50,893 nucleotides of DNA from Maribacter sp. (GTDB lineage: Bacteria; Bacteroidota; Bacteroidia; Flavobacteriales; Flavobacteriaceae), in the NCBI GenBank assembly GCA_024228355.1, contig JAAETN010000146.1, positions 1-50,893 on the forward strand, given 5' to 3'. Below, piece by piece: positions 1-50,893 of the stretch. The position numbers and the translations under genes were made by a program. The notes under the pieces were generated by a model. The model was given only the letters and a program-made list of their open reading frames with translations. It did not search any database and was not told where the DNA came from. Every line of letters begins with the position of its first letter. Position 1 is the first letter of the stretch.

Positions 1-2
1 AA

Positions 3-629
3 AGAGAGCCTCTTAAGATAAAGGTATGTGGTATGAACCGAAATACAGTGGAAGTCGGGGCCTTAAAACCAGACTATTTAGGTTTTATTTTCTGGGAACA
101 ATCTAAAAGGAATTTTGATGAGAAGCCATTGGTTCTTCCCCATAGGATAATGAAAGTCGGTGTTTTTGTAGATGGACGTATAGAAGAGGTAATTGAAAAA
201 GTTAAAACACACCAACTTTTGGCTATTCAATTACATGGCAGCGAAAGTCCCGAATATTGCATTGCCTTGAAACAACTATTGAAGGGAGTAGAAATTATAA
301 AGGTCTTTTCAATAAAAGATAAATTCAATTTTGAAGAACTCAAGCCATTCGAATCGGTTTGTGATTATTTTTTATTTGATACGAAAGGGAAATTGCCTGG
401 TGGAAATGGATTTAAATTCAATTGGGAAGTATTGAAAGGGTATCCCTCAAAAAAACCATTTTTTCTTAGTGGAGGCATTGGATTGGAGGATATGGATTCC
501 ATCCAAGAATTTATGCAAACACCTGAATCTAAACAATGTCATGCTATTGATGTGAACAGTAAATTTGAAATAGGACCTGGATTGAAGGACATAGAGAAAT
601 TGAAGGATTTTATAAAGAATTTAAAATGA
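3..629 (+). CDS. trpF: Phosphoribosylanthranilate isomerase, 5' end cut by window edge
   Basis: Isomerises N-(5'-phosphoribosyl)anthranilate to CdRP in cytoplasmic tryptophan synthesis. The ORF track begins at an internal ATG at 33, but the same frame stays open to the window edge and reads KIKVCGMN just before it. That is the family's N-terminal beta strand with the catalytic Cys of the KxCG motif, so the true start lies outside the window and only a few residues are missing. The C-terminal half shows the FLSGGIG and [15 protein letters not shown] phosphate-binding segments of the (beta/alpha)8 barrel. The stop overlaps the trpB start as ATGA, so the two are translationally coupled in a trp operon. 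The identification is very secure; only the start is unseen. Confidence 0.95.
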
Positions 630-1807
630 GTTATAACGCAGACGAAAAAGGCTATTATGGGGAGTTTGGCGGTGCATTTATACCGGAAATGCTATATCCG
701 AATACTGAGGAGCTTCGCCAAAATTATCTCCGAATTATGGAAGAACCTTCGTTTAAGAAAGAATTCGACCAGTTATTGAAGGATTATGTAGGGCGGCCAA
801 CACCCTTGTATTTCGCGGAACGACTTTCAAAAAAATACAATGCTAAGATATATCTCAAAAGAGAGGATTTATGCCATACCGGAGCACATAAGGTGAACAA
901 TACTATCGGGCAAATACTTATGGCAAAGAAGCTCGGCAAAAATAGGATTATTGCCGAAACCGGTGCCGGACAACATGGTGTCGCCACTGCTACTGTTTGT
1001 GCACTAATGGGTATTGAATGCGTGGTTTATATGGGTGAAATTGATATCGCACGACAAGCACCAAACGTTGCTAGAATGAAAATGTTAGGGGCAGAAGTGA
1101 GACCCGCACTGTCAGGAAGTAGAACCTTGAAAGACGCAACCAATGAAGCCATTCGGGATTGGATCAATAATCCGGTTGACACCCATTATATCATTGGTTC
1201 GGTGGTTGGTCCTCATCCCTACCCCGATATGGTAGCACGATTCCAATCGGTAATTTCTGAAGAAATAAAATGGCAACTAAAAGAAAAGGAAGGTGTTGAA
1301 AATCCAAATTATATCGTAGCCTGTGTCGGTGGCGGCAGTAATGCCGCTGGCGCATATTATCATTACTTGGATAATCCTGCAGTAAATATCATTGCTGTTG
1401 AAGCTGCCGGAAAAGGAGTGCATTCTGGAGAAAGTGCCGCAACCTCGGCCTTAGGGAAAATGGGTATTATTCATGGAAGTAAAACCCTTTTAATGCAGAC
1501 CGAGGATGGTCAAATAACCGAACCATATTCAATATCGGCAGGTTTGGATTATCCAGGCGTAGGACCCATGCATGCCCATTTGTTTACAACGGGTAGAGCC
1601 GAATTTATTTCGATTACCGATGATGAAGCAATGAAAGCAGGCCTAATGATGTGCAAGTTGGAAGGAATTATTCCAGCTATCGAAAGTTCACATGCCTTTG
1701 CCATATTAGACCATAAAAAGTTCAATCCAAATGATATTGTTGTTATAAACCTTTCGGGGCGTGGCGATAAGGATTTGGATACTTATATAGATTATTTTGA
1801 ATTATAA
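626..1807 (+). CDS. trpB: Tryptophan synthase beta chain
   Basis: PLP enzyme that condenses indole, channelled from TrpA, with serine to give tryptophan. The 393-residue length is normal for TrpB1. The PLP lysine is K89 in HTGAHKVNN, and the PLP-phosphate loop GGGSNAAG lies near residue 235. The start overlaps the trpF stop (ATGA). An 82-bp gap with two hairpins separates it from trpA, unusual inside a trp operon. An antisense ORF at 784-987 in the track is a shadow. Confidence 0.98.
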
Positions 1808-1810
1808 ATT

Positions 1811-1841
1811 GTCCCCTTGAGCGTTCTTTAGGGGTGTTTTT
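1811..1841 (+). terminator. Hairpin plus T-run between trpB and trpA
   Basis: Four nucleotides after the trpB stop, CCCCTTGAG-CGTT-CTTTAGGGG folds into a nine-step stem with one T-T mismatch and one G-T wobble. It is followed by TGTTTTT. This has the shape of a weak rho-independent terminator inside the operon and could lower trpA relative to trpB. Function is inferred from shape only. Confidence 0.4.
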
Positions 1842-1855
1842 ACATCCCCCTTACT

Positions 1856-1871
1856 CCCCCTTCAAAGGGGG
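1856..1871. repeat. Perfect G/C-rich inverted repeat upstream of trpA
   Basis: CCCCCTT-CA-AAGGGGG is a perfect 7-bp inverted repeat, preceded by another CCCCCTTA run. It begins about 15 nt after the T-run of the previous hairpin and ends 18 nt before the trpA start. It looks like a small interspersed palindrome, but no second copy was noticed in this window, so repeat-family status is unproven. Confidence 0.4.
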
Positions 1872-1889
1872 AATCCATATTTTCAAATT

Positions 1890-2654
1890 ATGAAAAACCG
1901 AATACAACACAAACTAAAAGAGGATAAGAAAATCCTCTCTATATATTTTACAGCCGGTTATCCTGCCTTAAATGATACCGTCAGAATCATTGGGGAATTG
2001 GAAAAAAACGGAGTTGATTTGATTGAAATAGGACTACCATTTTCAGATCCATTGGCAGACGGTCCAACCATTCAAGAAAGTTCTACAACCGCATTAAATA
2101 ATGGAATGCATACTGAATTGCTTTTTGAACAATTAAAGGACATTCGAAAAACGGTCTCGATTCCATTGATTATCATGGGATATTTTAACCCTGTATTTCA
2201 GTATGGGGTTGAAGATTTTTGTCAACGTTGTCAAGAAATTGGGATAGACGGACTCATTCTTCCCGATTTGCCTTTAGATGTTTATCTGAAAGACTATGCA
2301 TCTATTTTCAAGAAGTATGGTTTAGTAAATGTATTTCTAATTACTCCACAAACCAGTGCTGAACGTATCAAGGAAATTGATGAAGCTTCAGATGGATTCA
2401 TCTATATGGTTAGTTCGGCCAGTACAACAGGGGCAACCGAAGGTTTTGGGTTAGCACAGCAGAATTACTTCGCCCGGATTACTGCACTTGAATTGAAAAA
2501 TCCTCAAATTGTTGGATTTGGTATCAATAATTCAGAAACGTTTCAAAAAGCCACCCAGTCTGCCGCCGGAGCCATCATAGGTTCTGCCTTTATAAAGCAC
2601 TTGACAATAAACGGTGTGGATTCGATTTCTGATTTTATAAAAACTATTCGATAA
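1890..2654 (+). CDS. trpA: Tryptophan synthase alpha chain
   Basis: Cleaves indole-3-glycerol phosphate to indole and glyceraldehyde-3-phosphate and passes indole to TrpB. At 254 residues it has normal family length. The signature IEIGLPFSDPLADGP carries the catalytic acids: E46 and D57 align with E49 and D60 of the E. coli enzyme. The SSASTTGATEGF loop and GFGINN and GAIIGSAF phosphate-binding segments follow. It is the last enzyme gene of the trp operon; a small membrane protein gene begins 4 nt after the stop. Confidence 0.98.
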   Translation: MKNRIQHKLKEDKKILSIYFTAGYPALNDTVRIIGELEKNGVDLIEIGLPFSDPLADGPTIQESSTTALNNGMHTELLFEQLKDIRKTVSIPLIIMGYFNPVFQYGVEDFCQRCQEIGIDGLILPDLPLDVYLKDYASIFKKYGLVNVFLITPQTSAERIKEIDEASDGFIYMVSSASTTGATEGFGLAQQNYFARITALELKNPQIVGFGINNSETFQKATQSAAGAIIGSAFIKHLTINGVDSISDFIKTIR

Positions 2655-2658
2655 ATAA

Positions 2659-2883
2659 ATGGACATTATCAACAACTGGAAACTAGTTATATTGCTTTGT
2701 CTAACTCTGGGGTTAGCTCCTTTTTTTCCTGAACCCCATATATGGGGGAAAATTCGCTGGATTGCAGGTGGAGCAAACGGAATGGCAGTTCAAGATTGGT
2801 TTGATGTCGTTTTCCACGGTTTCCCCTTTATACTTTTAATTCGCTTGATTATTTTTAAGTTAATTGGCTTGTTCAAAAAATAG
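2659..2883 (+). CDS. Small conserved-type membrane protein, function unknown
   Basis: A 74-residue protein with two hydrophobic stretches (about residues 8-25 and 53-70) around a short polar loop containing PEPHIWGKIRW and an AGGANGM segment. It begins 4 nt after trpA and is probably co-transcribed. I do not recognise an enzyme family. Databases sometimes label similar flavobacterial proteins as transporter-related, but nothing here supports transport. It could be a small inner-membrane structural or regulatory protein. Confidence 0.75.
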   Translation: MDIINNWKLVILLCLTLGLAPFFPEPHIWGKIRWIAGGANGMAVQDWFDVVFHGFPFILLIRLIIFKLIGLFKK

Positions 2884-2923
2884 AATTGTCTACATTTAAA
2901 GCTTTATCAAACCACACTATTGA

Positions 2924-4423
2924 ATGAGAAAATTGTTTGCCTTATTATTTGTATTGATTACAGGGAACATTATCGCCCAAGAAGAGTCAGAGTTAAAAGC
3001 CCATGTAAGCCATACCATAAATGAGCTTAGAGAATTTGTTGCCATACCTAACGATGCATTGGAACATGCTGACATTAACAGAAACCTTACGTGGTTGACC
3101 AAAAAATTCAACGAACGGGGTTTTAATTCTACCGTATTACCTACAGATGGAGAATCCCTTTTTTTTGCGGCCCTACCTATGGAGGATAACAAGCCCACCA
3201 TTCTTTTTTATATGCATTTAGATGGCCAATCCGTGGACCCTGCCAAATGGGACCAGTCCAATCCTTATGAAGTAGTTCTAAAATCAAAAGATGGTGACAA
3301 TTGGATTTCCCAGCCATTCGATAGTTTGGCGAACAACCTCAACTATGATTGGCGATTATTTGGTAGATCAACATCCGATGATAAGGGCCCAATTGTAATG
3401 TTATTGAATACCATTGACCTTTTGAAAAAGAACAAGGTCACCATCCCTTTTAATGTAAAGGTGATTTTGGATAGCGAAGAGGAAAAAAGTAGCAAACCAC
3501 TACCTAAAGCAGTAAAAGAATACCGCGATTTATTGAAAGCTGATTTCTTGGTCATTAATGATGGCCCTGTACATGTTTCTGGTAATCCTACCATGATTTA
3601 TGGGTGCCGAGGAATTACATCTCTCACACTAACGACTTACGGACCAATTAAACCACAACATAGTGGCCATTATGGCAATTATGCTCCAAATCCCGGCTTT
3701 CAATTGGCACAAGTGTTGGCCAGTATGAAGGATTCAGATGGAAAAGTATTGATTGATGGTTATTATGATGGCATATCCTTGGATGAAACCACCTTGGATA
3801 TTCTTAAAAGTGTGCCTGATGATACTGAAACCATAAACACATTATTAGCCATTAAAACGCCTGATAAAGTAGGTGGATTTTACCAAGAGTCTCTTCAATA
3901 TCCCTCACTGAATATTAGAGGGTTGGGCTCTGGCTGGGTTGGTAAAAAGGCAAGAACCATTATTCCGGAAAGTGCCACTGCCGAGATTGATATGCGCTTG
4001 GTACCTGAATCAGATGGGAATAGATTGAAAGGTTTAGTGAAAAAACATATTGAGAATCAAGGATACTATGTAACTGATAAGCTTCCAACCAAAGAAATAC
4101 GAATGGCCCATGACAAAATTATAACTATAAAAGAGGGGCCAGTCACGAACGCATTTAGAACAGATTTAACAAATCCCTACGGTGAGTTTTTGGTTAATAC
4201 CTTAAACAAAAAATTTGGTGAAGATTTGGTTCAAATTCGGATTATGGGGGGAACAGTCCCCATAGCGCCGTTCATTAACGAATTAAAAATTCCGGCCTTT
4301 ATTGTTCCGATGGTAAATCCGGACAACAATCAACATAGCCCTAATGAGAATCTAAAAATTGGACAGATTGCCTATGGCATCAAGACCTTTTATGGGATTT
4401 TGAGTACTGCTATAGACCAATAA
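2924..4423 (+). CDS. Secreted M20-family metallopeptidase
   Basis: Zinc-dependent exopeptidase or dipeptidase fold, probably exported: the first 19 residues (MRKLFALLFVLITGNIIAQ) are a Sec signal peptide. Metal-binding elements of clan MH are visible in order: H98-x-D100 in FYMHLDGQ, the bridging Asp in STSDDKGP near residue 145, the Glu pair in LDSEEEKSS near 185, and a late His in NQHSPNE. The lid or dimerisation domain lies between roughly residues 225 and 380. It is 499 residues, in the usual range for M20 dipeptidase-like proteins. The substrate is unknown. It stands alone between trp and a glycosyltransferase gene. Confidence 0.88.
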   Translation: MRKLFALLFVLITGNIIAQEESELKAHVSHTINELREFVAIPNDALEHADINRNLTWLTKKFNERGFNSTVLPTDGESLFFAALPMEDNKPTILFYMHLDGQSVDPAKWDQSNPYEVVLKSKDGDNWISQPFDSLANNLNYDWRLFGRSTSDDKGPIVMLLNTIDLLKKNKVTIPFNVKVILDSEEEKSSKPLPKAVKEYRDLLKADFLVINDGPVHVSGNPTMIYGCRGITSLTLTTYGPIKPQHSGHYGNYAPNPGFQLAQVLASMKDSDGKVLIDGYYDGISLDETTLDILKSVPDDTETINTLLAIKTPDKVGGFYQESLQYPSLNIRGLGSGWVGKKARTIIPESATAEIDMRLVPESDGNRLKGLVKKHIENQGYYVTDKLPTKEIRMAHDKIITIKEGPVTNAFRTDLTNPYGEFLVNTLNKKFGEDLVQIRIMGGTVPIAPFINELKIPAFIVPMVNPDNNQHSPNENLKIGQIAYGIKTFYGILSTAIDQ

Positions 4424-4519
4424 AATTATTTGAATTTTTATCTGTCGGTAATTTGGGTAATATAGACCTCTTTCTTAAATGAATTCAAAAAAGGGAAAAA
4501 TATTCACTTATATAATGAT

Positions 4520-5701
4520 ATGAAATCGATAATCAAGCAAGGCCCAATCATAACAGAAGCATATGATGCGAATACTGAAACTGCCCAGGTATACTATAAA
4601 GCCGTAAAAGAATGGGTTGCCAAACAAACCGAAAGCTTAAAAGAGCTAGATGTCAAAGCCCAACGCTATGGCAATGAAGCCCTGGCGTTTCGCACAATGT
4701 TGAAATTTTTGGAATCCGAGAAGATTATCTTAAACCTTAAAGAAGCGGTTACACTTACCCTTATTAATCCTGTTTACAAGGAGACGGGGCGTATGCAGAA
4801 GAGAAACCAGCATCCCCATGGTGAGAACTCATTACGAACAAAAATCACCACTCTCCAATATTTCATGAGGATTAACCCTCTTTTCAAGGGTCGGGTTTTT
4901 GTTGTGGATGATGGATGCCCTGATGGATCTGGAAATATGGCTGAAAACATTTTAGCCGAACACCCGAATTGTCCCCATAAGGTTTTTTTTCTTGCAAATG
5001 CGATTGATGAAAATGATATTGATCTACCTGTTGGCATAACCCATAAAAACGGAAGCAATCGAAGTGTCAAAGGTGGCGCGGCATTGTTCGGAATGCAAAA
5101 AGCTCTGAAAACTCCAGCAGAAGGTGTACACATAATTGTAGATAACGATGCTGATCTGTCTATTCACCCAATGCAGTTGGGTTTGTTGATCAAGGATATT
5201 GTGGAAGGAAAAACTAAGGCGATTGCGGGATCAAGACGTGAAGATGATTCTGTTTCACTTATTGGGGGAGCTAGAGACCTTCGCGGGAATCTGTTCATTC
5301 GTATTTGGCAACACTTTTTACCTCAACTTGCTGAGAATATTGTCGACACAAATAGAGCATTCAAGGCATTTGAAAGCAGTGCTTTGGAAAGGATATTACC
5401 AGCTATTAAGATCTATACTTTTCCTTATCAGATAGAGCTACTTCAAGCATGTATATCAATGGAAATTCCTTTGATAAAGAAAGGTATTGCCTATTTGGAT
5501 TCTGAGGCAGCCTCAACACAGAGTGGTGACAATATCACTGAAACATATTTAAATCAAATCAATCAAATAATTGATATCGCGAGGAGATATAACACCATTC
5601 CTATAACGGATCCTCTAATGAAATATCTATCATCCATATCTGAGGAAGAATGGCGCAAAATAGAGGCTAATCCTCCTGAAAGTATTCTGGACATGATCTG
5701 A
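4520..5701 (+). CDS. Family 2 (DPM1-like) glycosyltransferase
   Basis: A predicted cytoplasmic GT-A fold. It shows VVDDGCPDGS (nucleotide-sugar binding), SVKGGAALFGM, the metal-binding HIIVDNDADLS in the DxD position, and DTNRAFKAF, which resembles the DTxxGFK element of dolichol-phosphate-mannose-synthase-type GT2 enzymes. About 110 residues precede the catalytic domain and are not recognised. No membrane segment is seen. The neighbours give no pathway clue, so donor and acceptor are unknown. GT-A membership is fairly secure; the exact subfamily is not. Confidence 0.7.
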   Translation: MKSIIKQGPIITEAYDANTETAQVYYKAVKEWVAKQTESLKELDVKAQRYGNEALAFRTMLKFLESEKIILNLKEAVTLTLINPVYKETGRMQKRNQHPHGENSLRTKITTLQYFMRINPLFKGRVFVVDDGCPDGSGNMAENILAEHPNCPHKVFFLANAIDENDIDLPVGITHKNGSNRSVKGGAALFGMQKALKTPAEGVHIIVDNDADLSIHPMQLGLLIKDIVEGKTKAIAGSRREDDSVSLIGGARDLRGNLFIRIWQHFLPQLAENIVDTNRAFKAFESSALERILPAIKIYTFPYQIELLQACISMEIPLIKKGIAYLDSEAASTQSGDNITETYLNQINQIIDIARRYNTIPITDPLMKYLSSISEEEWRKIEANPPESILDMI

Positions 5702-5773
5702 ATTTAGCATTCAAAATGGTCCCAGTGAGAATCTGAAAATTGTTAAATTTACCAGTATAAATTTGCTTTCGGA

Positions 5774-6214
5774 TTATACTGTATAAAACCCTTTTTCTCT
5801 CAATAACACATCTACATTGTACCAAAAAACCTTAAACGTAAAATCAGGTTCAACAGTTGTATCAGTAAGTTCTAATAAATTTTTCCTTATTTCTATTGCC
5901 CTATCACTATGCATCTTTTCAGAAGGTTTTAGATAGGCCATATCCCAAGTCTCAAAAATTCTTTTCTTCGTTTCCCCTTCGCTAAGAATATCAATATCCG
6001 TATGTCTTTAATCCCGTTCAATACTGTCCATCAACTCCTTAATAGTAGCCTTACTACCTTCAAGCAATTGAATAAAATAACCCTTATTAAACACCAAACA
6101 TCCAGAAATATCATTTTTTGAATTAAAGTTTCTAGCAGTTTTTAGAATATCTTCAATTTGCTCATATGTTATTTCAGGAATTGCAATTGAACGATAAGTA
6201 AGATTATAAAGCAT
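5774..6214 (-). pseudogene. BLUF-domain photoreceptor gene interrupted by an in-frame TAA
   Basis: The track shows only 68 residues, but the same frame continues after one TAA (6008-6010) for 77 more codons to a stop at 5774. The whole reading is a BLUF flavin photosensor of 146 positions. Y7, N31 and Q49 match the flavin-contacting Tyr, Asn and Gln of AppA with identical spacing (24 and 18). After the stop, W90 and M92 in ETWDMAYL keep the AppA Trp104 and Met106 spacing. There is no frameshift and the distal part is intact, so the lesion is a single recent nonsense change at the position before the conserved RH, or a sequencing error. If real, the product lacks the last part of the domain. 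Confidence 0.88.
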
Positions 6215-6312
6215 GAATTTTCGTAAAATTGATTAAGAATAATACTATAATAAATAAGTTACTTAAATGTAAAGAAAAATCTTTATACTAACACATCAAC
6301 TTTACACCAATA

Positions 6313-6324
6313 ATCCCATGGGAT
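6313..6324. other. 12-bp perfect palindrome in the ppc-BLUF gap
   Basis: ATCCCATGGGAT is a perfect palindrome in the gap between the BLUF start and the ppc 3' end. It is too short for a terminator stem and lacks a T-run. It may be an operator half-site pair or chance. Confidence 0.25.
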
Positions 6325-6373
6325 AAAATAGAACGAATGGGTACTATTGACCTAAATATGACCTTTACAATCT

Positions 6374-8917
6374 TTAGGCTGAATTCCTACTTGCATTAAT
6401 ATTTCCGTAAAGTGAGCGGGTTACAATTTTCTCATATAACTCTTTAAATTCGGTGTCCTGTCCGATCTTTTGAAGCGCATATTGTTGAATCACCAACAAT
6501 GGCAACACAATATTTTCCCTTATCTCTATGGACTCCCTTGAAATCGGTTCATTTTCCATAAGGATGTTCGAGTCAGCAATCAATAATAGCATTTCTATAG
6601 AAAGCTGATACTCTTCGTGCAGAATATTCCAAAAATCACCATACTTGGCATCCTCTTTCATATAGCTTGTCAACTCAAAATAGCATTTCGTAAGTGACAT
6701 CATACTATTGTGCATCAATGCTTTAAAGAATGGTACTTCCTTGTACATTTTTTTCAATTCCCGTAGTCGTCCCGATTCCCTAATGGTTTTTATTGCCGTG
6801 CCAATCCCAAAATAACCAGGCACATTTTGCTTTAATTGGCTCCAAGAACCCACAAAGGAGATGGCCCTTAGGTCTGTCAACTCCAACTGTTTTTTATTGC
6901 CCCGTTTACCTGGTCTACTTCCTATATTAGCTTTTTGATAGTACTTAAGAGTACTCCTATTTTCCAAGTAAGGGATAAACATGTCATGATTCTTTAATGC
7001 ATCGTATTTAGCAAAACTCAAATCGGACAGTTCTTCCAACAACTTTCGGTATTCTTTAGAAATCACATTCTCTTTACCAAATAGATTGTTAGATAGGCCG
7101 GCAGTTAACAACTGCTCACTATTGTACATAAATTGTTCCTTGGTGCCATAGGTACTGGTAATGGTCTGTCCCTGGATTGTAAGCTGAATTTCATTATTCG
7201 CAATATCTTTGGTTTGGGCAGCATAAAAACGATGTGTCTTTCCGCCCCCACGCGCTGGTGGGCCACCTCTACCATCAAAAAACATGGCTTTGATATGGTT
7301 CTTCTTACAGACCTTGGATAATTGTTCTTTGGTTTTTAAAATTGACCAGTTCGCCTTTAAATACCCCCCATCTTTTGTACCGTCAGAAAAACCAAGCATC
7401 ATCGTCTGTTGGTCTTTTCGTTGCTCTAAATGTTTTCGGTATTCTGGCAAATCGAATAAGAACTGCATAATTGACTCAGCTTCATCCATACCTTTCATGG
7501 TTTCGAAAAGCGGAATTATATCAAAGGTAATCTCATCGTCGCTCCATCCGCACCATCTGAACAATCCATAAACATATAGCACAGAAAACACATCTTCAGA
7601 ATTACTGATGATATATCTATTACAACCTTCCTCACCATTCTTTGACTGTATTTCCTTTAATTGGGAAATGTTTGTAATCGTATCTTTTACGATATCATCA
7701 TAATCGTCAGGATCTAATTCTAATTTTTTCTGAACAAGTAATTTTATCAATTTCGATTCACTTAATTCATGAATACCCTCTTTTATAAGTCCGTTTTTCT
7801 TTAGGATAGTTTCTACGATCAAAACATGTTTACTATGGTCCTGCCTAATATCAAGAGTCGCAAAGTGCGTTTTGAAAATCTTTACTTTATCAATAAAATG
7901 ATCTAACTCATGTAAATATAGTCCGTGATAATCATCTATCAACAAATTCCGTATCGCCATTAATGGGTCAATGATCTCTTGGTATCCAATATTTTTATCT
8001 AGATTGAACATGGCGGTATAAAGGTTGTTCCTCAGCGATTTTATTTGTGGCTGTAGTTTCTTGAATGTTAGTTTTTGATGTAAAACTTTAAGATCATTAT
8101 AATAACATTTCATTAAACTGACCCTAAGTTCATCTGCGACGTTTTTGGTGGTCTCGGCTGTCACAAATGGATTCCCATCCCTATCACCACCAGGCCAAAA
8201 TCCCAATTTCATGATGTTAGGATTCTCAAATTCCTCATCGTCAATATTCTCCTTTATGTAGGCATATAAATCGCCCAATGCGTCATAATAAACATTCCTA
8301 AGTATATAAATGATGTTTTTGGCTTCATCTAGAGGCGTTGGTTTTTGACTATTGATCAATGAAGTGAGCCCGAGTTGTTGCAGGGTAATATCTATATCAT
8401 CTATCTTATTGTCTACAATAAGGGACCTTAAATCGTTCATTATATCCAGTACCGCCGGTGTATAGAATTGGGTAGGGTGTGCGGTCAATACAATTCTAGC
8501 GCTAAAAGTTGATAATTTTTCAGCTACTTTATCCCAACTTTTGGTTTTGTTAACTAGTTGAAAATAATCCTTTATAGATAGTGTTTCACTATGTTCCTGA
8601 AGTTTTGGGAAAGCTGCATCTTCAACACTATCGTACAAAACCACTTGCCTTTCTACATATTGAATAATACGGAACATAAAATCTATTTGATCCTTTTCCG
8701 ATTCAATATTCACATAGTTATGGAAGAAAGATTCTAAAATGTCCTGCGGATTCAAGCCTGCCTTAAGGCCTTTTGAAGATTGATGCAATAAAAGCGGAAC
8801 CACCATCCCAACGTTCTCAATATTCCTATAAGGCAAATTAAGAAACAGGCTGTTGTAAACGTTAAACTTATTCCGGACTGATTTTTTAAATTCTTCTAAT
8901 CTTTCTGTTTTATGCAT
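6374..8917 (-). CDS. ppc: Phosphoenolpyruvate carboxylase
   Basis: Carboxylates PEP with bicarbonate to oxaloacetate, replenishing the TCA cycle. The track ORF has 859 residues; the start chosen here (MHKTERLEEFKKSV) gives 847. The catalytic His is in LTAHPTQF, about residue 147 with this start. WPGGDRDGNPFV follows, then the Gly/Arg-rich catalytic loop FFDGRGGPPARGGG, and the C-terminus ends NINASRNSA, close to the QNTG-type end of the family. The 12 extra N-terminal residues in the track do not look like the family, and a TACATTTG promoter-like box lies between the two starts. Convergent neighbours are absent; the gene appears monocistronic. Confidence 0.97.
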   Translation of the reverse strand: MHKTERLEEFKKSVRNKFNVYNSLFLNLPYRNIENVGMVVPLLLHQSSKGLKAGLNPQDILESFFHNYVNIESEKDQIDFMFRIIQYVERQVVLYDSVEDAAFPKLQEHSETLSIKDYFQLVNKTKSWDKVAEKLSTFSARIVLTAHPTQFYTPAVLDIMNDLRSLIVDNKIDDIDITLQQLGLTSLINSQKPTPLDEAKNIIYILRNVYYDALGDLYAYIKENIDDEEFENPNIMKLGFWPGGDRDGNPFVTAETTKNVADELRVSLMKCYYNDLKVLHQKLTFKKLQPQIKSLRNNLYTAMFNLDKNIGYQEIIDPLMAIRNLLIDDYHGLYLHELDHFIDKVKIFKTHFATLDIRQDHSKHVLIVETILKKNGLIKEGIHELSESKLIKLLVQKKLELDPDDYDDIVKDTITNISQLKEIQSKNGEEGCNRYIISNSEDVFSVLYVYGLFRWCGWSDDEITFDIIPLFETMKGMDEAESIMQFLFDLPEYRKHLEQRKDQQTMMLGFSDGTKDGGYLKANWSILKTKEQLSKVCKKNHIKAMFFDGRGGPPARGGGKTHRFYAAQTKDIANNEIQLTIQGQTITSTYGTKEQFMYNSEQLLTAGLSNNLFGKENVISKEYRKLLEELSDLSFAKYDALKNHDMFIPYLENRSTLKYYQKANIGSRPGKRGNKKQLELTDLRAISFVGSWSQLKQNVPGYFGIGTAIKTIRESGRLRELKKMYKEVPFFKALMHNSMMSLTKCYFELTSYMKEDAKYGDFWNILHEEYQLSIEMLLLIADSNILMENEPISRESIEIRENIVLPLLVIQQYALQKIGQDTEFKELYEKIVTRSLYGNINASRNSA

Positions 8918-8926
8918 AGACTTTGT

Positions 8927-8934
8927 CAAATGTA
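8927..8934 (-). promoter_or_regulatory. Possible -7 element (TACATTTG) before ppc
   Basis: On the minus strand, TACATTTG fits the Bacteroidota -7 consensus TAnnTTTG and lies about 10 nt upstream of the chosen ppc start. No -33 TTTG is seen at the right spacing, and the leader would be extremely short, so the call is tentative. Confidence 0.3.
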
Positions 8935-9072
8935 TACACCCATAATGGTACATACGGAATTACTTACCCAATTGAGCTGGTAAATATCGGTATATTCAAC
9001 GAACCCATATTTGTAAATTATAGCAATTAACAAAATACTGTACACTTAGTACAAAAACAACAGAAAATGAAC

Positions 9073-9747
9073 TTAAAAAAAGGGAGTGTATTGCCTTACC
9101 CTAAAATCCAACGTAGTCAACATATGGTTTTTCGATTTCATTTCTTTATAAGTAGCAAGACTGCCAACTGCCCTATTCGCAGCTCCTGATGGGGCTGTTA
9201 GCGAGACTGTTCTAATTATCCGTTTGGGACCTTTTTCTGAAGGAAGCATAAATTGATGAATCCTAGGTACTTGATCATTTATCACTTCCAATTTAATTTG
9301 ATTTTGTTTGAGGAGTAGACGAAAAAAATATTCTGGCCCGTTTTTACTATTTCCACCGGTGAACAATAAAGTTTCAACTTTCGGGTATGCTTGTAAATAA
9401 ACAAGCAGGTTTCTTAGTTCTATGTTTTGCATACCGAGGTCCGAAGCATCAATCTTAGAACGTTCTGCGCTTTGAACTATATCACAAATACCTATTTTAC
9501 GACGTATTAAGAATTGCTTTCTTTGCTCAATTGCCTCTGTCGTAGTTTCAAACTTCAATTTCAATCCAAAAATCCGGTCAAGTATTGGCCATAGTTGTCC
9601 ATCCCTACTTCCATAACAAAAATCAACATCCCCTATTTTTAATTCCCCAGTGGTAAACCTCGGGGGTGGCAACGTACCTACTATCAGCTTCGTTGCTTCC
9701 TCAAAAAGGAAAGGTTCGTAAGGGTGATAATGAAAAAACAAATTCAA
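9073..9747 (-). CDS. Uracil-DNA-glycosylase-superfamily protein
   Basis: Probably a base-excision DNA glycosylase-fold protein. The N-terminal IVGTLPPPRF stands where UDG proteins have their GxxPG-like water-activating loop. FCYGSRDGQLWPIL resembles the Y-G-x(n)-FWPIL segment of Mug/TDG-like enzymes, TLLFTGGNSKNG is a central strand and loop, and TAPSGAANRAV near residue 185 could be the minor-groove intercalation loop. Length (224) fits the single-domain family. Canonical catalytic residues are not clearly present, so activity and substrate are uncertain. It is monocistronic, between ppc and the THX gene. Confidence 0.65.
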   Translation of the reverse strand: MNLFFHYHPYEPFLFEEATKLIVGTLPPPRFTTGELKIGDVDFCYGSRDGQLWPILDRIFGLKLKFETTTEAIEQRKQFLIRRKIGICDIVQSAERSKIDASDLGMQNIELRNLLVYLQAYPKVETLLFTGGNSKNGPEYFFRLLLKQNQIKLEVINDQVPRIHQFMLPSEKGPKRIIRTVSLTAPSGAANRAVGSLATYKEMKSKNHMLTTLDFRVRQYTPFF

Positions 9748-9867
9748 GATATTGAATATGACATATTAACTATTATAAAACCAACTATACTGATTCGCAA
9801 AATCTAAAACATTGCTAGACAATTTCCAACTAATTCAGTAATTTTAAGAAAATCAAATAATCATATT

Positions 9868-10020
9868 ATGGGTAAAGGTGACATCAAAACCAGAAGGGGT
9901 AAAATTGCAAACAAATCTTACGGTGCCAGAAGACCAAGAAAAGCGGCCAAAGTTGAGGTAAAACCAAAGAAAAAAGTTGCGAAAAAAGCTGTAAGAAAGG
10001 TTGCGAAAAAAACCAAATAA
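9868..10020 (+). CDS. 30S ribosomal protein THX (bTHX)
   Basis: A 50-residue, strongly basic protein that the ORF track omits because it is short. It begins MGKGDIKTRRGKIANKSYG, the characteristic start of bacterial Thx, a small peptide that sits in the head of the 30S subunit. The rest is a Lys/Ala-rich tail (KKKVAKKAVRKVAKKTK) typical of Bacteroidota versions. The TAA stop is one nt before the stop of the convergent lipoprotein gene. No terminator is visible between them. Confidence 0.92.
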   Translation: MGKGDIKTRRGKIANKSYGARRPRKAAKVEVKPKKKVAKKAVRKVAKKTK

Positions 10021-10021
10021 A

Positions 10022-10387
10022 TTAGTCGATCACAAAATTCAAGGTCACATTACCCTCGGCATCCAATCCTATCTCATAGGTGTAAAACCCTAAAGGTAAT
10101 GGGGTTTCGCCTACAAAATCAATAGGTTGCAGAACGTAGGATTCATCTGCAGAGTTTATATTGATATAAGCATATCTGTAAGCACTTTCATAAATTAAAT
10201 ATTCAGAATATTTACCTGCGGCAACATTGGCATGAACCATTTCATCGCTACCTACCTGAATAGTGTCATAAGTTATTGAACTAATATTCTTCACTCTTAT
10301 CTGAACACCGTTTAATTCATCGTTCTGATCGGTACAACCCAAAATAAATACAAAGACACTAAAAGATAAAACCAGTAACCGTTTCAT
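10022..10387 (-). CDS. Small predicted lipoprotein, unknown function
   Basis: 121 residues. MKRLLVLSFSVFVFILGC is a lipoprotein signal with lipobox ILGC, so Cys18 should be acylated, followed by an acidic stretch (TDQNDELN). The mature part looks all-beta (RVKNISSITYDTIQVG, repeated short strands). I do not recognise a family. It converges on THX with a one-base gap. Small lipoproteins of this type are common in the flavobacterial periplasm and outer membrane. Confidence 0.75.
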   Translation of the reverse strand: MKRLLVLSFSVFVFILGCTDQNDELNGVQIRVKNISSITYDTIQVGSDEMVHANVAAGKYSEYLIYESAYRYAYININSADESYVLQPIDFVGETPLPLGFYTYEIGLDAEGNVTLNFVID

Positions 10388-10532
10388 AACTCTTGTTTTT
10401 AATTAGATACAGTATGAATAAAACGGTTGCTTTAGAGAAATATTCTAACCAATGTTATCTTCTTTTATCCCCTTTTAACATACTAAACCCACTATTGGAA
10501 GGTTATTGTATAGGCAAGAGAATCAAACCTGT

Positions 10533-11528
10533 ATGGCAAAGAACGTCCAAAACATCTTTTTAACTGTGATGTTAATATCCCACTCAATACTAATAATGTC
10601 TTGCACTAACGATGATAATCCCCCTGCTGATAACGGCTCTCTAAAACCCATTGTTTTTGAAAATCCAAGACAGGTAACCCTTCAGGGGTATTCAGGCGAT
10701 GCGATGGAACCTTTTATTTCAAAGGACAGTAACATCTTGTTTTTTAATAATCTTAATGGGGATATGTTGCCCAACGGAGGGGAAAACGACACAGATATTC
10801 ATTATGCCGTTCGCGTTGATGATATTACTTTTCAGTATAAGGGAAAGGTTTTCGGTGCTAGTACTGATGAAATCTCCGATAATAATGAGCTGGAAGGTGT
10901 TCCGAGTTTGGATAAAAACGGAAAAATCTATTTTATAAGAACTTTGGATTATTTGAATGCCCAAAGTCCTGATTACTTATCAAGCATTTTTATGGGAGAT
11001 TACTCCCTAGGAGCCATTACCAATTTAAAGAGCCTACCAAACCTAAAGATGGGCCGCCCAAATGGTGAATCCCCTGTCGCGGGCGAACTGAATTTCGATG
11101 TCGAAATACACTATGACGGCAAACAGCTTTATTTTGTTGAAGGATTTTTTTCGGTTAATCCACTACCCGACAAAGCGGACATAGGGATCGCAAATGAGAA
11201 TAATGGGGTTTTCGAAGTCGACCCTGACTCCAGAAAACTATTTGCAGAAGTTAATACCAATGCCTTGGAGTATGCACCATCTATTTCCACCGATAATTTA
11301 GAACTCTACTTTACACGGGGTATCGGTTCCTTAGAGACTGGTTTTGATTTCGGAATTTATGTCGCAAAGCGAAGTTCCGAATCGGATCCTTGGGGCAATG
11401 TAAAACGATTAGAAAACATTACCGGTGAGTTCTTGGAGGCCCCTTCAATTTCTTTTAATGGAAAGTTATTGTACTACCACCGAAAAATAGCTGATGAATT
11501 TAAGATTTTCGTAGCGCAAAGAAAATAA
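10533..11528 (+). CDS. Lipoprotein with WD40-like (PD40) beta-propeller repeats
   Basis: The track starts at 10506, but the ATG at 10533 gives a lipoprotein signal (hydrophobic stretch to LIMSC, then TNDDNPP), so that start is used. The 331-residue product contains repeated SxD motifs typical of TolB/PD40 blades: AMEPFISKDSNILFFNN, EGVPSLDKNGKIYFIR, EYAPSISTDNLELYFTR and EAPSISFNGKLLYYHR. About five or six blades fit. It is predicted to be periplasmic or outer-membrane anchored, and its partner is unknown. It converges with yaaA 14 nt away. Confidence 0.82.
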   Translation: MAKNVQNIFLTVMLISHSILIMSCTNDDNPPADNGSLKPIVFENPRQVTLQGYSGDAMEPFISKDSNILFFNNLNGDMLPNGGENDTDIHYAVRVDDITFQYKGKVFGASTDEISDNNELEGVPSLDKNGKIYFIRTLDYLNAQSPDYLSSIFMGDYSLGAITNLKSLPNLKMGRPNGESPVAGELNFDVEIHYDGKQLYFVEGFFSVNPLPDKADIGIANENNGVFEVDPDSRKLFAEVNTNALEYAPSISTDNLELYFTRGIGSLETGFDFGIYVAKRSSESDPWGNVKRLENITGEFLEAPSISFNGKLLYYHRKIADEFKIFVAQRK

Positions 11529-11542
11529 TCAGAGCGGTTTCT

Positions 11543-12304
11543 TTATCTAACAAAAACGGGTTGGTTTTCCTTAAGAGTATGTTCTTTGCTAAACATATAG
11601 TCATCCAAGTTAAAACCTTGAATATCTTCCAAGGTTTTCGCATTGGAGTCTAAAATATATCTCACCATTGAACCTCGAGCCTTTTTGGTGAAGAAGCTAA
11701 TGACCTTTAAGTTATCATTCTTCCAATCTTTGAATATTGGTGTAATAACCGGAACCTTAAGTTTCTTTTCATCAATGGCTCCGTAATACTCATTACTTGC
11801 CAAATTAATAAACAATTCACTTTCCTTCAATTCTGAATTAAGGTGCTCTGTCAATTGTTTTTTCCAAAACTCGTATAGGTTTTTCTTACGCCCCATTTTT
11901 AATTGTGTGCCCATCTCAAGACGATAGGGCTGAATTAAATCCAACGGTTTTAAAATGCCATAAAGCCCAGATAATATTCGCAAAGTATCTTGAAGATTAT
12001 CCAATTTATTTTCTGGAATTGTATAAGCATCCAATCCTTGATAAACATCCCCATTAAAGGCATACATTGCTGGCCTAGCATTGGAAGGATCAAACGGAGT
12101 CGAAAATTGCTGATTACGCTCCCAATTAAGCTCAGCCAAATTATTGGAAATGCCCATTAATCTTGACAATACCCTTGGCCTTTTTTTCACCAAAACCTTG
12201 TTCAACTTTTCAGCTTGCTCCAAAAACCGAGGTTGGGAATATTTTTTAGTTGGCAAATCACTTTCAAAATCCAATGATTTGGCCGGAGAAATAACAATCT
12301 TCAT
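11543..12304 (-). CDS. yaaA: Peroxide stress protein YaaA
   Basis: A cytoplasmic member of the YaaA (DUF328/UPF0246) family, which in E. coli limits free intracellular iron and oxidative DNA damage. The product starts [18 protein letters not shown], the family hallmark, and keeps [39 protein letters not shown] and [14 protein letters not shown]. At 253 residues it has the usual length. A -7-like box lies about 42 nt upstream. Confidence 0.96.
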
Positions 12305-12345
12305 ATAAACTTATTTTAAGCATAAAAATAAAAAGGTTTATTGGA

Positions 12346-12353
12346 CAAACCTA
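12346..12353 (-). promoter_or_regulatory. Possible -7 element (TAGGTTTG) for yaaA
   Basis: TAGGTTTG on the minus strand matches TAnnTTTG and is placed about 42 nt before the yaaA start, in a 97-bp gap behind the pseudouridine synthase gene. No good -33 box was found. Confidence 0.4.
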
Positions 12354-12401
12354 TCGCCATATGAAAGTAGTTTTTGATAGAAGCATAGCTATAATTTATG
12401 C

Positions 12402-13427
12402 TTACTTACTATGTCTTGCATAGTCCTGCCATTTCGCGATACAATTGGCCATATCTTCAGGGATTTCAGAGTCAAAACGCATATTCTTACCCGTAACAGG
12501 GTGAATGAATCCTAGTGTCTTTGCATGTAGCGCCTGTCTTGGTAGAATTTTGAATGCATTATCTACAAACTGTTTGTATTTCGTAAAGGTTGTTCCTTTC
12601 AACACTTTATCCCCGCCATAACGTTCATCGTTAAATAGTGTATGGCCAATAGATTTCATGTGTACACGAATCTGATGTGTTCGTCCAGTCTCTAGTTTGC
12701 ATGAAAGCAAAGTTACATAGCCCAAGCGCTCCAAGACTGTATAATGGGTAACTGCTTCCTTACCTGCATCGCCCTCAGGAAAAACCTGCATTTGCAATCG
12801 GTTTTTAGGGTTTCTGGCAATATTACCCTCAACTGTACCATTATCATCTTCAACATTTCCCCAGACCAAAGCAATGTATTCCCTCTCCGAAGATTTGTCA
12901 AAAAACTGTTTTGCCAAATGTGTCATTGCTGATTCCGTCTTTGCAACTACCAAAAGTCCTGATGTATCCTTGTCTATTCGATGAACCAAGCCTGGACGTT
13001 CATTGCTATTTGAAGGCAAATCCTTTATATGAAATAAAAGTGCATTGATCAAGGTTCCAGAGTAATTCCCATGACCAGGATGTACAACCATCCCTGCTGG
13101 TTTATTGACCACGAGTAATGCTTCATCTTCGAAAACTATATCTAATGGAATATCCTCAGGAGTTAGCAAAAGTTCATGGGGAGGATGCTCGAAAAGTACT
13201 TTCACCTCATCACCAGCTTTAACTTTATAATTCTGCTTAACGATCTTGTCATTCGCCCAAACATGACCGTCTTTTGCAGCTTGTTGGATTTTGTTTCTAG
13301 TTGCATTTTCAATAAAGTTCATCAAGAACTTATCTACCCGTAGGGGTTCCTGACCTTTGGAAGCCACGAACTTATGGTGCTCGAAAAGTTCATCTTCGTT
13401 AGGTTCCTGATGCATTTGTGGTTCCAT
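12402..13427 (-). CDS. rluD: RluA-family 23S rRNA pseudouridine synthase (RluD-like)
   Basis: Isomerises uridines to pseudouridine, probably in 23S rRNA helix 69. It has an N-terminal S4 RNA-binding domain (LRVDKFLMNFIENATRNKIQQ..., about residues 28-90), then the catalytic domain with GLVHRIDKDTSGLLVVAKT, whose Asp is the nucleophile (about residue 150), and GRTHQIRVHMKSIGHTLFND. At 341 residues it has normal length. It follows the PASTA gene by 3 nt and is surely co-transcribed. RluD is the closest assignment among RluA/C/D, judged from S4 plus length. Confidence 0.88.
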   Translation of the reverse strand: MEPQMHQEPNEDELFEHHKFVASKGQEPLRVDKFLMNFIENATRNKIQQAAKDGHVWANDKIVKQNYKVKAGDEVKVLFEHPPHELLLTPEDIPLDIVFEDEALLVVNKPAGMVVHPGHGNYSGTLINALLFHIKDLPSNSNERPGLVHRIDKDTSGLLVVAKTESAMTHLAKQFFDKSSEREYIALVWGNVEDDNGTVEGNIARNPKNRLQMQVFPEGDAGKEAVTHYTVLERLGYVTLLSCKLETGRTHQIRVHMKSIGHTLFNDERYGGDKVLKGTTFTKYKQFVDNAFKILPRQALHAKTLGFIHPVTGKNMRFDSEIPEDMANCIAKWQDYARHSK

Positions 13428-13430
13428 AGT

Positions 13431-14018
13431 TTAGTCCGAATCGGCCTTTATCTGAGCGCGAATCGGGATTGTTCCATTACCACAAACCAGTTCTATTTTA
13501 GAAGTTTTAGGTAGTTTGTCTCCAGGTTTAACGTACTTTCCCTTGAACTTGATTTGGTACACCATGTCCTTACCCAATTCATCAATGTAACTTACGCGCT
13601 GTATGTCTAATCCAACTGCTTTTAACATAGAAGATGCATTTCGTTGAGTTACCTGAATTATATTGGGAACAGTAACTTTTTTATATCCCGAAGGATTAAC
13701 AGTAAAATATATTTTCCTGTCTTCCTTCACCTTACTACCGGCCTTGGGATCTTGTTCTATTATAGAAAACCTTGGATAATCTGGATTGTAATTTGCTGAA
13801 TCCAAGACCTCATATCGCAAGCCAGCATCCTCAATTCCTTTTCTCATGTCCAATACAGACATTTTCGCAAAATCAGGCACTTCAACAAATTCTCCGTGAT
13901 GTGTTGAACTATTCAGCCATCGTAAGGTTAAAAACACGATTACAACAGTAGCTACAAGTGCCAAGCCCAATTGTATTAAAAAAGATCTACTTCTTAAAAA
14001 GTTTAAAAAATTTCCCAT
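13431..14018 (-). CDS. Membrane-anchored PASTA-domain protein
   Basis: 195 residues. One N-terminal transmembrane helix (about 14-33, FLIQLGLALVATVVIVFLTL) is followed by at least two PASTA modules in the periplasm: FVEVPDFAKMSVLDMRKGIEDAGL (about 41-110) and VTVPNIIQVTQRNASSMLKAVGL (about 113-187). PASTA modules bind peptidoglycan stem peptides or beta-lactams in other proteins. There is no kinase or transpeptidase domain. It is co-directional with the pseudouridine synthase gene and divergent from ddl, which makes the peptidoglycan dipeptide. Confidence 0.88.
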   Translation of the reverse strand: MGNFLNFLRSRSFLIQLGLALVATVVIVFLTLRWLNSSTHHGEFVEVPDFAKMSVLDMRKGIEDAGLRYEVLDSANYNPDYPRFSIIEQDPKAGSKVKEDRKIYFTVNPSGYKKVTVPNIIQVTQRNASSMLKAVGLDIQRVSYIDELGKDMVYQIKFKGKYVKPGDKLPKTSKIELVCGNGTIPIRAQIKADSD

Positions 14019-14036
14019 TGCTCATAATTGACACCA

Positions 14037-14044
14037 CAAATATA
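14037..14044 (-). promoter_or_regulatory. Possible -7 element (TATATTTG) for the PASTA-rluD pair
   Basis: TATATTTG on the minus strand matches the Bacteroidota -7 consensus and lies about 19 nt upstream of the PASTA start codon. No -33 TTTG is present at 18-20 nt. Confidence 0.45.
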
Positions 14045-14218
14045 GGAAATGAGCCAAAACAATGGGTTTCATGGTTCCCAAATCTTGGTTAAAGAAATAG
14101 GTAATTAATCGTCTATACATCATGGTGAAAGAAAAAATTCAAAATTAACAGATGAAACCGATTGCTTTTTTCTTTACTTTGAACTACAATATTCCTTTAA
14201 AATATCAATTTACAAGAT

Positions 14219-15208
14219 TTGAATATAAAGAAAAAAGTGGCCATCATTATGGGCGGATACTCAAGTGAGTATAAGATATCACTCAAAAGTGGCAACGTGG
14301 TACATGAATATTTGAACAAAGACAAATATGAGAGTTATAGAATTCATATTTTAAAGGATAAATGGGTCTATGTTGATGATAATGAAAATGAACATAGTGT
14401 AAACAGACATGACTTTTCGGTAAATATTGAAGGACAAACCATTGTTTTTGATTGCGTATTCAATGCCATTCACGGTACACCAGGTGAAGATGGCTTAATG
14501 CAGGCTTATTTTGAATTGTTGGATATTCCTCAGACTTCCTGTAGTTATTATCAAGCAGCATTGACCTTTAATAAACGGGATTTACTGAGTGTATTGAAAC
14601 CTTACGGGATTAAATCAGCCCCTTCTTTTTATCTGAATTTTGGGGATGAAATAGATGAAGAGGCCATCGTTGAAAAAGTAGGACTACCCTGTTTTGTGAA
14701 AGCCAATAAAGCCGGAAGCAGTTTTGGTATATCGAAAGTATATAAAAAAGAGGAGATAAAACCTGCGATTAAAGCTGCATATAAAGAAGATGATGAAATA
14801 ATCATAGAAGGATTTCTAGATGGAACCGAGGTTTCGGTAGGCGTCATTAAATACAAGGGGGAAACCAAAGTTTTACCCATTACTGAAATCGTAACCGAAA
14901 ACGACTTTTTTGATTATGAGGCGAAATACGAGGGTAAATCCCATGAGATTACGCCTGCAAGAATAACATCCAAGCAAGAAGAAAAGGTGAGGGAAATTGC
15001 AAAACGTGCTTACGATATTCTAAAAATGGAAGGCTTTTCCCGTAGTGAGTTCATTTTTGTTAAGGATGAACCATTTATGCTTGAAATGAACACTACGCCC
15101 GGATTAACCACAGAAAGTATACTACCAGAACAGGCCATCGTAGCAGGAATATCACTTTCAGAGTTGTTTGAAAATGCCATAGAGGAAGTTTTACCCAAAA
15201 ACCACTAA
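14219..15208 (+). CDS. ddl: D-alanine--D-alanine ligase, TTG start
   Basis: ATP-grasp ligase that makes the D-Ala-D-Ala terminus of peptidoglycan precursors in the cytoplasm. The start TTG-AAT-ATA-AAG is favoured because it directly precedes the family's first strand KKVAIIMGGYSSEYKIS, and no ATG is available nearby. Ser in GGYSSE, the HGTPGEDG substrate loop, CFVKANKAGSSFGI and the metal ligands in FMLEMNTTPGLT are present. The 329 residues match the family. It is followed 9 nt later by coaD in the same direction. Confidence 0.96.
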   Translation: MNIKKKVAIIMGGYSSEYKISLKSGNVVHEYLNKDKYESYRIHILKDKWVYVDDNENEHSVNRHDFSVNIEGQTIVFDCVFNAIHGTPGEDGLMQAYFELLDIPQTSCSYYQAALTFNKRDLLSVLKPYGIKSAPSFYLNFGDEIDEEAIVEKVGLPCFVKANKAGSSFGISKVYKKEEIKPAIKAAYKEDDEIIIEGFLDGTEVSVGVIKYKGETKVLPITEIVTENDFFDYEAKYEGKSHEITPARITSKQEEKVREIAKRAYDILKMEGFSRSEFIFVKDEPFMLEMNTTPGLTTESILPEQAIVAGISLSELFENAIEEVLPKNH

Positions 15209-15217
15209 CTTTATCCC

Positions 15218-15673
15218 ATGAGACGCGCTATTTTTCCGGGATCCTTTGACCCCCTTACATTGGGCCATCATGATATCATCATGAGAGGCATTACATTATT
15301 CGATGAACTAATAATAGCGGTTGGCATAAATGCCGATAAAAAATATATGTTCACTATCGAGGAGCGATTAGGCTTTATTACTCGCGCATTTAACAACGAA
15401 CCCAAAATAAAAGTATTGACCTATGAAGGTTTGACTGTTGATTTTTGCGAAAAAGTCAATGCAGATTTTATTCTCAGAGGTTTAAGAAATCCCGCTGATT
15501 TTGAGTTCGAAAAAGCAATAGCGCATACAAACAGAAAACTTTCAGAAATCGAAACCGTATTTCTTTTAACATCATCGGGCAAATCTTTTATAAGTTCTTC
15601 TATTGTAAGGGATGTTATCAGAAACGGTGGTGATTATTCTAGTTTGGTCCCTGATACTGTTAAGGCCAATTAA
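15218..15673 (+). CDS. coaD: Phosphopantetheine adenylyltransferase
   Basis: Transfers AMP from ATP to 4'-phosphopantetheine, the penultimate step of coenzyme A synthesis. The nucleotidyltransferase motif T/HxGH appears as FPGSFDPLTLGHHD near the N-terminus. ILRGLRNPADFEFEKAIAHTN and the ISSSIVRD element (ISSTxIR in most homologues) follow. The 151 residues are standard. It sits 9 nt behind ddl and is probably in the same transcript. Confidence 0.97.
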   Translation: MRRAIFPGSFDPLTLGHHDIIMRGITLFDELIIAVGINADKKYMFTIEERLGFITRAFNNEPKIKVLTYEGLTVDFCEKVNADFILRGLRNPADFEFEKAIAHTNRKLSEIETVFLLTSSGKSFISSSIVRDVIRNGGDYSSLVPDTVKAN

Positions 15674-15882
15674 ACTATTTTTCTCAAGTTTTTACCAAGC
15701 TACAATTCGTTCCTAAATGAATTCAATTATTTTTGAAATTATAAGTTATTTCTTTCATTAATCAAGTTTATTTGCCTCTTCATATTCAATAAATAAGTTA
15801 TCACAACGGGTATGGCCCTATTCACAACAAAGGTTTAATAATATTACAGAATACTCCTACTTTAGTAAGAAATAACTGTAAA
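15674..15882. other. Intergenic region coaD to sensor kinase
   Basis: 209 bp with no ORF, hairpin or TAnnTTTG box that I can support. It must contain the promoter of the PAS kinase-response regulator pair unless this is read from ddl-coaD. Confidence 0.5.
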
Positions 15883-17733
15883 ATGTTAAAAAGTAGCCAA
15901 ATAGATCCTAACAATTATTTAATAAAACAGTTGCCAAAAGCGACGGCTTTTTTAAATAAAAAATTAGAGGTTATATATGCATCTGATCAGTGGATTGAAG
16001 ATTTTGAATTCAGCAATGGGAAAGTAATTGGGAAAAAAATCGGTGAGCTTTTAACACATTTAAGTAAAGATTTACAGAAAGACTTTAAAGATTGTCTTAA
16101 AGGAAATAATGGTAGTGGGATAAAGGAATGCTATAATGTAAAAGATAATCCTAAAAAATGGAATGAATGGACGAATATTCCTTGGTATGATGAAAAGGAA
16201 AACATCATTGGTGTTATTGTTCAAACCGAGAGTATCACCCAAAAAATAAATAATATTCCCAATATAGAAAGACTTCAACTTCTTATAGAAGAAAAATCTT
16301 CGAACTCGAGTATAGGAAGCTGGCAGTATGACGCTGAGTTAAATTCATTGTGGTGGTGCGAAATGTCTAAGCAAATACACGAAGTACCTAAAGATTTTGC
16401 TCCTAAAATAGAAACTTTCATTGATTTTTTTAAAGAAGGCCACAGTAAGAATACCATATCCATGGCATTTTTTGAGGCATCGGAAAAGGGTATTTCTTGG
16501 AAAGAGGAATTGCAGATAGTTACAGAGAAAGGAAATGAAAAATGGATAATAACAACTGGGAAGCCTATTTATAAAAATGATAAATGTATTGGCCTTGTTG
16601 GCACATTTCAAGACATTAATGAACAGGTAATCACGAACAAAAAAACTGAGGAAAATGAACTGCTCCTCCGAACTCTTATCGATAGTCTACCAATGAATGT
16701 CTTTGTCAAGGACTTGGATTCTAGAAAAATTTTGGTCAACAAATCAGAATTGAATTTTCTTGGGCTAAAGCACGAATCAGAAGCATTGGGGAAAACCGAT
16801 TTTGATTTTTTGAATAAAAAGAATGCTCAAATCGGAAGGGAAGAAGATATCATGGTTATGGAAAATGGTATCCCAATGCTTAAAAAAGAAACCACGAACA
16901 TCAAAAAAGACGGTACCACAACTTCCTTTCTAACCTCAAAGATTCCGATAAAAGGAGCAAATGGCAAAATCACAGGTCTTGTGGGGCTAAGTCTGGATAT
17001 TTCAGACTTAAAAAAGAAAGAGGAAGAATTAAAAAACCTAATCAATGTTACTTCACTCCAAAACAAAAAACTAGTGAATTTTGCCCATATTGTTTCGCAC
17101 AATCTTCGCTCCCATACAGCTAATTTCTCAATGTTACTAGAGTTTTTAGTCAGCGAAAAAGATGAGGAAGAAAAGCAAAATCTAATAAACATGTTAGTTG
17201 AAGCATCTGATCATTTATTAGAGACCTTGAACAATTTAAATGAAGTTGTTGTCATAAATACCAATGTCAATCTAAAGAAACAAAACATCTGTTTGAACAA
17301 AAAAATCAAATCAGTAGAAAAAAATCTTAGCGTCTTTTTGAAAAATAAGAACGTGAATATTATAAACAATATTGGGGACAATGTTAAAATCAAGGCTATA
17401 CCGGCCTATTTAGATAGCATTTTAACAAATTTCTTTACTAATTCAGTCATGTACAAATCGCCCGATAGGGATCCCATCATAAAATTAAGTAGCTCTAGTG
17501 AAAATGGTTACACAATATTAAGTATTAGTGATAATGGCCTTGGAATAGACCTAAAAAAATACGGAGACAAATTGTTTGGAATGTACAAAACATTTCATAA
17601 CAATCCCGATGCAAAAGGGATAGGCCTATTCCTTGCAAAAAATCAAATAGAGGCCATGAATGGTAAAATTACTACATCAAGTGAAGTAGGTAAGGGAACC
17701 ACATTTAATATACATTTTAATGAAAATAATTAA
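15883..17733 (+). CDS. Soluble PAS-domain sensor histidine kinase
   Basis: A 616-residue kinase with no clear transmembrane segment, so probably a cytoplasmic sensor. Three PAS-like regions are visible: about 10-120, 140-250 (ending LVGTFQDINEQV), and 255-380 (FVKDLDSRKILVNKSELNFLG, ending LVGLSLDISDLKK). A short coiled segment leads to the phosphoacceptor in AHIVSHNLRSHTA (His about 405). HATPase elements follow: LTNFFTNSVMYKSPD as the N box, ISDNGLGIDLKKYG as the G1 box and GIGLFLAKNQIEAMNG. The SHNLR form is frequent in Bacteroidota kinases. It overlaps the response regulator gene by 14 nt, so the pair forms a two-component system. The stimulus is unknown. Confidence 0.92.
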   Translation: MLKSSQIDPNNYLIKQLPKATAFLNKKLEVIYASDQWIEDFEFSNGKVIGKKIGELLTHLSKDLQKDFKDCLKGNNGSGIKECYNVKDNPKKWNEWTNIPWYDEKENIIGVIVQTESITQKINNIPNIERLQLLIEEKSSNSSIGSWQYDAELNSLWWCEMSKQIHEVPKDFAPKIETFIDFFKEGHSKNTISMAFFEASEKGISWKEELQIVTEKGNEKWIITTGKPIYKNDKCIGLVGTFQDINEQVITNKKTEENELLLRTLIDSLPMNVFVKDLDSRKILVNKSELNFLGLKHESEALGKTDFDFLNKKNAQIGREEDIMVMENGIPMLKKETTNIKKDGTTTSFLTSKIPIKGANGKITGLVGLSLDISDLKKKEEELKNLINVTSLQNKKLVNFAHIVSHNLRSHTANFSMLLEFLVSEKDEEEKQNLINMLVEASDHLLETLNNLNEVVVINTNVNLKKQNICLNKKIKSVEKNLSVFLKNKNVNIINNIGDNVKIKAIPAYLDSILTNFFTNSVMYKSPDRDPIIKLSSSSENGYTILSISDNGLGIDLKKYGDKLFGMYKTFHNNPDAKGIGLFLAKNQIEAMNGKITTSSEVGKGTTFNIHFNENN

Positions 17734-18127
17734 TTCAATATTCATAATAGACGATGATCCAATAACAGTTTTTGGCATTCGAAAAATGTTAGATCGTACC
17801 GTTGAATTCAATACCATTAGTACATATGGCAATGGTAAATTAGCCTTGGACGGTATATTAAAAGTTTTAAAAAATGGAAAGGCAATTCCCGAAGTGATTT
17901 TTTTGGATATAAATATGCCGATTATGGATGGATGGCAGTTTTTAGAAGAATTTATAGTATTACCTATAGAAGAGAAGGTCCGAATTAATATTGTCACCTC
18001 ATCAATTGATCCTGCGGATTATGAAAATTGGGGACATTATAATGACAAATCGCATCACTTGATAACCTTTAATACAAAACCAATAAAGTGTTCCGAAATA
18101 GCTGCTATTACAAAACCTGCCGAATAA
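17720..18127 (+). CDS. Single-domain response regulator (CheY-like)
   Basis: 135 residues that make a stand-alone receiver domain with no output domain. The acidic pocket is IIDDDP (residues 9-14), the phosphoacceptor is D63 in VIFLDINMPIMDGW, and the conserved Lys is in FNTKPI near the C-terminus. It is translated from within the last codons of the PAS kinase, its evident partner. Because it has no DNA-binding part, it should act through protein contact or a further phosphorelay. Confidence 0.93.
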   Translation: MKIINSIFIIDDDPITVFGIRKMLDRTVEFNTISTYGNGKLALDGILKVLKNGKAIPEVIFLDINMPIMDGWQFLEEFIVLPIEEKVRINIVTSSIDPADYENWGHYNDKSHHLITFNTKPIKCSEIAAITKPAE

Positions 18128-18158
18128 ATTTCAGGCCATGCCGTTCGCTAGAATAAAT

Positions 18159-18746
18159 CTACTCCCCGAATAAAGACCTAATATTTACATACGAATTAGC
18201 AAGGGCCTTTTTAATTTTATTGGGACCCTTCCATTTCACTTTTTCAATACCTTCGCTTTCTTGGCCCTTTAACTTGCCGGTGTATGAAGTTTTCATGGCA
18301 AACCAATGAACTTCTTTTAGCTTGTACCTACCGTTACGCTTGAAAATGTGATATGTGGTTTTAAGGAAATTCTCGATCTTGAGTTTTTTTACTCCGGTTT
18401 CTTCCTCTACTTCCCGTACGGCACATTCTTCAATGGTTTCCCCTTTGTCCAATTTACCTTTGGGCAAATCCCATTTATCATTTCTATAAATGAAAAGAAC
18501 CCTTCCTTCAGCATTTGTTACAACACCCCCTGCAGCAACCTCCTTTTTGATTGTACGGCAGAATTTCTTAAGAATTTCTTCATGATTGGGGTGATAAATA
18601 TAAGCTTCGTTCAGCTTCTTTTTTGCCAGTGCATCTATGGCTTGCTGCACGGCATCACCATTTAATAAGAAGTACTTACTATTGGTAATTTCCGATAATT
18701 TATTTGTTAAAATCAGAGGCAGTTCTTTTACAAAAACTTTATACAT
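18159..18746 (-). CDS. NUDIX hydrolase
   Basis: Hydrolyses a nucleoside-diphosphate-linked or related pyrophosphate. The full NUDIX box is present: G-KLDKG-E-TIEECAV-REVEEETGV. It follows AAGGVVTNAEGRVLFIYRNDKWDLPKG. The track start at 18773 would overlap pyrE; the ATG at 18746 (MYKVFVKELPLIL) is more likely and leaves 195 residues. About 65 residues before the NUDIX fold are unassigned. The gene is head to head with pyrE with only 7 nt between start codons. The substrate is unknown. Confidence 0.88.
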   Translation of the reverse strand: MYKVFVKELPLILTNKLSEITNSKYFLLNGDAVQQAIDALAKKKLNEAYIYHPNHEEILKKFCRTIKKEVAAGGVVTNAEGRVLFIYRNDKWDLPKGKLDKGETIEECAVREVEEETGVKKLKIENFLKTTYHIFKRNGRYKLKEVHWFAMKTSYTGKLKGQESEGIEKVKWKGPNKIKKALANSYVNIRSLFGE

Positions 18747-18753
18747 TTGCGTA

Positions 18754-19395
18754 ATGGTTTTAGATAAAAACACCGCAAAAAAAACTGCAGAGCTTCTACT
18801 GCAAATTAATGCAATAAAGTTGAAACCCGAAAATCCTTTTTCATGGGCTTCCGGATGGAAATCTCCAATCTATTGTGATAACCGAATTATTTTGTCTTAT
18901 CCTGTCATTCGAAATTTTGTCCGTGAAGAAATGGCCAAACAGGTAGAAGCGCTTTATGGCAAACCGGATGTTATCGCTGGAGTGGCGACGGGTGCCATTG
19001 GATTGGGGGCATTGGTTGCAGATTATATGGGACTACCATTCATTTATGTGCGACCAGAACCAAAATCGCACGGTAGACAAAATCAGATTGAAGGTTATTT
19101 AGAGACTAACCAAAGTGTTGTTGTTATTGAGGATTTGATAAGTACCGGAAAAAGTAGTCTTAATGCTGTTAATGCACTTAAAGAAGCAGGAGCGAATATA
19201 AAAGGAATGCTTGCAATTTTCACCTATGAATTTGATGTGGCAGCAACAAACTTTGAGAAAAAAGAGCTCCCTTTGCACACCTTATCAGATTATGGGCATT
19301 TAATTGAGCAAGCCTCTGAAACCGGTTATATTAAGGAAGATCAACTGAAAACGTTGATGGAGTGGCGCAAAAACCCGTCACAATGGCAACAATAA
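18754..19395 (+). CDS. pyrE: Orotate phosphoribosyltransferase
   Basis: Joins orotate and PRPP to form OMP in pyrimidine synthesis. The track ORF begins at 18637, but the extra 39 residues lie antisense inside the NUDIX gene and do not resemble PyrE. The ATG at 18754 gives MVLDKNTAKKTAELLLQ, a proper N-terminus, and 213 residues. The PRPP-binding motif is VVVIEDLISTGKSS (about residue 122), and SWASGWKSPIYCDNR binds orotate. It leads a short run with the SRPBCC gene. Confidence 0.96.
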   Translation: MVLDKNTAKKTAELLLQINAIKLKPENPFSWASGWKSPIYCDNRIILSYPVIRNFVREEMAKQVEALYGKPDVIAGVATGAIGLGALVADYMGLPFIYVRPEPKSHGRQNQIEGYLETNQSVVVIEDLISTGKSSLNAVNALKEAGANIKGMLAIFTYEFDVAATNFEKKELPLHTLSDYGHLIEQASETGYIKEDQLKTLMEWRKNPSQWQQ

Positions 19396-19405
19396 TAGAT
19401 TAAGC

Positions 19406-19798
19406 ATGCATATAGAAACCCCAAAGAATACAATCAACAAGAGTGCAAAGGAAATTTTTGAGTTTTTAACAGATCTTCAAAATTTTGAAAAATTAATGCC
19501 AGAAAACATTGATAAATTCGAAGTAATCAATGAAGATAGATTTCTATTTGCTTTAAAAGGAATGCCAGAAATCGTATTGCAACGCAAAGAACAAAATCCA
19601 AATGACAAAATTGTTTTAGGTGCTGCCAGCGATAAATTACCATTTACATTGACCGCTGATATTTTATCAGTAAGCGAAGATGAATGTGAGGTGACCTTAA
19701 GTTTCAATGGTGAATTCAATGCCATGATGGCCATGATGATTAAATCGCCTATCACAAACTTCATGGGTACGCTATCAGAAAATCTGAGTATTATTTGA
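19406..19798 (+). CDS. SRPBCC-fold (START-like) protein
   Basis: 130 residues with the pattern of the Bet v1/START helix-grip fold: IETPKNTINKSAKEIFEFLTDLQNFEKLMPENIDKFEV at the N-terminus, alternating strands, and a C-terminal helix (AMMAMMIKSPITNFMGTLSENL). Such proteins bind hydrophobic ligands; the ligand here is unknown. It lies 10 nt behind pyrE and is probably co-transcribed. Its TGA directly abuts the convergent birA stop, with no gap. Confidence 0.75.
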   Translation: MHIETPKNTINKSAKEIFEFLTDLQNFEKLMPENIDKFEVINEDRFLFALKGMPEIVLQRKEQNPNDKIVLGAASDKLPFTLTADILSVSEDECEVTLSFNGEFNAMMAMMIKSPITNFMGTLSENLSII

Positions 19799-20530
19799 TC
19801 AATACAACAATTGTATTGCCTTCATATCAAATTCTTTATGAACATTGTCCTCAAGTGTGACTACCAATCTACCCTCATTTGAAACTCCCCGAATAAAGCC
19901 CATAAACATATTGCCATCAATATCTTTGAAAGTTGAAGGTTTATCTTTCCTAAATAGAACATTTTCATACTTTTTCTGCATTTCAGCGGTTCCTTTATCT
20001 TCCCATTCCAAAAAAGTCTGTTTCAAGACAGATTGAAACTCTAACAGTAATTGATCCAAGTTGAAGGTTTTTCCCATTAATAATTTAAGTGAAGAAACAT
20101 TCGGTAGGTTATTGAATTCAACTTGGTTTATATTTAGTCCTATTCCAATCACAGAAGCAATCAAACGATTCCCTACAAGCATATTTTCAATTAATATACC
20201 GCAAATCTTATAATTACCTGACAGAATGTCGTTAGGCCATTTTATGGTTAAATCTGGTATGTTTAGTTTGTTTAAGAAACTATAAATAGCTAGTGAAACA
20301 CAAATATTCAATTCAAAAGGATTGGTTACTTTCCGGAATTTCAAATTCTTTAAAATACTAAAAGTCAAGTTTTTAAAGGGCTTGGATTCCCATTTAGTAC
20401 CCATTTGACCTCTACCCATTTTTTGTTCATCAGTAACAACTATAGTGTAATCTTCCAATAATCTGGAACTCATTAATTCCTTTAAGTATAGATTTGTAGA
20501 ATCCGTGGCATTAAGTTTGATTATCTGCAT
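19799..20530 (-). CDS. birA: Biotin--[acetyl-CoA-carboxylase] ligase
   Basis: Activates biotin to biotinyl-AMP and attaches it to carrier proteins such as the BCCP of acetyl-CoA carboxylase. The biotin-binding loop is present as KMGRGQMGTKWESKPFKNLTFSIL (GRGRxxRxW in E. coli), and the central IKWPNDIL and KICGILIENM motifs follow. At 243 residues it lacks the N-terminal helix-turn-helix of E. coli BirA, so it should be an enzyme only and not a repressor. Confidence 0.93.
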   Translation of the reverse strand: MQIIKLNATDSTNLYLKELMSSRLLEDYTIVVTDEQKMGRGQMGTKWESKPFKNLTFSILKNLKFRKVTNPFELNICVSLAIYSFLNKLNIPDLTIKWPNDILSGNYKICGILIENMLVGNRLIASVIGIGLNINQVEFNNLPNVSSLKLLMGKTFNLDQLLLEFQSVLKQTFLEWEDKGTAEMQKKYENVLFRKDKPSTFKDIDGNMFMGFIRGVSNEGRLVVTLEDNVHKEFDMKAIQLLY

Positions 20531-20596
20531 GTATTGCCCAAAGTATGAATGTAGAATCTAATGTTAAAAACTAGGGTTAAAAGAACAAAAAAATAA

Positions 20597-20604
20597 TAAC
20601 TTTG
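20597..20604 (+). promoter_or_regulatory. Promoter -7 element (TAACTTTG) of the rsfS-ftsH operon
   Basis: TAACTTTG fits TAnnTTTG exactly and ends 19 nt before the rsfS ATG. It lies in the 93-bp gap between divergent birA and rsfS. The -33 box is not recognisable. Confidence 0.55.
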
Positions 20605-20623
20605 TACAAACTAAAATTATTGA

Positions 20624-21004
20624 ATGCAAAAAAGGAAAGCTAGTGCAGATGAGTTAATTGCATTAATTTTACAGGGAATAGAAGAAGTTAAAGGACACGA
20701 CACAAATATACTGGACCTAAGAGAAATTGAAAATACCGTATGTGACTACTTTATTATTTGTAACGGTACTTCAAACACACATGTAAATGCGATTGTAGGT
20801 TCTATCCAAAAAACAGTTAGCAAAGCAAGTAAGGACAAACCATGGCATGTTGAAGGTGAGGATAATGCCGAATGGGTGTTAATGGATTATGTTAATGTAG
20901 TAGTGCATGTTTTCCAAAAACAAATTAGAGAATACTACGATATTGAAGGGCTCTGGGGCGATGCCAAGTTCACAACAATAGAAAGTAGTGTAAATCAGCA
21001 ATAA
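20624..21004 (+). CDS. rsfS: Ribosomal silencing factor RsfS
   Basis: Binds ribosomal protein uL14 and blocks subunit joining when nutrients are short. The 126 residues carry the family pattern: KGHDTNILDLREIENTVCDYFIICNGTSNTHVNAI in the first half, then WHVEGEDNAEWVLMDYVNVVVHVFQKQIREYYDIEGLWGDA. The protein is of normal length. It is the first gene of a six-gene operon, 6 nt upstream of ftsH. Confidence 0.95.
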   Translation: MQKRKASADELIALILQGIEEVKGHDTNILDLREIENTVCDYFIICNGTSNTHVNAIVGSIQKTVSKASKDKPWHVEGEDNAEWVLMDYVNVVVHVFQKQIREYYDIEGLWGDAKFTTIESSVNQQ

Positions 21005-21010
21005 AAAAGA

Positions 21011-23020
21011 ATGGCAAAAGATAATAATACAACTCCCAAAAAACCCAAGTTCAGTTCATGGTGGATCTATGGACTAATTGCGGTGTTATTGATTGGTTTT
21101 AATTTTTTAGGTGGTAGTAATTTTGCGAATACAAAAAAATCAACTACTTCCGAATTACAGGAGTATCTAAGAAATGGTGATGTCGAAAAGATTTTGATAA
21201 TTACCAATACCAATCAAGCCAAAGTTTTTTTATCGGAGGAGGCACTACTGAAAGAGGTACATAAAGAAGTTTCGGAAAAGCCATTTCTACCTGCATCAGG
21301 AGCTATTCCACAATATATTTTGGACTATGGTGATCTTCAGATTTTTCAGAATGAAATCACTGAAATCAAGAAAGCAGAAAACCTGGATACAATAGTTGAA
21401 TTTGATAAAGAATCAAATATTGTTGCTGATATATTTGTTTCAATTATACCTTTTGTGCTAATTATTGGTATTTGGATCTATCTTATGCGCCGAATGTCAG
21501 GCGGCGGCGGTGGTGGTGCCGGTGGCCAAATATTCAATATTGGAAAATCAAAAGCCAAATTGTTTGACGAAAAGACGGATACCAGAACTTCTTTCAAAGA
21601 TGTTGCTGGTCTTGAAGGAGCAAAGGAAGAGGTAGAAGAAATCGTTGAATTCTTAAGGAACCCTGACAAATATACTTCGCTTGGAGGTAAAATTCCTAAA
21701 GGTGCTATATTGGTTGGTCCTCCTGGAACAGGTAAAACCTTATTGGCAAAAGCGGTTGCAGGTGAAGCTAAGGTTCCATTTTTCTCATTGTCAGGTTCTG
21801 ATTTTGTTGAGATGTTCGTTGGTGTTGGTGCCTCTAGGGTCCGAGACCTATTTAAACAGGCTAAAGACAAATCACCGGCCATAATTTTTATTGATGAGAT
21901 AGATGCTATTGGTAGGGCCAGAGGTAAAAATAATTTTACTGGATCAAATGATGAACGTGAAAATACCTTAAACCAATTATTGACAGAAATGGATGGTTTT
22001 GGTACAAATACTAATGTTATTGTCCTTGCTGCAACCAACCGGGCAGACGTTTTGGACAAAGCGCTGATGCGCGCTGGTCGTTTCGATAGACAGATCTATG
22101 TAGACTTGCCGGATATTCGTGAACGTAAGGAAATATTCGAAGTGCATTTAAGACCAATCAAAACTGCTGAAACATTGGATTTGGATTTCTTAGCTAGACA
22201 AACCCCAGGTTTCTCAGGTGCAGATATTGCAAATGTCTGTAATGAAGCTGCTTTGATTGCCGCACGACAAGAGAAAAAGGCGGTTGGCAAACAAGATTTC
22301 TTGGATGCAGTTGATAGAATTGTTGGAGGATTGGAGAAGAAGAACAAAATCATAACCCCTGGTGAGAAAAAAACAATTGCTTATCACGAAGCAGGCCATG
22401 CCACTACAAGTTGGATGTTAGAACACGCTGCACCATTGGTAAAAGTTACCATTGTTCCGCGTGGACAGTCTTTAGGTGCCGCTTGGTACTTACCTGAAGA
22501 GAGACTTATTGTTCGTCCTGAACAGATGTTAGATGAAATGTGTGCTACCTTAGGCGGTAGAGCTGCAGAAAAAGTAATTTTCGACCAAATATCTACAGGA
22601 GCGCTTAGTGATCTCGAAAAAGTTACAAAACAAGCCAGGGCGATGGTTACGGTATATGGTTTGAATGATGAAATTGGCAATCTTACTTATTATGATTCCT
22701 CGGGTCAAAATGAATATGGCTTTACAAAACCCTATAGTGAGGAAACTGCCAGAAAAATAGATTCTGAGATTTCGGAGATTATTGAAAAGCAATACATAAG
22801 AGCAATCGATGTTCTGGAAAAGAACAAGGATAAGCTAATAGAATTGGCAGAGCGCCTGTTGGAAAAAGAAGTCATTTTTAAAGAAGATTTAGAAAAGATT
22901 TTTGGTAAAAGACCCTTCGAAAAAGAATTTGATGGCAAAGGCCAGGAAATAGTAAAGGACGAAGAACCGATTGATGCTGAAAAGGAGGCCAACGAGGAAG
23001 AGGAAAAAGAAAATAAATAG
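21011..23020 (+). CDS. ftsH: ATP-dependent membrane zinc protease FtsH
   Basis: Hexameric inner-membrane AAA+ protease that degrades misfolded membrane proteins and regulatory substrates. TM1 is about residues 17-33 and TM2 about 138-158 (IFVSIIPFVLIIGIWIYL), with a periplasmic domain between them and a Gly-rich linker after. Walker A is GPPGTGKT (about 236), Walker B is IIFIDEIDAIG, the second region of homology follows, and the zinc site is HEAGH (about 459). The C-terminus is very acidic and Lys/Glu-rich. It is flanked by rsfS and a LUD-domain gene. Antisense ORFs listed over it are shadows. Confidence 0.98.
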   Translation: MAKDNNTTPKKPKFSSWWIYGLIAVLLIGFNFLGGSNFANTKKSTTSELQEYLRNGDVEKILIITNTNQAKVFLSEEALLKEVHKEVSEKPFLPASGAIPQYILDYGDLQIFQNEITEIKKAENLDTIVEFDKESNIVADIFVSIIPFVLIIGIWIYLMRRMSGGGGGGAGGQIFNIGKSKAKLFDEKTDTRTSFKDVAGLEGAKEEVEEIVEFLRNPDKYTSLGGKIPKGAILVGPPGTGKTLLAKAVAGEAKVPFFSLSGSDFVEMFVGVGASRVRDLFKQAKDKSPAIIFIDEIDAIGRARGKNNFTGSNDERENTLNQLLTEMDGFGTNTNVIVLAATNRADVLDKALMRAGRFDRQIYVDLPDIRERKEIFEVHLRPIKTAETLDLDFLARQTPGFSGADIANVCNEAALIAARQEKKAVGKQDFLDAVDRIVGGLEKKNKIITPGEKKTIAYHEAGHATTSWMLEHAAPLVKVTIVPRGQSLGAAWYLPEERLIVRPEQMLDEMCATLGGRAAEKVIFDQISTGALSDLEKVTKQARAMVTVYGLNDEIGNLTYYDSSGQNEYGFTKPYSEETARKIDSEISEIIEKQYIRAIDVLEKNKDKLIELAERLLEKEVIFKEDLEKIFGKRPFEKEFDGKGQEIVKDEEPIDAEKEANEEEEKENK

Positions 23021-23079
23021 ATACATTTTACGTTCTTCTTACATAAAAGAGAACGACATAAGAAGGATTAATTGGTTTA

Positions 23080-23691
23080 ATGGGGATAATTGACAAACTT
23101 TTCGGTGGTGGCAAAAAAAAGGTTTCCAAGGAAACTGCAGAAACCCGTGGGGTTCATATGCCTGACCTCAATATTCCTGTTGATGAAAAATTTACCATTC
23201 ACTTTAAGAAAAACGGAGGTAAATTTATTTATTGCGACTCTTTTCAGGAAATTTCTGAAGCCCTAAATAATATTGTAAAAGAGAACGGTTGGGAAAGCCA
23301 CCCCTTCTTCGCAATGAACCCAAGACTTGAAGAAAGATTTGCCAAAGAGAATATTTCCTTTACTCATAAGACAAAAGAAAGTGACGTATTCTTTACTACT
23401 TGCGAACATCTTATTGCGCAAAATGGATCTATCCTAGTATGCTCCAATCAACTGATGGAAAAGAAACTCAATGAACTTCCGGACAATGTTATTGTTTTCG
23501 CAACAACAAGTCAGTTGGTTGAGTCTATTGGTGAAGGGTTAAAGAAAATAAAGAAAAAATATGGCCATAGCATTCCCGCTAATATTACCACACTCAAACA
23601 TTTTCAGTCTACAAGCGAGAATTCAAATGATTTCTTAACTTACGGTAGTAGCTCCAAAAATCTTTATCTTTTACTCTTGGAGGATTTATAG
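23080..23691 (+). CDS. LUD-domain protein (LutC/YkgG-like)
   Basis: 203 residues with the C-terminal part of the LUD (DUF162) fold: FFTTCEHLIAQNGSILVCSNQLMEKKLNELPDNVIVFATTSQLVESIGEGLKKI, close to the LutC pattern in lactate-utilisation proteins. There are no iron-sulfur motifs and no lutA or lutB neighbours. It sits between ftsH and cdsA, a context that does not suggest lactate oxidation. A 9-step hairpin (CGTTCT...AGAACG) lies in the 59-bp gap before it. Its exact role is unknown. Confidence 0.8.
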   Translation: MGIIDKLFGGGKKKVSKETAETRGVHMPDLNIPVDEKFTIHFKKNGGKFIYCDSFQEISEALNNIVKENGWESHPFFAMNPRLEERFAKENISFTHKTKESDVFFTTCEHLIAQNGSILVCSNQLMEKKLNELPDNVIVFATTSQLVESIGEGLKKIKKKYGHSIPANITTLKHFQSTSENSNDFLTYGSSSKNLYLLLLEDL

Positions 23692-23692
23692 T

Positions 23693-24496
23693 ATGAAAGA
23701 AGTTTTAAGACGGGCACTTTCTGGAGCAGTATATATTATATTGTTATTATCCGCGGTTTTCTTAAGCTCCGATGCTTTTGATTTTTTGTTTATGACCTTC
23801 GGTTTGGCATGTCTATACGAATATAAAAGACTTGTTCATTTAAAAGGTTACCATGTCTTTATTGCTTATTTGGCATTATGGTGGGCATTTATTTATTTGG
23901 TTCATGACAAATGGCTGATTAATATTTTAATGTTCCTGACCATTTCAATGAATATGGCCTTGCTCTTTTTTCTATTTTCGAAGAAGAAAAAACCATTCAG
24001 CTTTTTTCAAAAGTTTGTAATCGGTCTATTTTATATTGGAGGAGGTTGTATCTTTTTAACAATGATTCCATATAAGGATAATGATTTTGCAAAATTGTTG
24101 ATTATTGGCATTTTTATATTGATTTGGATCAACGATTCCTTCGCATATATAGTTGGGAGCACATTAGGCCGAACAAAGTTATTTGCCGCCGTTTCCCCAA
24201 AGAAAACAGTTGAAGGCACATTAGGGGGTTTTGTTTTCGCCATGATCGCGGCCTATTTTTTAGGCAAATATGAGCCCATTATCAGTCCAATGCAGTGGTT
24301 CATTTTAGCAGCCGTAATTGTGCTCTTTGGCACTTTAGGTGATTTGATAGAATCAAAATTAAAAAGATCAGCAGGAGTAAAAGATAGTGGGGCTATAATT
24401 CCGGGTCATGGTGGTATGTTAGATAGGTTGGACAGCATGGTCTTCGCTGCTCCATTTGCATATTTAACGCTTAATATTTTTGCTTATGTTTCATAA
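23693..24496 (+). CDS. cdsA: Phosphatidate cytidylyltransferase
   Basis: Makes CDP-diacylglycerol from phosphatidate and CTP in the inner membrane, the branch point of phospholipid synthesis. The 267 residues contain about seven or eight hydrophobic helices and the CDS signature SKLKRSAGVKDSGAIIPGHGGMLDRLDS near the C-terminus. NDSFAYIVGSTLGRTKLFAAVSPKKTVEGTLGG is the second conserved block. It starts one base after the LUD stop and overlaps psd. Confidence 0.97.
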   Translation: MKEVLRRALSGAVYIILLLSAVFLSSDAFDFLFMTFGLACLYEYKRLVHLKGYHVFIAYLALWWAFIYLVHDKWLINILMFLTISMNMALLFFLFSKKKKPFSFFQKFVIGLFYIGGGCIFLTMIPYKDNDFAKLLIIGIFILIWINDSFAYIVGSTLGRTKLFAAVSPKKTVEGTLGGFVFAMIAAYFLGKYEPIISPMQWFILAAVIVLFGTLGDLIESKLKRSAGVKDSGAIIPGHGGMLDRLDSMVFAAPFAYLTLNIFAYVS

Positions 24497-25166
24497 AGAG
24501 GGTCAAAATATTATATTGATTACCTTTTTTCTTGTTATTACAATAATTCTTATTGCAGAGTTCTATGCAGTGAACGATTGGTTACGATGGGGGCTTCAGA
24601 TCATTTCGGTTCTGGTTTTGGTATTGATATTACAATTTTTTCGTAATCCTAGAAGAGGTGCTAATAATATTTTTAACGAAATTTTAGCACCCGTTGATGG
24701 TAAGGTAGTAGTAATCGAAGAAGTCATGGAAACCGAATATTTTAACGAAAAGCGCATGCAAGTTTCAATATTCATGTCGCCTTTTAATGTACATGTAACC
24801 CGCTACCCCATTAGCGGAACGATAAAGTATTCAAAATACCATCCCGGCAAATATCTAGTGGCATGGCACCCTAAATCAAGTACCGACAATGAGCGTACAA
24901 CAGTGGTGATAAATACACCCAAATTTGGTGAAATACTGTATAGACAGATTGCAGGAGCTCTTGCAAGGCGTATCGTAAACTATGCGGAGGAAGGGGATAG
25001 CGTTCACCAAGGCGAAGACGCTGGTTTTATCAAATTTGGTTCTAGGGTTGACTTATTATTACCTTTGGATTGTGGTATCGCCGTAAAACTGAATCAAAAG
25101 GTTGTTGGCGCCAAGACCTGTATTGCAACCTTTGTGGATAAAAATGAAGAAGGAAACCTTACATAA
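24486..25166 (+). CDS. psd: Phosphatidylserine decarboxylase (short type)
   Basis: Converts phosphatidylserine to phosphatidylethanolamine. It is made as a proenzyme that cleaves itself at a Gly-Ser bond to form a pyruvoyl group; here the site is FGSRVDLLLP, with Ser near residue 184. PVDGKVVVIEEV and MSPFNVHVTRYPISG are family blocks. The track start is a TTG at 24480; the ATG at 24486 is preferred. It overlaps cdsA by 11 nt. The N-terminus holds two hydrophobic helices. At about 226 residues it belongs to the compact psd type common in Bacteroidota. Phosphatidylserine synthase is not in the window. Confidence 0.95.
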   Translation: MFHKEGQNIILITFFLVITIILIAEFYAVNDWLRWGLQIISVLVLVLILQFFRNPRRGANNIFNEILAPVDGKVVVIEEVMETEYFNEKRMQVSIFMSPFNVHVTRYPISGTIKYSKYHPGKYLVAWHPKSSTDNERTTVVINTPKFGEILYRQIAGALARRIVNYAEEGDSVHQGEDAGFIKFGSRVDLLLPLDCGIAVKLNQKVVGAKTCIATFVDKNEEGNLT

Positions 25167-25404
25167 AAACTTTGAAGAAGCTGTTGATTTTTTAAATAGC
25201 TACAAAGACCCACTGCCGGCAGACCTCTTATTAAAACTATACGCGTATTATAAGATTTCAAAAAAGAATTTTGACAATCCTGGAAGTAAAACCCCCCTTA
25301 TCAACGCCTTTAAGGCAAATGCTTTAATACAAGCACAGGATATAAGCCGTGAAGAGGCTATGAAAGCCTATATAAAACTAGTGAAAACGGAGGTGAAAAA
25401 ATAG
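25144..25404 (+). CDS. Acyl-CoA-binding protein
   Basis: A small four-helix ACBP that binds long-chain acyl-CoA. The true start is the ATG at 25144 (MKKETLHKNFEEAVDFL), inside the last codons of psd, and the 14 extra residues in the track are out of pattern. The 86-residue product has LPADLLLKLYAYYKISKKN, PGSKTPLINAFKANA and EEAMKAYIKLV. These contain the conserved YxxYKQA-like helix and the Lys and Ala positions of the family. Its overlap with psd and operon with cdsA suggest a link to membrane lipid supply. Confidence 0.9.
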   Translation: MKKETLHKNFEEAVDFLNSYKDPLPADLLLKLYAYYKISKKNFDNPGSKTPLINAFKANALIQAQDISREEAMKAYIKLVKTEVKK

Positions 25405-25419
25405 TACTTCTGTATTGCC

Positions 25420-26184
25420 CTATTCATATAAATCTTTCATGTCTGCATTACAAAGCTCAGAAATGAAATTTCCTATTTTCCGGGTAACATCCTTAAAGTA
25501 CCGCTCTCCTTTTTCCGTAGTGGCTAACATGGGATTTCCGACGCCGGTATCCTTACTAATTTGCGACCATTTACGCTCTGCCCATACCCAACCCTCAGTA
25601 AATGATTTTATTTTAAAATTCTTGGATGCTCCGGTACCCCACTTTTCCTTTGGCAGTACCAATTCAGGTTTTAGGTAGAGAATAAGGCTAGTTTCCATCT
25701 CATCGGCATGATCACCATTTTCGTCAAAATATTCGGTTTTATTCAAAGATTGAAACCAATTGGAGAAACAAATGAACATTTCCGGATATTTTAAACCCAA
25801 TTCCCGGACCAAAGGCTTAAAGTTATTTCCGCCATGACTATTAAAGATGAGCAATTTTTTTATCCCTTGTCGATTTAACACTTCGACCACATCCTTTAAT
25901 ATTGCTAATTGGGTGCTTGGATTCAAGTTAATATCCAAATAAATATCTGACTGACCTGTGTTTACACCAAAAGGAATTGAAGGCAATACAATTACCTTAC
26001 TTCCGTCTTCCCAAGCCAGTCTCGCAGATTCTGCCGCTAAAGCGTCACTTTCATATACATCAGTCGCATACGGCAAATGGTAATTATGAGCTTCAGTCGC
26101 ACCCCACGGTAAAATGGCCAAATCAAATGTGGAATTTTTAAGAGCTTGCCAATTAGTTTCAGCTAAGATATATGGTCTAATCAT
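25420..26184 (-). CDS. Creatininase-family metal-dependent amidohydrolase
   Basis: 254 residues of the creatininase (creatinine amidohydrolase/MftE) fold. Metal ligands are visible: E31 and H36 in GATEAHNYHLPYATD, D42, and NSHGGNNFKPLV and GDHADEMETSL further on. Related proteins cut creatinine, formamide-type or mycofactocin substrates; no neighbour identifies the substrate. It is probably cytoplasmic. It lies 16 nt downstream of the sterol desaturase gene in the same direction, so the two are likely co-transcribed. Confidence 0.88.
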   Translation of the reverse strand: MIRPYILAETNWQALKNSTFDLAILPWGATEAHNYHLPYATDVYESDALAAESARLAWEDGSKVIVLPSIPFGVNTGQSDIYLDINLNPSTQLAILKDVVEVLNRQGIKKLLIFNSHGGNNFKPLVRELGLKYPEMFICFSNWFQSLNKTEYFDENGDHADEMETSLILYLKPELVLPKEKWGTGASKNFKIKSFTEGWVWAERKWSQISKDTGVGNPMLATTEKGERYFKDVTRKIGNFISELCNADMKDLYE

Positions 26185-26200
26185 ACTGTAATTTTTTAAA

Positions 26201-27469
26201 TTAATAGGCTACTTTATTCACCGAAGGTCTACGCTCAATAATCGTGAAATAAACTCCAGCTATAATAGTAATCAGAAAGTAGCAAACAATAATTAAGCTA
26301 CCGAATTTATAATATGAGTCAATTCCGAACCAATCACCCATTACATATATAAGGGTTATACCTGCAACTCCCCTAAATACTTCAATCCATAAAGCGTAGC
26401 TAATTTTATCCATTAAGGTTGTATAGCCATAAATACCAACGAAAACAAAGGCACCAAAAAGCAACAAACCATCGAAACCAATGGTAGAATAATTAAAGAA
26501 CATAAAAAGCATTAAGAATGTGGTAACCAATAATTGGAAGATTGAATATGCCTTTAAAGCAGATGAGGCAGGAGTTGTATATCTTTCAAAACTGTATACA
26601 TCATCAATAATTTTAATGGGATATTTAGTTTTCACATCAGCTGGACGCCAACCAGTCTGCATAAACCAAATTCGAATTTTATCCCAAAAACTGCTAGTTC
26701 GCCAGGCATCTTTTATCAAACGCCAGATATGTTGAAAATTAATAACAATGGGGTTCCAAGTTGCAGCCGGTTTTAAGACCCCATATTGCGGAGGCACTTC
26801 ATCTAATTCTTCTTGAAATGTACCGAACCAACGATCCCAAATACTGAGAATCTGACCTAGATTTTTATCAATATACTCCGGATTAATGGCGTGGTGTACC
26901 CTATGCTGGGAAGGGGTAATGATAAGATATTCCAACCAACCCATTCTGCCAATATGTTGTGTATGATACCAAAACTGGGCGAATAAATGTATTGGGGCAA
27001 GAACTGCAATAACATTACTTGGAACACCTAAAAGGGCAGCCGGAATCAATAATAAAGGGAAATATCCCAAAAGATTAGAAATTGATTGGCGGAGCGCACA
27101 AGCTAGATTAAACTCCTCACTACTATGGTGTATGACATGCTGATTCCAGAAAAAATTGACTTTATGACTCAAGCGATGATTCCAATAACCGGCAAAATCA
27201 ATGGCCAAAAACGCAACTAACCAAACTATCCACGTGGACTTTATTTCTACTACGGCCAATTGCTCCAATAAATAGGGATAAGTAACAATAATAATCCCAA
27301 TACCCAGTGAATCCTTGACAATGTTGGTTAGTCCCGAACTTATGCTCGAAACTGAATCCATCACCTTATGTTTTTGATTTTTTATAAAATAACCATAGGC
27401 AATCTCTATGACCAGAAGAATCATGAAAAATGGAATAGCATATAAGAGGGCATTCGCGTAGGCTTCCAA
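26201..27469 (-). CDS. Sterol-desaturase/fatty-acid-hydroxylase-family membrane protein
   Basis: A di-iron membrane hydroxylase of 422 residues. The His clusters are HRLSH, HVIHHSSEEFN and QHRVHH, in the order expected for the FA_hydroxylase family, set between hydrophobic helices. The C-terminal 120 residues add three or four more hydrophobic segments, so the protein is longer than the core family. It oxidises a lipid of unknown type. A palindrome and a -7 box lie just upstream. Confidence 0.88.
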   Translation of the reverse strand: MEAYANALLYAIPFFMILLVIEIAYGYFIKNQKHKVMDSVSSISSGLTNIVKDSLGIGIIIVTYPYLLEQLAVVEIKSTWIVWLVAFLAIDFAGYWNHRLSHKVNFFWNQHVIHHSSEEFNLACALRQSISNLLGYFPLLLIPAALLGVPSNVIAVLAPIHLFAQFWYHTQHIGRMGWLEYLIITPSQHRVHHAINPEYIDKNLGQILSIWDRWFGTFQEELDEVPPQYGVLKPAATWNPIVINFQHIWRLIKDAWRTSSFWDKIRIWFMQTGWRPADVKTKYPIKIIDDVYSFERYTTPASSALKAYSIFQLLVTTFLMLFMFFNYSTIGFDGLLLFGAFVFVGIYGYTTLMDKISYALWIEVFRGVAGITLIYVMGDWFGIDSYYKFGSLIIVCYFLITIIAGVYFTIIERRPSVNKVAY

Positions 27470-27478
27470 TTAGTTACT

Positions 27479-27499
27479 TATTTGTGTTTCACAAATATA
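27479..27499 (-). promoter_or_regulatory. Promoter -7 box overlapping an inverted repeat before the sterol desaturase gene
   Basis: On the minus strand TATATTTG (27492-27499) fits TAnnTTTG. It overlaps the arms of a perfect 8-bp inverted repeat, TATTTGTG-TTT-CACAAATA (27479-27497). The repeat ends about 9 nt from the start codon, in the position of a repressor site covering the transcription start. No -33 box was seen. Confidence 0.4.
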
Positions 27500-27538
27500 A
27501 TTAAATTGAAATTTAATCTATTTCACCAGTTAGTTGGA

Positions 27539-28324
27539 TTATTCCTTATAGGGTATTGTTTTCAGAATATGTTCAATGGCCGCGATTCGAGCTTCCGTTT
27601 TCTTATTAGCATCAATAATTACCCAGGGTGCATGCCCAGTATTAGTGTCTTTTAACATCACCTCTTTATATTTGGTATAAACATCCCAAAGTTTCCGGGC
27701 ACTTTCGTCCATAGGCGTCATTTTCCATCGTTTCAGATTGCTTTTTTGTATGTCATCAAAACGCTTGCCCTGTTCTTCTTTAGTGATTGAAAAATAAAAC
27801 TTGATCAAATAGGTATTTGATTCTATAATCATTTTTTCAAAATCATTCACTTGGGACATAAATACTGTATACTCATCTTGGGTACAAAAACCGTGTGCTG
27901 GTTCTACCACCGCCCTGTTGTACCAACTACGATCAAAAAATACGATTTTACCAGGTTTGGGTAATTTATTCACATAGCGTTGAAAATACCATTGCCCCTG
28001 CTCATCTTCAGTTGGCTTGTTCAAAGCAACTATTCTAAAATACCTTGGGTTTATATGGGCTGTTATTCTCCTTATGGCGCCTCCCTTTCCAGCCGCATCC
28101 CTACCTTCAAAAAGAATGACTATTTTCTTTCTATTCTCAATCGTCCAGGCCTGTAATTTGACCAATTCTGCCTGTAGATCACGTAATCGCAGTTCATATT
28201 TAATCTCTCGTAGTGTTTTCTTTAAATCGACATTTTTGCTAGTAAACAAACTACGTAGACCAAGTTTGGAATTGAGTAATTTCAAATCTTCAGGCGAAAT
28301 ATTTAAATTCGGCATATTCTCCAT
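27539..28324 (-). CDS. ppk2: Polyphosphate kinase 2 family protein (copy 2)
   Basis: Uses polyphosphate to phosphorylate nucleotides, or the reverse. Walker A is FEGRDAAGKGGAIRR, Walker B is FFDRSWYNRAVVEPAHGFC, and the lid contains EEQGKRFDDIQKSNLKRWKMTP. The track starts at 28366, but the ATG at 28324 (MENMPNLNISPED) falls one base after the upstream ppk2 stop and is preferred; 261 residues result. A single-domain PPK2 of this size is common. It is one of two tandem paralogues; the two share the P-loop and Walker B regions almost word for word. Confidence 0.95.
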   Translation of the reverse strand: MENMPNLNISPEDLKLLNSKLGLRSLFTSKNVDLKKTLREIKYELRLRDLQAELVKLQAWTIENRKKIVILFEGRDAAGKGGAIRRITAHINPRYFRIVALNKPTEDEQGQWYFQRYVNKLPKPGKIVFFDRSWYNRAVVEPAHGFCTQDEYTVFMSQVNDFEKMIIESNTYLIKFYFSITKEEQGKRFDDIQKSNLKRWKMTPMDESARKLWDVYTKYKEVMLKDTNTGHAPWVIIDANKKTEARIAAIEHILKTIPYKE

Positions 28325-28325
28325 A

Positions 28326-29174
28326 TCAAATATCAATTTGTTTTGCATTTCTATAATAACGAACAATTACATTTGGATCCGGTTGTATCAAATTCGAGCT
28401 GTCCTCCATATCTGTGTAGTCAAATCTTGAAAGCACATAACGCATACTTTCCAATCGTGCAGTTTTCTTATCGTTTGTCTTAACCATTATCCATGGGCTA
28501 AAATTGGTGTGGGTTTTTGAGAACATCTGTTCTTTATAATAGGTGTATTTATCCCATAGCACCTGCCCCATTTTATCAACTGGACTAAACTTCCACTCCT
28601 TTAATGGATTATTTAAACGTGCATTGAAACGCTTGTTTTGAACCTGTTTAGAAATAGAAAACCAAAATTTAATAATGATAACACCATCTTCATATAACAT
28701 ATGCTCAAATTCCGGTACTTGTACTATGAATTGATCATATTGATCTTTGGTACAAAATCCCATAACCGGTTCTACAACAGCACGGTTGTACCAGCTACGG
28801 TCAAAAAAGACAATTTCACCAGGATTGGGCAGTTCTTTAATATATCTTCTAAAATACCACTGTCCCTTTTCATTGTCTGTAGGTTTTGACAATGCAACGA
28901 CACGAGAGGAACGAGGATTCAAATGCTCTATGAAACGTTTTATACATCCGCCTTTACCCGCAGCATCCCTGCCTTCAAATAAAACAGCGACACGCAAATT
29001 GTTATTTGTAACCCACTGTTGCAGATTAACCAATTCACTTTGAAGCTTATTTAATTCGATTTCATATTTTAAATTTTTTACAACCTTATCAACGTCGATA
29101 TTCTTATCCTGTGCAAGCTTAACTAATCCTTTTCTAGTCTTTGCTTTTAATAGATCTTCAGTAGTATATTCCAT
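28326..29174 (-). CDS. ppk2: Polyphosphate kinase 2 family protein (copy 1)
   Basis: 282 residues with FEGRDAAGKGGCIKRFIEHLNPRSSRVVAL (Walker A region) and FFDRSWYNRAVVEPVMGFC (Walker B). The lid residues KQVQNKRFNARLNNPLKEWKFSP diverge from copy 2. PPK2 classes differ in using ADP, AMP or both; I cannot assign the class. First gene of a two-gene unit; the second starts in the same TGATATG stretch as this stop. A strong dyad stands about 42 nt upstream. Confidence 0.95.
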   Translation of the reverse strand: MEYTTEDLLKAKTRKGLVKLAQDKNIDVDKVVKNLKYEIELNKLQSELVNLQQWVTNNNLRVAVLFEGRDAAGKGGCIKRFIEHLNPRSSRVVALSKPTDNEKGQWYFRRYIKELPNPGEIVFFDRSWYNRAVVEPVMGFCTKDQYDQFIVQVPEFEHMLYEDGVIIIKFWFSISKQVQNKRFNARLNNPLKEWKFSPVDKMGQVLWDKYTYYKEQMFSKTHTNFSPWIMVKTNDKKTARLESMRYVLSRFDYTDMEDSSNLIQPDPNVIVRYYRNAKQIDI

Positions 29175-29215
29175 TGGTTATTTCATAATTCATTAAAAAT
29201 ACAAATTTGCATAAA

Positions 29216-29244
29216 GCAAAAGCTTGACAATTGTCATGTTTTGC
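29216..29244. promoter_or_regulatory. Dyad element upstream of the ppk2 pair
   Basis: GCAAAA-gct-TGACAATTGTCA-tg-TTTTGC. The core TGACAATTGTCA is a perfect 12-bp palindrome, and outer 6-bp arms GCAAAA/TTTTGC extend the symmetry with a one-base bulge. It stands between the upstream secreted-protein gene and ppk2. It may be an operator, or an A/T-rich terminator of the upstream gene, since TTTA follows on the minus strand. Confidence 0.45.
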
Positions 29245-29287
29245 AATCTCAGCGTCAAATCAAAGATTCGTTTAAAACTTGTTTGGA

Positions 29288-29881
29288 TTAGTTAAAAGGG
29301 CCAACCATTATATGTGCCCTATGAGTGCCGGGGTCCATTAACCATGGCATTCCCTTGGCATGGGGTTTAATTGGGAGTCCTGTGGATTCTGGTGTAGCGA
29401 ACGGCGTATAAATCACATATCTGAACTGCCCGTCCTTTAGTTCCCCTGTAGATTTATCATAATTTTCATCCTTACCATAGTAAATATAAGTCATACTAGG
29501 TTCTTTGGGCATGACTAACTTTCCAGAAGCTACTTCCGCACCTCGAATTGCGCGTTTCTCCTTAAAGTCCATGCCTTCGGCAGAAAGTTCACGACCGCGG
29601 GCCATAAAGGGTTCCAACTTTTTGGAATAACAGGAAACACTAATTCCCTCCTTATTGGGATTATCACCGATACAAACCAAATTATTGGTTCCTTCACGCA
29701 AAACAACCAATTCTCCGGAGGTATCATAACCATAAACCATGGCATCATCCTTATCTGCTTCCGGTGCAGGTAAAATAGCAGTTTTTATTTGTATTTCTTC
29801 TGGAAGAATGTTCTGATTTTCATCTTGACAGACAATGGGAAGTGCAACCAAACAGATTGAAATAATTAGTAAGTGTTTCAT
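29288..29881 (-). CDS. Secreted protein of unknown function
   Basis: 197 residues from the ATG at 29881, where MKHLLIISICLVALPIVCQ forms a signal peptide; the track start at 29914 adds a non-signal extension. The mature part has one pair of Cys (LVCIGDNPNKEGISVSC) and blocks such as MPKEPSMTYIYYG and KGMPWLMDPGTHRAHIMVGPFN. I do not recognise a family. It is downstream of nothing and upstream of the ppk2 pair on the same strand. It may be a periplasmic protein. Confidence 0.7.
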   Translation of the reverse strand: MKHLLIISICLVALPIVCQDENQNILPEEIQIKTAILPAPEADKDDAMVYGYDTSGELVVLREGTNNLVCIGDNPNKEGISVSCYSKKLEPFMARGRELSAEGMDFKEKRAIRGAEVASGKLVMPKEPSMTYIYYGKDENYDKSTGELKDGQFRYVIYTPFATPESTGLPIKPHAKGMPWLMDPGTHRAHIMVGPFN

Positions 29882-30007
29882 TATGAAATGTTTTTCTAAA
29901 TATACACATCGCATTGGAATTGGTCAACACTTTAAGCAAAAAAAGGGTCAATCAAAACAACTACCACAAACCCTTAGACAAGCCTGGATAGCGCTATGTC
30001 GAGATGC

Positions 30008-32638
30008 TCAGGATAGGCTTAGCAAACTCTTTTCCAAAGTTTCAATCTTGGCCTCGGCATCTGCTTGCTTTTTGCGTTCAATGGTTATTACTTGCTCAGG
30101 AGCATTATTTACGAAACGTTCATTGGATAGTTTCTTTTGAACCGATTGCAAAAATCCTTTCGTGTATTTAAGCTCTTCCTTGATCTTTTTTCTTTCTGCC
30201 TCGATATCAACAGCTCCACTTATCGGAATAAAATATTCATTGCTTTTTACCCTAAATGTAAGCGCCCCTTCCACAGCGGTTTCAACATAAGAAATGGAGG
30301 AAACATTGGTCAACTTTTTTATGACCACATCCCAGTCTTTTGCATTCTTTTCAATATTCAAGACTGAAAGTTCTAAACTTTCTTTCATGGGAATGTTTTT
30401 TTCCTTTCGAATAGTACGAACACCAGAAATGACTCCGGTGGCGAATTCAAATTCTTTGATTAATGAACTATTAACCTTTTCAATAATAGGCCATTTCGCA
30501 ATAACCAACGCCTCTTCAGGAGTGCGTTGTACAATATGTTGCCATACTTCCTCGGTCAAAAACGGCATAAATGGATGTAATAATTTAAGATTTCCTTCAA
30601 AAATTGCGATTACCTCATCAAAGGTTGTCTTATCTATTGGCTGCTGGTATGCTGGTTTTACAATCTCCAATAACCAGGAACTGTAGTCATCCCAAACCAA
30701 TTTGTAGATTGCCATTAGGGTGTCTGAAATTCTGTATTTACAAAAATGGTCCTCAATCTCTGTCAAGGTTTGGTTAAACTTGGCTTTGTACCATGCAATT
30801 CCTAATTTGGAGGCCTCAGGTTGGGGTAAATCTGCTACTTCCCATCCTTCAACCAATCGAAATCCGTTCCATATTTTATTGGCAAAGTTCTTCCCCTGTT
30901 GGCATAGGTCTTCATCGAACAATAAATCGTTGCCTGCAGCGGAGCTCAATAACAAACCTACACGAACACCGTCTGCGCCATAGTTTTCAATCAACTTTAA
31001 GGCATCTGGCGAGTTCCCTAAAGATTTAGACATTTTGCGTCTTTGTTTGTCACGGACAATTCCTGTAAAATAGACATTATCAAATGGCTTTTCATTTCGG
31101 TATTCATATCCCGCGATAATCATTCGTGCCACCCAGAAAAAGATAATATCAGGAGCTGTGACCAAATCATTGGTAGGATAATAATAATTTATGTCTTCAT
31201 TGTCCGGTTCCAAAATACCATTAAAAACCGTCATTGGCCACAACCATGAGGAGAACCAAGTGTCCACGACATCCTCATCTTGTTTAAGGCTCTCGATTTT
31301 TAATTTCGGATTATTGGATTTGATTTTTGCCATTTCCAAGGCTTCCTCTATGGATTCCGCAACCACCATATCATCCTGTCCGTCTCCATAATAGTAAGCA
31401 GGTATCTGTTGGCCCCACCACAATTGACGTGAGATGTTCCAATCACGGATGTTCTCCATCCAATGACGATAGGTGTTTTCGAACTTTTTAGGAAAGAAAT
31501 TAATGTCATCGGTATCCAGAACCGCTTTTATTGCCGGTTTTACCAACTCTTCCATCTTTAAAAACCATTGTTCGGATAAGCGAGGCTCTATGACGGCCTT
31601 AGTTCTTTCCGAAGTACCAACTTTGTTAATATAATTCTCGGTCTTTAACAAGAAACCTTTTTCCTCAAGTTCTTTGTTGATTTCCTTTCGAGCAACAAAT
31701 CGATCTTTTCCTTCATAATGCAGTCCAAAACTATTGAGTGTTGCATCTGCATTAAAAATATCAACGGTTTCCAGATTATGCTTTTCACCAAGAGCCTTAT
31801 CGTTGACATCATGTGCTGGGGTTACTTTTAAACAACCAGTACCAAACTCAATATCTACATATTCGTCCTGAATTATTGGAATGATCCTATTACAAATTGG
31901 TACGATTGCCCTTTTTCCCTTTAAATGGGCATATCGTTCATCATTTGGGTTTATGCAAATTGCGGTATCTCCCAAGATGGTTTCTGGTCGCGTCGTAGCA
32001 ATGGTAACTTTTTCATCCGATCCTTCTATAGCATAGGACAAGTAGTATAAAAGACCTTGCTTTTCTTCATAAACTACTTCTTCATCAGACAAAGTCGTCT
32101 GGGCTAGGGGATCCCAATTCACCATACGATATCCCCTATAAATCATTCCTTTATTGAACAAATCAACAAACACCTTGATAACCGAGGTTGACATATTGTC
32201 ATCCATAGTAAAAGCTGTACGGTCCCAATCGCATGAACAACCTAATTTTTTGAGCTGTTCAAGTATAACTCCTCCGTATTCATGGGTCCAATCCCAGGCA
32301 TGCCTTAAAAACTCCTCTCTAGATAAATCAGACTTATCAAGTCCTTCTTCCTTTAACTTAGCCACAACCTTGGCTTCGGTTGCAATAGAAGCGTGGTCAG
32401 TACCTGGCACCCAACAGGCATTTTTCCCCATTAAACGTGCTTTACGAATAAGAACATCCTGGATGGTATTGTTCAACATATGCCCCATATGCAATATCCC
32501 TGTAACGTTGGGTGGTGGTATTACAATACTATAAGGTTCCCTACTATCAGGACTTGAATGAAAGTAATTATGCTTCATCCAGTAGTCATACCAACGATTT
32601 TCTACCTTTTGAGGCTCATATTTTGATGGGATATCCAT
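30008..32638 (-). CDS. valS: Valyl-tRNA synthetase
   Basis: Charges tRNA-Val. The class I signatures are HMGH in PNVTGILHMGHMLN (about residue 45) and KMSKS in RRKMSKSLGN (about 536). The editing domain lies between, and a C-terminal coiled coil (EAERKKIKEELKYTKGFLQSVQKKLSNERF...) closes the protein, as in other ValS. The start MDIPSKYEPQKVENRW at 32638 is preferred over the track start at 32650, which adds MFQK. The 876-residue product has normal length. It is monocistronic. Confidence 0.97.
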   Translation of the reverse strand: MDIPSKYEPQKVENRWYDYWMKHNYFHSSPDSREPYSIVIPPPNVTGILHMGHMLNNTIQDVLIRKARLMGKNACWVPGTDHASIATEAKVVAKLKEEGLDKSDLSREEFLRHAWDWTHEYGGVILEQLKKLGCSCDWDRTAFTMDDNMSTSVIKVFVDLFNKGMIYRGYRMVNWDPLAQTTLSDEEVVYEEKQGLLYYLSYAIEGSDEKVTIATTRPETILGDTAICINPNDERYAHLKGKRAIVPICNRIIPIIQDEYVDIEFGTGCLKVTPAHDVNDKALGEKHNLETVDIFNADATLNSFGLHYEGKDRFVARKEINKELEEKGFLLKTENYINKVGTSERTKAVIEPRLSEQWFLKMEELVKPAIKAVLDTDDINFFPKKFENTYRHWMENIRDWNISRQLWWGQQIPAYYYGDGQDDMVVAESIEEALEMAKIKSNNPKLKIESLKQDEDVVDTWFSSWLWPMTVFNGILEPDNEDINYYYPTNDLVTAPDIIFFWVARMIIAGYEYRNEKPFDNVYFTGIVRDKQRRKMSKSLGNSPDALKLIENYGADGVRVGLLLSSAAGNDLLFDEDLCQQGKNFANKIWNGFRLVEGWEVADLPQPEASKLGIAWYKAKFNQTLTEIEDHFCKYRISDTLMAIYKLVWDDYSSWLLEIVKPAYQQPIDKTTFDEVIAIFEGNLKLLHPFMPFLTEEVWQHIVQRTPEEALVIAKWPIIEKVNSSLIKEFEFATGVISGVRTIRKEKNIPMKESLELSVLNIEKNAKDWDVVIKKLTNVSSISYVETAVEGALTFRVKSNEYFIPISGAVDIEAERKKIKEELKYTKGFLQSVQKKLSNERFVNNAPEQVITIERKKQADAEAKIETLEKSLLSLS

Positions 32639-32782
32639 TTTTTGGAACAATTTTTGAAATAGTGTGAAATGGTGCGTAAAATGCGACCGGAAAGATATGT
32701 TAAATTATCAATTTGAGTGGATTTTTCGCCTAATTATAAATACGAAACAAAAATAAGTAACGTTATTACATAACAAAAGAAT

Positions 32783-32814
32783 TTTGGACGTTCATCTAAA
32801 AAGATTTACATTTG
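32783..32814 (+). promoter_or_regulatory. Complete Bacteroidota-type promoter of the DUF1573 gene
   Basis: TTTG (32783-32786), 20 nt, then TACATTTG (32807-32814). Both boxes fit the -33 TTTG and -7 TAnnTTTG pattern with acceptable spacing. The ATG follows 21 nt later. This is among the best promoter matches in the window. Confidence 0.6.
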
Positions 32815-32835
32815 AAGTTCACCCAAAACTAAAAA

Positions 32836-33225
32836 ATGATGAAAAAGATAGTACTTGTATTATTTGTAGGACTATTAGGATTTAGCCTAACTGCTCAGGA
32901 AAAAACGGCGAAAATCAAGTTTAAAACAGAAACTATTGATTACGGTATTATAGCAAAAGGCAGTGATGGTGTTCGTGTTTTTGAATTTACCAATACCGGT
33001 GATGCCCCATTGATTATTAGCAAAGTAAGTTCTAGTTGTGGATGTACAATTCCGAATTGGTCAAAAGACCCTGTTTTGCCAGGTAAAACCGGTGAGATTC
33101 AGGTAAAATACGACACAAATAGAGTAAATCCAATTAGAAAGGCGATTACAGTAATTTCAAATGCCGATACACCTACAAAAATTTTGAAGATAACTGGCGA
33201 AGTAAAAGCTGAAGGAACAAAATAG
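32836..33225 (+). CDS. DUF1573-domain secreted protein
   Basis: 129 residues; MMKKIVLVLFVGLLGFSLTAQ is a signal peptide. The rest is an immunoglobulin-like DUF1573 domain: FKTETIDYGIIAKGSDGVRVFEFTNTGDAPLIISKVSSSCGCTIPNWSKDPVLPGKTGEI. The SSCGCT motif is the family hallmark. The domain is related to ASH/MSP folds and is frequent in Bacteroidota periplasm, with no known function. It has its own promoter and terminator. Confidence 0.9.
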   Translation: MMKKIVLVLFVGLLGFSLTAQEKTAKIKFKTETIDYGIIAKGSDGVRVFEFTNTGDAPLIISKVSSSCGCTIPNWSKDPVLPGKTGEIQVKYDTNRVNPIRKAITVISNADTPTKILKITGEVKAEGTK

Positions 33226-33246
33226 AAGTTTATTAATAAATTAATA

Positions 33247-33282
33247 TAGCCCTGACAATTTAGTTGTCAGGGCTTTTTTTGT
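33247..33282 (+). terminator. Rho-independent terminator of the DUF1573 gene
   Basis: AGCCCTGACAA-TTTAG-TTGTCAGGGCT is an 11-bp perfect stem followed by TTTTTTT. Its right arm and T-run encode the last codons and the stop (33267-33269) of the convergent PDZ protein gene. Confidence 0.9.
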
Positions 33283-34607
33283 TTAAATAATTCCTCAAGA
33301 ACAAAGGAAAATAGTAAATCTCGATTATATCTTTCAATAAGTACCCGAATCCTTTTGCCCTCTTTCTCATCGAGCATTTGCATTATTTCTTGAATCTTAT
33401 ACCTATGAATACTCTTACCGTTCACAGCAAGTATTACATCCCCTTCTTTAAGTCCGGCAGTTTCGGCAGGGCTACCCGCTCGAATACCTGAGACCACTAT
33501 TTCCGGAACCAAACTTAATCGAGTTTTGTTTTCTAATAGAATTTGGACATTACCAAATGTGCCTTTCTCGTCTTTTACAACGCCATTCCCATTGGTAATT
33601 CGTTCAGAAACATACCTAACCCCATCGTGCTGCAACGTAATTCCACTTAAATTATAGTGAAACGGATTTTTGTACATTCCGTTCTTCTTCAAGGTGATTT
33701 TCTGATTGCCGTAATCAAATACAATATTGAACCGCTTCAAAACCTCACCTCCTACACTTCCATTTCGATTCCCGAGATTCTTTACAGAACCAAATGATTC
33801 CTTATCAGGAAATGCGGCTTTTGCATCCCTCAGTGCAAAACTTCCAAGTCTTATACTATTAACTTTTGTACGTCGACCAAAAATATCGCCACTTAAACCT
33901 TTACCAAGGAAATCCTCATAATTTTGATCGGGAATCCCAATATGGTCATTTTCTAAAAGCCAAATCGCGTCACTACTTCCAGTATCCACTAATAAACGAA
34001 CAGGTAAATTATCTGCATCCTCAATAAATACATTGGCATTTACATAAGCCTTTCCCCTAATAATCGATAAAGGTAAAGTCTCCCTTTTTTTATCGTCTTT
34101 ATACACATAGGTATCTTGATTATGAAACTTTATGGTCTTTGTTGCGTAATTAATATCAACGACAAAATCCCTGAAAAGATCATACCCAATAATTCCGTGA
34201 ACCGGGATACCTAAACTTGTAGAAAAGTTCAAGCTCTTATCCATAATCACATAAAGCAATTGGTCCTTGTTCTTTATATTTTTTAGTTGAAATGTATTTC
34301 CTTTTGAACTCAATGCTTTTATAGGTTCCCCTTCGCCCAAACCCCTAATAGTGATTTCCGAAACATTATTTATTTGTAAAGAATCTTGATCGGTAAGATT
34401 AAATAATATGGGCTTGTTAACTCCTGAATCCAATACAAATGAGAGTTTACTACCGTTCACTTCAACAGGAACAATAATCAAATTATTTATAAGCTGAAAT
34501 TTAATTTTTTGATAATTCTGGCCATGGGGTAATTCATAGGTCTGTGATACTCCCAAAATTGGCAGACACATCAACAATGACCATAATATGACCTTAAATA
34601 CTCTCAA
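33267..34607 (-). CDS. Aspartyl-protease-like (retropepsin fold) protein with PDZ domain
   Basis: 446 residues. A signal peptide (about 1-21, MRVFKVILWSLLMCLPILGVS) leads to two retropepsin-like lobes, each with an Asp motif: FVLDSGVNKP (D60) and LLVDTGSSDAIWL (D208). The second matches the classic DTG and the first is DSG. A C-terminal PDZ domain (about 365-430) reads GSPAETAGLKEGDVILAVNGKSI. It is probably periplasmic or surface-located. Such clan AA proteins with PDZ are known in Bacteroidota but poorly studied. The last codons KQKKP are made by the terminator of the convergent DUF1573 gene. Confidence 0.85.
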   Translation of the reverse strand: MRVFKVILWSLLMCLPILGVSQTYELPHGQNYQKIKFQLINNLIIVPVEVNGSKLSFVLDSGVNKPILFNLTDQDSLQINNVSEITIRGLGEGEPIKALSSKGNTFQLKNIKNKDQLLYVIMDKSLNFSTSLGIPVHGIIGYDLFRDFVVDINYATKTIKFHNQDTYVYKDDKKRETLPLSIIRGKAYVNANVFIEDADNLPVRLLVDTGSSDAIWLLENDHIGIPDQNYEDFLGKGLSGDIFGRRTKVNSIRLGSFALRDAKAAFPDKESFGSVKNLGNRNGSVGGEVLKRFNIVFDYGNQKITLKKNGMYKNPFHYNLSGITLQHDGVRYVSERITNGNGVVKDEKGTFGNVQILLENKTRLSLVPEIVVSGIRAGSPAETAGLKEGDVILAVNGKSIHRYKIQEIMQMLDEKEGKRIRVLIERYNRDLLFSFVLEELFKQKKP

Positions 34608-34758
34608 TATTACCTTTTTTAATCTATTGCACCCATTAAGTTACGCAAAATCTACCTCAAAACCCCGTTATTTAACATATTTTCAACACATTAAATAATC
34701 CTGAGTTGGGTTGTATTCTCCATAATGATTTCTCATTTTTGTTTAAAATTTAGAGTTT

Positions 34759-35949
34759 ATGCCATCTATATCGAATAAAGGGTTTATGATGCCCGAATCT
34801 CCAATTCGTAAATTGGTTCCTTACGCTGAAAAAGCTAAAAAGGAAGGTGCAAAAGTGATTCATTTAAATATTGGCCAACCCGATATTAAAACGCCTCAAA
34901 TTGCATTGGATGCTGTTAAGAATAATACGCTTTCGGTTTTAGAATATAGTAGGACTGAAGGCTCGGAGGTTTATCGTGAAAAATTGGCTGAATATTATGC
35001 AAAAAATGACATTCACATTACCGCCCAGGATATTATTGTCACCACCGGTGGTTCTGAAGCCCTTTCCTTTACTATGGGAAGTATTGCAGACACCGATGAT
35101 GAGATTATTATTCCAGAACCATTTTATGCAAATTATAATGGGTTTGCTACCGCCATGGGAATCAAGGTTGTACCTGTTGTATCACAAATCGTTGACAATT
35201 TCGCCTTACCTCCCATTGAGGAGTTCGAGAAGCTGATAACTCCAAAAACAAGGGCAATTCTCATATGCAATCCAGGCAATCCCACCGGTTATTTATATAG
35301 CAAGGACGAAATTCAAAAATTAGCTGTAATCGTAAAGAAACATAATTTGTTCCTTGTTGCAGATGAAGTATATCGGGAGTTTACTTATGATGGTAAAGAA
35401 CATTACTCCATCTTGCAGGAAAATGGGTTGGACCAACATGCTATAATTGTGGATTCCGTTTCAAAACGTTACAGTATGTGTGGTGCCAGAATCGGGTGTT
35501 TGGTCTCAAGAAATAAGGAAATCATTAAAACGGCACTCAAATTTGCCCAAGCCAGATTGTCTCCTCCGACCTATGCCCAAATTGCAAGTGAAGCGGCGCT
35601 AGAAACTCCCCAAAGCTATTTTGATGATGTTAAGGAGGAGTATGTTGAAAGAAGAAACATCCTTATGGCAGAACTTGAAAAAATTGAAGGCATTAAAATT
35701 GGTCGTCCTCAAGGAGCTTTTTATTGTATTGCCGAATTACCTATAGAGAATTCGGATGATTTTGCACAATGGTTATTGGAAGAATTCAGAGTGAATGGTG
35801 AAACCGTTATGGTCGCTCCGGCTTCTGGCTTCTACGCTTCTCAAGGCTTGGGGAAAAATCAAATACGAATCGCTTATGTACTAGATAAGGAAAGTCTTAA
35901 AAGAGCTGTCACTATTTTAGGTGAAGCCCTAAAAACCTATAAAGGTTAA
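34759..35949 (+). CDS. Class I/II PLP-dependent aminotransferase (aspartate-type)
   Basis: Fold-type I transaminase of 396 residues. The pyridoxal lysine is in VDSVSKRYSMCGARIGCLVS (about residue 236), NPGNPTG is near 172, and the phosphate-binding Arg follows. The substrate is uncertain; similarity to the aspartate/tyrosine/aromatic subgroup is plausible (ADEVYREFTY). A murB gene begins at the last base of its stop codon (TAATG), so the two are translationally coupled. A link to cell-wall precursor synthesis through glutamate is only inference. Confidence 0.9.
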   Translation: MPSISNKGFMMPESPIRKLVPYAEKAKKEGAKVIHLNIGQPDIKTPQIALDAVKNNTLSVLEYSRTEGSEVYREKLAEYYAKNDIHITAQDIIVTTGGSEALSFTMGSIADTDDEIIIPEPFYANYNGFATAMGIKVVPVVSQIVDNFALPPIEEFEKLITPKTRAILICNPGNPTGYLYSKDEIQKLAVIVKKHNLFLVADEVYREFTYDGKEHYSILQENGLDQHAIIVDSVSKRYSMCGARIGCLVSRNKEIIKTALKFAQARLSPPTYAQIASEAALETPQSYFDDVKEEYVERRNILMAELEKIEGIKIGRPQGAFYCIAELPIENSDDFAQWLLEEFRVNGETVMVAPASGFYASQGLGKNQIRIAYVLDKESLKRAVTILGEALKTYKG

Positions 35950-36965
35950 TGAGAATTGAAAAAAACATATCCTTAAAAAAGCACAATACTTTTGGTATAG
36001 ATGCCAAGGCGAAATTTTTCTGTGAAATCACAAGTATCAATGAGCTTAAAAATGCATTACGCCGCAATGATTATCCCGACAAGTTCATACTCAGTGGGGG
36101 TAGTAATATGCTCATCACCAAGGACATTGAAGCATTAGTTCTCTATATAAACATAAAAGGAAAAGAGATTCTTGAAGAAGATGATGACCATGTTTATTTC
36201 AAGATAATGGCTGGCGAAGTTTGGCACGATATGGTACTCTGGTGCTTGGACCATGATTTTGGCGGCTTGGAAAACATGTCTCTCATTCCGGGTTATACGG
36301 GTACGGCACCCATACAGAACATTGGTGCGTATGGTGTAGAACTCAAGGATTCTTTTGTCAGTTGTGAAGCTATGAACATCGCTGACCAATCAATTAGGTC
36401 TTTTTCGAAGGACGATTGCAATTTTGGGTATAGGGATTCTTATTTCAAGAATGAAGGCAAAGGCAAATACATAATAACCTCAGTGACTTTTAAACTTACC
36501 AAGCGAAATCATAAACTAAACACATCTTACGGTGCCATTGAAGATGAATTAGAACGTAAAGGCATAAAATCCCCAACCATAAAAGATATATCCAATGCCG
36601 TAGTAGCCATTCGACAAAGCAAGCTCCCCGATCCAAAAGAATTGGGCAATGGCGGAAGTTTTTTCAAGAATCCTGTCTTATCCAAATCAGAATTCGATTT
36701 ATTCAGAGCCAAGTATCCTGAAGCCAAATATTTTAAGGTATCCGATGATGAACTTAAAATCCCTGCGGGATGGTTAATTGAGGAATGCGGCTTTAAGGGC
36801 AAGCGATTCGGTGATGCCGGTGTTCATAAAGACCAGGCCTTGGTATTGGTTAACTATGGAAATGCCACAGGTGCTGAAATAATTGACTTGGCTCAAAAAA
36901 TTATTGAAATCGTTTTTAATACTTTTGGGATTAAAATAGCACCTGAGGTCAATATCATAAAATAA
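35949..36965 (+). CDS. murB: UDP-N-acetylenolpyruvoylglucosamine reductase
   Basis: FAD enzyme that reduces UDP-GlcNAc-enolpyruvate to UDP-MurNAc in peptidoglycan synthesis. FILSGGSNMLI is the FAD-binding loop, SLIPGYTGTAPIQNIGAYGVELKD the second block, and GNGGSFFKNPV (about residue 235) contains the catalytic Ser. The C-terminal AGWLIEECGFKG and Glu in APEVNII are present. 338 residues match the type I (E. coli-like) enzyme. It is coupled to the upstream aminotransferase by a one-base overlap. Confidence 0.97.
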   Translation: MRIEKNISLKKHNTFGIDAKAKFFCEITSINELKNALRRNDYPDKFILSGGSNMLITKDIEALVLYINIKGKEILEEDDDHVYFKIMAGEVWHDMVLWCLDHDFGGLENMSLIPGYTGTAPIQNIGAYGVELKDSFVSCEAMNIADQSIRSFSKDDCNFGYRDSYFKNEGKGKYIITSVTFKLTKRNHKLNTSYGAIEDELERKGIKSPTIKDISNAVVAIRQSKLPDPKELGNGGSFFKNPVLSKSEFDLFRAKYPEAKYFKVSDDELKIPAGWLIEECGFKGKRFGDAGVHKDQALVLVNYGNATGAEIIDLAQKIIEIVFNTFGIKIAPEVNIIK

Positions 36966-36988
36966 CCCCTGCCAAAGAACAGCAGGGG
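36966..36988. terminator. Hairpin after murB, without T-run
   Basis: CCCCTGC-CAAAGAACA-GCAGGGG forms a 7-bp G/C-rich stem immediately after the murB stop. No T-run follows on the plus strand, so it may terminate weakly or protect the 3' end. Confidence 0.4.
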
Positions 36989-37064
36989 CTATACCAAACC
37001 AAACTAACCAAAAACTAAATGTACAATTACCAGTTGCACATTTATATAATTAAAACTTTGAGAT

Positions 37065-37102
37065 AACGCTACCTATAACAATCAATTTTATAAATTAGCG
37101 TT
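37065..37102. repeat. Inverted repeat upstream of the first ECF sigma gene
   Basis: AACGCTA (37065-37071) and TAGCGTT (37096-37102) form a perfect 7-bp inverted repeat with a 24-nt spacer, about 75 nt before the sigma start. This 212-bp gap otherwise holds only the murB hairpin and no clear promoter. It may be chance. Confidence 0.25.
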
Positions 37103-37177
37103 TAAAGGATATACGGTTAAAATGAATTGATTGGATGCCACCATAGGACATTAATTTTTTCAGGACCTGAACAATTC

Positions 37178-37744
37178 ATGAGCACACTTCTTGAAAAGCA
37201 TATTGTGGAGTTATTGCAAGAACGAAATGAAAAGGCCATTTCCCTCTTGTATGAACACTATGGTGATACCTTATATGGTGTGGCTAAAAAGGTGGTTCGC
37301 GATGAAGAATTGGCGCAAGATGTACTTCAGGAAAGTTTTGTGAAAATCTGGAAAAAATCTGATACATACGATGTCTCAAAGGCAAAATTGTTTACCTGGT
37401 TGTTTCGAATTACTAGAAATACCGCCATTGACAAACTAAGAAGTGTAAACACAAAATCGGATAAGGAAATCCAAATAGACGTTTCCGACGTATATAACTT
37501 AGGCGTTGATAGCATAAGACCAGAGTTTATGGACGTTCGTGAAAATCTTGAAAAGATTGAGGGCAAGTACCAAATTGTGCTTGAAGCTTTATTTTTTCTT
37601 GGAATGACGCAACAAGAGGCTAGTGACGAATTGGATATTCCGTTAGGCACCATAAAATCAAGGTTGAAAATTGGCCTACGAGAGCTTAAAAAAATATACG
37701 GCTCCTCAATGATGCTGGCGTTTTTACTAAATCTTATATCATGA
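37178..37744 (+). CDS. ECF-type RNA polymerase sigma factor
   Basis: Sigma-70 family regulator with region 2 (ISLLYEHYGDTLYGVAKKVVRDEELAQDVLQESFVKIWKK, about residues 20-65) and region 4 (GMTQQEASDELDIPLGTIKSRLKIGLRELKK, near 145-175). The track start at 37127 is a TTG; the ATG at 37178 gives MSTLLEKHIVELLQERN and 188 residues. Its stop overlaps the anti-sigma start (ATGA), so sigma and anti-sigma are translated together. Anti-sigma pairing implies release by an envelope signal. Confidence 0.92.
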   Translation: MSTLLEKHIVELLQERNEKAISLLYEHYGDTLYGVAKKVVRDEELAQDVLQESFVKIWKKSDTYDVSKAKLFTWLFRITRNTAIDKLRSVNTKSDKEIQIDVSDVYNLGVDSIRPEFMDVRENLEKIEGKYQIVLEALFFLGMTQQEASDELDIPLGTIKSRLKIGLRELKKIYGSSMMLAFLLNLIS

Positions 37745-38499
37745 AAGACAAGATAAAAATATTTTTGGATTCGGATTTACTTGAAAAGTATTTGTTGGGT
37801 ACTACCAACAAGCAGGAATCTTTACAGGTAGAAAGGTATATAGCAATGTATCCCGAGGTTAGGGAAACCTACATTGAACTTCAGGAGAACTTGGAGACTT
37901 TTGCCAAAATGCATGCCATTAAGACTCCTGAAGGATTGAAAAACAAAATCTTGGCTAGAATAAAAGCTGAAAACGCAGGTCGAAGAAAATTCCTTAGATA
38001 TGCGATTGCAGCTAGTTTTGCAGCAGTAATGTTTGCTGGGGCTTCTTATTTCCTATGGAATCAAAACCAAAATTTACAGGAAGAAAATATCATAGTAAAT
38101 AATAAAATAGAGACGCTCAAAGAAGATATGCGATTGGAGTTAGCGGATGTTCGAAACCAATTCATCGTTCTTAACAATCCCCAAACGAGAAGATTCAATG
38201 TCAAAGGCAACAATAATGCTAAAGAATTGAAAGCGGTGGCTTATATTAATCCGGTTAAAAAACTCTCGTATATCAATGTCAAGAAATTACCGAATTTACC
38301 TGAAGACCAAAGTTTTCAGATGTGGGCCGAGGTAAACGGTGAAATGATCAATCTCGGAATCATTGATGAGGCGGCAGGACAGGAAAGACTATTGGCATTG
38401 CCATATGCAGATAAAGCAGTTAGTTATATCACTATAGAGCAAAAAGGAGGCAATAACACCCCAACGGTTGAAAATATTGTTGCCAAAATTGATTATTAA
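37741..38499 (+). CDS. Anti-sigma factor, RskA-type, single-pass
   Basis: 252 residues. The N-terminal cytoplasmic part (LDSDLLEKYLLGTTNKQESLQVERYIAMYPEVRETY) has the anti-sigma-domain pattern. One TM helix follows (about 82-105, LRYAIAASFAAVMFAGASYFLW), then a coiled segment and a periplasmic RskA-like C-terminal domain (LPNLPEDQSFQMWAEVNGEMINLGIIDE, YITIEQKGGNNTPT). It is coupled to the upstream sigma factor. There is no zinc-binding HxxxCxxC motif, so regulation is probably not redox-based. Confidence 0.9.
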   Translation: MKDKIKIFLDSDLLEKYLLGTTNKQESLQVERYIAMYPEVRETYIELQENLETFAKMHAIKTPEGLKNKILARIKAENAGRRKFLRYAIAASFAAVMFAGASYFLWNQNQNLQEENIIVNNKIETLKEDMRLELADVRNQFIVLNNPQTRRFNVKGNNNAKELKAVAYINPVKKLSYINVKKLPNLPEDQSFQMWAEVNGEMINLGIIDEAAGQERLLALPYADKAVSYITIEQKGGNNTPTVENIVAKIDY

Positions 38500-38520
38500 T
38501 CATTTTTCAAAGATTTTTAT

Positions 38521-38554
38521 AAAGCCTTGACTATTTGGTCAGGGCTTTATTTTT
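38521..38554 (+). terminator. Terminator of the sigma/anti-sigma operon
   Basis: AAAGCCTTGAC-TATTTG-GTCAGGGCTTT is an 11-bp stem with one G-T wobble, followed by ATTTTTG. The loop holds the TTTG that is also the likely -33 box of the next gene. Confidence 0.8.
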
Positions 38555-38563
38555 GTATCTTTG
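38534..38563 (+). promoter_or_regulatory. Promoter of the small membrane protein gene, embedded in the terminator
   Basis: TTTG (38534-38537), 18 nt, then TATCTTTG (38556-38563). This is a full -33/-7 Bacteroidota promoter, 14 nt before the ATG at 38578. The -33 box lies in the loop of the preceding terminator. Confidence 0.6.
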
Positions 38564-38577
38564 TGCAAAATTTTAGA

Positions 38578-38787
38578 ATGAAGTTGGTTCTTTTAACAAT
38601 TGGTCTTTTAGCACTTGCAGTCGCCGGTATCGCTATCAAAATATGGTCAAAGAAAAATGGACAGTTTGCAGGAACCTGTGCCAGTCAAAGTCCTTTCTTG
38701 AATAAAGGGGACGAGGCCTGTGGTATGTGCGGTAGATTGCCTGGTGAACAGGACTGCAAAAAAGACAATACCCCCGAATTACGATAG
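38578..38787 (+). CDS. Small Cys-rich membrane protein
   Basis: 69 residues from the ATG at 38578, which follows the promoter; the track start at 38527 lies inside the terminator. One TM helix (MKLVLLTIGLLALAVAGIAIKIW) is followed by a short soluble tail with four Cys (GTCASQS, ACGMCGRLPGEQDC). CxxC plus two outer Cys suggests metal or disulfide chemistry. It is of the conserved membrane or secreted type seen across Flavobacteriia. I do not know the function. Confidence 0.8.
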   Translation: MKLVLLTIGLLALAVAGIAIKIWSKKNGQFAGTCASQSPFLNKGDEACGMCGRLPGEQDCKKDNTPELR

Positions 38788-38822
38788 AATTTTGCCGTTC
38801 ACAGTCTAATACTTTTTATCTT

Positions 38823-39383
38823 TTGGATAAAACTGAAGATACCATACTTAACATCATCAACAAGGCCAAAATGGGCAACCAGATTGCCTTCAGCAATTTA
38901 TTGGATACTTTTTGGAATGATGTTTACGGTTTTCAACTTAAACGCACCGAAAACGAGAATGATGCCGAGGATATTACCATTCAGACCTTCTCAAAAGCCT
39001 TTGATAAAATCAACACCTACAATGATGTATACGAATTTAAGACATGGTTAATTGCCATTTCGAAAAATATTCATGTTGACCTCATTCGTAAAAGAAAAAG
39101 AAATGTCCTCGAAGCTGGAGGTAACAATGAAGCCATTACTAAAGTATTGGATGATGCCCCTACCGTTGAAGACAAATTGATTATTGAGCAAAACTTGGCA
39201 ACACTCCTTGAAAATATCAAAAAGCTAAAACCACATTACCAAGAGGTCATTAACCTGCGTTATTTTCATGAATTAAGTTATGCCGCTATTGCTACTGAGC
39301 TTAATGAACCTATCAACAACGTAAAGGTTAAACTGTTAAGAGCCAAAAAATTGTTGGCTGAAATCATCAAAAACAAAAAATAA
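38823..39383 (+). CDS. ECF-type RNA polymerase sigma factor (second), TTG start
   Basis: 186 residues with region 2 (NQIAFSNLLDTFWNDVYGFQLKRTENENDAEDITIQTFSKAFDKI) and region 4 (LKPHYQEVINLRYFHELSYAAIATELNEPINNVKVKLLRAKKLL). The ORF starts with TTG-GAT-AAA; this places the family's KAKMGNQ motif in position, and no earlier ATG exists. Unlike the first sigma factor it has no anti-sigma gene next to it. It is 35 nt after the small Cys-rich protein gene and 107 nt before lipA. Confidence 0.88.
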   Translation: MDKTEDTILNIINKAKMGNQIAFSNLLDTFWNDVYGFQLKRTENENDAEDITIQTFSKAFDKINTYNDVYEFKTWLIAISKNIHVDLIRKRKRNVLEAGGNNEAITKVLDDAPTVEDKLIIEQNLATLLENIKKLKPHYQEVINLRYFHELSYAAIATELNEPINNVKVKLLRAKKLLAEIIKNKK

Positions 39384-39468
39384 GAAGATTTCGATCCTTG
39401 ATTTGGTCATGTGTGTTAATGGGTACCCATGTCCCCTCTAACATACAATCGGTACACTATTTTGTTCG

Positions 39469-39476
39469 TATATTTG
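39469..39476 (+). promoter_or_regulatory. Promoter -7 element (TATATTTG) of lipA
   Basis: TATATTTG matches TAnnTTTG and lies 14 nt before the lipA ATG. No -33 TTTG at proper distance was seen. Confidence 0.45.
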
Positions 39477-39490
39477 TAGAAAATTGAAAA

Positions 39491-40357
39491 ATGAGCGCAA
39501 ATAGTATTGCACCGCCCAAAGGAAAGCCAAATTGGCTCAGGGTAAAACTTCCTACAGGTAAGAAATACACCCAATTGCGAGGGTTGGTCGACAAATACGA
39601 TTTGCATACTATATGTACTTCAGGCAGTTGTCCAAATATGGGTGAATGTTGGGGCGAGGGTACTGCTACATTTATGATATTGGGGAACATTTGTACGCGT
39701 TCCTGTGGTTTTTGTGGTGTTAAAACTGGTCGACCGTCAGCCGTTGATTGGACCGAGCCTGAAAAGGTAGCAAGGTCCATCAAAATCATGAGCATCAAAC
39801 ATGCGGTAATAACATCAGTTGACCGAGATGATTTGAAAGATATGGGTTCAATAATCTGGGCAGAGACCGTAAAGGCAATCCGTAGAATGAATCCTTCGAC
39901 CACATTAGAGACCCTTATCCCTGACTTCCAAGGCATTGAAAGGCATTTAGACCGAATCATTGAAGTTAGTCCTGAAGTGGTTTCACATAACGTGGAAACC
40001 GTAAAAAGGCTTACGAGAGAAGTTCGCATACAGGCCAAATATGAAAGAAGTTTAGAGGTGTTAAAGTATTTACACGCAAGTGGTGTCAACCGGACAAAAT
40101 CTGGCGTTATGCTTGGACTTGGTGAACTTGAAGAAGAAGTCTTTGAAACTATGGAAGACCTAAGAAATGCAAATGTTGATGTGATTACCATAGGCCAATA
40201 CCTTCAACCTTCCAAAAAACATTTGCCCGTGAGTGAATTCATCCTTCCTGAACAATTCAAAAGATACGAAGAAGCAGGACTTAAAATGGGCTTTAGGCAC
40301 GTAGAGAGTGGCGCTTTGGTAAGGTCATCATATAAGGCCCACAAACATATCGAGTAA
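39491..40357 (+). CDS. lipA: Lipoyl synthase
   Basis: Radical-SAM enzyme that inserts two sulfur atoms into octanoyl-lipoyl domains. Both iron-sulfur clusters are marked: [12 protein letters not shown] (auxiliary, starting about residue 42) and CTRSCGFC (CxxxCxxC radical-SAM site, about 67). The C-terminal block [12 protein letters not shown] contains the RSSY cluster-ligand serine. 288 residues is typical for flavobacteria. It is monocistronic with its own promoter. Confidence 0.97.
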
Positions 40358-40401
40358 TAGCTTTGCACTACTTAAGACATATAGCTTAGGAACGTCTTCC
40401 T

Positions 40402-40844
40402 ATGAATAAAGAAAACAACGATATAACCCGATTTGGTGTAATTGGCGGTAACCAGTTTAGGCTTTTAATAACCTCCACATTTAAATGTTGTTACTATCAA
40501 TGATTTGGCAGATTTGATAGGGGCTAGGGAAATAAATTTCCGCATTTATGGGTACGCTAACTTACATTTCAATTATAGCTAAAAGAGAAACTTCTAATCA
40601 AGAAATTAATGATACTTTTGAAAAAGCTTCCCACAATGAGCTAAAAAACATACATTTTTATACGAAAGACCCTATAGTTATCTATAATTATAAACAATAG
40701 TTGTTAATCTTATACGTTTGATTCTCAGATGACTTCCATATTCGGAAAAATGTTAAAATTATTGGCTGGTATGATAAGAAAACACGTCTTTGTAGCAGAA
40801 TTATATATATAATCCCCTTATTGATAAACAAGAAATTCGATTGA
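40402..40844 (+). pseudogene. Remnant of a glyceraldehyde-3-phosphate dehydrogenase gene
   Basis: The 483-bp ORF-free gap holds pieces of one GAPDH in order but in three frames. In the frame of 40402, RFGVIGGNQFRLL matches the NAD-binding GFGRIGRxxFR start. After a one-base shift (from 40478), HLNVVTINDLADL matches NVEVVAINDLAD. After a jump to a third frame (from about 40539), GTLTYISIIAKRETS, then NELKNIHFYTKDPIV, match the late GAPDH block. After stops at 40698 and 40719, NVKIIGWYDKK and SRIIYIIPLL match the VKxxxWYDNEWGYSNR C-terminus. The middle, with the active-site Cys, is missing. It is a decayed paralogue with an internal deletion. Confidence 0.85.
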
Positions 40845-43063
40845 ACTTAATATTTCCATATAAACGTATAAAGCTATTAGCCATTATTTTGGTCTTTTTG
40901 TGCTGTGGACAAAGTGTATCTGCACAGAATAAATCTGTTCATGACGACGTTCAAGCCTATTTTAATGAAGCGAGAACTTTTGGGAATAAAAACCAAATAG
41001 ACTTGGCCCTTACATCCTTGGATCAAGCCGCTGCCCTTGCCGAAGAAAACAAGGACGTTAAAACATTAATAGACAGTTATCATATGTTCGCCCTACTTTA
41101 TCTTAAATTGGATAAGGTAAGCACTACCAAATTTTACTGGGATAGAGCTAAAGTATTGCTGAAAGACATCGAATACCCTTACGGGGATGCTATCTATAAG
41201 TATATAGAAGCAATATTGCTATTTAAGGAAAATCAAAATTTCCAAGCAATTTTCATGCTTAATGAAGCAAGACAACTTAATAATGATCGCAATTTTTTCA
41301 ATAATATTTTGTTGGTTGAGGGCAATATCTATTTGAATCTGGAAAAGTATGAAAGTGCATCGAAAAATTTCAATTCCTTGGTAGTCAATACTGATGTCTA
41401 TGAAAAGGAGTATCTGGCAGCTAGGGCTAACATTGGGCTCGCGCAAACAAATATTAAACTAGCTAATTTCGAAGAAGCCTCAAAGTATGCTGAAAATGCC
41501 TTAAAATTAGCCAACGAAAATAGATTTTTTTTAGAAATAATTGAAAGTAACCAATTACTATCCCAATCATATGAAGGACTAGGTCTTTATCATGAGGCAC
41601 TCGCGTCAACCCGAAATCTATACGCGGCAAAGGATTCCCTTTTTACAATAGAAAAAATAAAAATTGAAACAAAGACGGCAAATGATATTCATAACGAAAA
41701 TCTGGCCGATGAGGTAAAACGGCAAGACAAGCGAATAGAGGAACTAAGTAAATCTGCCAATAGGTCAGAAATAACGGCCATATTAACCTCTGCTTTTCTC
41801 ATTATTATCTCATTATTGGCAGTTTCCTTATATCGGAATAATCAAATAAAACTCAAGACCAACGATCTTTTACATACCAAAAACAGCGAGTTACAGGCTG
41901 CTAGGGATGAGGCCGTAAATGCTATGGAAGCCAAAACCAATTTCTTGTCAACAGTTAGCCATGAGCTTAGAACTCCACTCTATGCGGTCACCGGTCTTAC
42001 GCATTTATTGTTGGAGGAAAATCCAAGTAAAAATCAAAAAGAACACTTAAAGGCCTTGAAATTCTCAGGTGACTATCTTTTGAATTTTATCAATGATATC
42101 CTTCACATAAATAAAATTGATGCGGATAAGTTAGAACCTTTGAATATGGAGTTCAACCTTAAAAAGGTTTTAAAAGAAGTCATTGATTCATTACAACAGA
42201 GTGCTAAGGAGAATAATACCAAAATTACATTGGATTATGATGATAGTATTCCTTCACATTTAATGAGTGATCCATTGAAGCTTTCACAAATTTTCATGAA
42301 CCTCGTGGGCAACGCACTTAAGTTCACTAAAAATGGTGAGGTTAAAGTCATTGCACAAATGGTACATAAGGAAGAGGAAGATGTAACGCTATATTTTGAG
42401 GTTTTGGATAATGGTATCGGAATTTCAAAAGAACAACAACAGAAAATCTTTGATGGATTTGAGCAGGGCTCAATTCAAATAAACAGGGAATATGGCGGTA
42501 CCGGACTTGGACTCACCATTGTTAAAAGTCTTTTAGGGCTATTCAACAGTAAGATCAAATTAGAAAGTGACATCGGCAAAGGTAGTTCATTCTTTTTTGA
42601 ACTAAAACTAAAAAGCAAGGACAGTATTGTTGATGATATACCTTTTGAGATCACCCAGAAAGATTATGAGTTTCAAGGTCTGCATTTAATGATTGTTGAA
42701 GACAACAAAATCAACCAGGTAATTACTAAAAAAATGTTGGCCAAAAAAGAAATCACCAGCGATATTGCCAGTAATGGCACTGATGCCATTGATCTAGCCA
42801 AGAATAACGACTATGATGCAATTTTGATGGATATTCATATGCCTGGGATCAGTGGAGAGGAAGCCACGATTGAAATTCGAAAATTTGATAAAATCACCCC
42901 GATCATTGCCTTAACGGCAATCTCTTTGGACGATAGTTTGGAAAGTTTCTACGCCGCTGGATGTAATGATGTTGTCACCAAACCATTTAAGCCTGAGATA
43001 TTCTATCAGAAAATTGGAGAGAACATTTTCGAGAATGGGCAAAACGGAACCCCTAATGCATAA
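40841..43063 (+). CDS. TPR-containing hybrid sensor histidine kinase, TTG start
   Basis: 740 residues. An N-terminal signal or anchor (YKRIKLLAIILVFLCCGQSVSA) is followed by TPR-like helices to about residue 300 and a TM helix (about 310-330, ILTSAFLIIISLLAVSLY). HisKA is FLSTVSHELRTPLYAVTG (His about 373). HATPase boxes are FMNLVGNALKFTKNG, VLDNGIGISKEQQ and YGGTGLGLTIVKSL. A C-terminal receiver has its phosphoacceptor Asp near 664 in ILMDIHMPGISG. The start is TTG, with no ATG near. The gene starts inside the tail of the GAPDH remnant. There is no output domain. It overlaps lpxK tail to tail by 11 nt. Confidence 0.92.
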   Translation: MNLIFPYKRIKLLAIILVFLCCGQSVSAQNKSVHDDVQAYFNEARTFGNKNQIDLALTSLDQAAALAEENKDVKTLIDSYHMFALLYLKLDKVSTTKFYWDRAKVLLKDIEYPYGDAIYKYIEAILLFKENQNFQAIFMLNEARQLNNDRNFFNNILLVEGNIYLNLEKYESASKNFNSLVVNTDVYEKEYLAARANIGLAQTNIKLANFEEASKYAENALKLANENRFFLEIIESNQLLSQSYEGLGLYHEALASTRNLYAAKDSLFTIEKIKIETKTANDIHNENLADEVKRQDKRIEELSKSANRSEITAILTSAFLIIISLLAVSLYRNNQIKLKTNDLLHTKNSELQAARDEAVNAMEAKTNFLSTVSHELRTPLYAVTGLTHLLLEENPSKNQKEHLKALKFSGDYLLNFINDILHINKIDADKLEPLNMEFNLKKVLKEVIDSLQQSAKENNTKITLDYDDSIPSHLMSDPLKLSQIFMNLVGNALKFTKNGEVKVIAQMVHKEEEDVTLYFEVLDNGIGISKEQQQKIFDGFEQGSIQINREYGGTGLGLTIVKSLLGLFNSKIKLESDIGKGSSFFFELKLKSKDSIVDDIPFEITQKDYEFQGLHLMIVEDNKINQVITKKMLAKKEITSDIASNGTDAIDLAKNNDYDAILMDIHMPGISGEEATIEIRKFDKITPIIALTAISLDDSLESFYAAGCNDVVTKPFKPEIFYQKIGENIFENGQNGTPNA

Positions 43064-44051
43064 TTCCATTAACGGCCTGTTCCAAAACTGAAGCTCCGTC
43101 TTCCAAAAATTCATGCCTCACAGATATATAATTTAGATTAGATACTTTACCCTTCAATCTTACAAAGTCCTTTTCAGTTGTCAAAACGAACTTTTTTGAA
43201 TTGAAAAGTTCAATTTCAGAGGAAGAAAAGAAATGATGATCATTATATTCAAGATGCTCAAACTCCATTCCTTTATTTTCTAAATAATTGACCAAAGGTT
43301 TCGGGTTTGCAATCCCGGTTACCAAGGTTATACGCCTTCCCAAAAGGTCATCTAGAGCAATAGATGAGGCATTTCCTTTTATTTCTTGATCATAACTGAA
43401 AGAACTGAATAATACTTCTTGATGCGAATTTGGATTGAGGATCTTTATGATCTCAGCTTGTTTTTTTCTGTTTAGTTGAGCGGGACATTTGGTAACAACA
43501 ATTAAGTTAGCCCGTTTTGCTTCTCTCTTACTATCCCTTAAATTCCCAGTAGGTAAATACCAATCATTTGTATACAGATCATCATACGCTGTTAAGAGTA
43601 TTGAAAAGTTGGGCTTAACTCTTCGATGTTGAAAAGCGTCATCCAAAAGAATAATTCCAGGATTACTGTTATGCTGTAAATTCCGGATTCCATTACATCT
43701 ATTTGCATCAACCGCAACAACGATATCGGGGTGTTTTGAATATATTTGAAAGGGCTCATCCCCAATTTCCTCAACTTTACTGGCTGATGTTGCCAATACA
43801 AATCCTTTTGATCTACGCCGATACCCCCTGCTCAATACAGCAACTTTATTTTTATTCTTAAGGAATTCAACCAAATATTCGATCATAGGGGTCTTGCCGG
43901 TTCCCCCCGTGCTAAGATTACCAACGCATATCGTTGGCGTACTGAAAGAATTACTTTTAAATAGTCCAATATCATAGAGAAAATTTCGGATATGCACTAC
44001 AAGTGCATAAATCAAGGAAATCGGAAAGGCTAATTTTTTGAGCAGTTGCAT
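43053..44051 (-). CDS. lpxK: Tetraacyldisaccharide 4'-kinase
   Basis: Phosphorylates the 4' position of the lipid A disaccharide at the inner membrane. The P-loop is VGNLSTGGTGKTPM (about residue 44), and an N-terminal hydrophobic segment (FPISLIYALVVHIRN) anchors the protein. ILLDDAFQHRRVKPNFSILL, the LpxK DDGxQH-like block, and LRDSKREAKRANLIVVTKCP are conserved. 332 residues are normal. The lpxK and nif3-like genes diverge from a 50-bp gap. Confidence 0.95.
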   Translation of the reverse strand: MQLLKKLAFPISLIYALVVHIRNFLYDIGLFKSNSFSTPTICVGNLSTGGTGKTPMIEYLVEFLKNKNKVAVLSRGYRRRSKGFVLATSASKVEEIGDEPFQIYSKHPDIVVAVDANRCNGIRNLQHNSNPGIILLDDAFQHRRVKPNFSILLTAYDDLYTNDWYLPTGNLRDSKREAKRANLIVVTKCPAQLNRKKQAEIIKILNPNSHQEVLFSSFSYDQEIKGNASSIALDDLLGRRITLVTGIANPKPLVNYLENKGMEFEHLEYNDHHFFSSSEIELFNSKKFVLTTEKDFVRLKGKVSNLNYISVRHEFLEDGASVLEQAVNGIMH

Positions 44052-44072
44052 TAGAACGAAAATATAATATTT

Positions 44073-44080
44073 TATCTTTG
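44073..44080 (+). promoter_or_regulatory. Promoter -7 element (TATCTTTG) for the nif3-like gene
   Basis: TATCTTTG matches TAnnTTTG and ends 21 nt before the ATG at 44102. No -33 box in range. Confidence 0.5.
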
Positions 44081-44101
44081 AAGACCTTATAAAACTTGAA
44101 A

Positions 44102-45196
44102 ATGATAGTAAAAGAAGTTACAGCCGTATTAGAAGAATTAGCTCCTTTGGACTATGCGGAGGATTTTGATAATGTTGGACTTTTGGTGGGCAGTTATACT
44201 CAAGAGGTTTCTGGGATCTTAGTCACCTTGGATACATTGGAAAATGTAGTTGATGAGGCCATCGCCAATAATTGCAATCTCATAATCAGCTTTCATCCCA
44301 TCATTTTCAGTGGGCTAAAAAGAATTATAGGCTCTTCTTATGTTGAACGAGTAGTAATCAAGGCAATCCAAAATAATATCGCAATATACAGTATGCATAC
44401 TGCATTGGACAATTCCAAGGAAGGTGTCAATGCCAAAATTTGCGAGGTACTGGGTATTGAAAATCCCGAAATCCTGATACCGCAAAAAAGCACCATTAAA
44501 AAATTGACGACCTATGTACCTTTGAAGGCAACGGAACAACTGAAAAATGCCCTTTTTGAGGCTGGTGCAGGTAATATTGGCAATTATGGCAATTGTAGTT
44601 TCACCAGCAAAGGAATAGGTTCTTTTAAAGCAGATAAGCATGCGAAACCGACTATGGGAACAATTGGCGAAATGCATTTTGAAGAAGAAGCGCAGATTAA
44701 TATTACATTTTCATTATCCGTTGAAAAAGAAGTGATGAATGCCCTTTTTAATAATCATCCTTACGAAGAAGTGGCTTATGAGGTTATAACACTGGAAAAT
44801 GCCAATCAAAATATAGGTATGGGAATGATCGGGACATTGAAAAAACCAATAGGTGAAAATGACTTTTTAAAATTAGTAAAGGAAAAAATGAGTGCATCAG
44901 GTATTCGACATTCCAAATTATTAAATAAAAATATTGAAAAGGTTGCTGTTTTGGGAGGCAGTGGGGCATTTGCCATACAAGCAGCCAAAGCTGCCGGTGC
45001 AGACATTTTCATTACAGCAGATGTTAAATACCACCAGTTTTATGAAGCAGACAACAAAATGGTAATTGCGGATATTGGACACTTCGAAACAGAACAGTTT
45101 ACAAAAAATCTTTTAGTTGATTATCTTACAAAAAAAATTCCTAATTTTGCAATCCGTTTATCGGAAAGTATAACGAATCCAATCAAGTATTTATAA
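44102..45196 (+). CDS. Nif3-like dinuclear metal center protein
   Basis: A predicted hexameric protein with a two-metal site of the Nif3/YbgI (DUF34) family; the biochemical function in bacteria is still debated (GTP cyclohydrolase I type 2 label is not well supported). His and Asp ligands appear in SFHPIIFSGLKR and MHTALDNSKEGVN early, and ADIGHFETEQF late. The central insert (residues about 125-230) is the PII-like domain found in long family members. The ATG at 44102 is preferred to the TTG at 44096. It is followed 2 nt later by the zinc-ribbon-family gene, a pairing seen in many bacteria. Confidence 0.9.
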   Translation: MIVKEVTAVLEELAPLDYAEDFDNVGLLVGSYTQEVSGILVTLDTLENVVDEAIANNCNLIISFHPIIFSGLKRIIGSSYVERVVIKAIQNNIAIYSMHTALDNSKEGVNAKICEVLGIENPEILIPQKSTIKKLTTYVPLKATEQLKNALFEAGAGNIGNYGNCSFTSKGIGSFKADKHAKPTMGTIGEMHFEEEAQINITFSLSVEKEVMNALFNNHPYEEVAYEVITLENANQNIGMGMIGTLKKPIGENDFLKLVKEKMSASGIRHSKLLNKNIEKVAVLGGSGAFAIQAAKAAGADIFITADVKYHQFYEADNKMVIADIGHFETEQFTKNLLVDYLTKKIPNFAIRLSESITNPIKYL

Positions 45197-45198
45197 GT

Positions 45199-45978
45199 AT
45201 GGCAAAAAAGGTAGAAGCGACCGTTGAAGAAAAGTTAAGAGCATTGTATGATTTGCAATTAATTGATTCAAGGGTTGATGAAATACGTAATGTTAGAGGT
45301 GAATTACCATTAGAAGTAGAGGATCTGGAAGATGATGTATTGGGTCTTAAAACTAGATTGGACAAACTTAAAACCGATGTTGAGACAATTAACTTCGAAA
45401 TCACCGCAAAAAAGAATTTGATCGAAGAATCAAAAGGCTTAATAAAAAAATATACCGAACAGCAAAAAAATGTTCGTAATAGTAGGGAGTTCAATTCTAT
45501 CAGCAAGGAATTGGAGTTTCAAGAACTGGAAATACAACTTGCTGAAAAAAACATTAAAGAGTTCAAGGTACAAATAGAGCAAAAGAAAGAGGTAATTTCT
45601 GAAACTAAGGAAAGATTAAGTGAAAGGGAATCTCATTTAAAACACAAGAAAAGTGAGCTGAATGCCATTTTGGCCGAGACCGAAAAAGAAGAAAAAGCGC
45701 TTTTGAGCAAATCAAGCGAATACCAGGAACAAATCGAGGAACGTTTGGTTAAGGCCTATGCAAGAATTAGAAACAATGTTAAAAACGGTCTTGCCGTTGT
45801 ACCAGTTGAAAGAGGTGCCTCAGGAGGTTCCTTTTTTACGATTCCACCCCAAGTACAAGTTGAGATTGCTTCACGCAAGAAGATCATTACAGATGAACAT
45901 AGTGGTAGAATATTGGTCGATCCTGCATTGGCAGAAGAAGAGCAAGATAAAATGAAGAAAATGTTCGCTAAGATTTAG
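45199..45978 (+). CDS. CdsZ/DUF164-family coiled-coil protein lacking the zinc ribbon cysteines
   Basis: 259 residues: a long antiparallel coiled coil (about 10-185) followed by the C-terminal C4 zinc-ribbon region of the family. In family members this region reads CxxC...IPPQ...CxxCGRI, but here it is GASGGSFFTIPPQ...IITDEHSGRILVDP. All four Cys positions are Ser, Ser, Asp and Ser, so zinc binding is lost while the surrounding IPPQ and GRI motifs remain. Possible roles for the intact family include RNA or ribosome contacts. It is coupled to the nif3-like gene by a 2-nt gap. Confidence 0.85.
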   Translation: MAKKVEATVEEKLRALYDLQLIDSRVDEIRNVRGELPLEVEDLEDDVLGLKTRLDKLKTDVETINFEITAKKNLIEESKGLIKKYTEQQKNVRNSREFNSISKELEFQELEIQLAEKNIKEFKVQIEQKKEVISETKERLSERESHLKHKKSELNAILAETEKEEKALLSKSSEYQEQIEERLVKAYARIRNNVKNGLAVVPVERGASGGSFFTIPPQVQVEIASRKKIITDEHSGRILVDPALAEEEQDKMKKMFAKI

Positions 45979-45997
45979 AGAATAAGACTAACTCAGT

Positions 45998-46025
45998 AAA
46001 AAGCCATCTTTTCAGATGGCTTTTT
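45998..46025. terminator. Bidirectional terminator between the zinc-ribbon-family gene and kmo
   Basis: AAAAAGCCATCT-TTTC-AGATGGCTTTTT is a 12-bp perfect stem with A-run and T-run, so it can work in both directions for these convergent genes. Confidence 0.9.
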
Positions 46026-46040
46026 ACATTTAGGCCTTTT

Positions 46041-47381
46041 TTATAACAGCTCCAATATCTTTTCTTCAATTTCCTTGCTATCCCATTTTTCCACAATATC
46101 CGGTATTTGCATTATTTGCCCAATTATCTTTTCTTGGGCATCGCCAAGTGCCAGAGCCTCTGCATAAGGTCTGTAAGAGAAGGTTACCCTGGAATATAGG
46201 GGTATCCATTTATCAGGGTGTTTTAAAGCAAATCTTTTTTCTATTTTCTTTTGTAACAAAAATTTCGGATCAGCTGTTTTACTGCTCATCTCAATAAAAT
46301 TACGATAACTTAGTTCAGCAATGGCATCTGCATTAGGTTTACGTTGCTCTTGATATTGTTGAAATATGGTTCCCCAATCATCACCCAGTTTTTTGATAAT
46401 ATCATGTAGAACATAGATATCCTCAAAACCAGCATTCATTCCCTGTCCATAAAAAGGCACAATAGCGTGTGCTGAGTCCCCGACCAGTGCTATTTTATCC
46501 CAGTACGTCCAAGGATAACATTTCATGGTTACCATCGCACTTGTTGGATTCTTGAAAAAATCCTTCGTTAAATCTTCGATTTCGTGGTCTACACTAGGAA
46601 AATGCATGCTGAAAAAATTCTTTGCATCTTCTTTTGTTTTGATGCTTTCAAAAGAAACTTCTCCTTCAAAAGGCATAAATAAGGTACATGTGAAACTACC
46701 GTCAATATTGGGCATGGCAATGAACATAAACCGCCCACGTGGCCAAATATGAAAGGAATTGGCATCTAACCTATGACTGCCATTACTATTGGCTGGAATT
46801 GTCAACTCCTTATAACCAACATCTAAAAAGTCCTGGGAATAATCAAACCGACTTCGGCGTTGCATTTTATGCCTAATTCTAGAAAATGCCCCATCACAAC
46901 CAAAAATCAAATCGTAATCATATTCTCTCCACTCCCCTTTTTCGGATTCCCCGGTATATAGTTTGGCTTCAGGCAGGTCAACATCCCACACTTTTTCTTC
47001 AAACTTGAAGTCAACCCCTGCTTCCTCTGCCAAGTCAATCATTTTTCGATTCAATACACCTCGCGATATTGACCAAATAGCTTCACCCTCTTTACCATAT
47101 TTTTGAAAATACACCGATTTACCAATAACATGCAGGGCTCGTTTGTCTAAGGGAATAGCTATTTTTTTTATCTCTTCCTCTATTCCAATTTTTGCCAAAG
47201 CTCTCCAACCTCTATTGCTCATTGCCAAATTTATTGAACGTCCAGAGAATTCAATAGTACGGATATCAGGTCTACGGTCGAAAACCGTGATGTCATGCCC
47301 CAATTTTCTTAAGTAAATGGCCAAGAGCGAACCAACTAGTCCTGATCCAACAATCGCAATGTTCCTTGGTGTTTGCTTCAT
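46041..47381 (-). CDS. kmo: Kynurenine 3-monooxygenase
   Basis: FAD- and NADPH-dependent hydroxylase of L-kynurenine in tryptophan breakdown. The N-terminal GSGLVGSLLAIYLRKLGHDITVFDRRPD binds FAD, FSGRSINLAMSNRGWRALAKIG is a KMO-specific block, and VGDSAHAIVPFYGQGMNAGFED is the second FAD motif. The C-terminal region is shorter than the membrane-bound eukaryotic form. 446 residues fit the bacterial family. Other kynurenine-pathway genes are not in the window. It may feed NAD or anthranilate-related metabolism. Confidence 0.95.
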   Translation of the reverse strand: MKQTPRNIAIVGSGLVGSLLAIYLRKLGHDITVFDRRPDIRTIEFSGRSINLAMSNRGWRALAKIGIEEEIKKIAIPLDKRALHVIGKSVYFQKYGKEGEAIWSISRGVLNRKMIDLAEEAGVDFKFEEKVWDVDLPEAKLYTGESEKGEWREYDYDLIFGCDGAFSRIRHKMQRRSRFDYSQDFLDVGYKELTIPANSNGSHRLDANSFHIWPRGRFMFIAMPNIDGSFTCTLFMPFEGEVSFESIKTKEDAKNFFSMHFPSVDHEIEDLTKDFFKNPTSAMVTMKCYPWTYWDKIALVGDSAHAIVPFYGQGMNAGFEDIYVLHDIIKKLGDDWGTIFQQYQEQRKPNADAIAELSYRNFIEMSSKTADPKFLLQKKIEKRFALKHPDKWIPLYSRVTFSYRPYAEALALGDAQEKIIGQIMQIPDIVEKWDSKEIEEKILELL

Positions 47382-47580
47382 GGTTTGTTAATTGGGAATA
47401 ACAGAAGGTTAGTTCGTAAATTTAGTAAAATAAACTTCAATCCAAATTTCTAAGGTCAGTACTTAAGCTCCAATTACATAATGGCTAAGAAATGTTATTT
47501 AATTGAATTTAAAACATCCAACAAAGTGAAATTCTGCGTATATACTATACAATCCGCTTCGGCGTCTATATATATCTTAA

Positions 47581-47617
47581 AAAAAGTCCTTCACATTAAA
47601 AATGCGAAGGACTTTTT
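47581..47617. terminator. Terminator downstream of clpP
   Basis: AAAAAGTCCTTC-a-CATT-aaa-AATG-c-GAAGGACTTTTT: a 16-step stem with one A-C mismatch, A-run and T-run on either side, so it can act on both strands. It is 22 nt downstream of the clpP stop. It overlaps the spurious 62-residue ORF at 47481. Confidence 0.9.
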
Positions 47618-47638
47618 CTTATTTATTAGTATTCAAGC

Positions 47639-48187
47639 CTATTCTAAAACTCCATCAACTATTCCGTAATCTATCGATTCTTGGGCATTCATCCAATAAT
47701 CCCTATCGAAATCGCGCATGACTGTATCATAGTCTTGACCACAGTTTTTGGCCAATAGTTTGGCGCTCAACTCTTTGGTTTTGATAATCTCCTTGGCTTG
47801 TATTTCAATATTCGATGCCTGTCCCCTAGCCCCACCACTGGGTTGGTGAATCATAACTTGGGCGTGAGGTTGGATAAAACGCCTTCCTTTTTTACCTACA
47901 GAAAGCAATATTGAGCCCATTGATGCAGCCAATCCCGTGCAAATTGTGGATACAGGGCTTTTCAAGGACATAATGGTATCATACATGGCAAAACCAGATG
48001 TTACATAACCCCCTGGACTGTTTATGAATAACTGAATCTCTTTGTTATTCTGCATATCTAAATACAACAAGCGATCAATAACATGCTTGGCAGAATCATC
48101 ATCTACCATTCCCCAAAGGAAAACCTTGCGTTCTTCCAATAATTTTTCATCTATTGCTTCTTGTACTTTTCCTTTTTTAGAACTCAT
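47639..48187 (-). CDS. clpP: ATP-dependent Clp protease proteolytic subunit (paralogue)
   Basis: 182 residues of the serine peptidase ClpP. The triad is intact: Ser in TGLAASMGSILLS, His in VMIHQPSGG, and Asp in DRDYWMNAQESIDYGIVDG. The N-terminus is short (MSSKKGKVQEAIDEKLLEERKVFLWG) and VDDDSAKHVIDRLLYLDMQ gives the ring helix. It stands alone, without tig or clpX, and so looks like a second ClpP rather than the housekeeping copy. A chaperone partner is not in the window. Confidence 0.93.
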   Translation of the reverse strand: MSSKKGKVQEAIDEKLLEERKVFLWGMVDDDSAKHVIDRLLYLDMQNNKEIQLFINSPGGYVTSGFAMYDTIMSLKSPVSTICTGLAASMGSILLSVGKKGRRFIQPHAQVMIHQPSGGARGQASNIEIQAKEIIKTKELSAKLLAKNCGQDYDTVMRDFDRDYWMNAQESIDYGIVDGVLE

Positions 48188-48645
48188 TGCATTATTATTT
48201 AGGTATCAAAACTAAGCATTTTATTAAATATATGGAGAATGTCAGCCCATTGATTTGTTCCCGATATTTTTAGCCCTAATTATGGTTTAAAATGAGCATT
48301 TTTACGTCTTACATCTATATAAAATGTATTTCATCGGATTTTAAACTATTGTCTATCAGCTATTTACACTTTATCTAGCGAATTTAACATTTAGTCGTTT
48401 TTTGGGTTGTATAACGAGTTTTGCCTTCTTGTCGGCGTCTAATTTTCGCCTTCTAAAAGTTATTTATTTGATTTGTTAATGAGTATTCCCAAATCCTACA
48501 ATTAATCACTTGTGCTAATTACAATTTTGAAAGAAGTTTAAGCCTATGGACAAATCTTTACTCTCAATTTCTTATTAGATATTTCAGTAAATACCAGCCC
48601 ATTGGTTTCATAATCTTCTTCAGATCAACAAAGCAAATCTGAACT
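48188..48645. other. 458-bp intergenic region
   Basis: No supported coding sequence or RNA gene. It is A/T-rich, the clpP promoter-like box is at 48207-48214, and an imperfect direct repeat CAGCCCATTG occurs at 48245 and 48596. A possible -7-like TACAATTTTG stands at about 48520. Nothing stronger is seen. Confidence 0.4.
48207..48214 (-). promoter_or_regulatory. Promoter -7 element (TAGTTTTG) of clpP
   Basis: On the minus strand TAGTTTTG fits TAnnTTTG, ending 19 nt before the clpP start. No clear -33 box. Confidence 0.45.
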
Positions 48646-50893
48646 ATGAAACATTCAATTTCAAAATCAAACATCGAAAGATTTCCGTTGATAGGAATAT
48701 TGGGTAAGCTCATGTTACTCGTATTTTTTCTTTTGACCACTTTGTCAAGTGCTCAGGTAAAGAAAACATTTATTCCTAGATTCTCTGATAATGTTAATGG
48801 TGACATCACAATTATCGCCAACAATGTTTTATCAAGGCATGCAACAAATGCATACGGTGGAGAAGCAAGTAACAATGACTTTAGCGATAATGTCTTCGTT
48901 GATATCGATAATGACAACAGCACTTTTAATTCAAGTAGTGCCACCTTGGTGAACCCTTCACTAAGTTCTACCTGCTTGACCTTTAGAAGGGCATATCTAT
49001 ATTGGGCTGCCGCGAATAAAGAGTATGGTCTCAATGGAAATGGCAATCAATCAGGAAACGGAGGTTCTGAAGAAAACTGGAATTTTAATCAGATTAAGTT
49101 TATGCTGCCAGGATCTAGCAGTTATCAAACAATCACTGCCGATGAAACTATTTTCGATGGAAGATCAGAGCATTTTGTAAACGATGCTTATGTTTGCGTT
49201 AAGGATATTACATCGGATGTCCAAGGATTGGCCAATCCATATGGTAAATTTCAAGTAGCTAACGTGAAGGCAACTGTAGGTGATCTCTATTCTCACCTTG
49301 GTTCGCATACGGGTACTTCTGGCGGATGGCAGATCGTCTTTATTTATGAGAGCTTGGATTTACCAGGGAGAAACATCACACTTTTTGATGGTTATGCAAA
49401 TGTTACAAAGAATACGAATAATTTTGATGTTAACTTTAATGGTTTTCAAACTGTACCCAATGGGCCGGTAAATGCGAATATCGCAATCGGTTCTTTAGAA
49501 GGTGATAGGGGTATAGATGGTGATAAACTTCAAATCTTCGACACCAATGGTGTATGGACTACCATTTCAACTTCTAAAAGAAATCAAAATAATTTCTTTA
49601 ATAGCAAAATTACAGTTAAGGAAAGTGATTTCATCACTAGAAATCCTGCTAGTTTAAACACTTTAGGGTTTGATGCCAGTGTTTTCACCTTAGCAAATAG
49701 TGGTAACTCCCTTATCGATAATGACCAAACATCCGCAAAATTAAGAATGACTTCGGATCAAGAGACTTATGGTCTCTATTTGCTTGGTCTAAGCGTTGAA
49801 GTATATGAACCAAGTTTGGGAGCATTGCATTTTACAACTTCGGTGCCAGGAACAAGCTACAATCCAGGTGATAATGTACAATTGTCATTGAACATGGAGA
49901 ATTCCGGTAATGATAATATCGAAAATCTCGAAATTTCAACGATTCTTCCTATTGAAGTTGATTTTTTGGATACTGAATCTTTGCCAGCAGGTGTAACCCA
50001 TACATATAATAGCACATCAAGGGAATTAAAGTTTTTTGTTCAGGACGGGATTACAGATGTGGGTGACCCTATATATTCCCTCGATTTCAATGTTCAGGTT
50101 AAAAACCAATGCTATTTTTTAGAAACGGCTTGTTCGGCAAGTTTCCAAATTCAAGCGACCGCCACATTTACTGGAGCAACCAATACAACCTCTCAAACTG
50201 TTAATAGTTCAGGTACATTAGATCCCTGTGGTATTGGAAATCATGATCCAACCGTAGTGAATGTAAATCAACCTAATCAGGTAAATTGGATTACAGTTGC
50301 TGATGATTTGAATAGGACAGTTTCATGTGATGATGTTACGGCTTTGAGCGATGCTCAAGCACTTGAACCAACAACCGAATTCTGTGATTTCACAATGAAC
50401 AAAACAACAGGTGTATTTGTTGCTGACCCATCATGTGAATCTGAAGGTACTCATACAAACACATGGACATTCACTGATGCCTGTGGAAGGGTTAGTGAAA
50501 CATTTACCCAGGTCATTTATATCGAAGATACCATAGCCCCTTCATTCAATGAAGCTCTGCCAAGTGATACAGTTGCTGCTTATGATAATATTCCAAGTCC
50601 TGAAACTTTGACTGCCAATGATAGCTGTGATACAAATCCACAGGTAAACTTCAATCAAACATATATTGGTGATAATGGCAGTACCACTTATACAATTGTA
50701 AGAACTTGGACAGCCTCTGATTGCGCTGGTAATACGACAGAGCATACACAAAACATATTTGTAACAGAAAATGGCGACCCTATTGGTTTGGCCATCAATG
50801 ATGTTAGTCTTAATGAAAGTGCAGGTACTGCTACTTTTACTGTTGCTCTAACGGGTACAACATCCACTGATTTTACAGTGAATTTTGCAAGTG
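48646..50893 (+). CDS. Large secreted surface protein, 3' end cut by window edge
   Basis: Open from the ATG at 48646 to the window end (749 codons, no stop), and absent from the ORF track for that reason. A signal peptide (hydrophobic LMLLVFFLLTTLSSAQ, cleavage about residue 38) is followed by an N-terminal beta-rich region. DUF11-like segments come at about 390-480 (SYNPGDNVQLSLNMENSGN). Two Cys-bearing HYR-like or Ig-like modules follow, about 530-625 (CDDVTALSDAQ, TWTFTDACGRVSETF) and 625-705 (APSFNEALPSD, TANDSCDTNPQ, RTWTASDCAGN). A Calx-beta-like domain starts near 715 (INDVSLNESAGTATFTV). Such giants in gliding flavobacteria are adhesins exported by the type IX system, but the C-terminal signal is outside the window. 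Confidence 0.88.
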   Translation, partial: MKHSISKSNIERFPLIGILGKLMLLVFFLLTTLSSAQVKKTFIPRFSDNVNGDITIIANNVLSRHATNAYGGEASNNDFSDNVFVDIDNDNSTFNSSSATLVNPSLSSTCLTFRRAYLYWAAANKEYGLNGNGNQSGNGGSEENWNFNQIKFMLPGSSSYQTITADETIFDGRSEHFVNDAYVCVKDITSDVQGLANPYGKFQVANVKATVGDLYSHLGSHTGTSGGWQIVFIYESLDLPGRNITLFDGYANVTKNTNNFDVNFNGFQTVPNGPVNANIAIGSLEGDRGIDGDKLQIFDTNGVWTTISTSKRNQNNFFNSKITVKESDFITRNPASLNTLGFDASVFTLANSGNSLIDNDQTSAKLRMTSDQETYGLYLLGLSVEVYEPSLGALHFTTSVPGTSYNPGDNVQLSLNMENSGNDNIENLEISTILPIEVDFLDTESLPAGVTHTYNSTSRELKFFVQDGITDVGDPIYSLDFNVQVKNQCYFLETACSASFQIQATATFTGATNTTSQTVNSSGTLDPCGIGNHDPTVVNVNQPNQVNWITVADDLNRTVSCDDVTALSDAQALEPTTEFCDFTMNKTTGVFVADPSCESEGTHTNTWTFTDACGRVSETFTQVIYIEDTIAPSFNEALPSDTVAAYDNIPSPETLTANDSCDTNPQVNFNQTYIGDNGSTTYTIVRTWTASDCAGNTTEHTQNIFVTENGDPIGLAINDVSLNESAGTATFTVALTGTTSTDFTVNFAS

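Follow-up and report, generated by a model that had tools for sequence, protein, structure and literature searches.

A single in-frame TAA codon interrupts an otherwise conserved BLUF photoreceptor gene in a Maribacter draft genome

Is the BLUF photoreceptor gene of this Maribacter strain truly broken, and would the break leave the strain without blue-light sensing? The question arises from contig JAAETN010000146.1 (C146) of a 4.7-Mb draft assembly (GCA_024228355.1) in 807 contigs; this whole contig, 50,893 nucleotides in length, is the window analyzed here. On the basis of its sequence, a BLUF frame with one premature stop codon had been predicted, attributed to gene loss of very recent date, polymorphism, or sequencing error, and taken to mean loss of blue-light sensing in the strain.

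A BLUF frame with one internal stop codon

The BLUF frame runs on the minus strand, which the original prediction had left unspecified, from position 6214 to position 5774 and comprises 146 codons plus a terminal TAA. Translation confirmed the predicted TAA at codon 69 as its sole internal stop (Table 1). Read through with an X at the stop, this single frame matched the Pfam BLUF profile (PF04940) with 102.6 bits and an E value of 1.3e−29 over profile positions 1 to 92 of 92. A six-frame search of the whole genome recovered the locus independently, with one TAA inside, and found no second BLUF; a compensating second BLUF was therefore rejected. A chance open frame was rejected by the full-length profile match together with the identity to a sister species protein (82%) through and past the stop. 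No uninterrupted frame encodes a complete BLUF domain: after the TAA, the only ORF of at least 50 amino acids with a start codon is 55 amino acids long and opens at M92.

Table 1 Features of the BLUF locus and its neighbors in the window
Feature	Position	Strand	Evidence or content
Glycosyltransferase-2-like neighbor, convergent with the BLUF gene	4520..5701	+	Weak PF00535 match below the curated cutoff; synteny
Distal BLUF fragment, codons 70 to 146 plus terminal stop	5774..6007	-	W90, M92, and C-terminal helical part; sister identity, dN/dS
55-amino-acid ORF starting at M92, lacking W90 and the flavin site	5774..5941	-	ORF list
Premature in-frame TAA, codon 69	6008..6010	-	Sister orthologue at the syntenic site has AAA (Lys)
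Proximal BLUF fragment, codons 1 to 68 plus TAA	6008..6214	-	Y7, N31, and Q49; 71.2 bits alone against Pfam BLUF
ppc neighbor (phosphoenolpyruvate carboxylase-like, named from sequence)	6374..8953	-	84 to 89% identity in 11/11 genus relatives searched

The residues expected of a BLUF domain are present on both sides of the stop. Y7, N31, and Q49 precede it and W90 and M92 follow it, with spacings of 24, 18, 41, and 2. As had been predicted, these spacings equal those of AppA, in which the counterparts are Y21, N45, Q63, W104, and M106, and the intact protein of the sister species aligned without gaps to the AppA structures 2bun, 2iyg, and 1yrx. Among 43 aligned relatives, N31 is found in all, Y7 and Q49 in 42 each, and W90 and M92 in 38 each.

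The AppA BLUF domain, represented by the same three structures, was the top sequence match of the intact sister protein among solved structures (64 bits). AppA has an additional C-terminal regulatory part beyond the BLUF domain (a 406-residue chain, 4hh0, was matched), whereas the Maribacter BLUF does not. With its Tyr/Asn/Gln flavin-site residues and Trp/Met pair within about 146 residues, it is like the short stand-alone BLUF proteins PixD/Slr1694, Tll0078, and BlrB, in which a single N-terminal BLUF domain is followed by a short tail, and structures of this type (2hfn, 1x0p, and 2byc) were matched by sequence. Unlike these proteins, the frame here is broken at codon 69, and no complete domain can be translated.

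An intact orthologue in a sister species

The only close orthologue found is that of Maribacter sp. SS_bin_62 (JABDKZ010000473.1, contig C416 of genome G004), where the gene is intact and its product aligns without gaps at the amino acid identity given above. The sister contig is syntenic with the window over its full 8.6 kb, in the order trpF (part), trpB, trpA, M20 peptidase, glycosyltransferase, BLUF, and ppc (trp and ppc gene names were read from the sequences). The sister orthologue, proposed earlier as a check on codon 69, has a sense codon there, AAA (Lys), and the TAA found here differs from it by one A-to-T change that leaves the length unchanged. Lysine is also encoded at this position in the next-closest homologue (L062, genome G266), which is 52% identical. 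In these respects, the locus resembles nonsense pseudogenes of bacterial draft genomes, in which a lone premature stop disrupts a gene that is otherwise conserved and has an intact counterpart in the sister; it differs from them in that no further lesions have accumulated yet.

The intact sister gene and the aligned homologues are single, unsplit genes, and the idea that the two parts are always separate genes was rejected on these grounds. The same observation bears on two further possibilities, recoding with readthrough of the stop and a split BLUF in which each half works as its own protein. Preservation of the distal half is in keeping with such an arrangement, but the first start codon after the stop is M92, and a distal product made on its own would be missing W90. 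TAA is not known to serve as a recoding codon in bacteria, nor is any bacterial mechanism known that recodes it, and we regard this reading as extremely improbable.

Age of the lesion and constraint

Comparison of the BLUF gene with its sister orthologue gave a dN of 0.10, a dS of 0.65, and a dN/dS of 0.16, with values of about 0.11 before the stop and about 0.20 after it. The dN/dS of five neighboring genes ranged from 0.035 to 0.094. The BLUF gene is thus under less constraint than these neighbors, yet it is clearly constrained.

Amino acid changes after the stop were polarized against the 43 relatives; 3 fell in this lineage and 7 in that of the intact sister, and 5 were unclear. The distal part shows neither relaxation nor acceleration in this lineage. 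If constraint had ended when the two lineages split, this branch should have gathered roughly 50 or more amino acid changes in the part after the stop, by a coarse estimate in which both branches contribute equally to the divergence. The undecayed distal part therefore indicates that the lesion is either very recent or not real. Together with the sense codon in the sister and the single gene in relatives, this supports the three causes suggested earlier (very recent loss, polymorphism, or sequencing error), taken as a joint set.

A young lesion is also what a segregating polymorphism would show, with the assembly capturing a single allele among several and some members of the population retaining an intact gene. 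The genome, if it is a metagenome bin, represents a population. Only a single assembly turned up for this species, which counts against this alternative, and we consider it very improbable.

Base error or real mutation

The main rival to a real nonsense allele is a sequencing or assembly error, in which a single miscalled base interrupts what is really an intact gene. An unbroken gene with one wrong base and a nonsense mutation of very recent date fit the data equally well, since neither a second lesion nor relaxed constraint was found. The fragmentation of the draft into 807 contigs also speaks for an error. The local sequence reads GATAAAAG in the sister and GATTAAAG here. This difference equals a pair of compensating homopolymer miscalls, with one T too many and one A too few, and an error at this site therefore keeps an appreciable share of the probability.

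The error rate of the assembly was assessed by scanning the window for stops and frameshifts with proteins of genus relatives, which cover 43.7 kb of it, and classifying each apparent lesion by comparison with the ORFs of the window. Within these 43.7 kb, the conserved genes contained neither a frameshift nor a second clean nonsense codon, which indicates a low rate of gene-breaking errors and argues against a wrong base. The single apparent frameshift lay where the real gene is on the opposite strand, and the other apparent stops were gene ends, upstream extensions, or shadow frames, with the exception of a decayed GAPDH remnant. An error-prone assembly is thus not supported, as the window-wide scan revealed no excess of gene-breaking errors. 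On balance, we judge a base error unlikely.

The GAPDH (gap) remnant occupies approximately positions 40358 to 40840 on the plus strand. Its last ∼106 residues are 54% identical to the intact gene of genomes G008 and G003, and it contains 3 stops. The intact gap gene in G008 lies directly before the orthologue of a TPR hybrid histidine kinase, which is found at positions 40841 to 43063 of the window.

Predicted consequences of the stop codon

The most likely explanation is that a sporadically distributed BLUF gene carries an ordinary and real nonsense allele of very recent origin. Specifically, a short stand-alone BLUF gene was probably inactivated by one A-to-T change that converted Lys69 (AAA) to TAA, and it was lost very recently. 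In the proposed sequence of events, the gene would have entered, or been retained in, the lineage that this species shares with its sister and would have remained under purifying selection until very recently. The change at codon 69 would then have caused its loss in the sequenced lineage before any second lesion accumulated. Within this explanation, the frame with its stop, the codon change, the absence of relaxation, and the intact gene at the syntenic site of the sister are observed, and a genuine base at codon 69 and loss of function in both fragments are inferred.

Translation would end after residue 68. In the BLUF fold, the segment that follows corresponds to beta-4 and beta-5 and then the C-terminal helices. 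The predicted 68-residue product would therefore lack these elements as well as the Trp/Met region. The sole start codon left downstream would be M92, where the only downstream ORF of at least 50 amino acids opens; reinitiation would thus be unable to restore the domain, and neither piece is predicted to form a flavin-binding, light-switching domain. The finding bears mainly on annotation, as gene callers would give either a BLUF fragment of 68 residues or no gene at this locus. By itself, it is a small one, a further copy of a familiar photoreceptor family that is recently broken (or miscalled), in a sporadically distributed light sensor apparently caught early in loss.

Distribution of BLUF in the genus and family

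BLUF was found in 3 of the 12 genus genomes: this one, the sister, and G002, which has a different BLUF (30% identity). The other nine lack any BLUF, and most of the genus thus does without one. Across the wider family, a BLUF match was obtained in 116 of 301 genomes. A literature search on BLUF in Maribacter or on flavobacterial pseudogenes returned nothing relevant, as judged by title and abstract.

The conserved ppc gene was used as the flank to locate the site across the genus. Positions 4424 to 6373 of the window, from the M20 peptidase to ppc, form a variable insertion site that holds the glycosyltransferase and BLUF pair here and in the sister. The interval ranges from 0.36 to 6.1 kb in the eight other genus members compared, and both the BLUF gene and the glycosyltransferase are absent from it in all eight; a ∼241-residue ORF or other content is found at the site in most other members. 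The glycosyltransferase at this site is shared with the sister species only. As the site lacks BLUF in the other members compared, the BLUF gene is an accessory gene of this species pair at this site. A broader scenario, in which the stop allele segregates in the population, with the light sensor lost recently and perhaps under selection as part of repeated gain and loss of BLUF in the genus, appears improbable.

Among the matches listed, two other BLUF frames of the family (L099 and L100, from G179:C1 and G185:C1) carry one in-frame TAG each. Both TAGs adjoin the domain's GISG segment; their codons differ slightly from each other, and neither corresponds to codon 69.

Other putative blue-light sensors

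The prediction that this strain has lost blue-light sensing is not supported. BLUF absence is, as described above, the usual condition in the genus (nine of the 12 genomes), and the genome encodes a native LOV protein. No photolyase/cryptochrome domain (PF00875) was found in the genome by a search in which 8 of 14 controls were positive; in a rhodopsin search, none of the controls was positive. A pattern search located one LOV-type site in the genome (G000:C703:4580-4602). It lies in a protein (L098, G000:C703:4439-4939) that contains PAS domains, the canonical cysteine motif GRNCRFLQ, and, as read from its sequence, a histidine-kinase-like phosphoacceptor region, SHEFRTP. Orthologues with 59 to 77% identity are present in six other genus members, indicating that the LOV protein is native and not a contaminant. 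It is likely another blue-light sensor kept by the strain.
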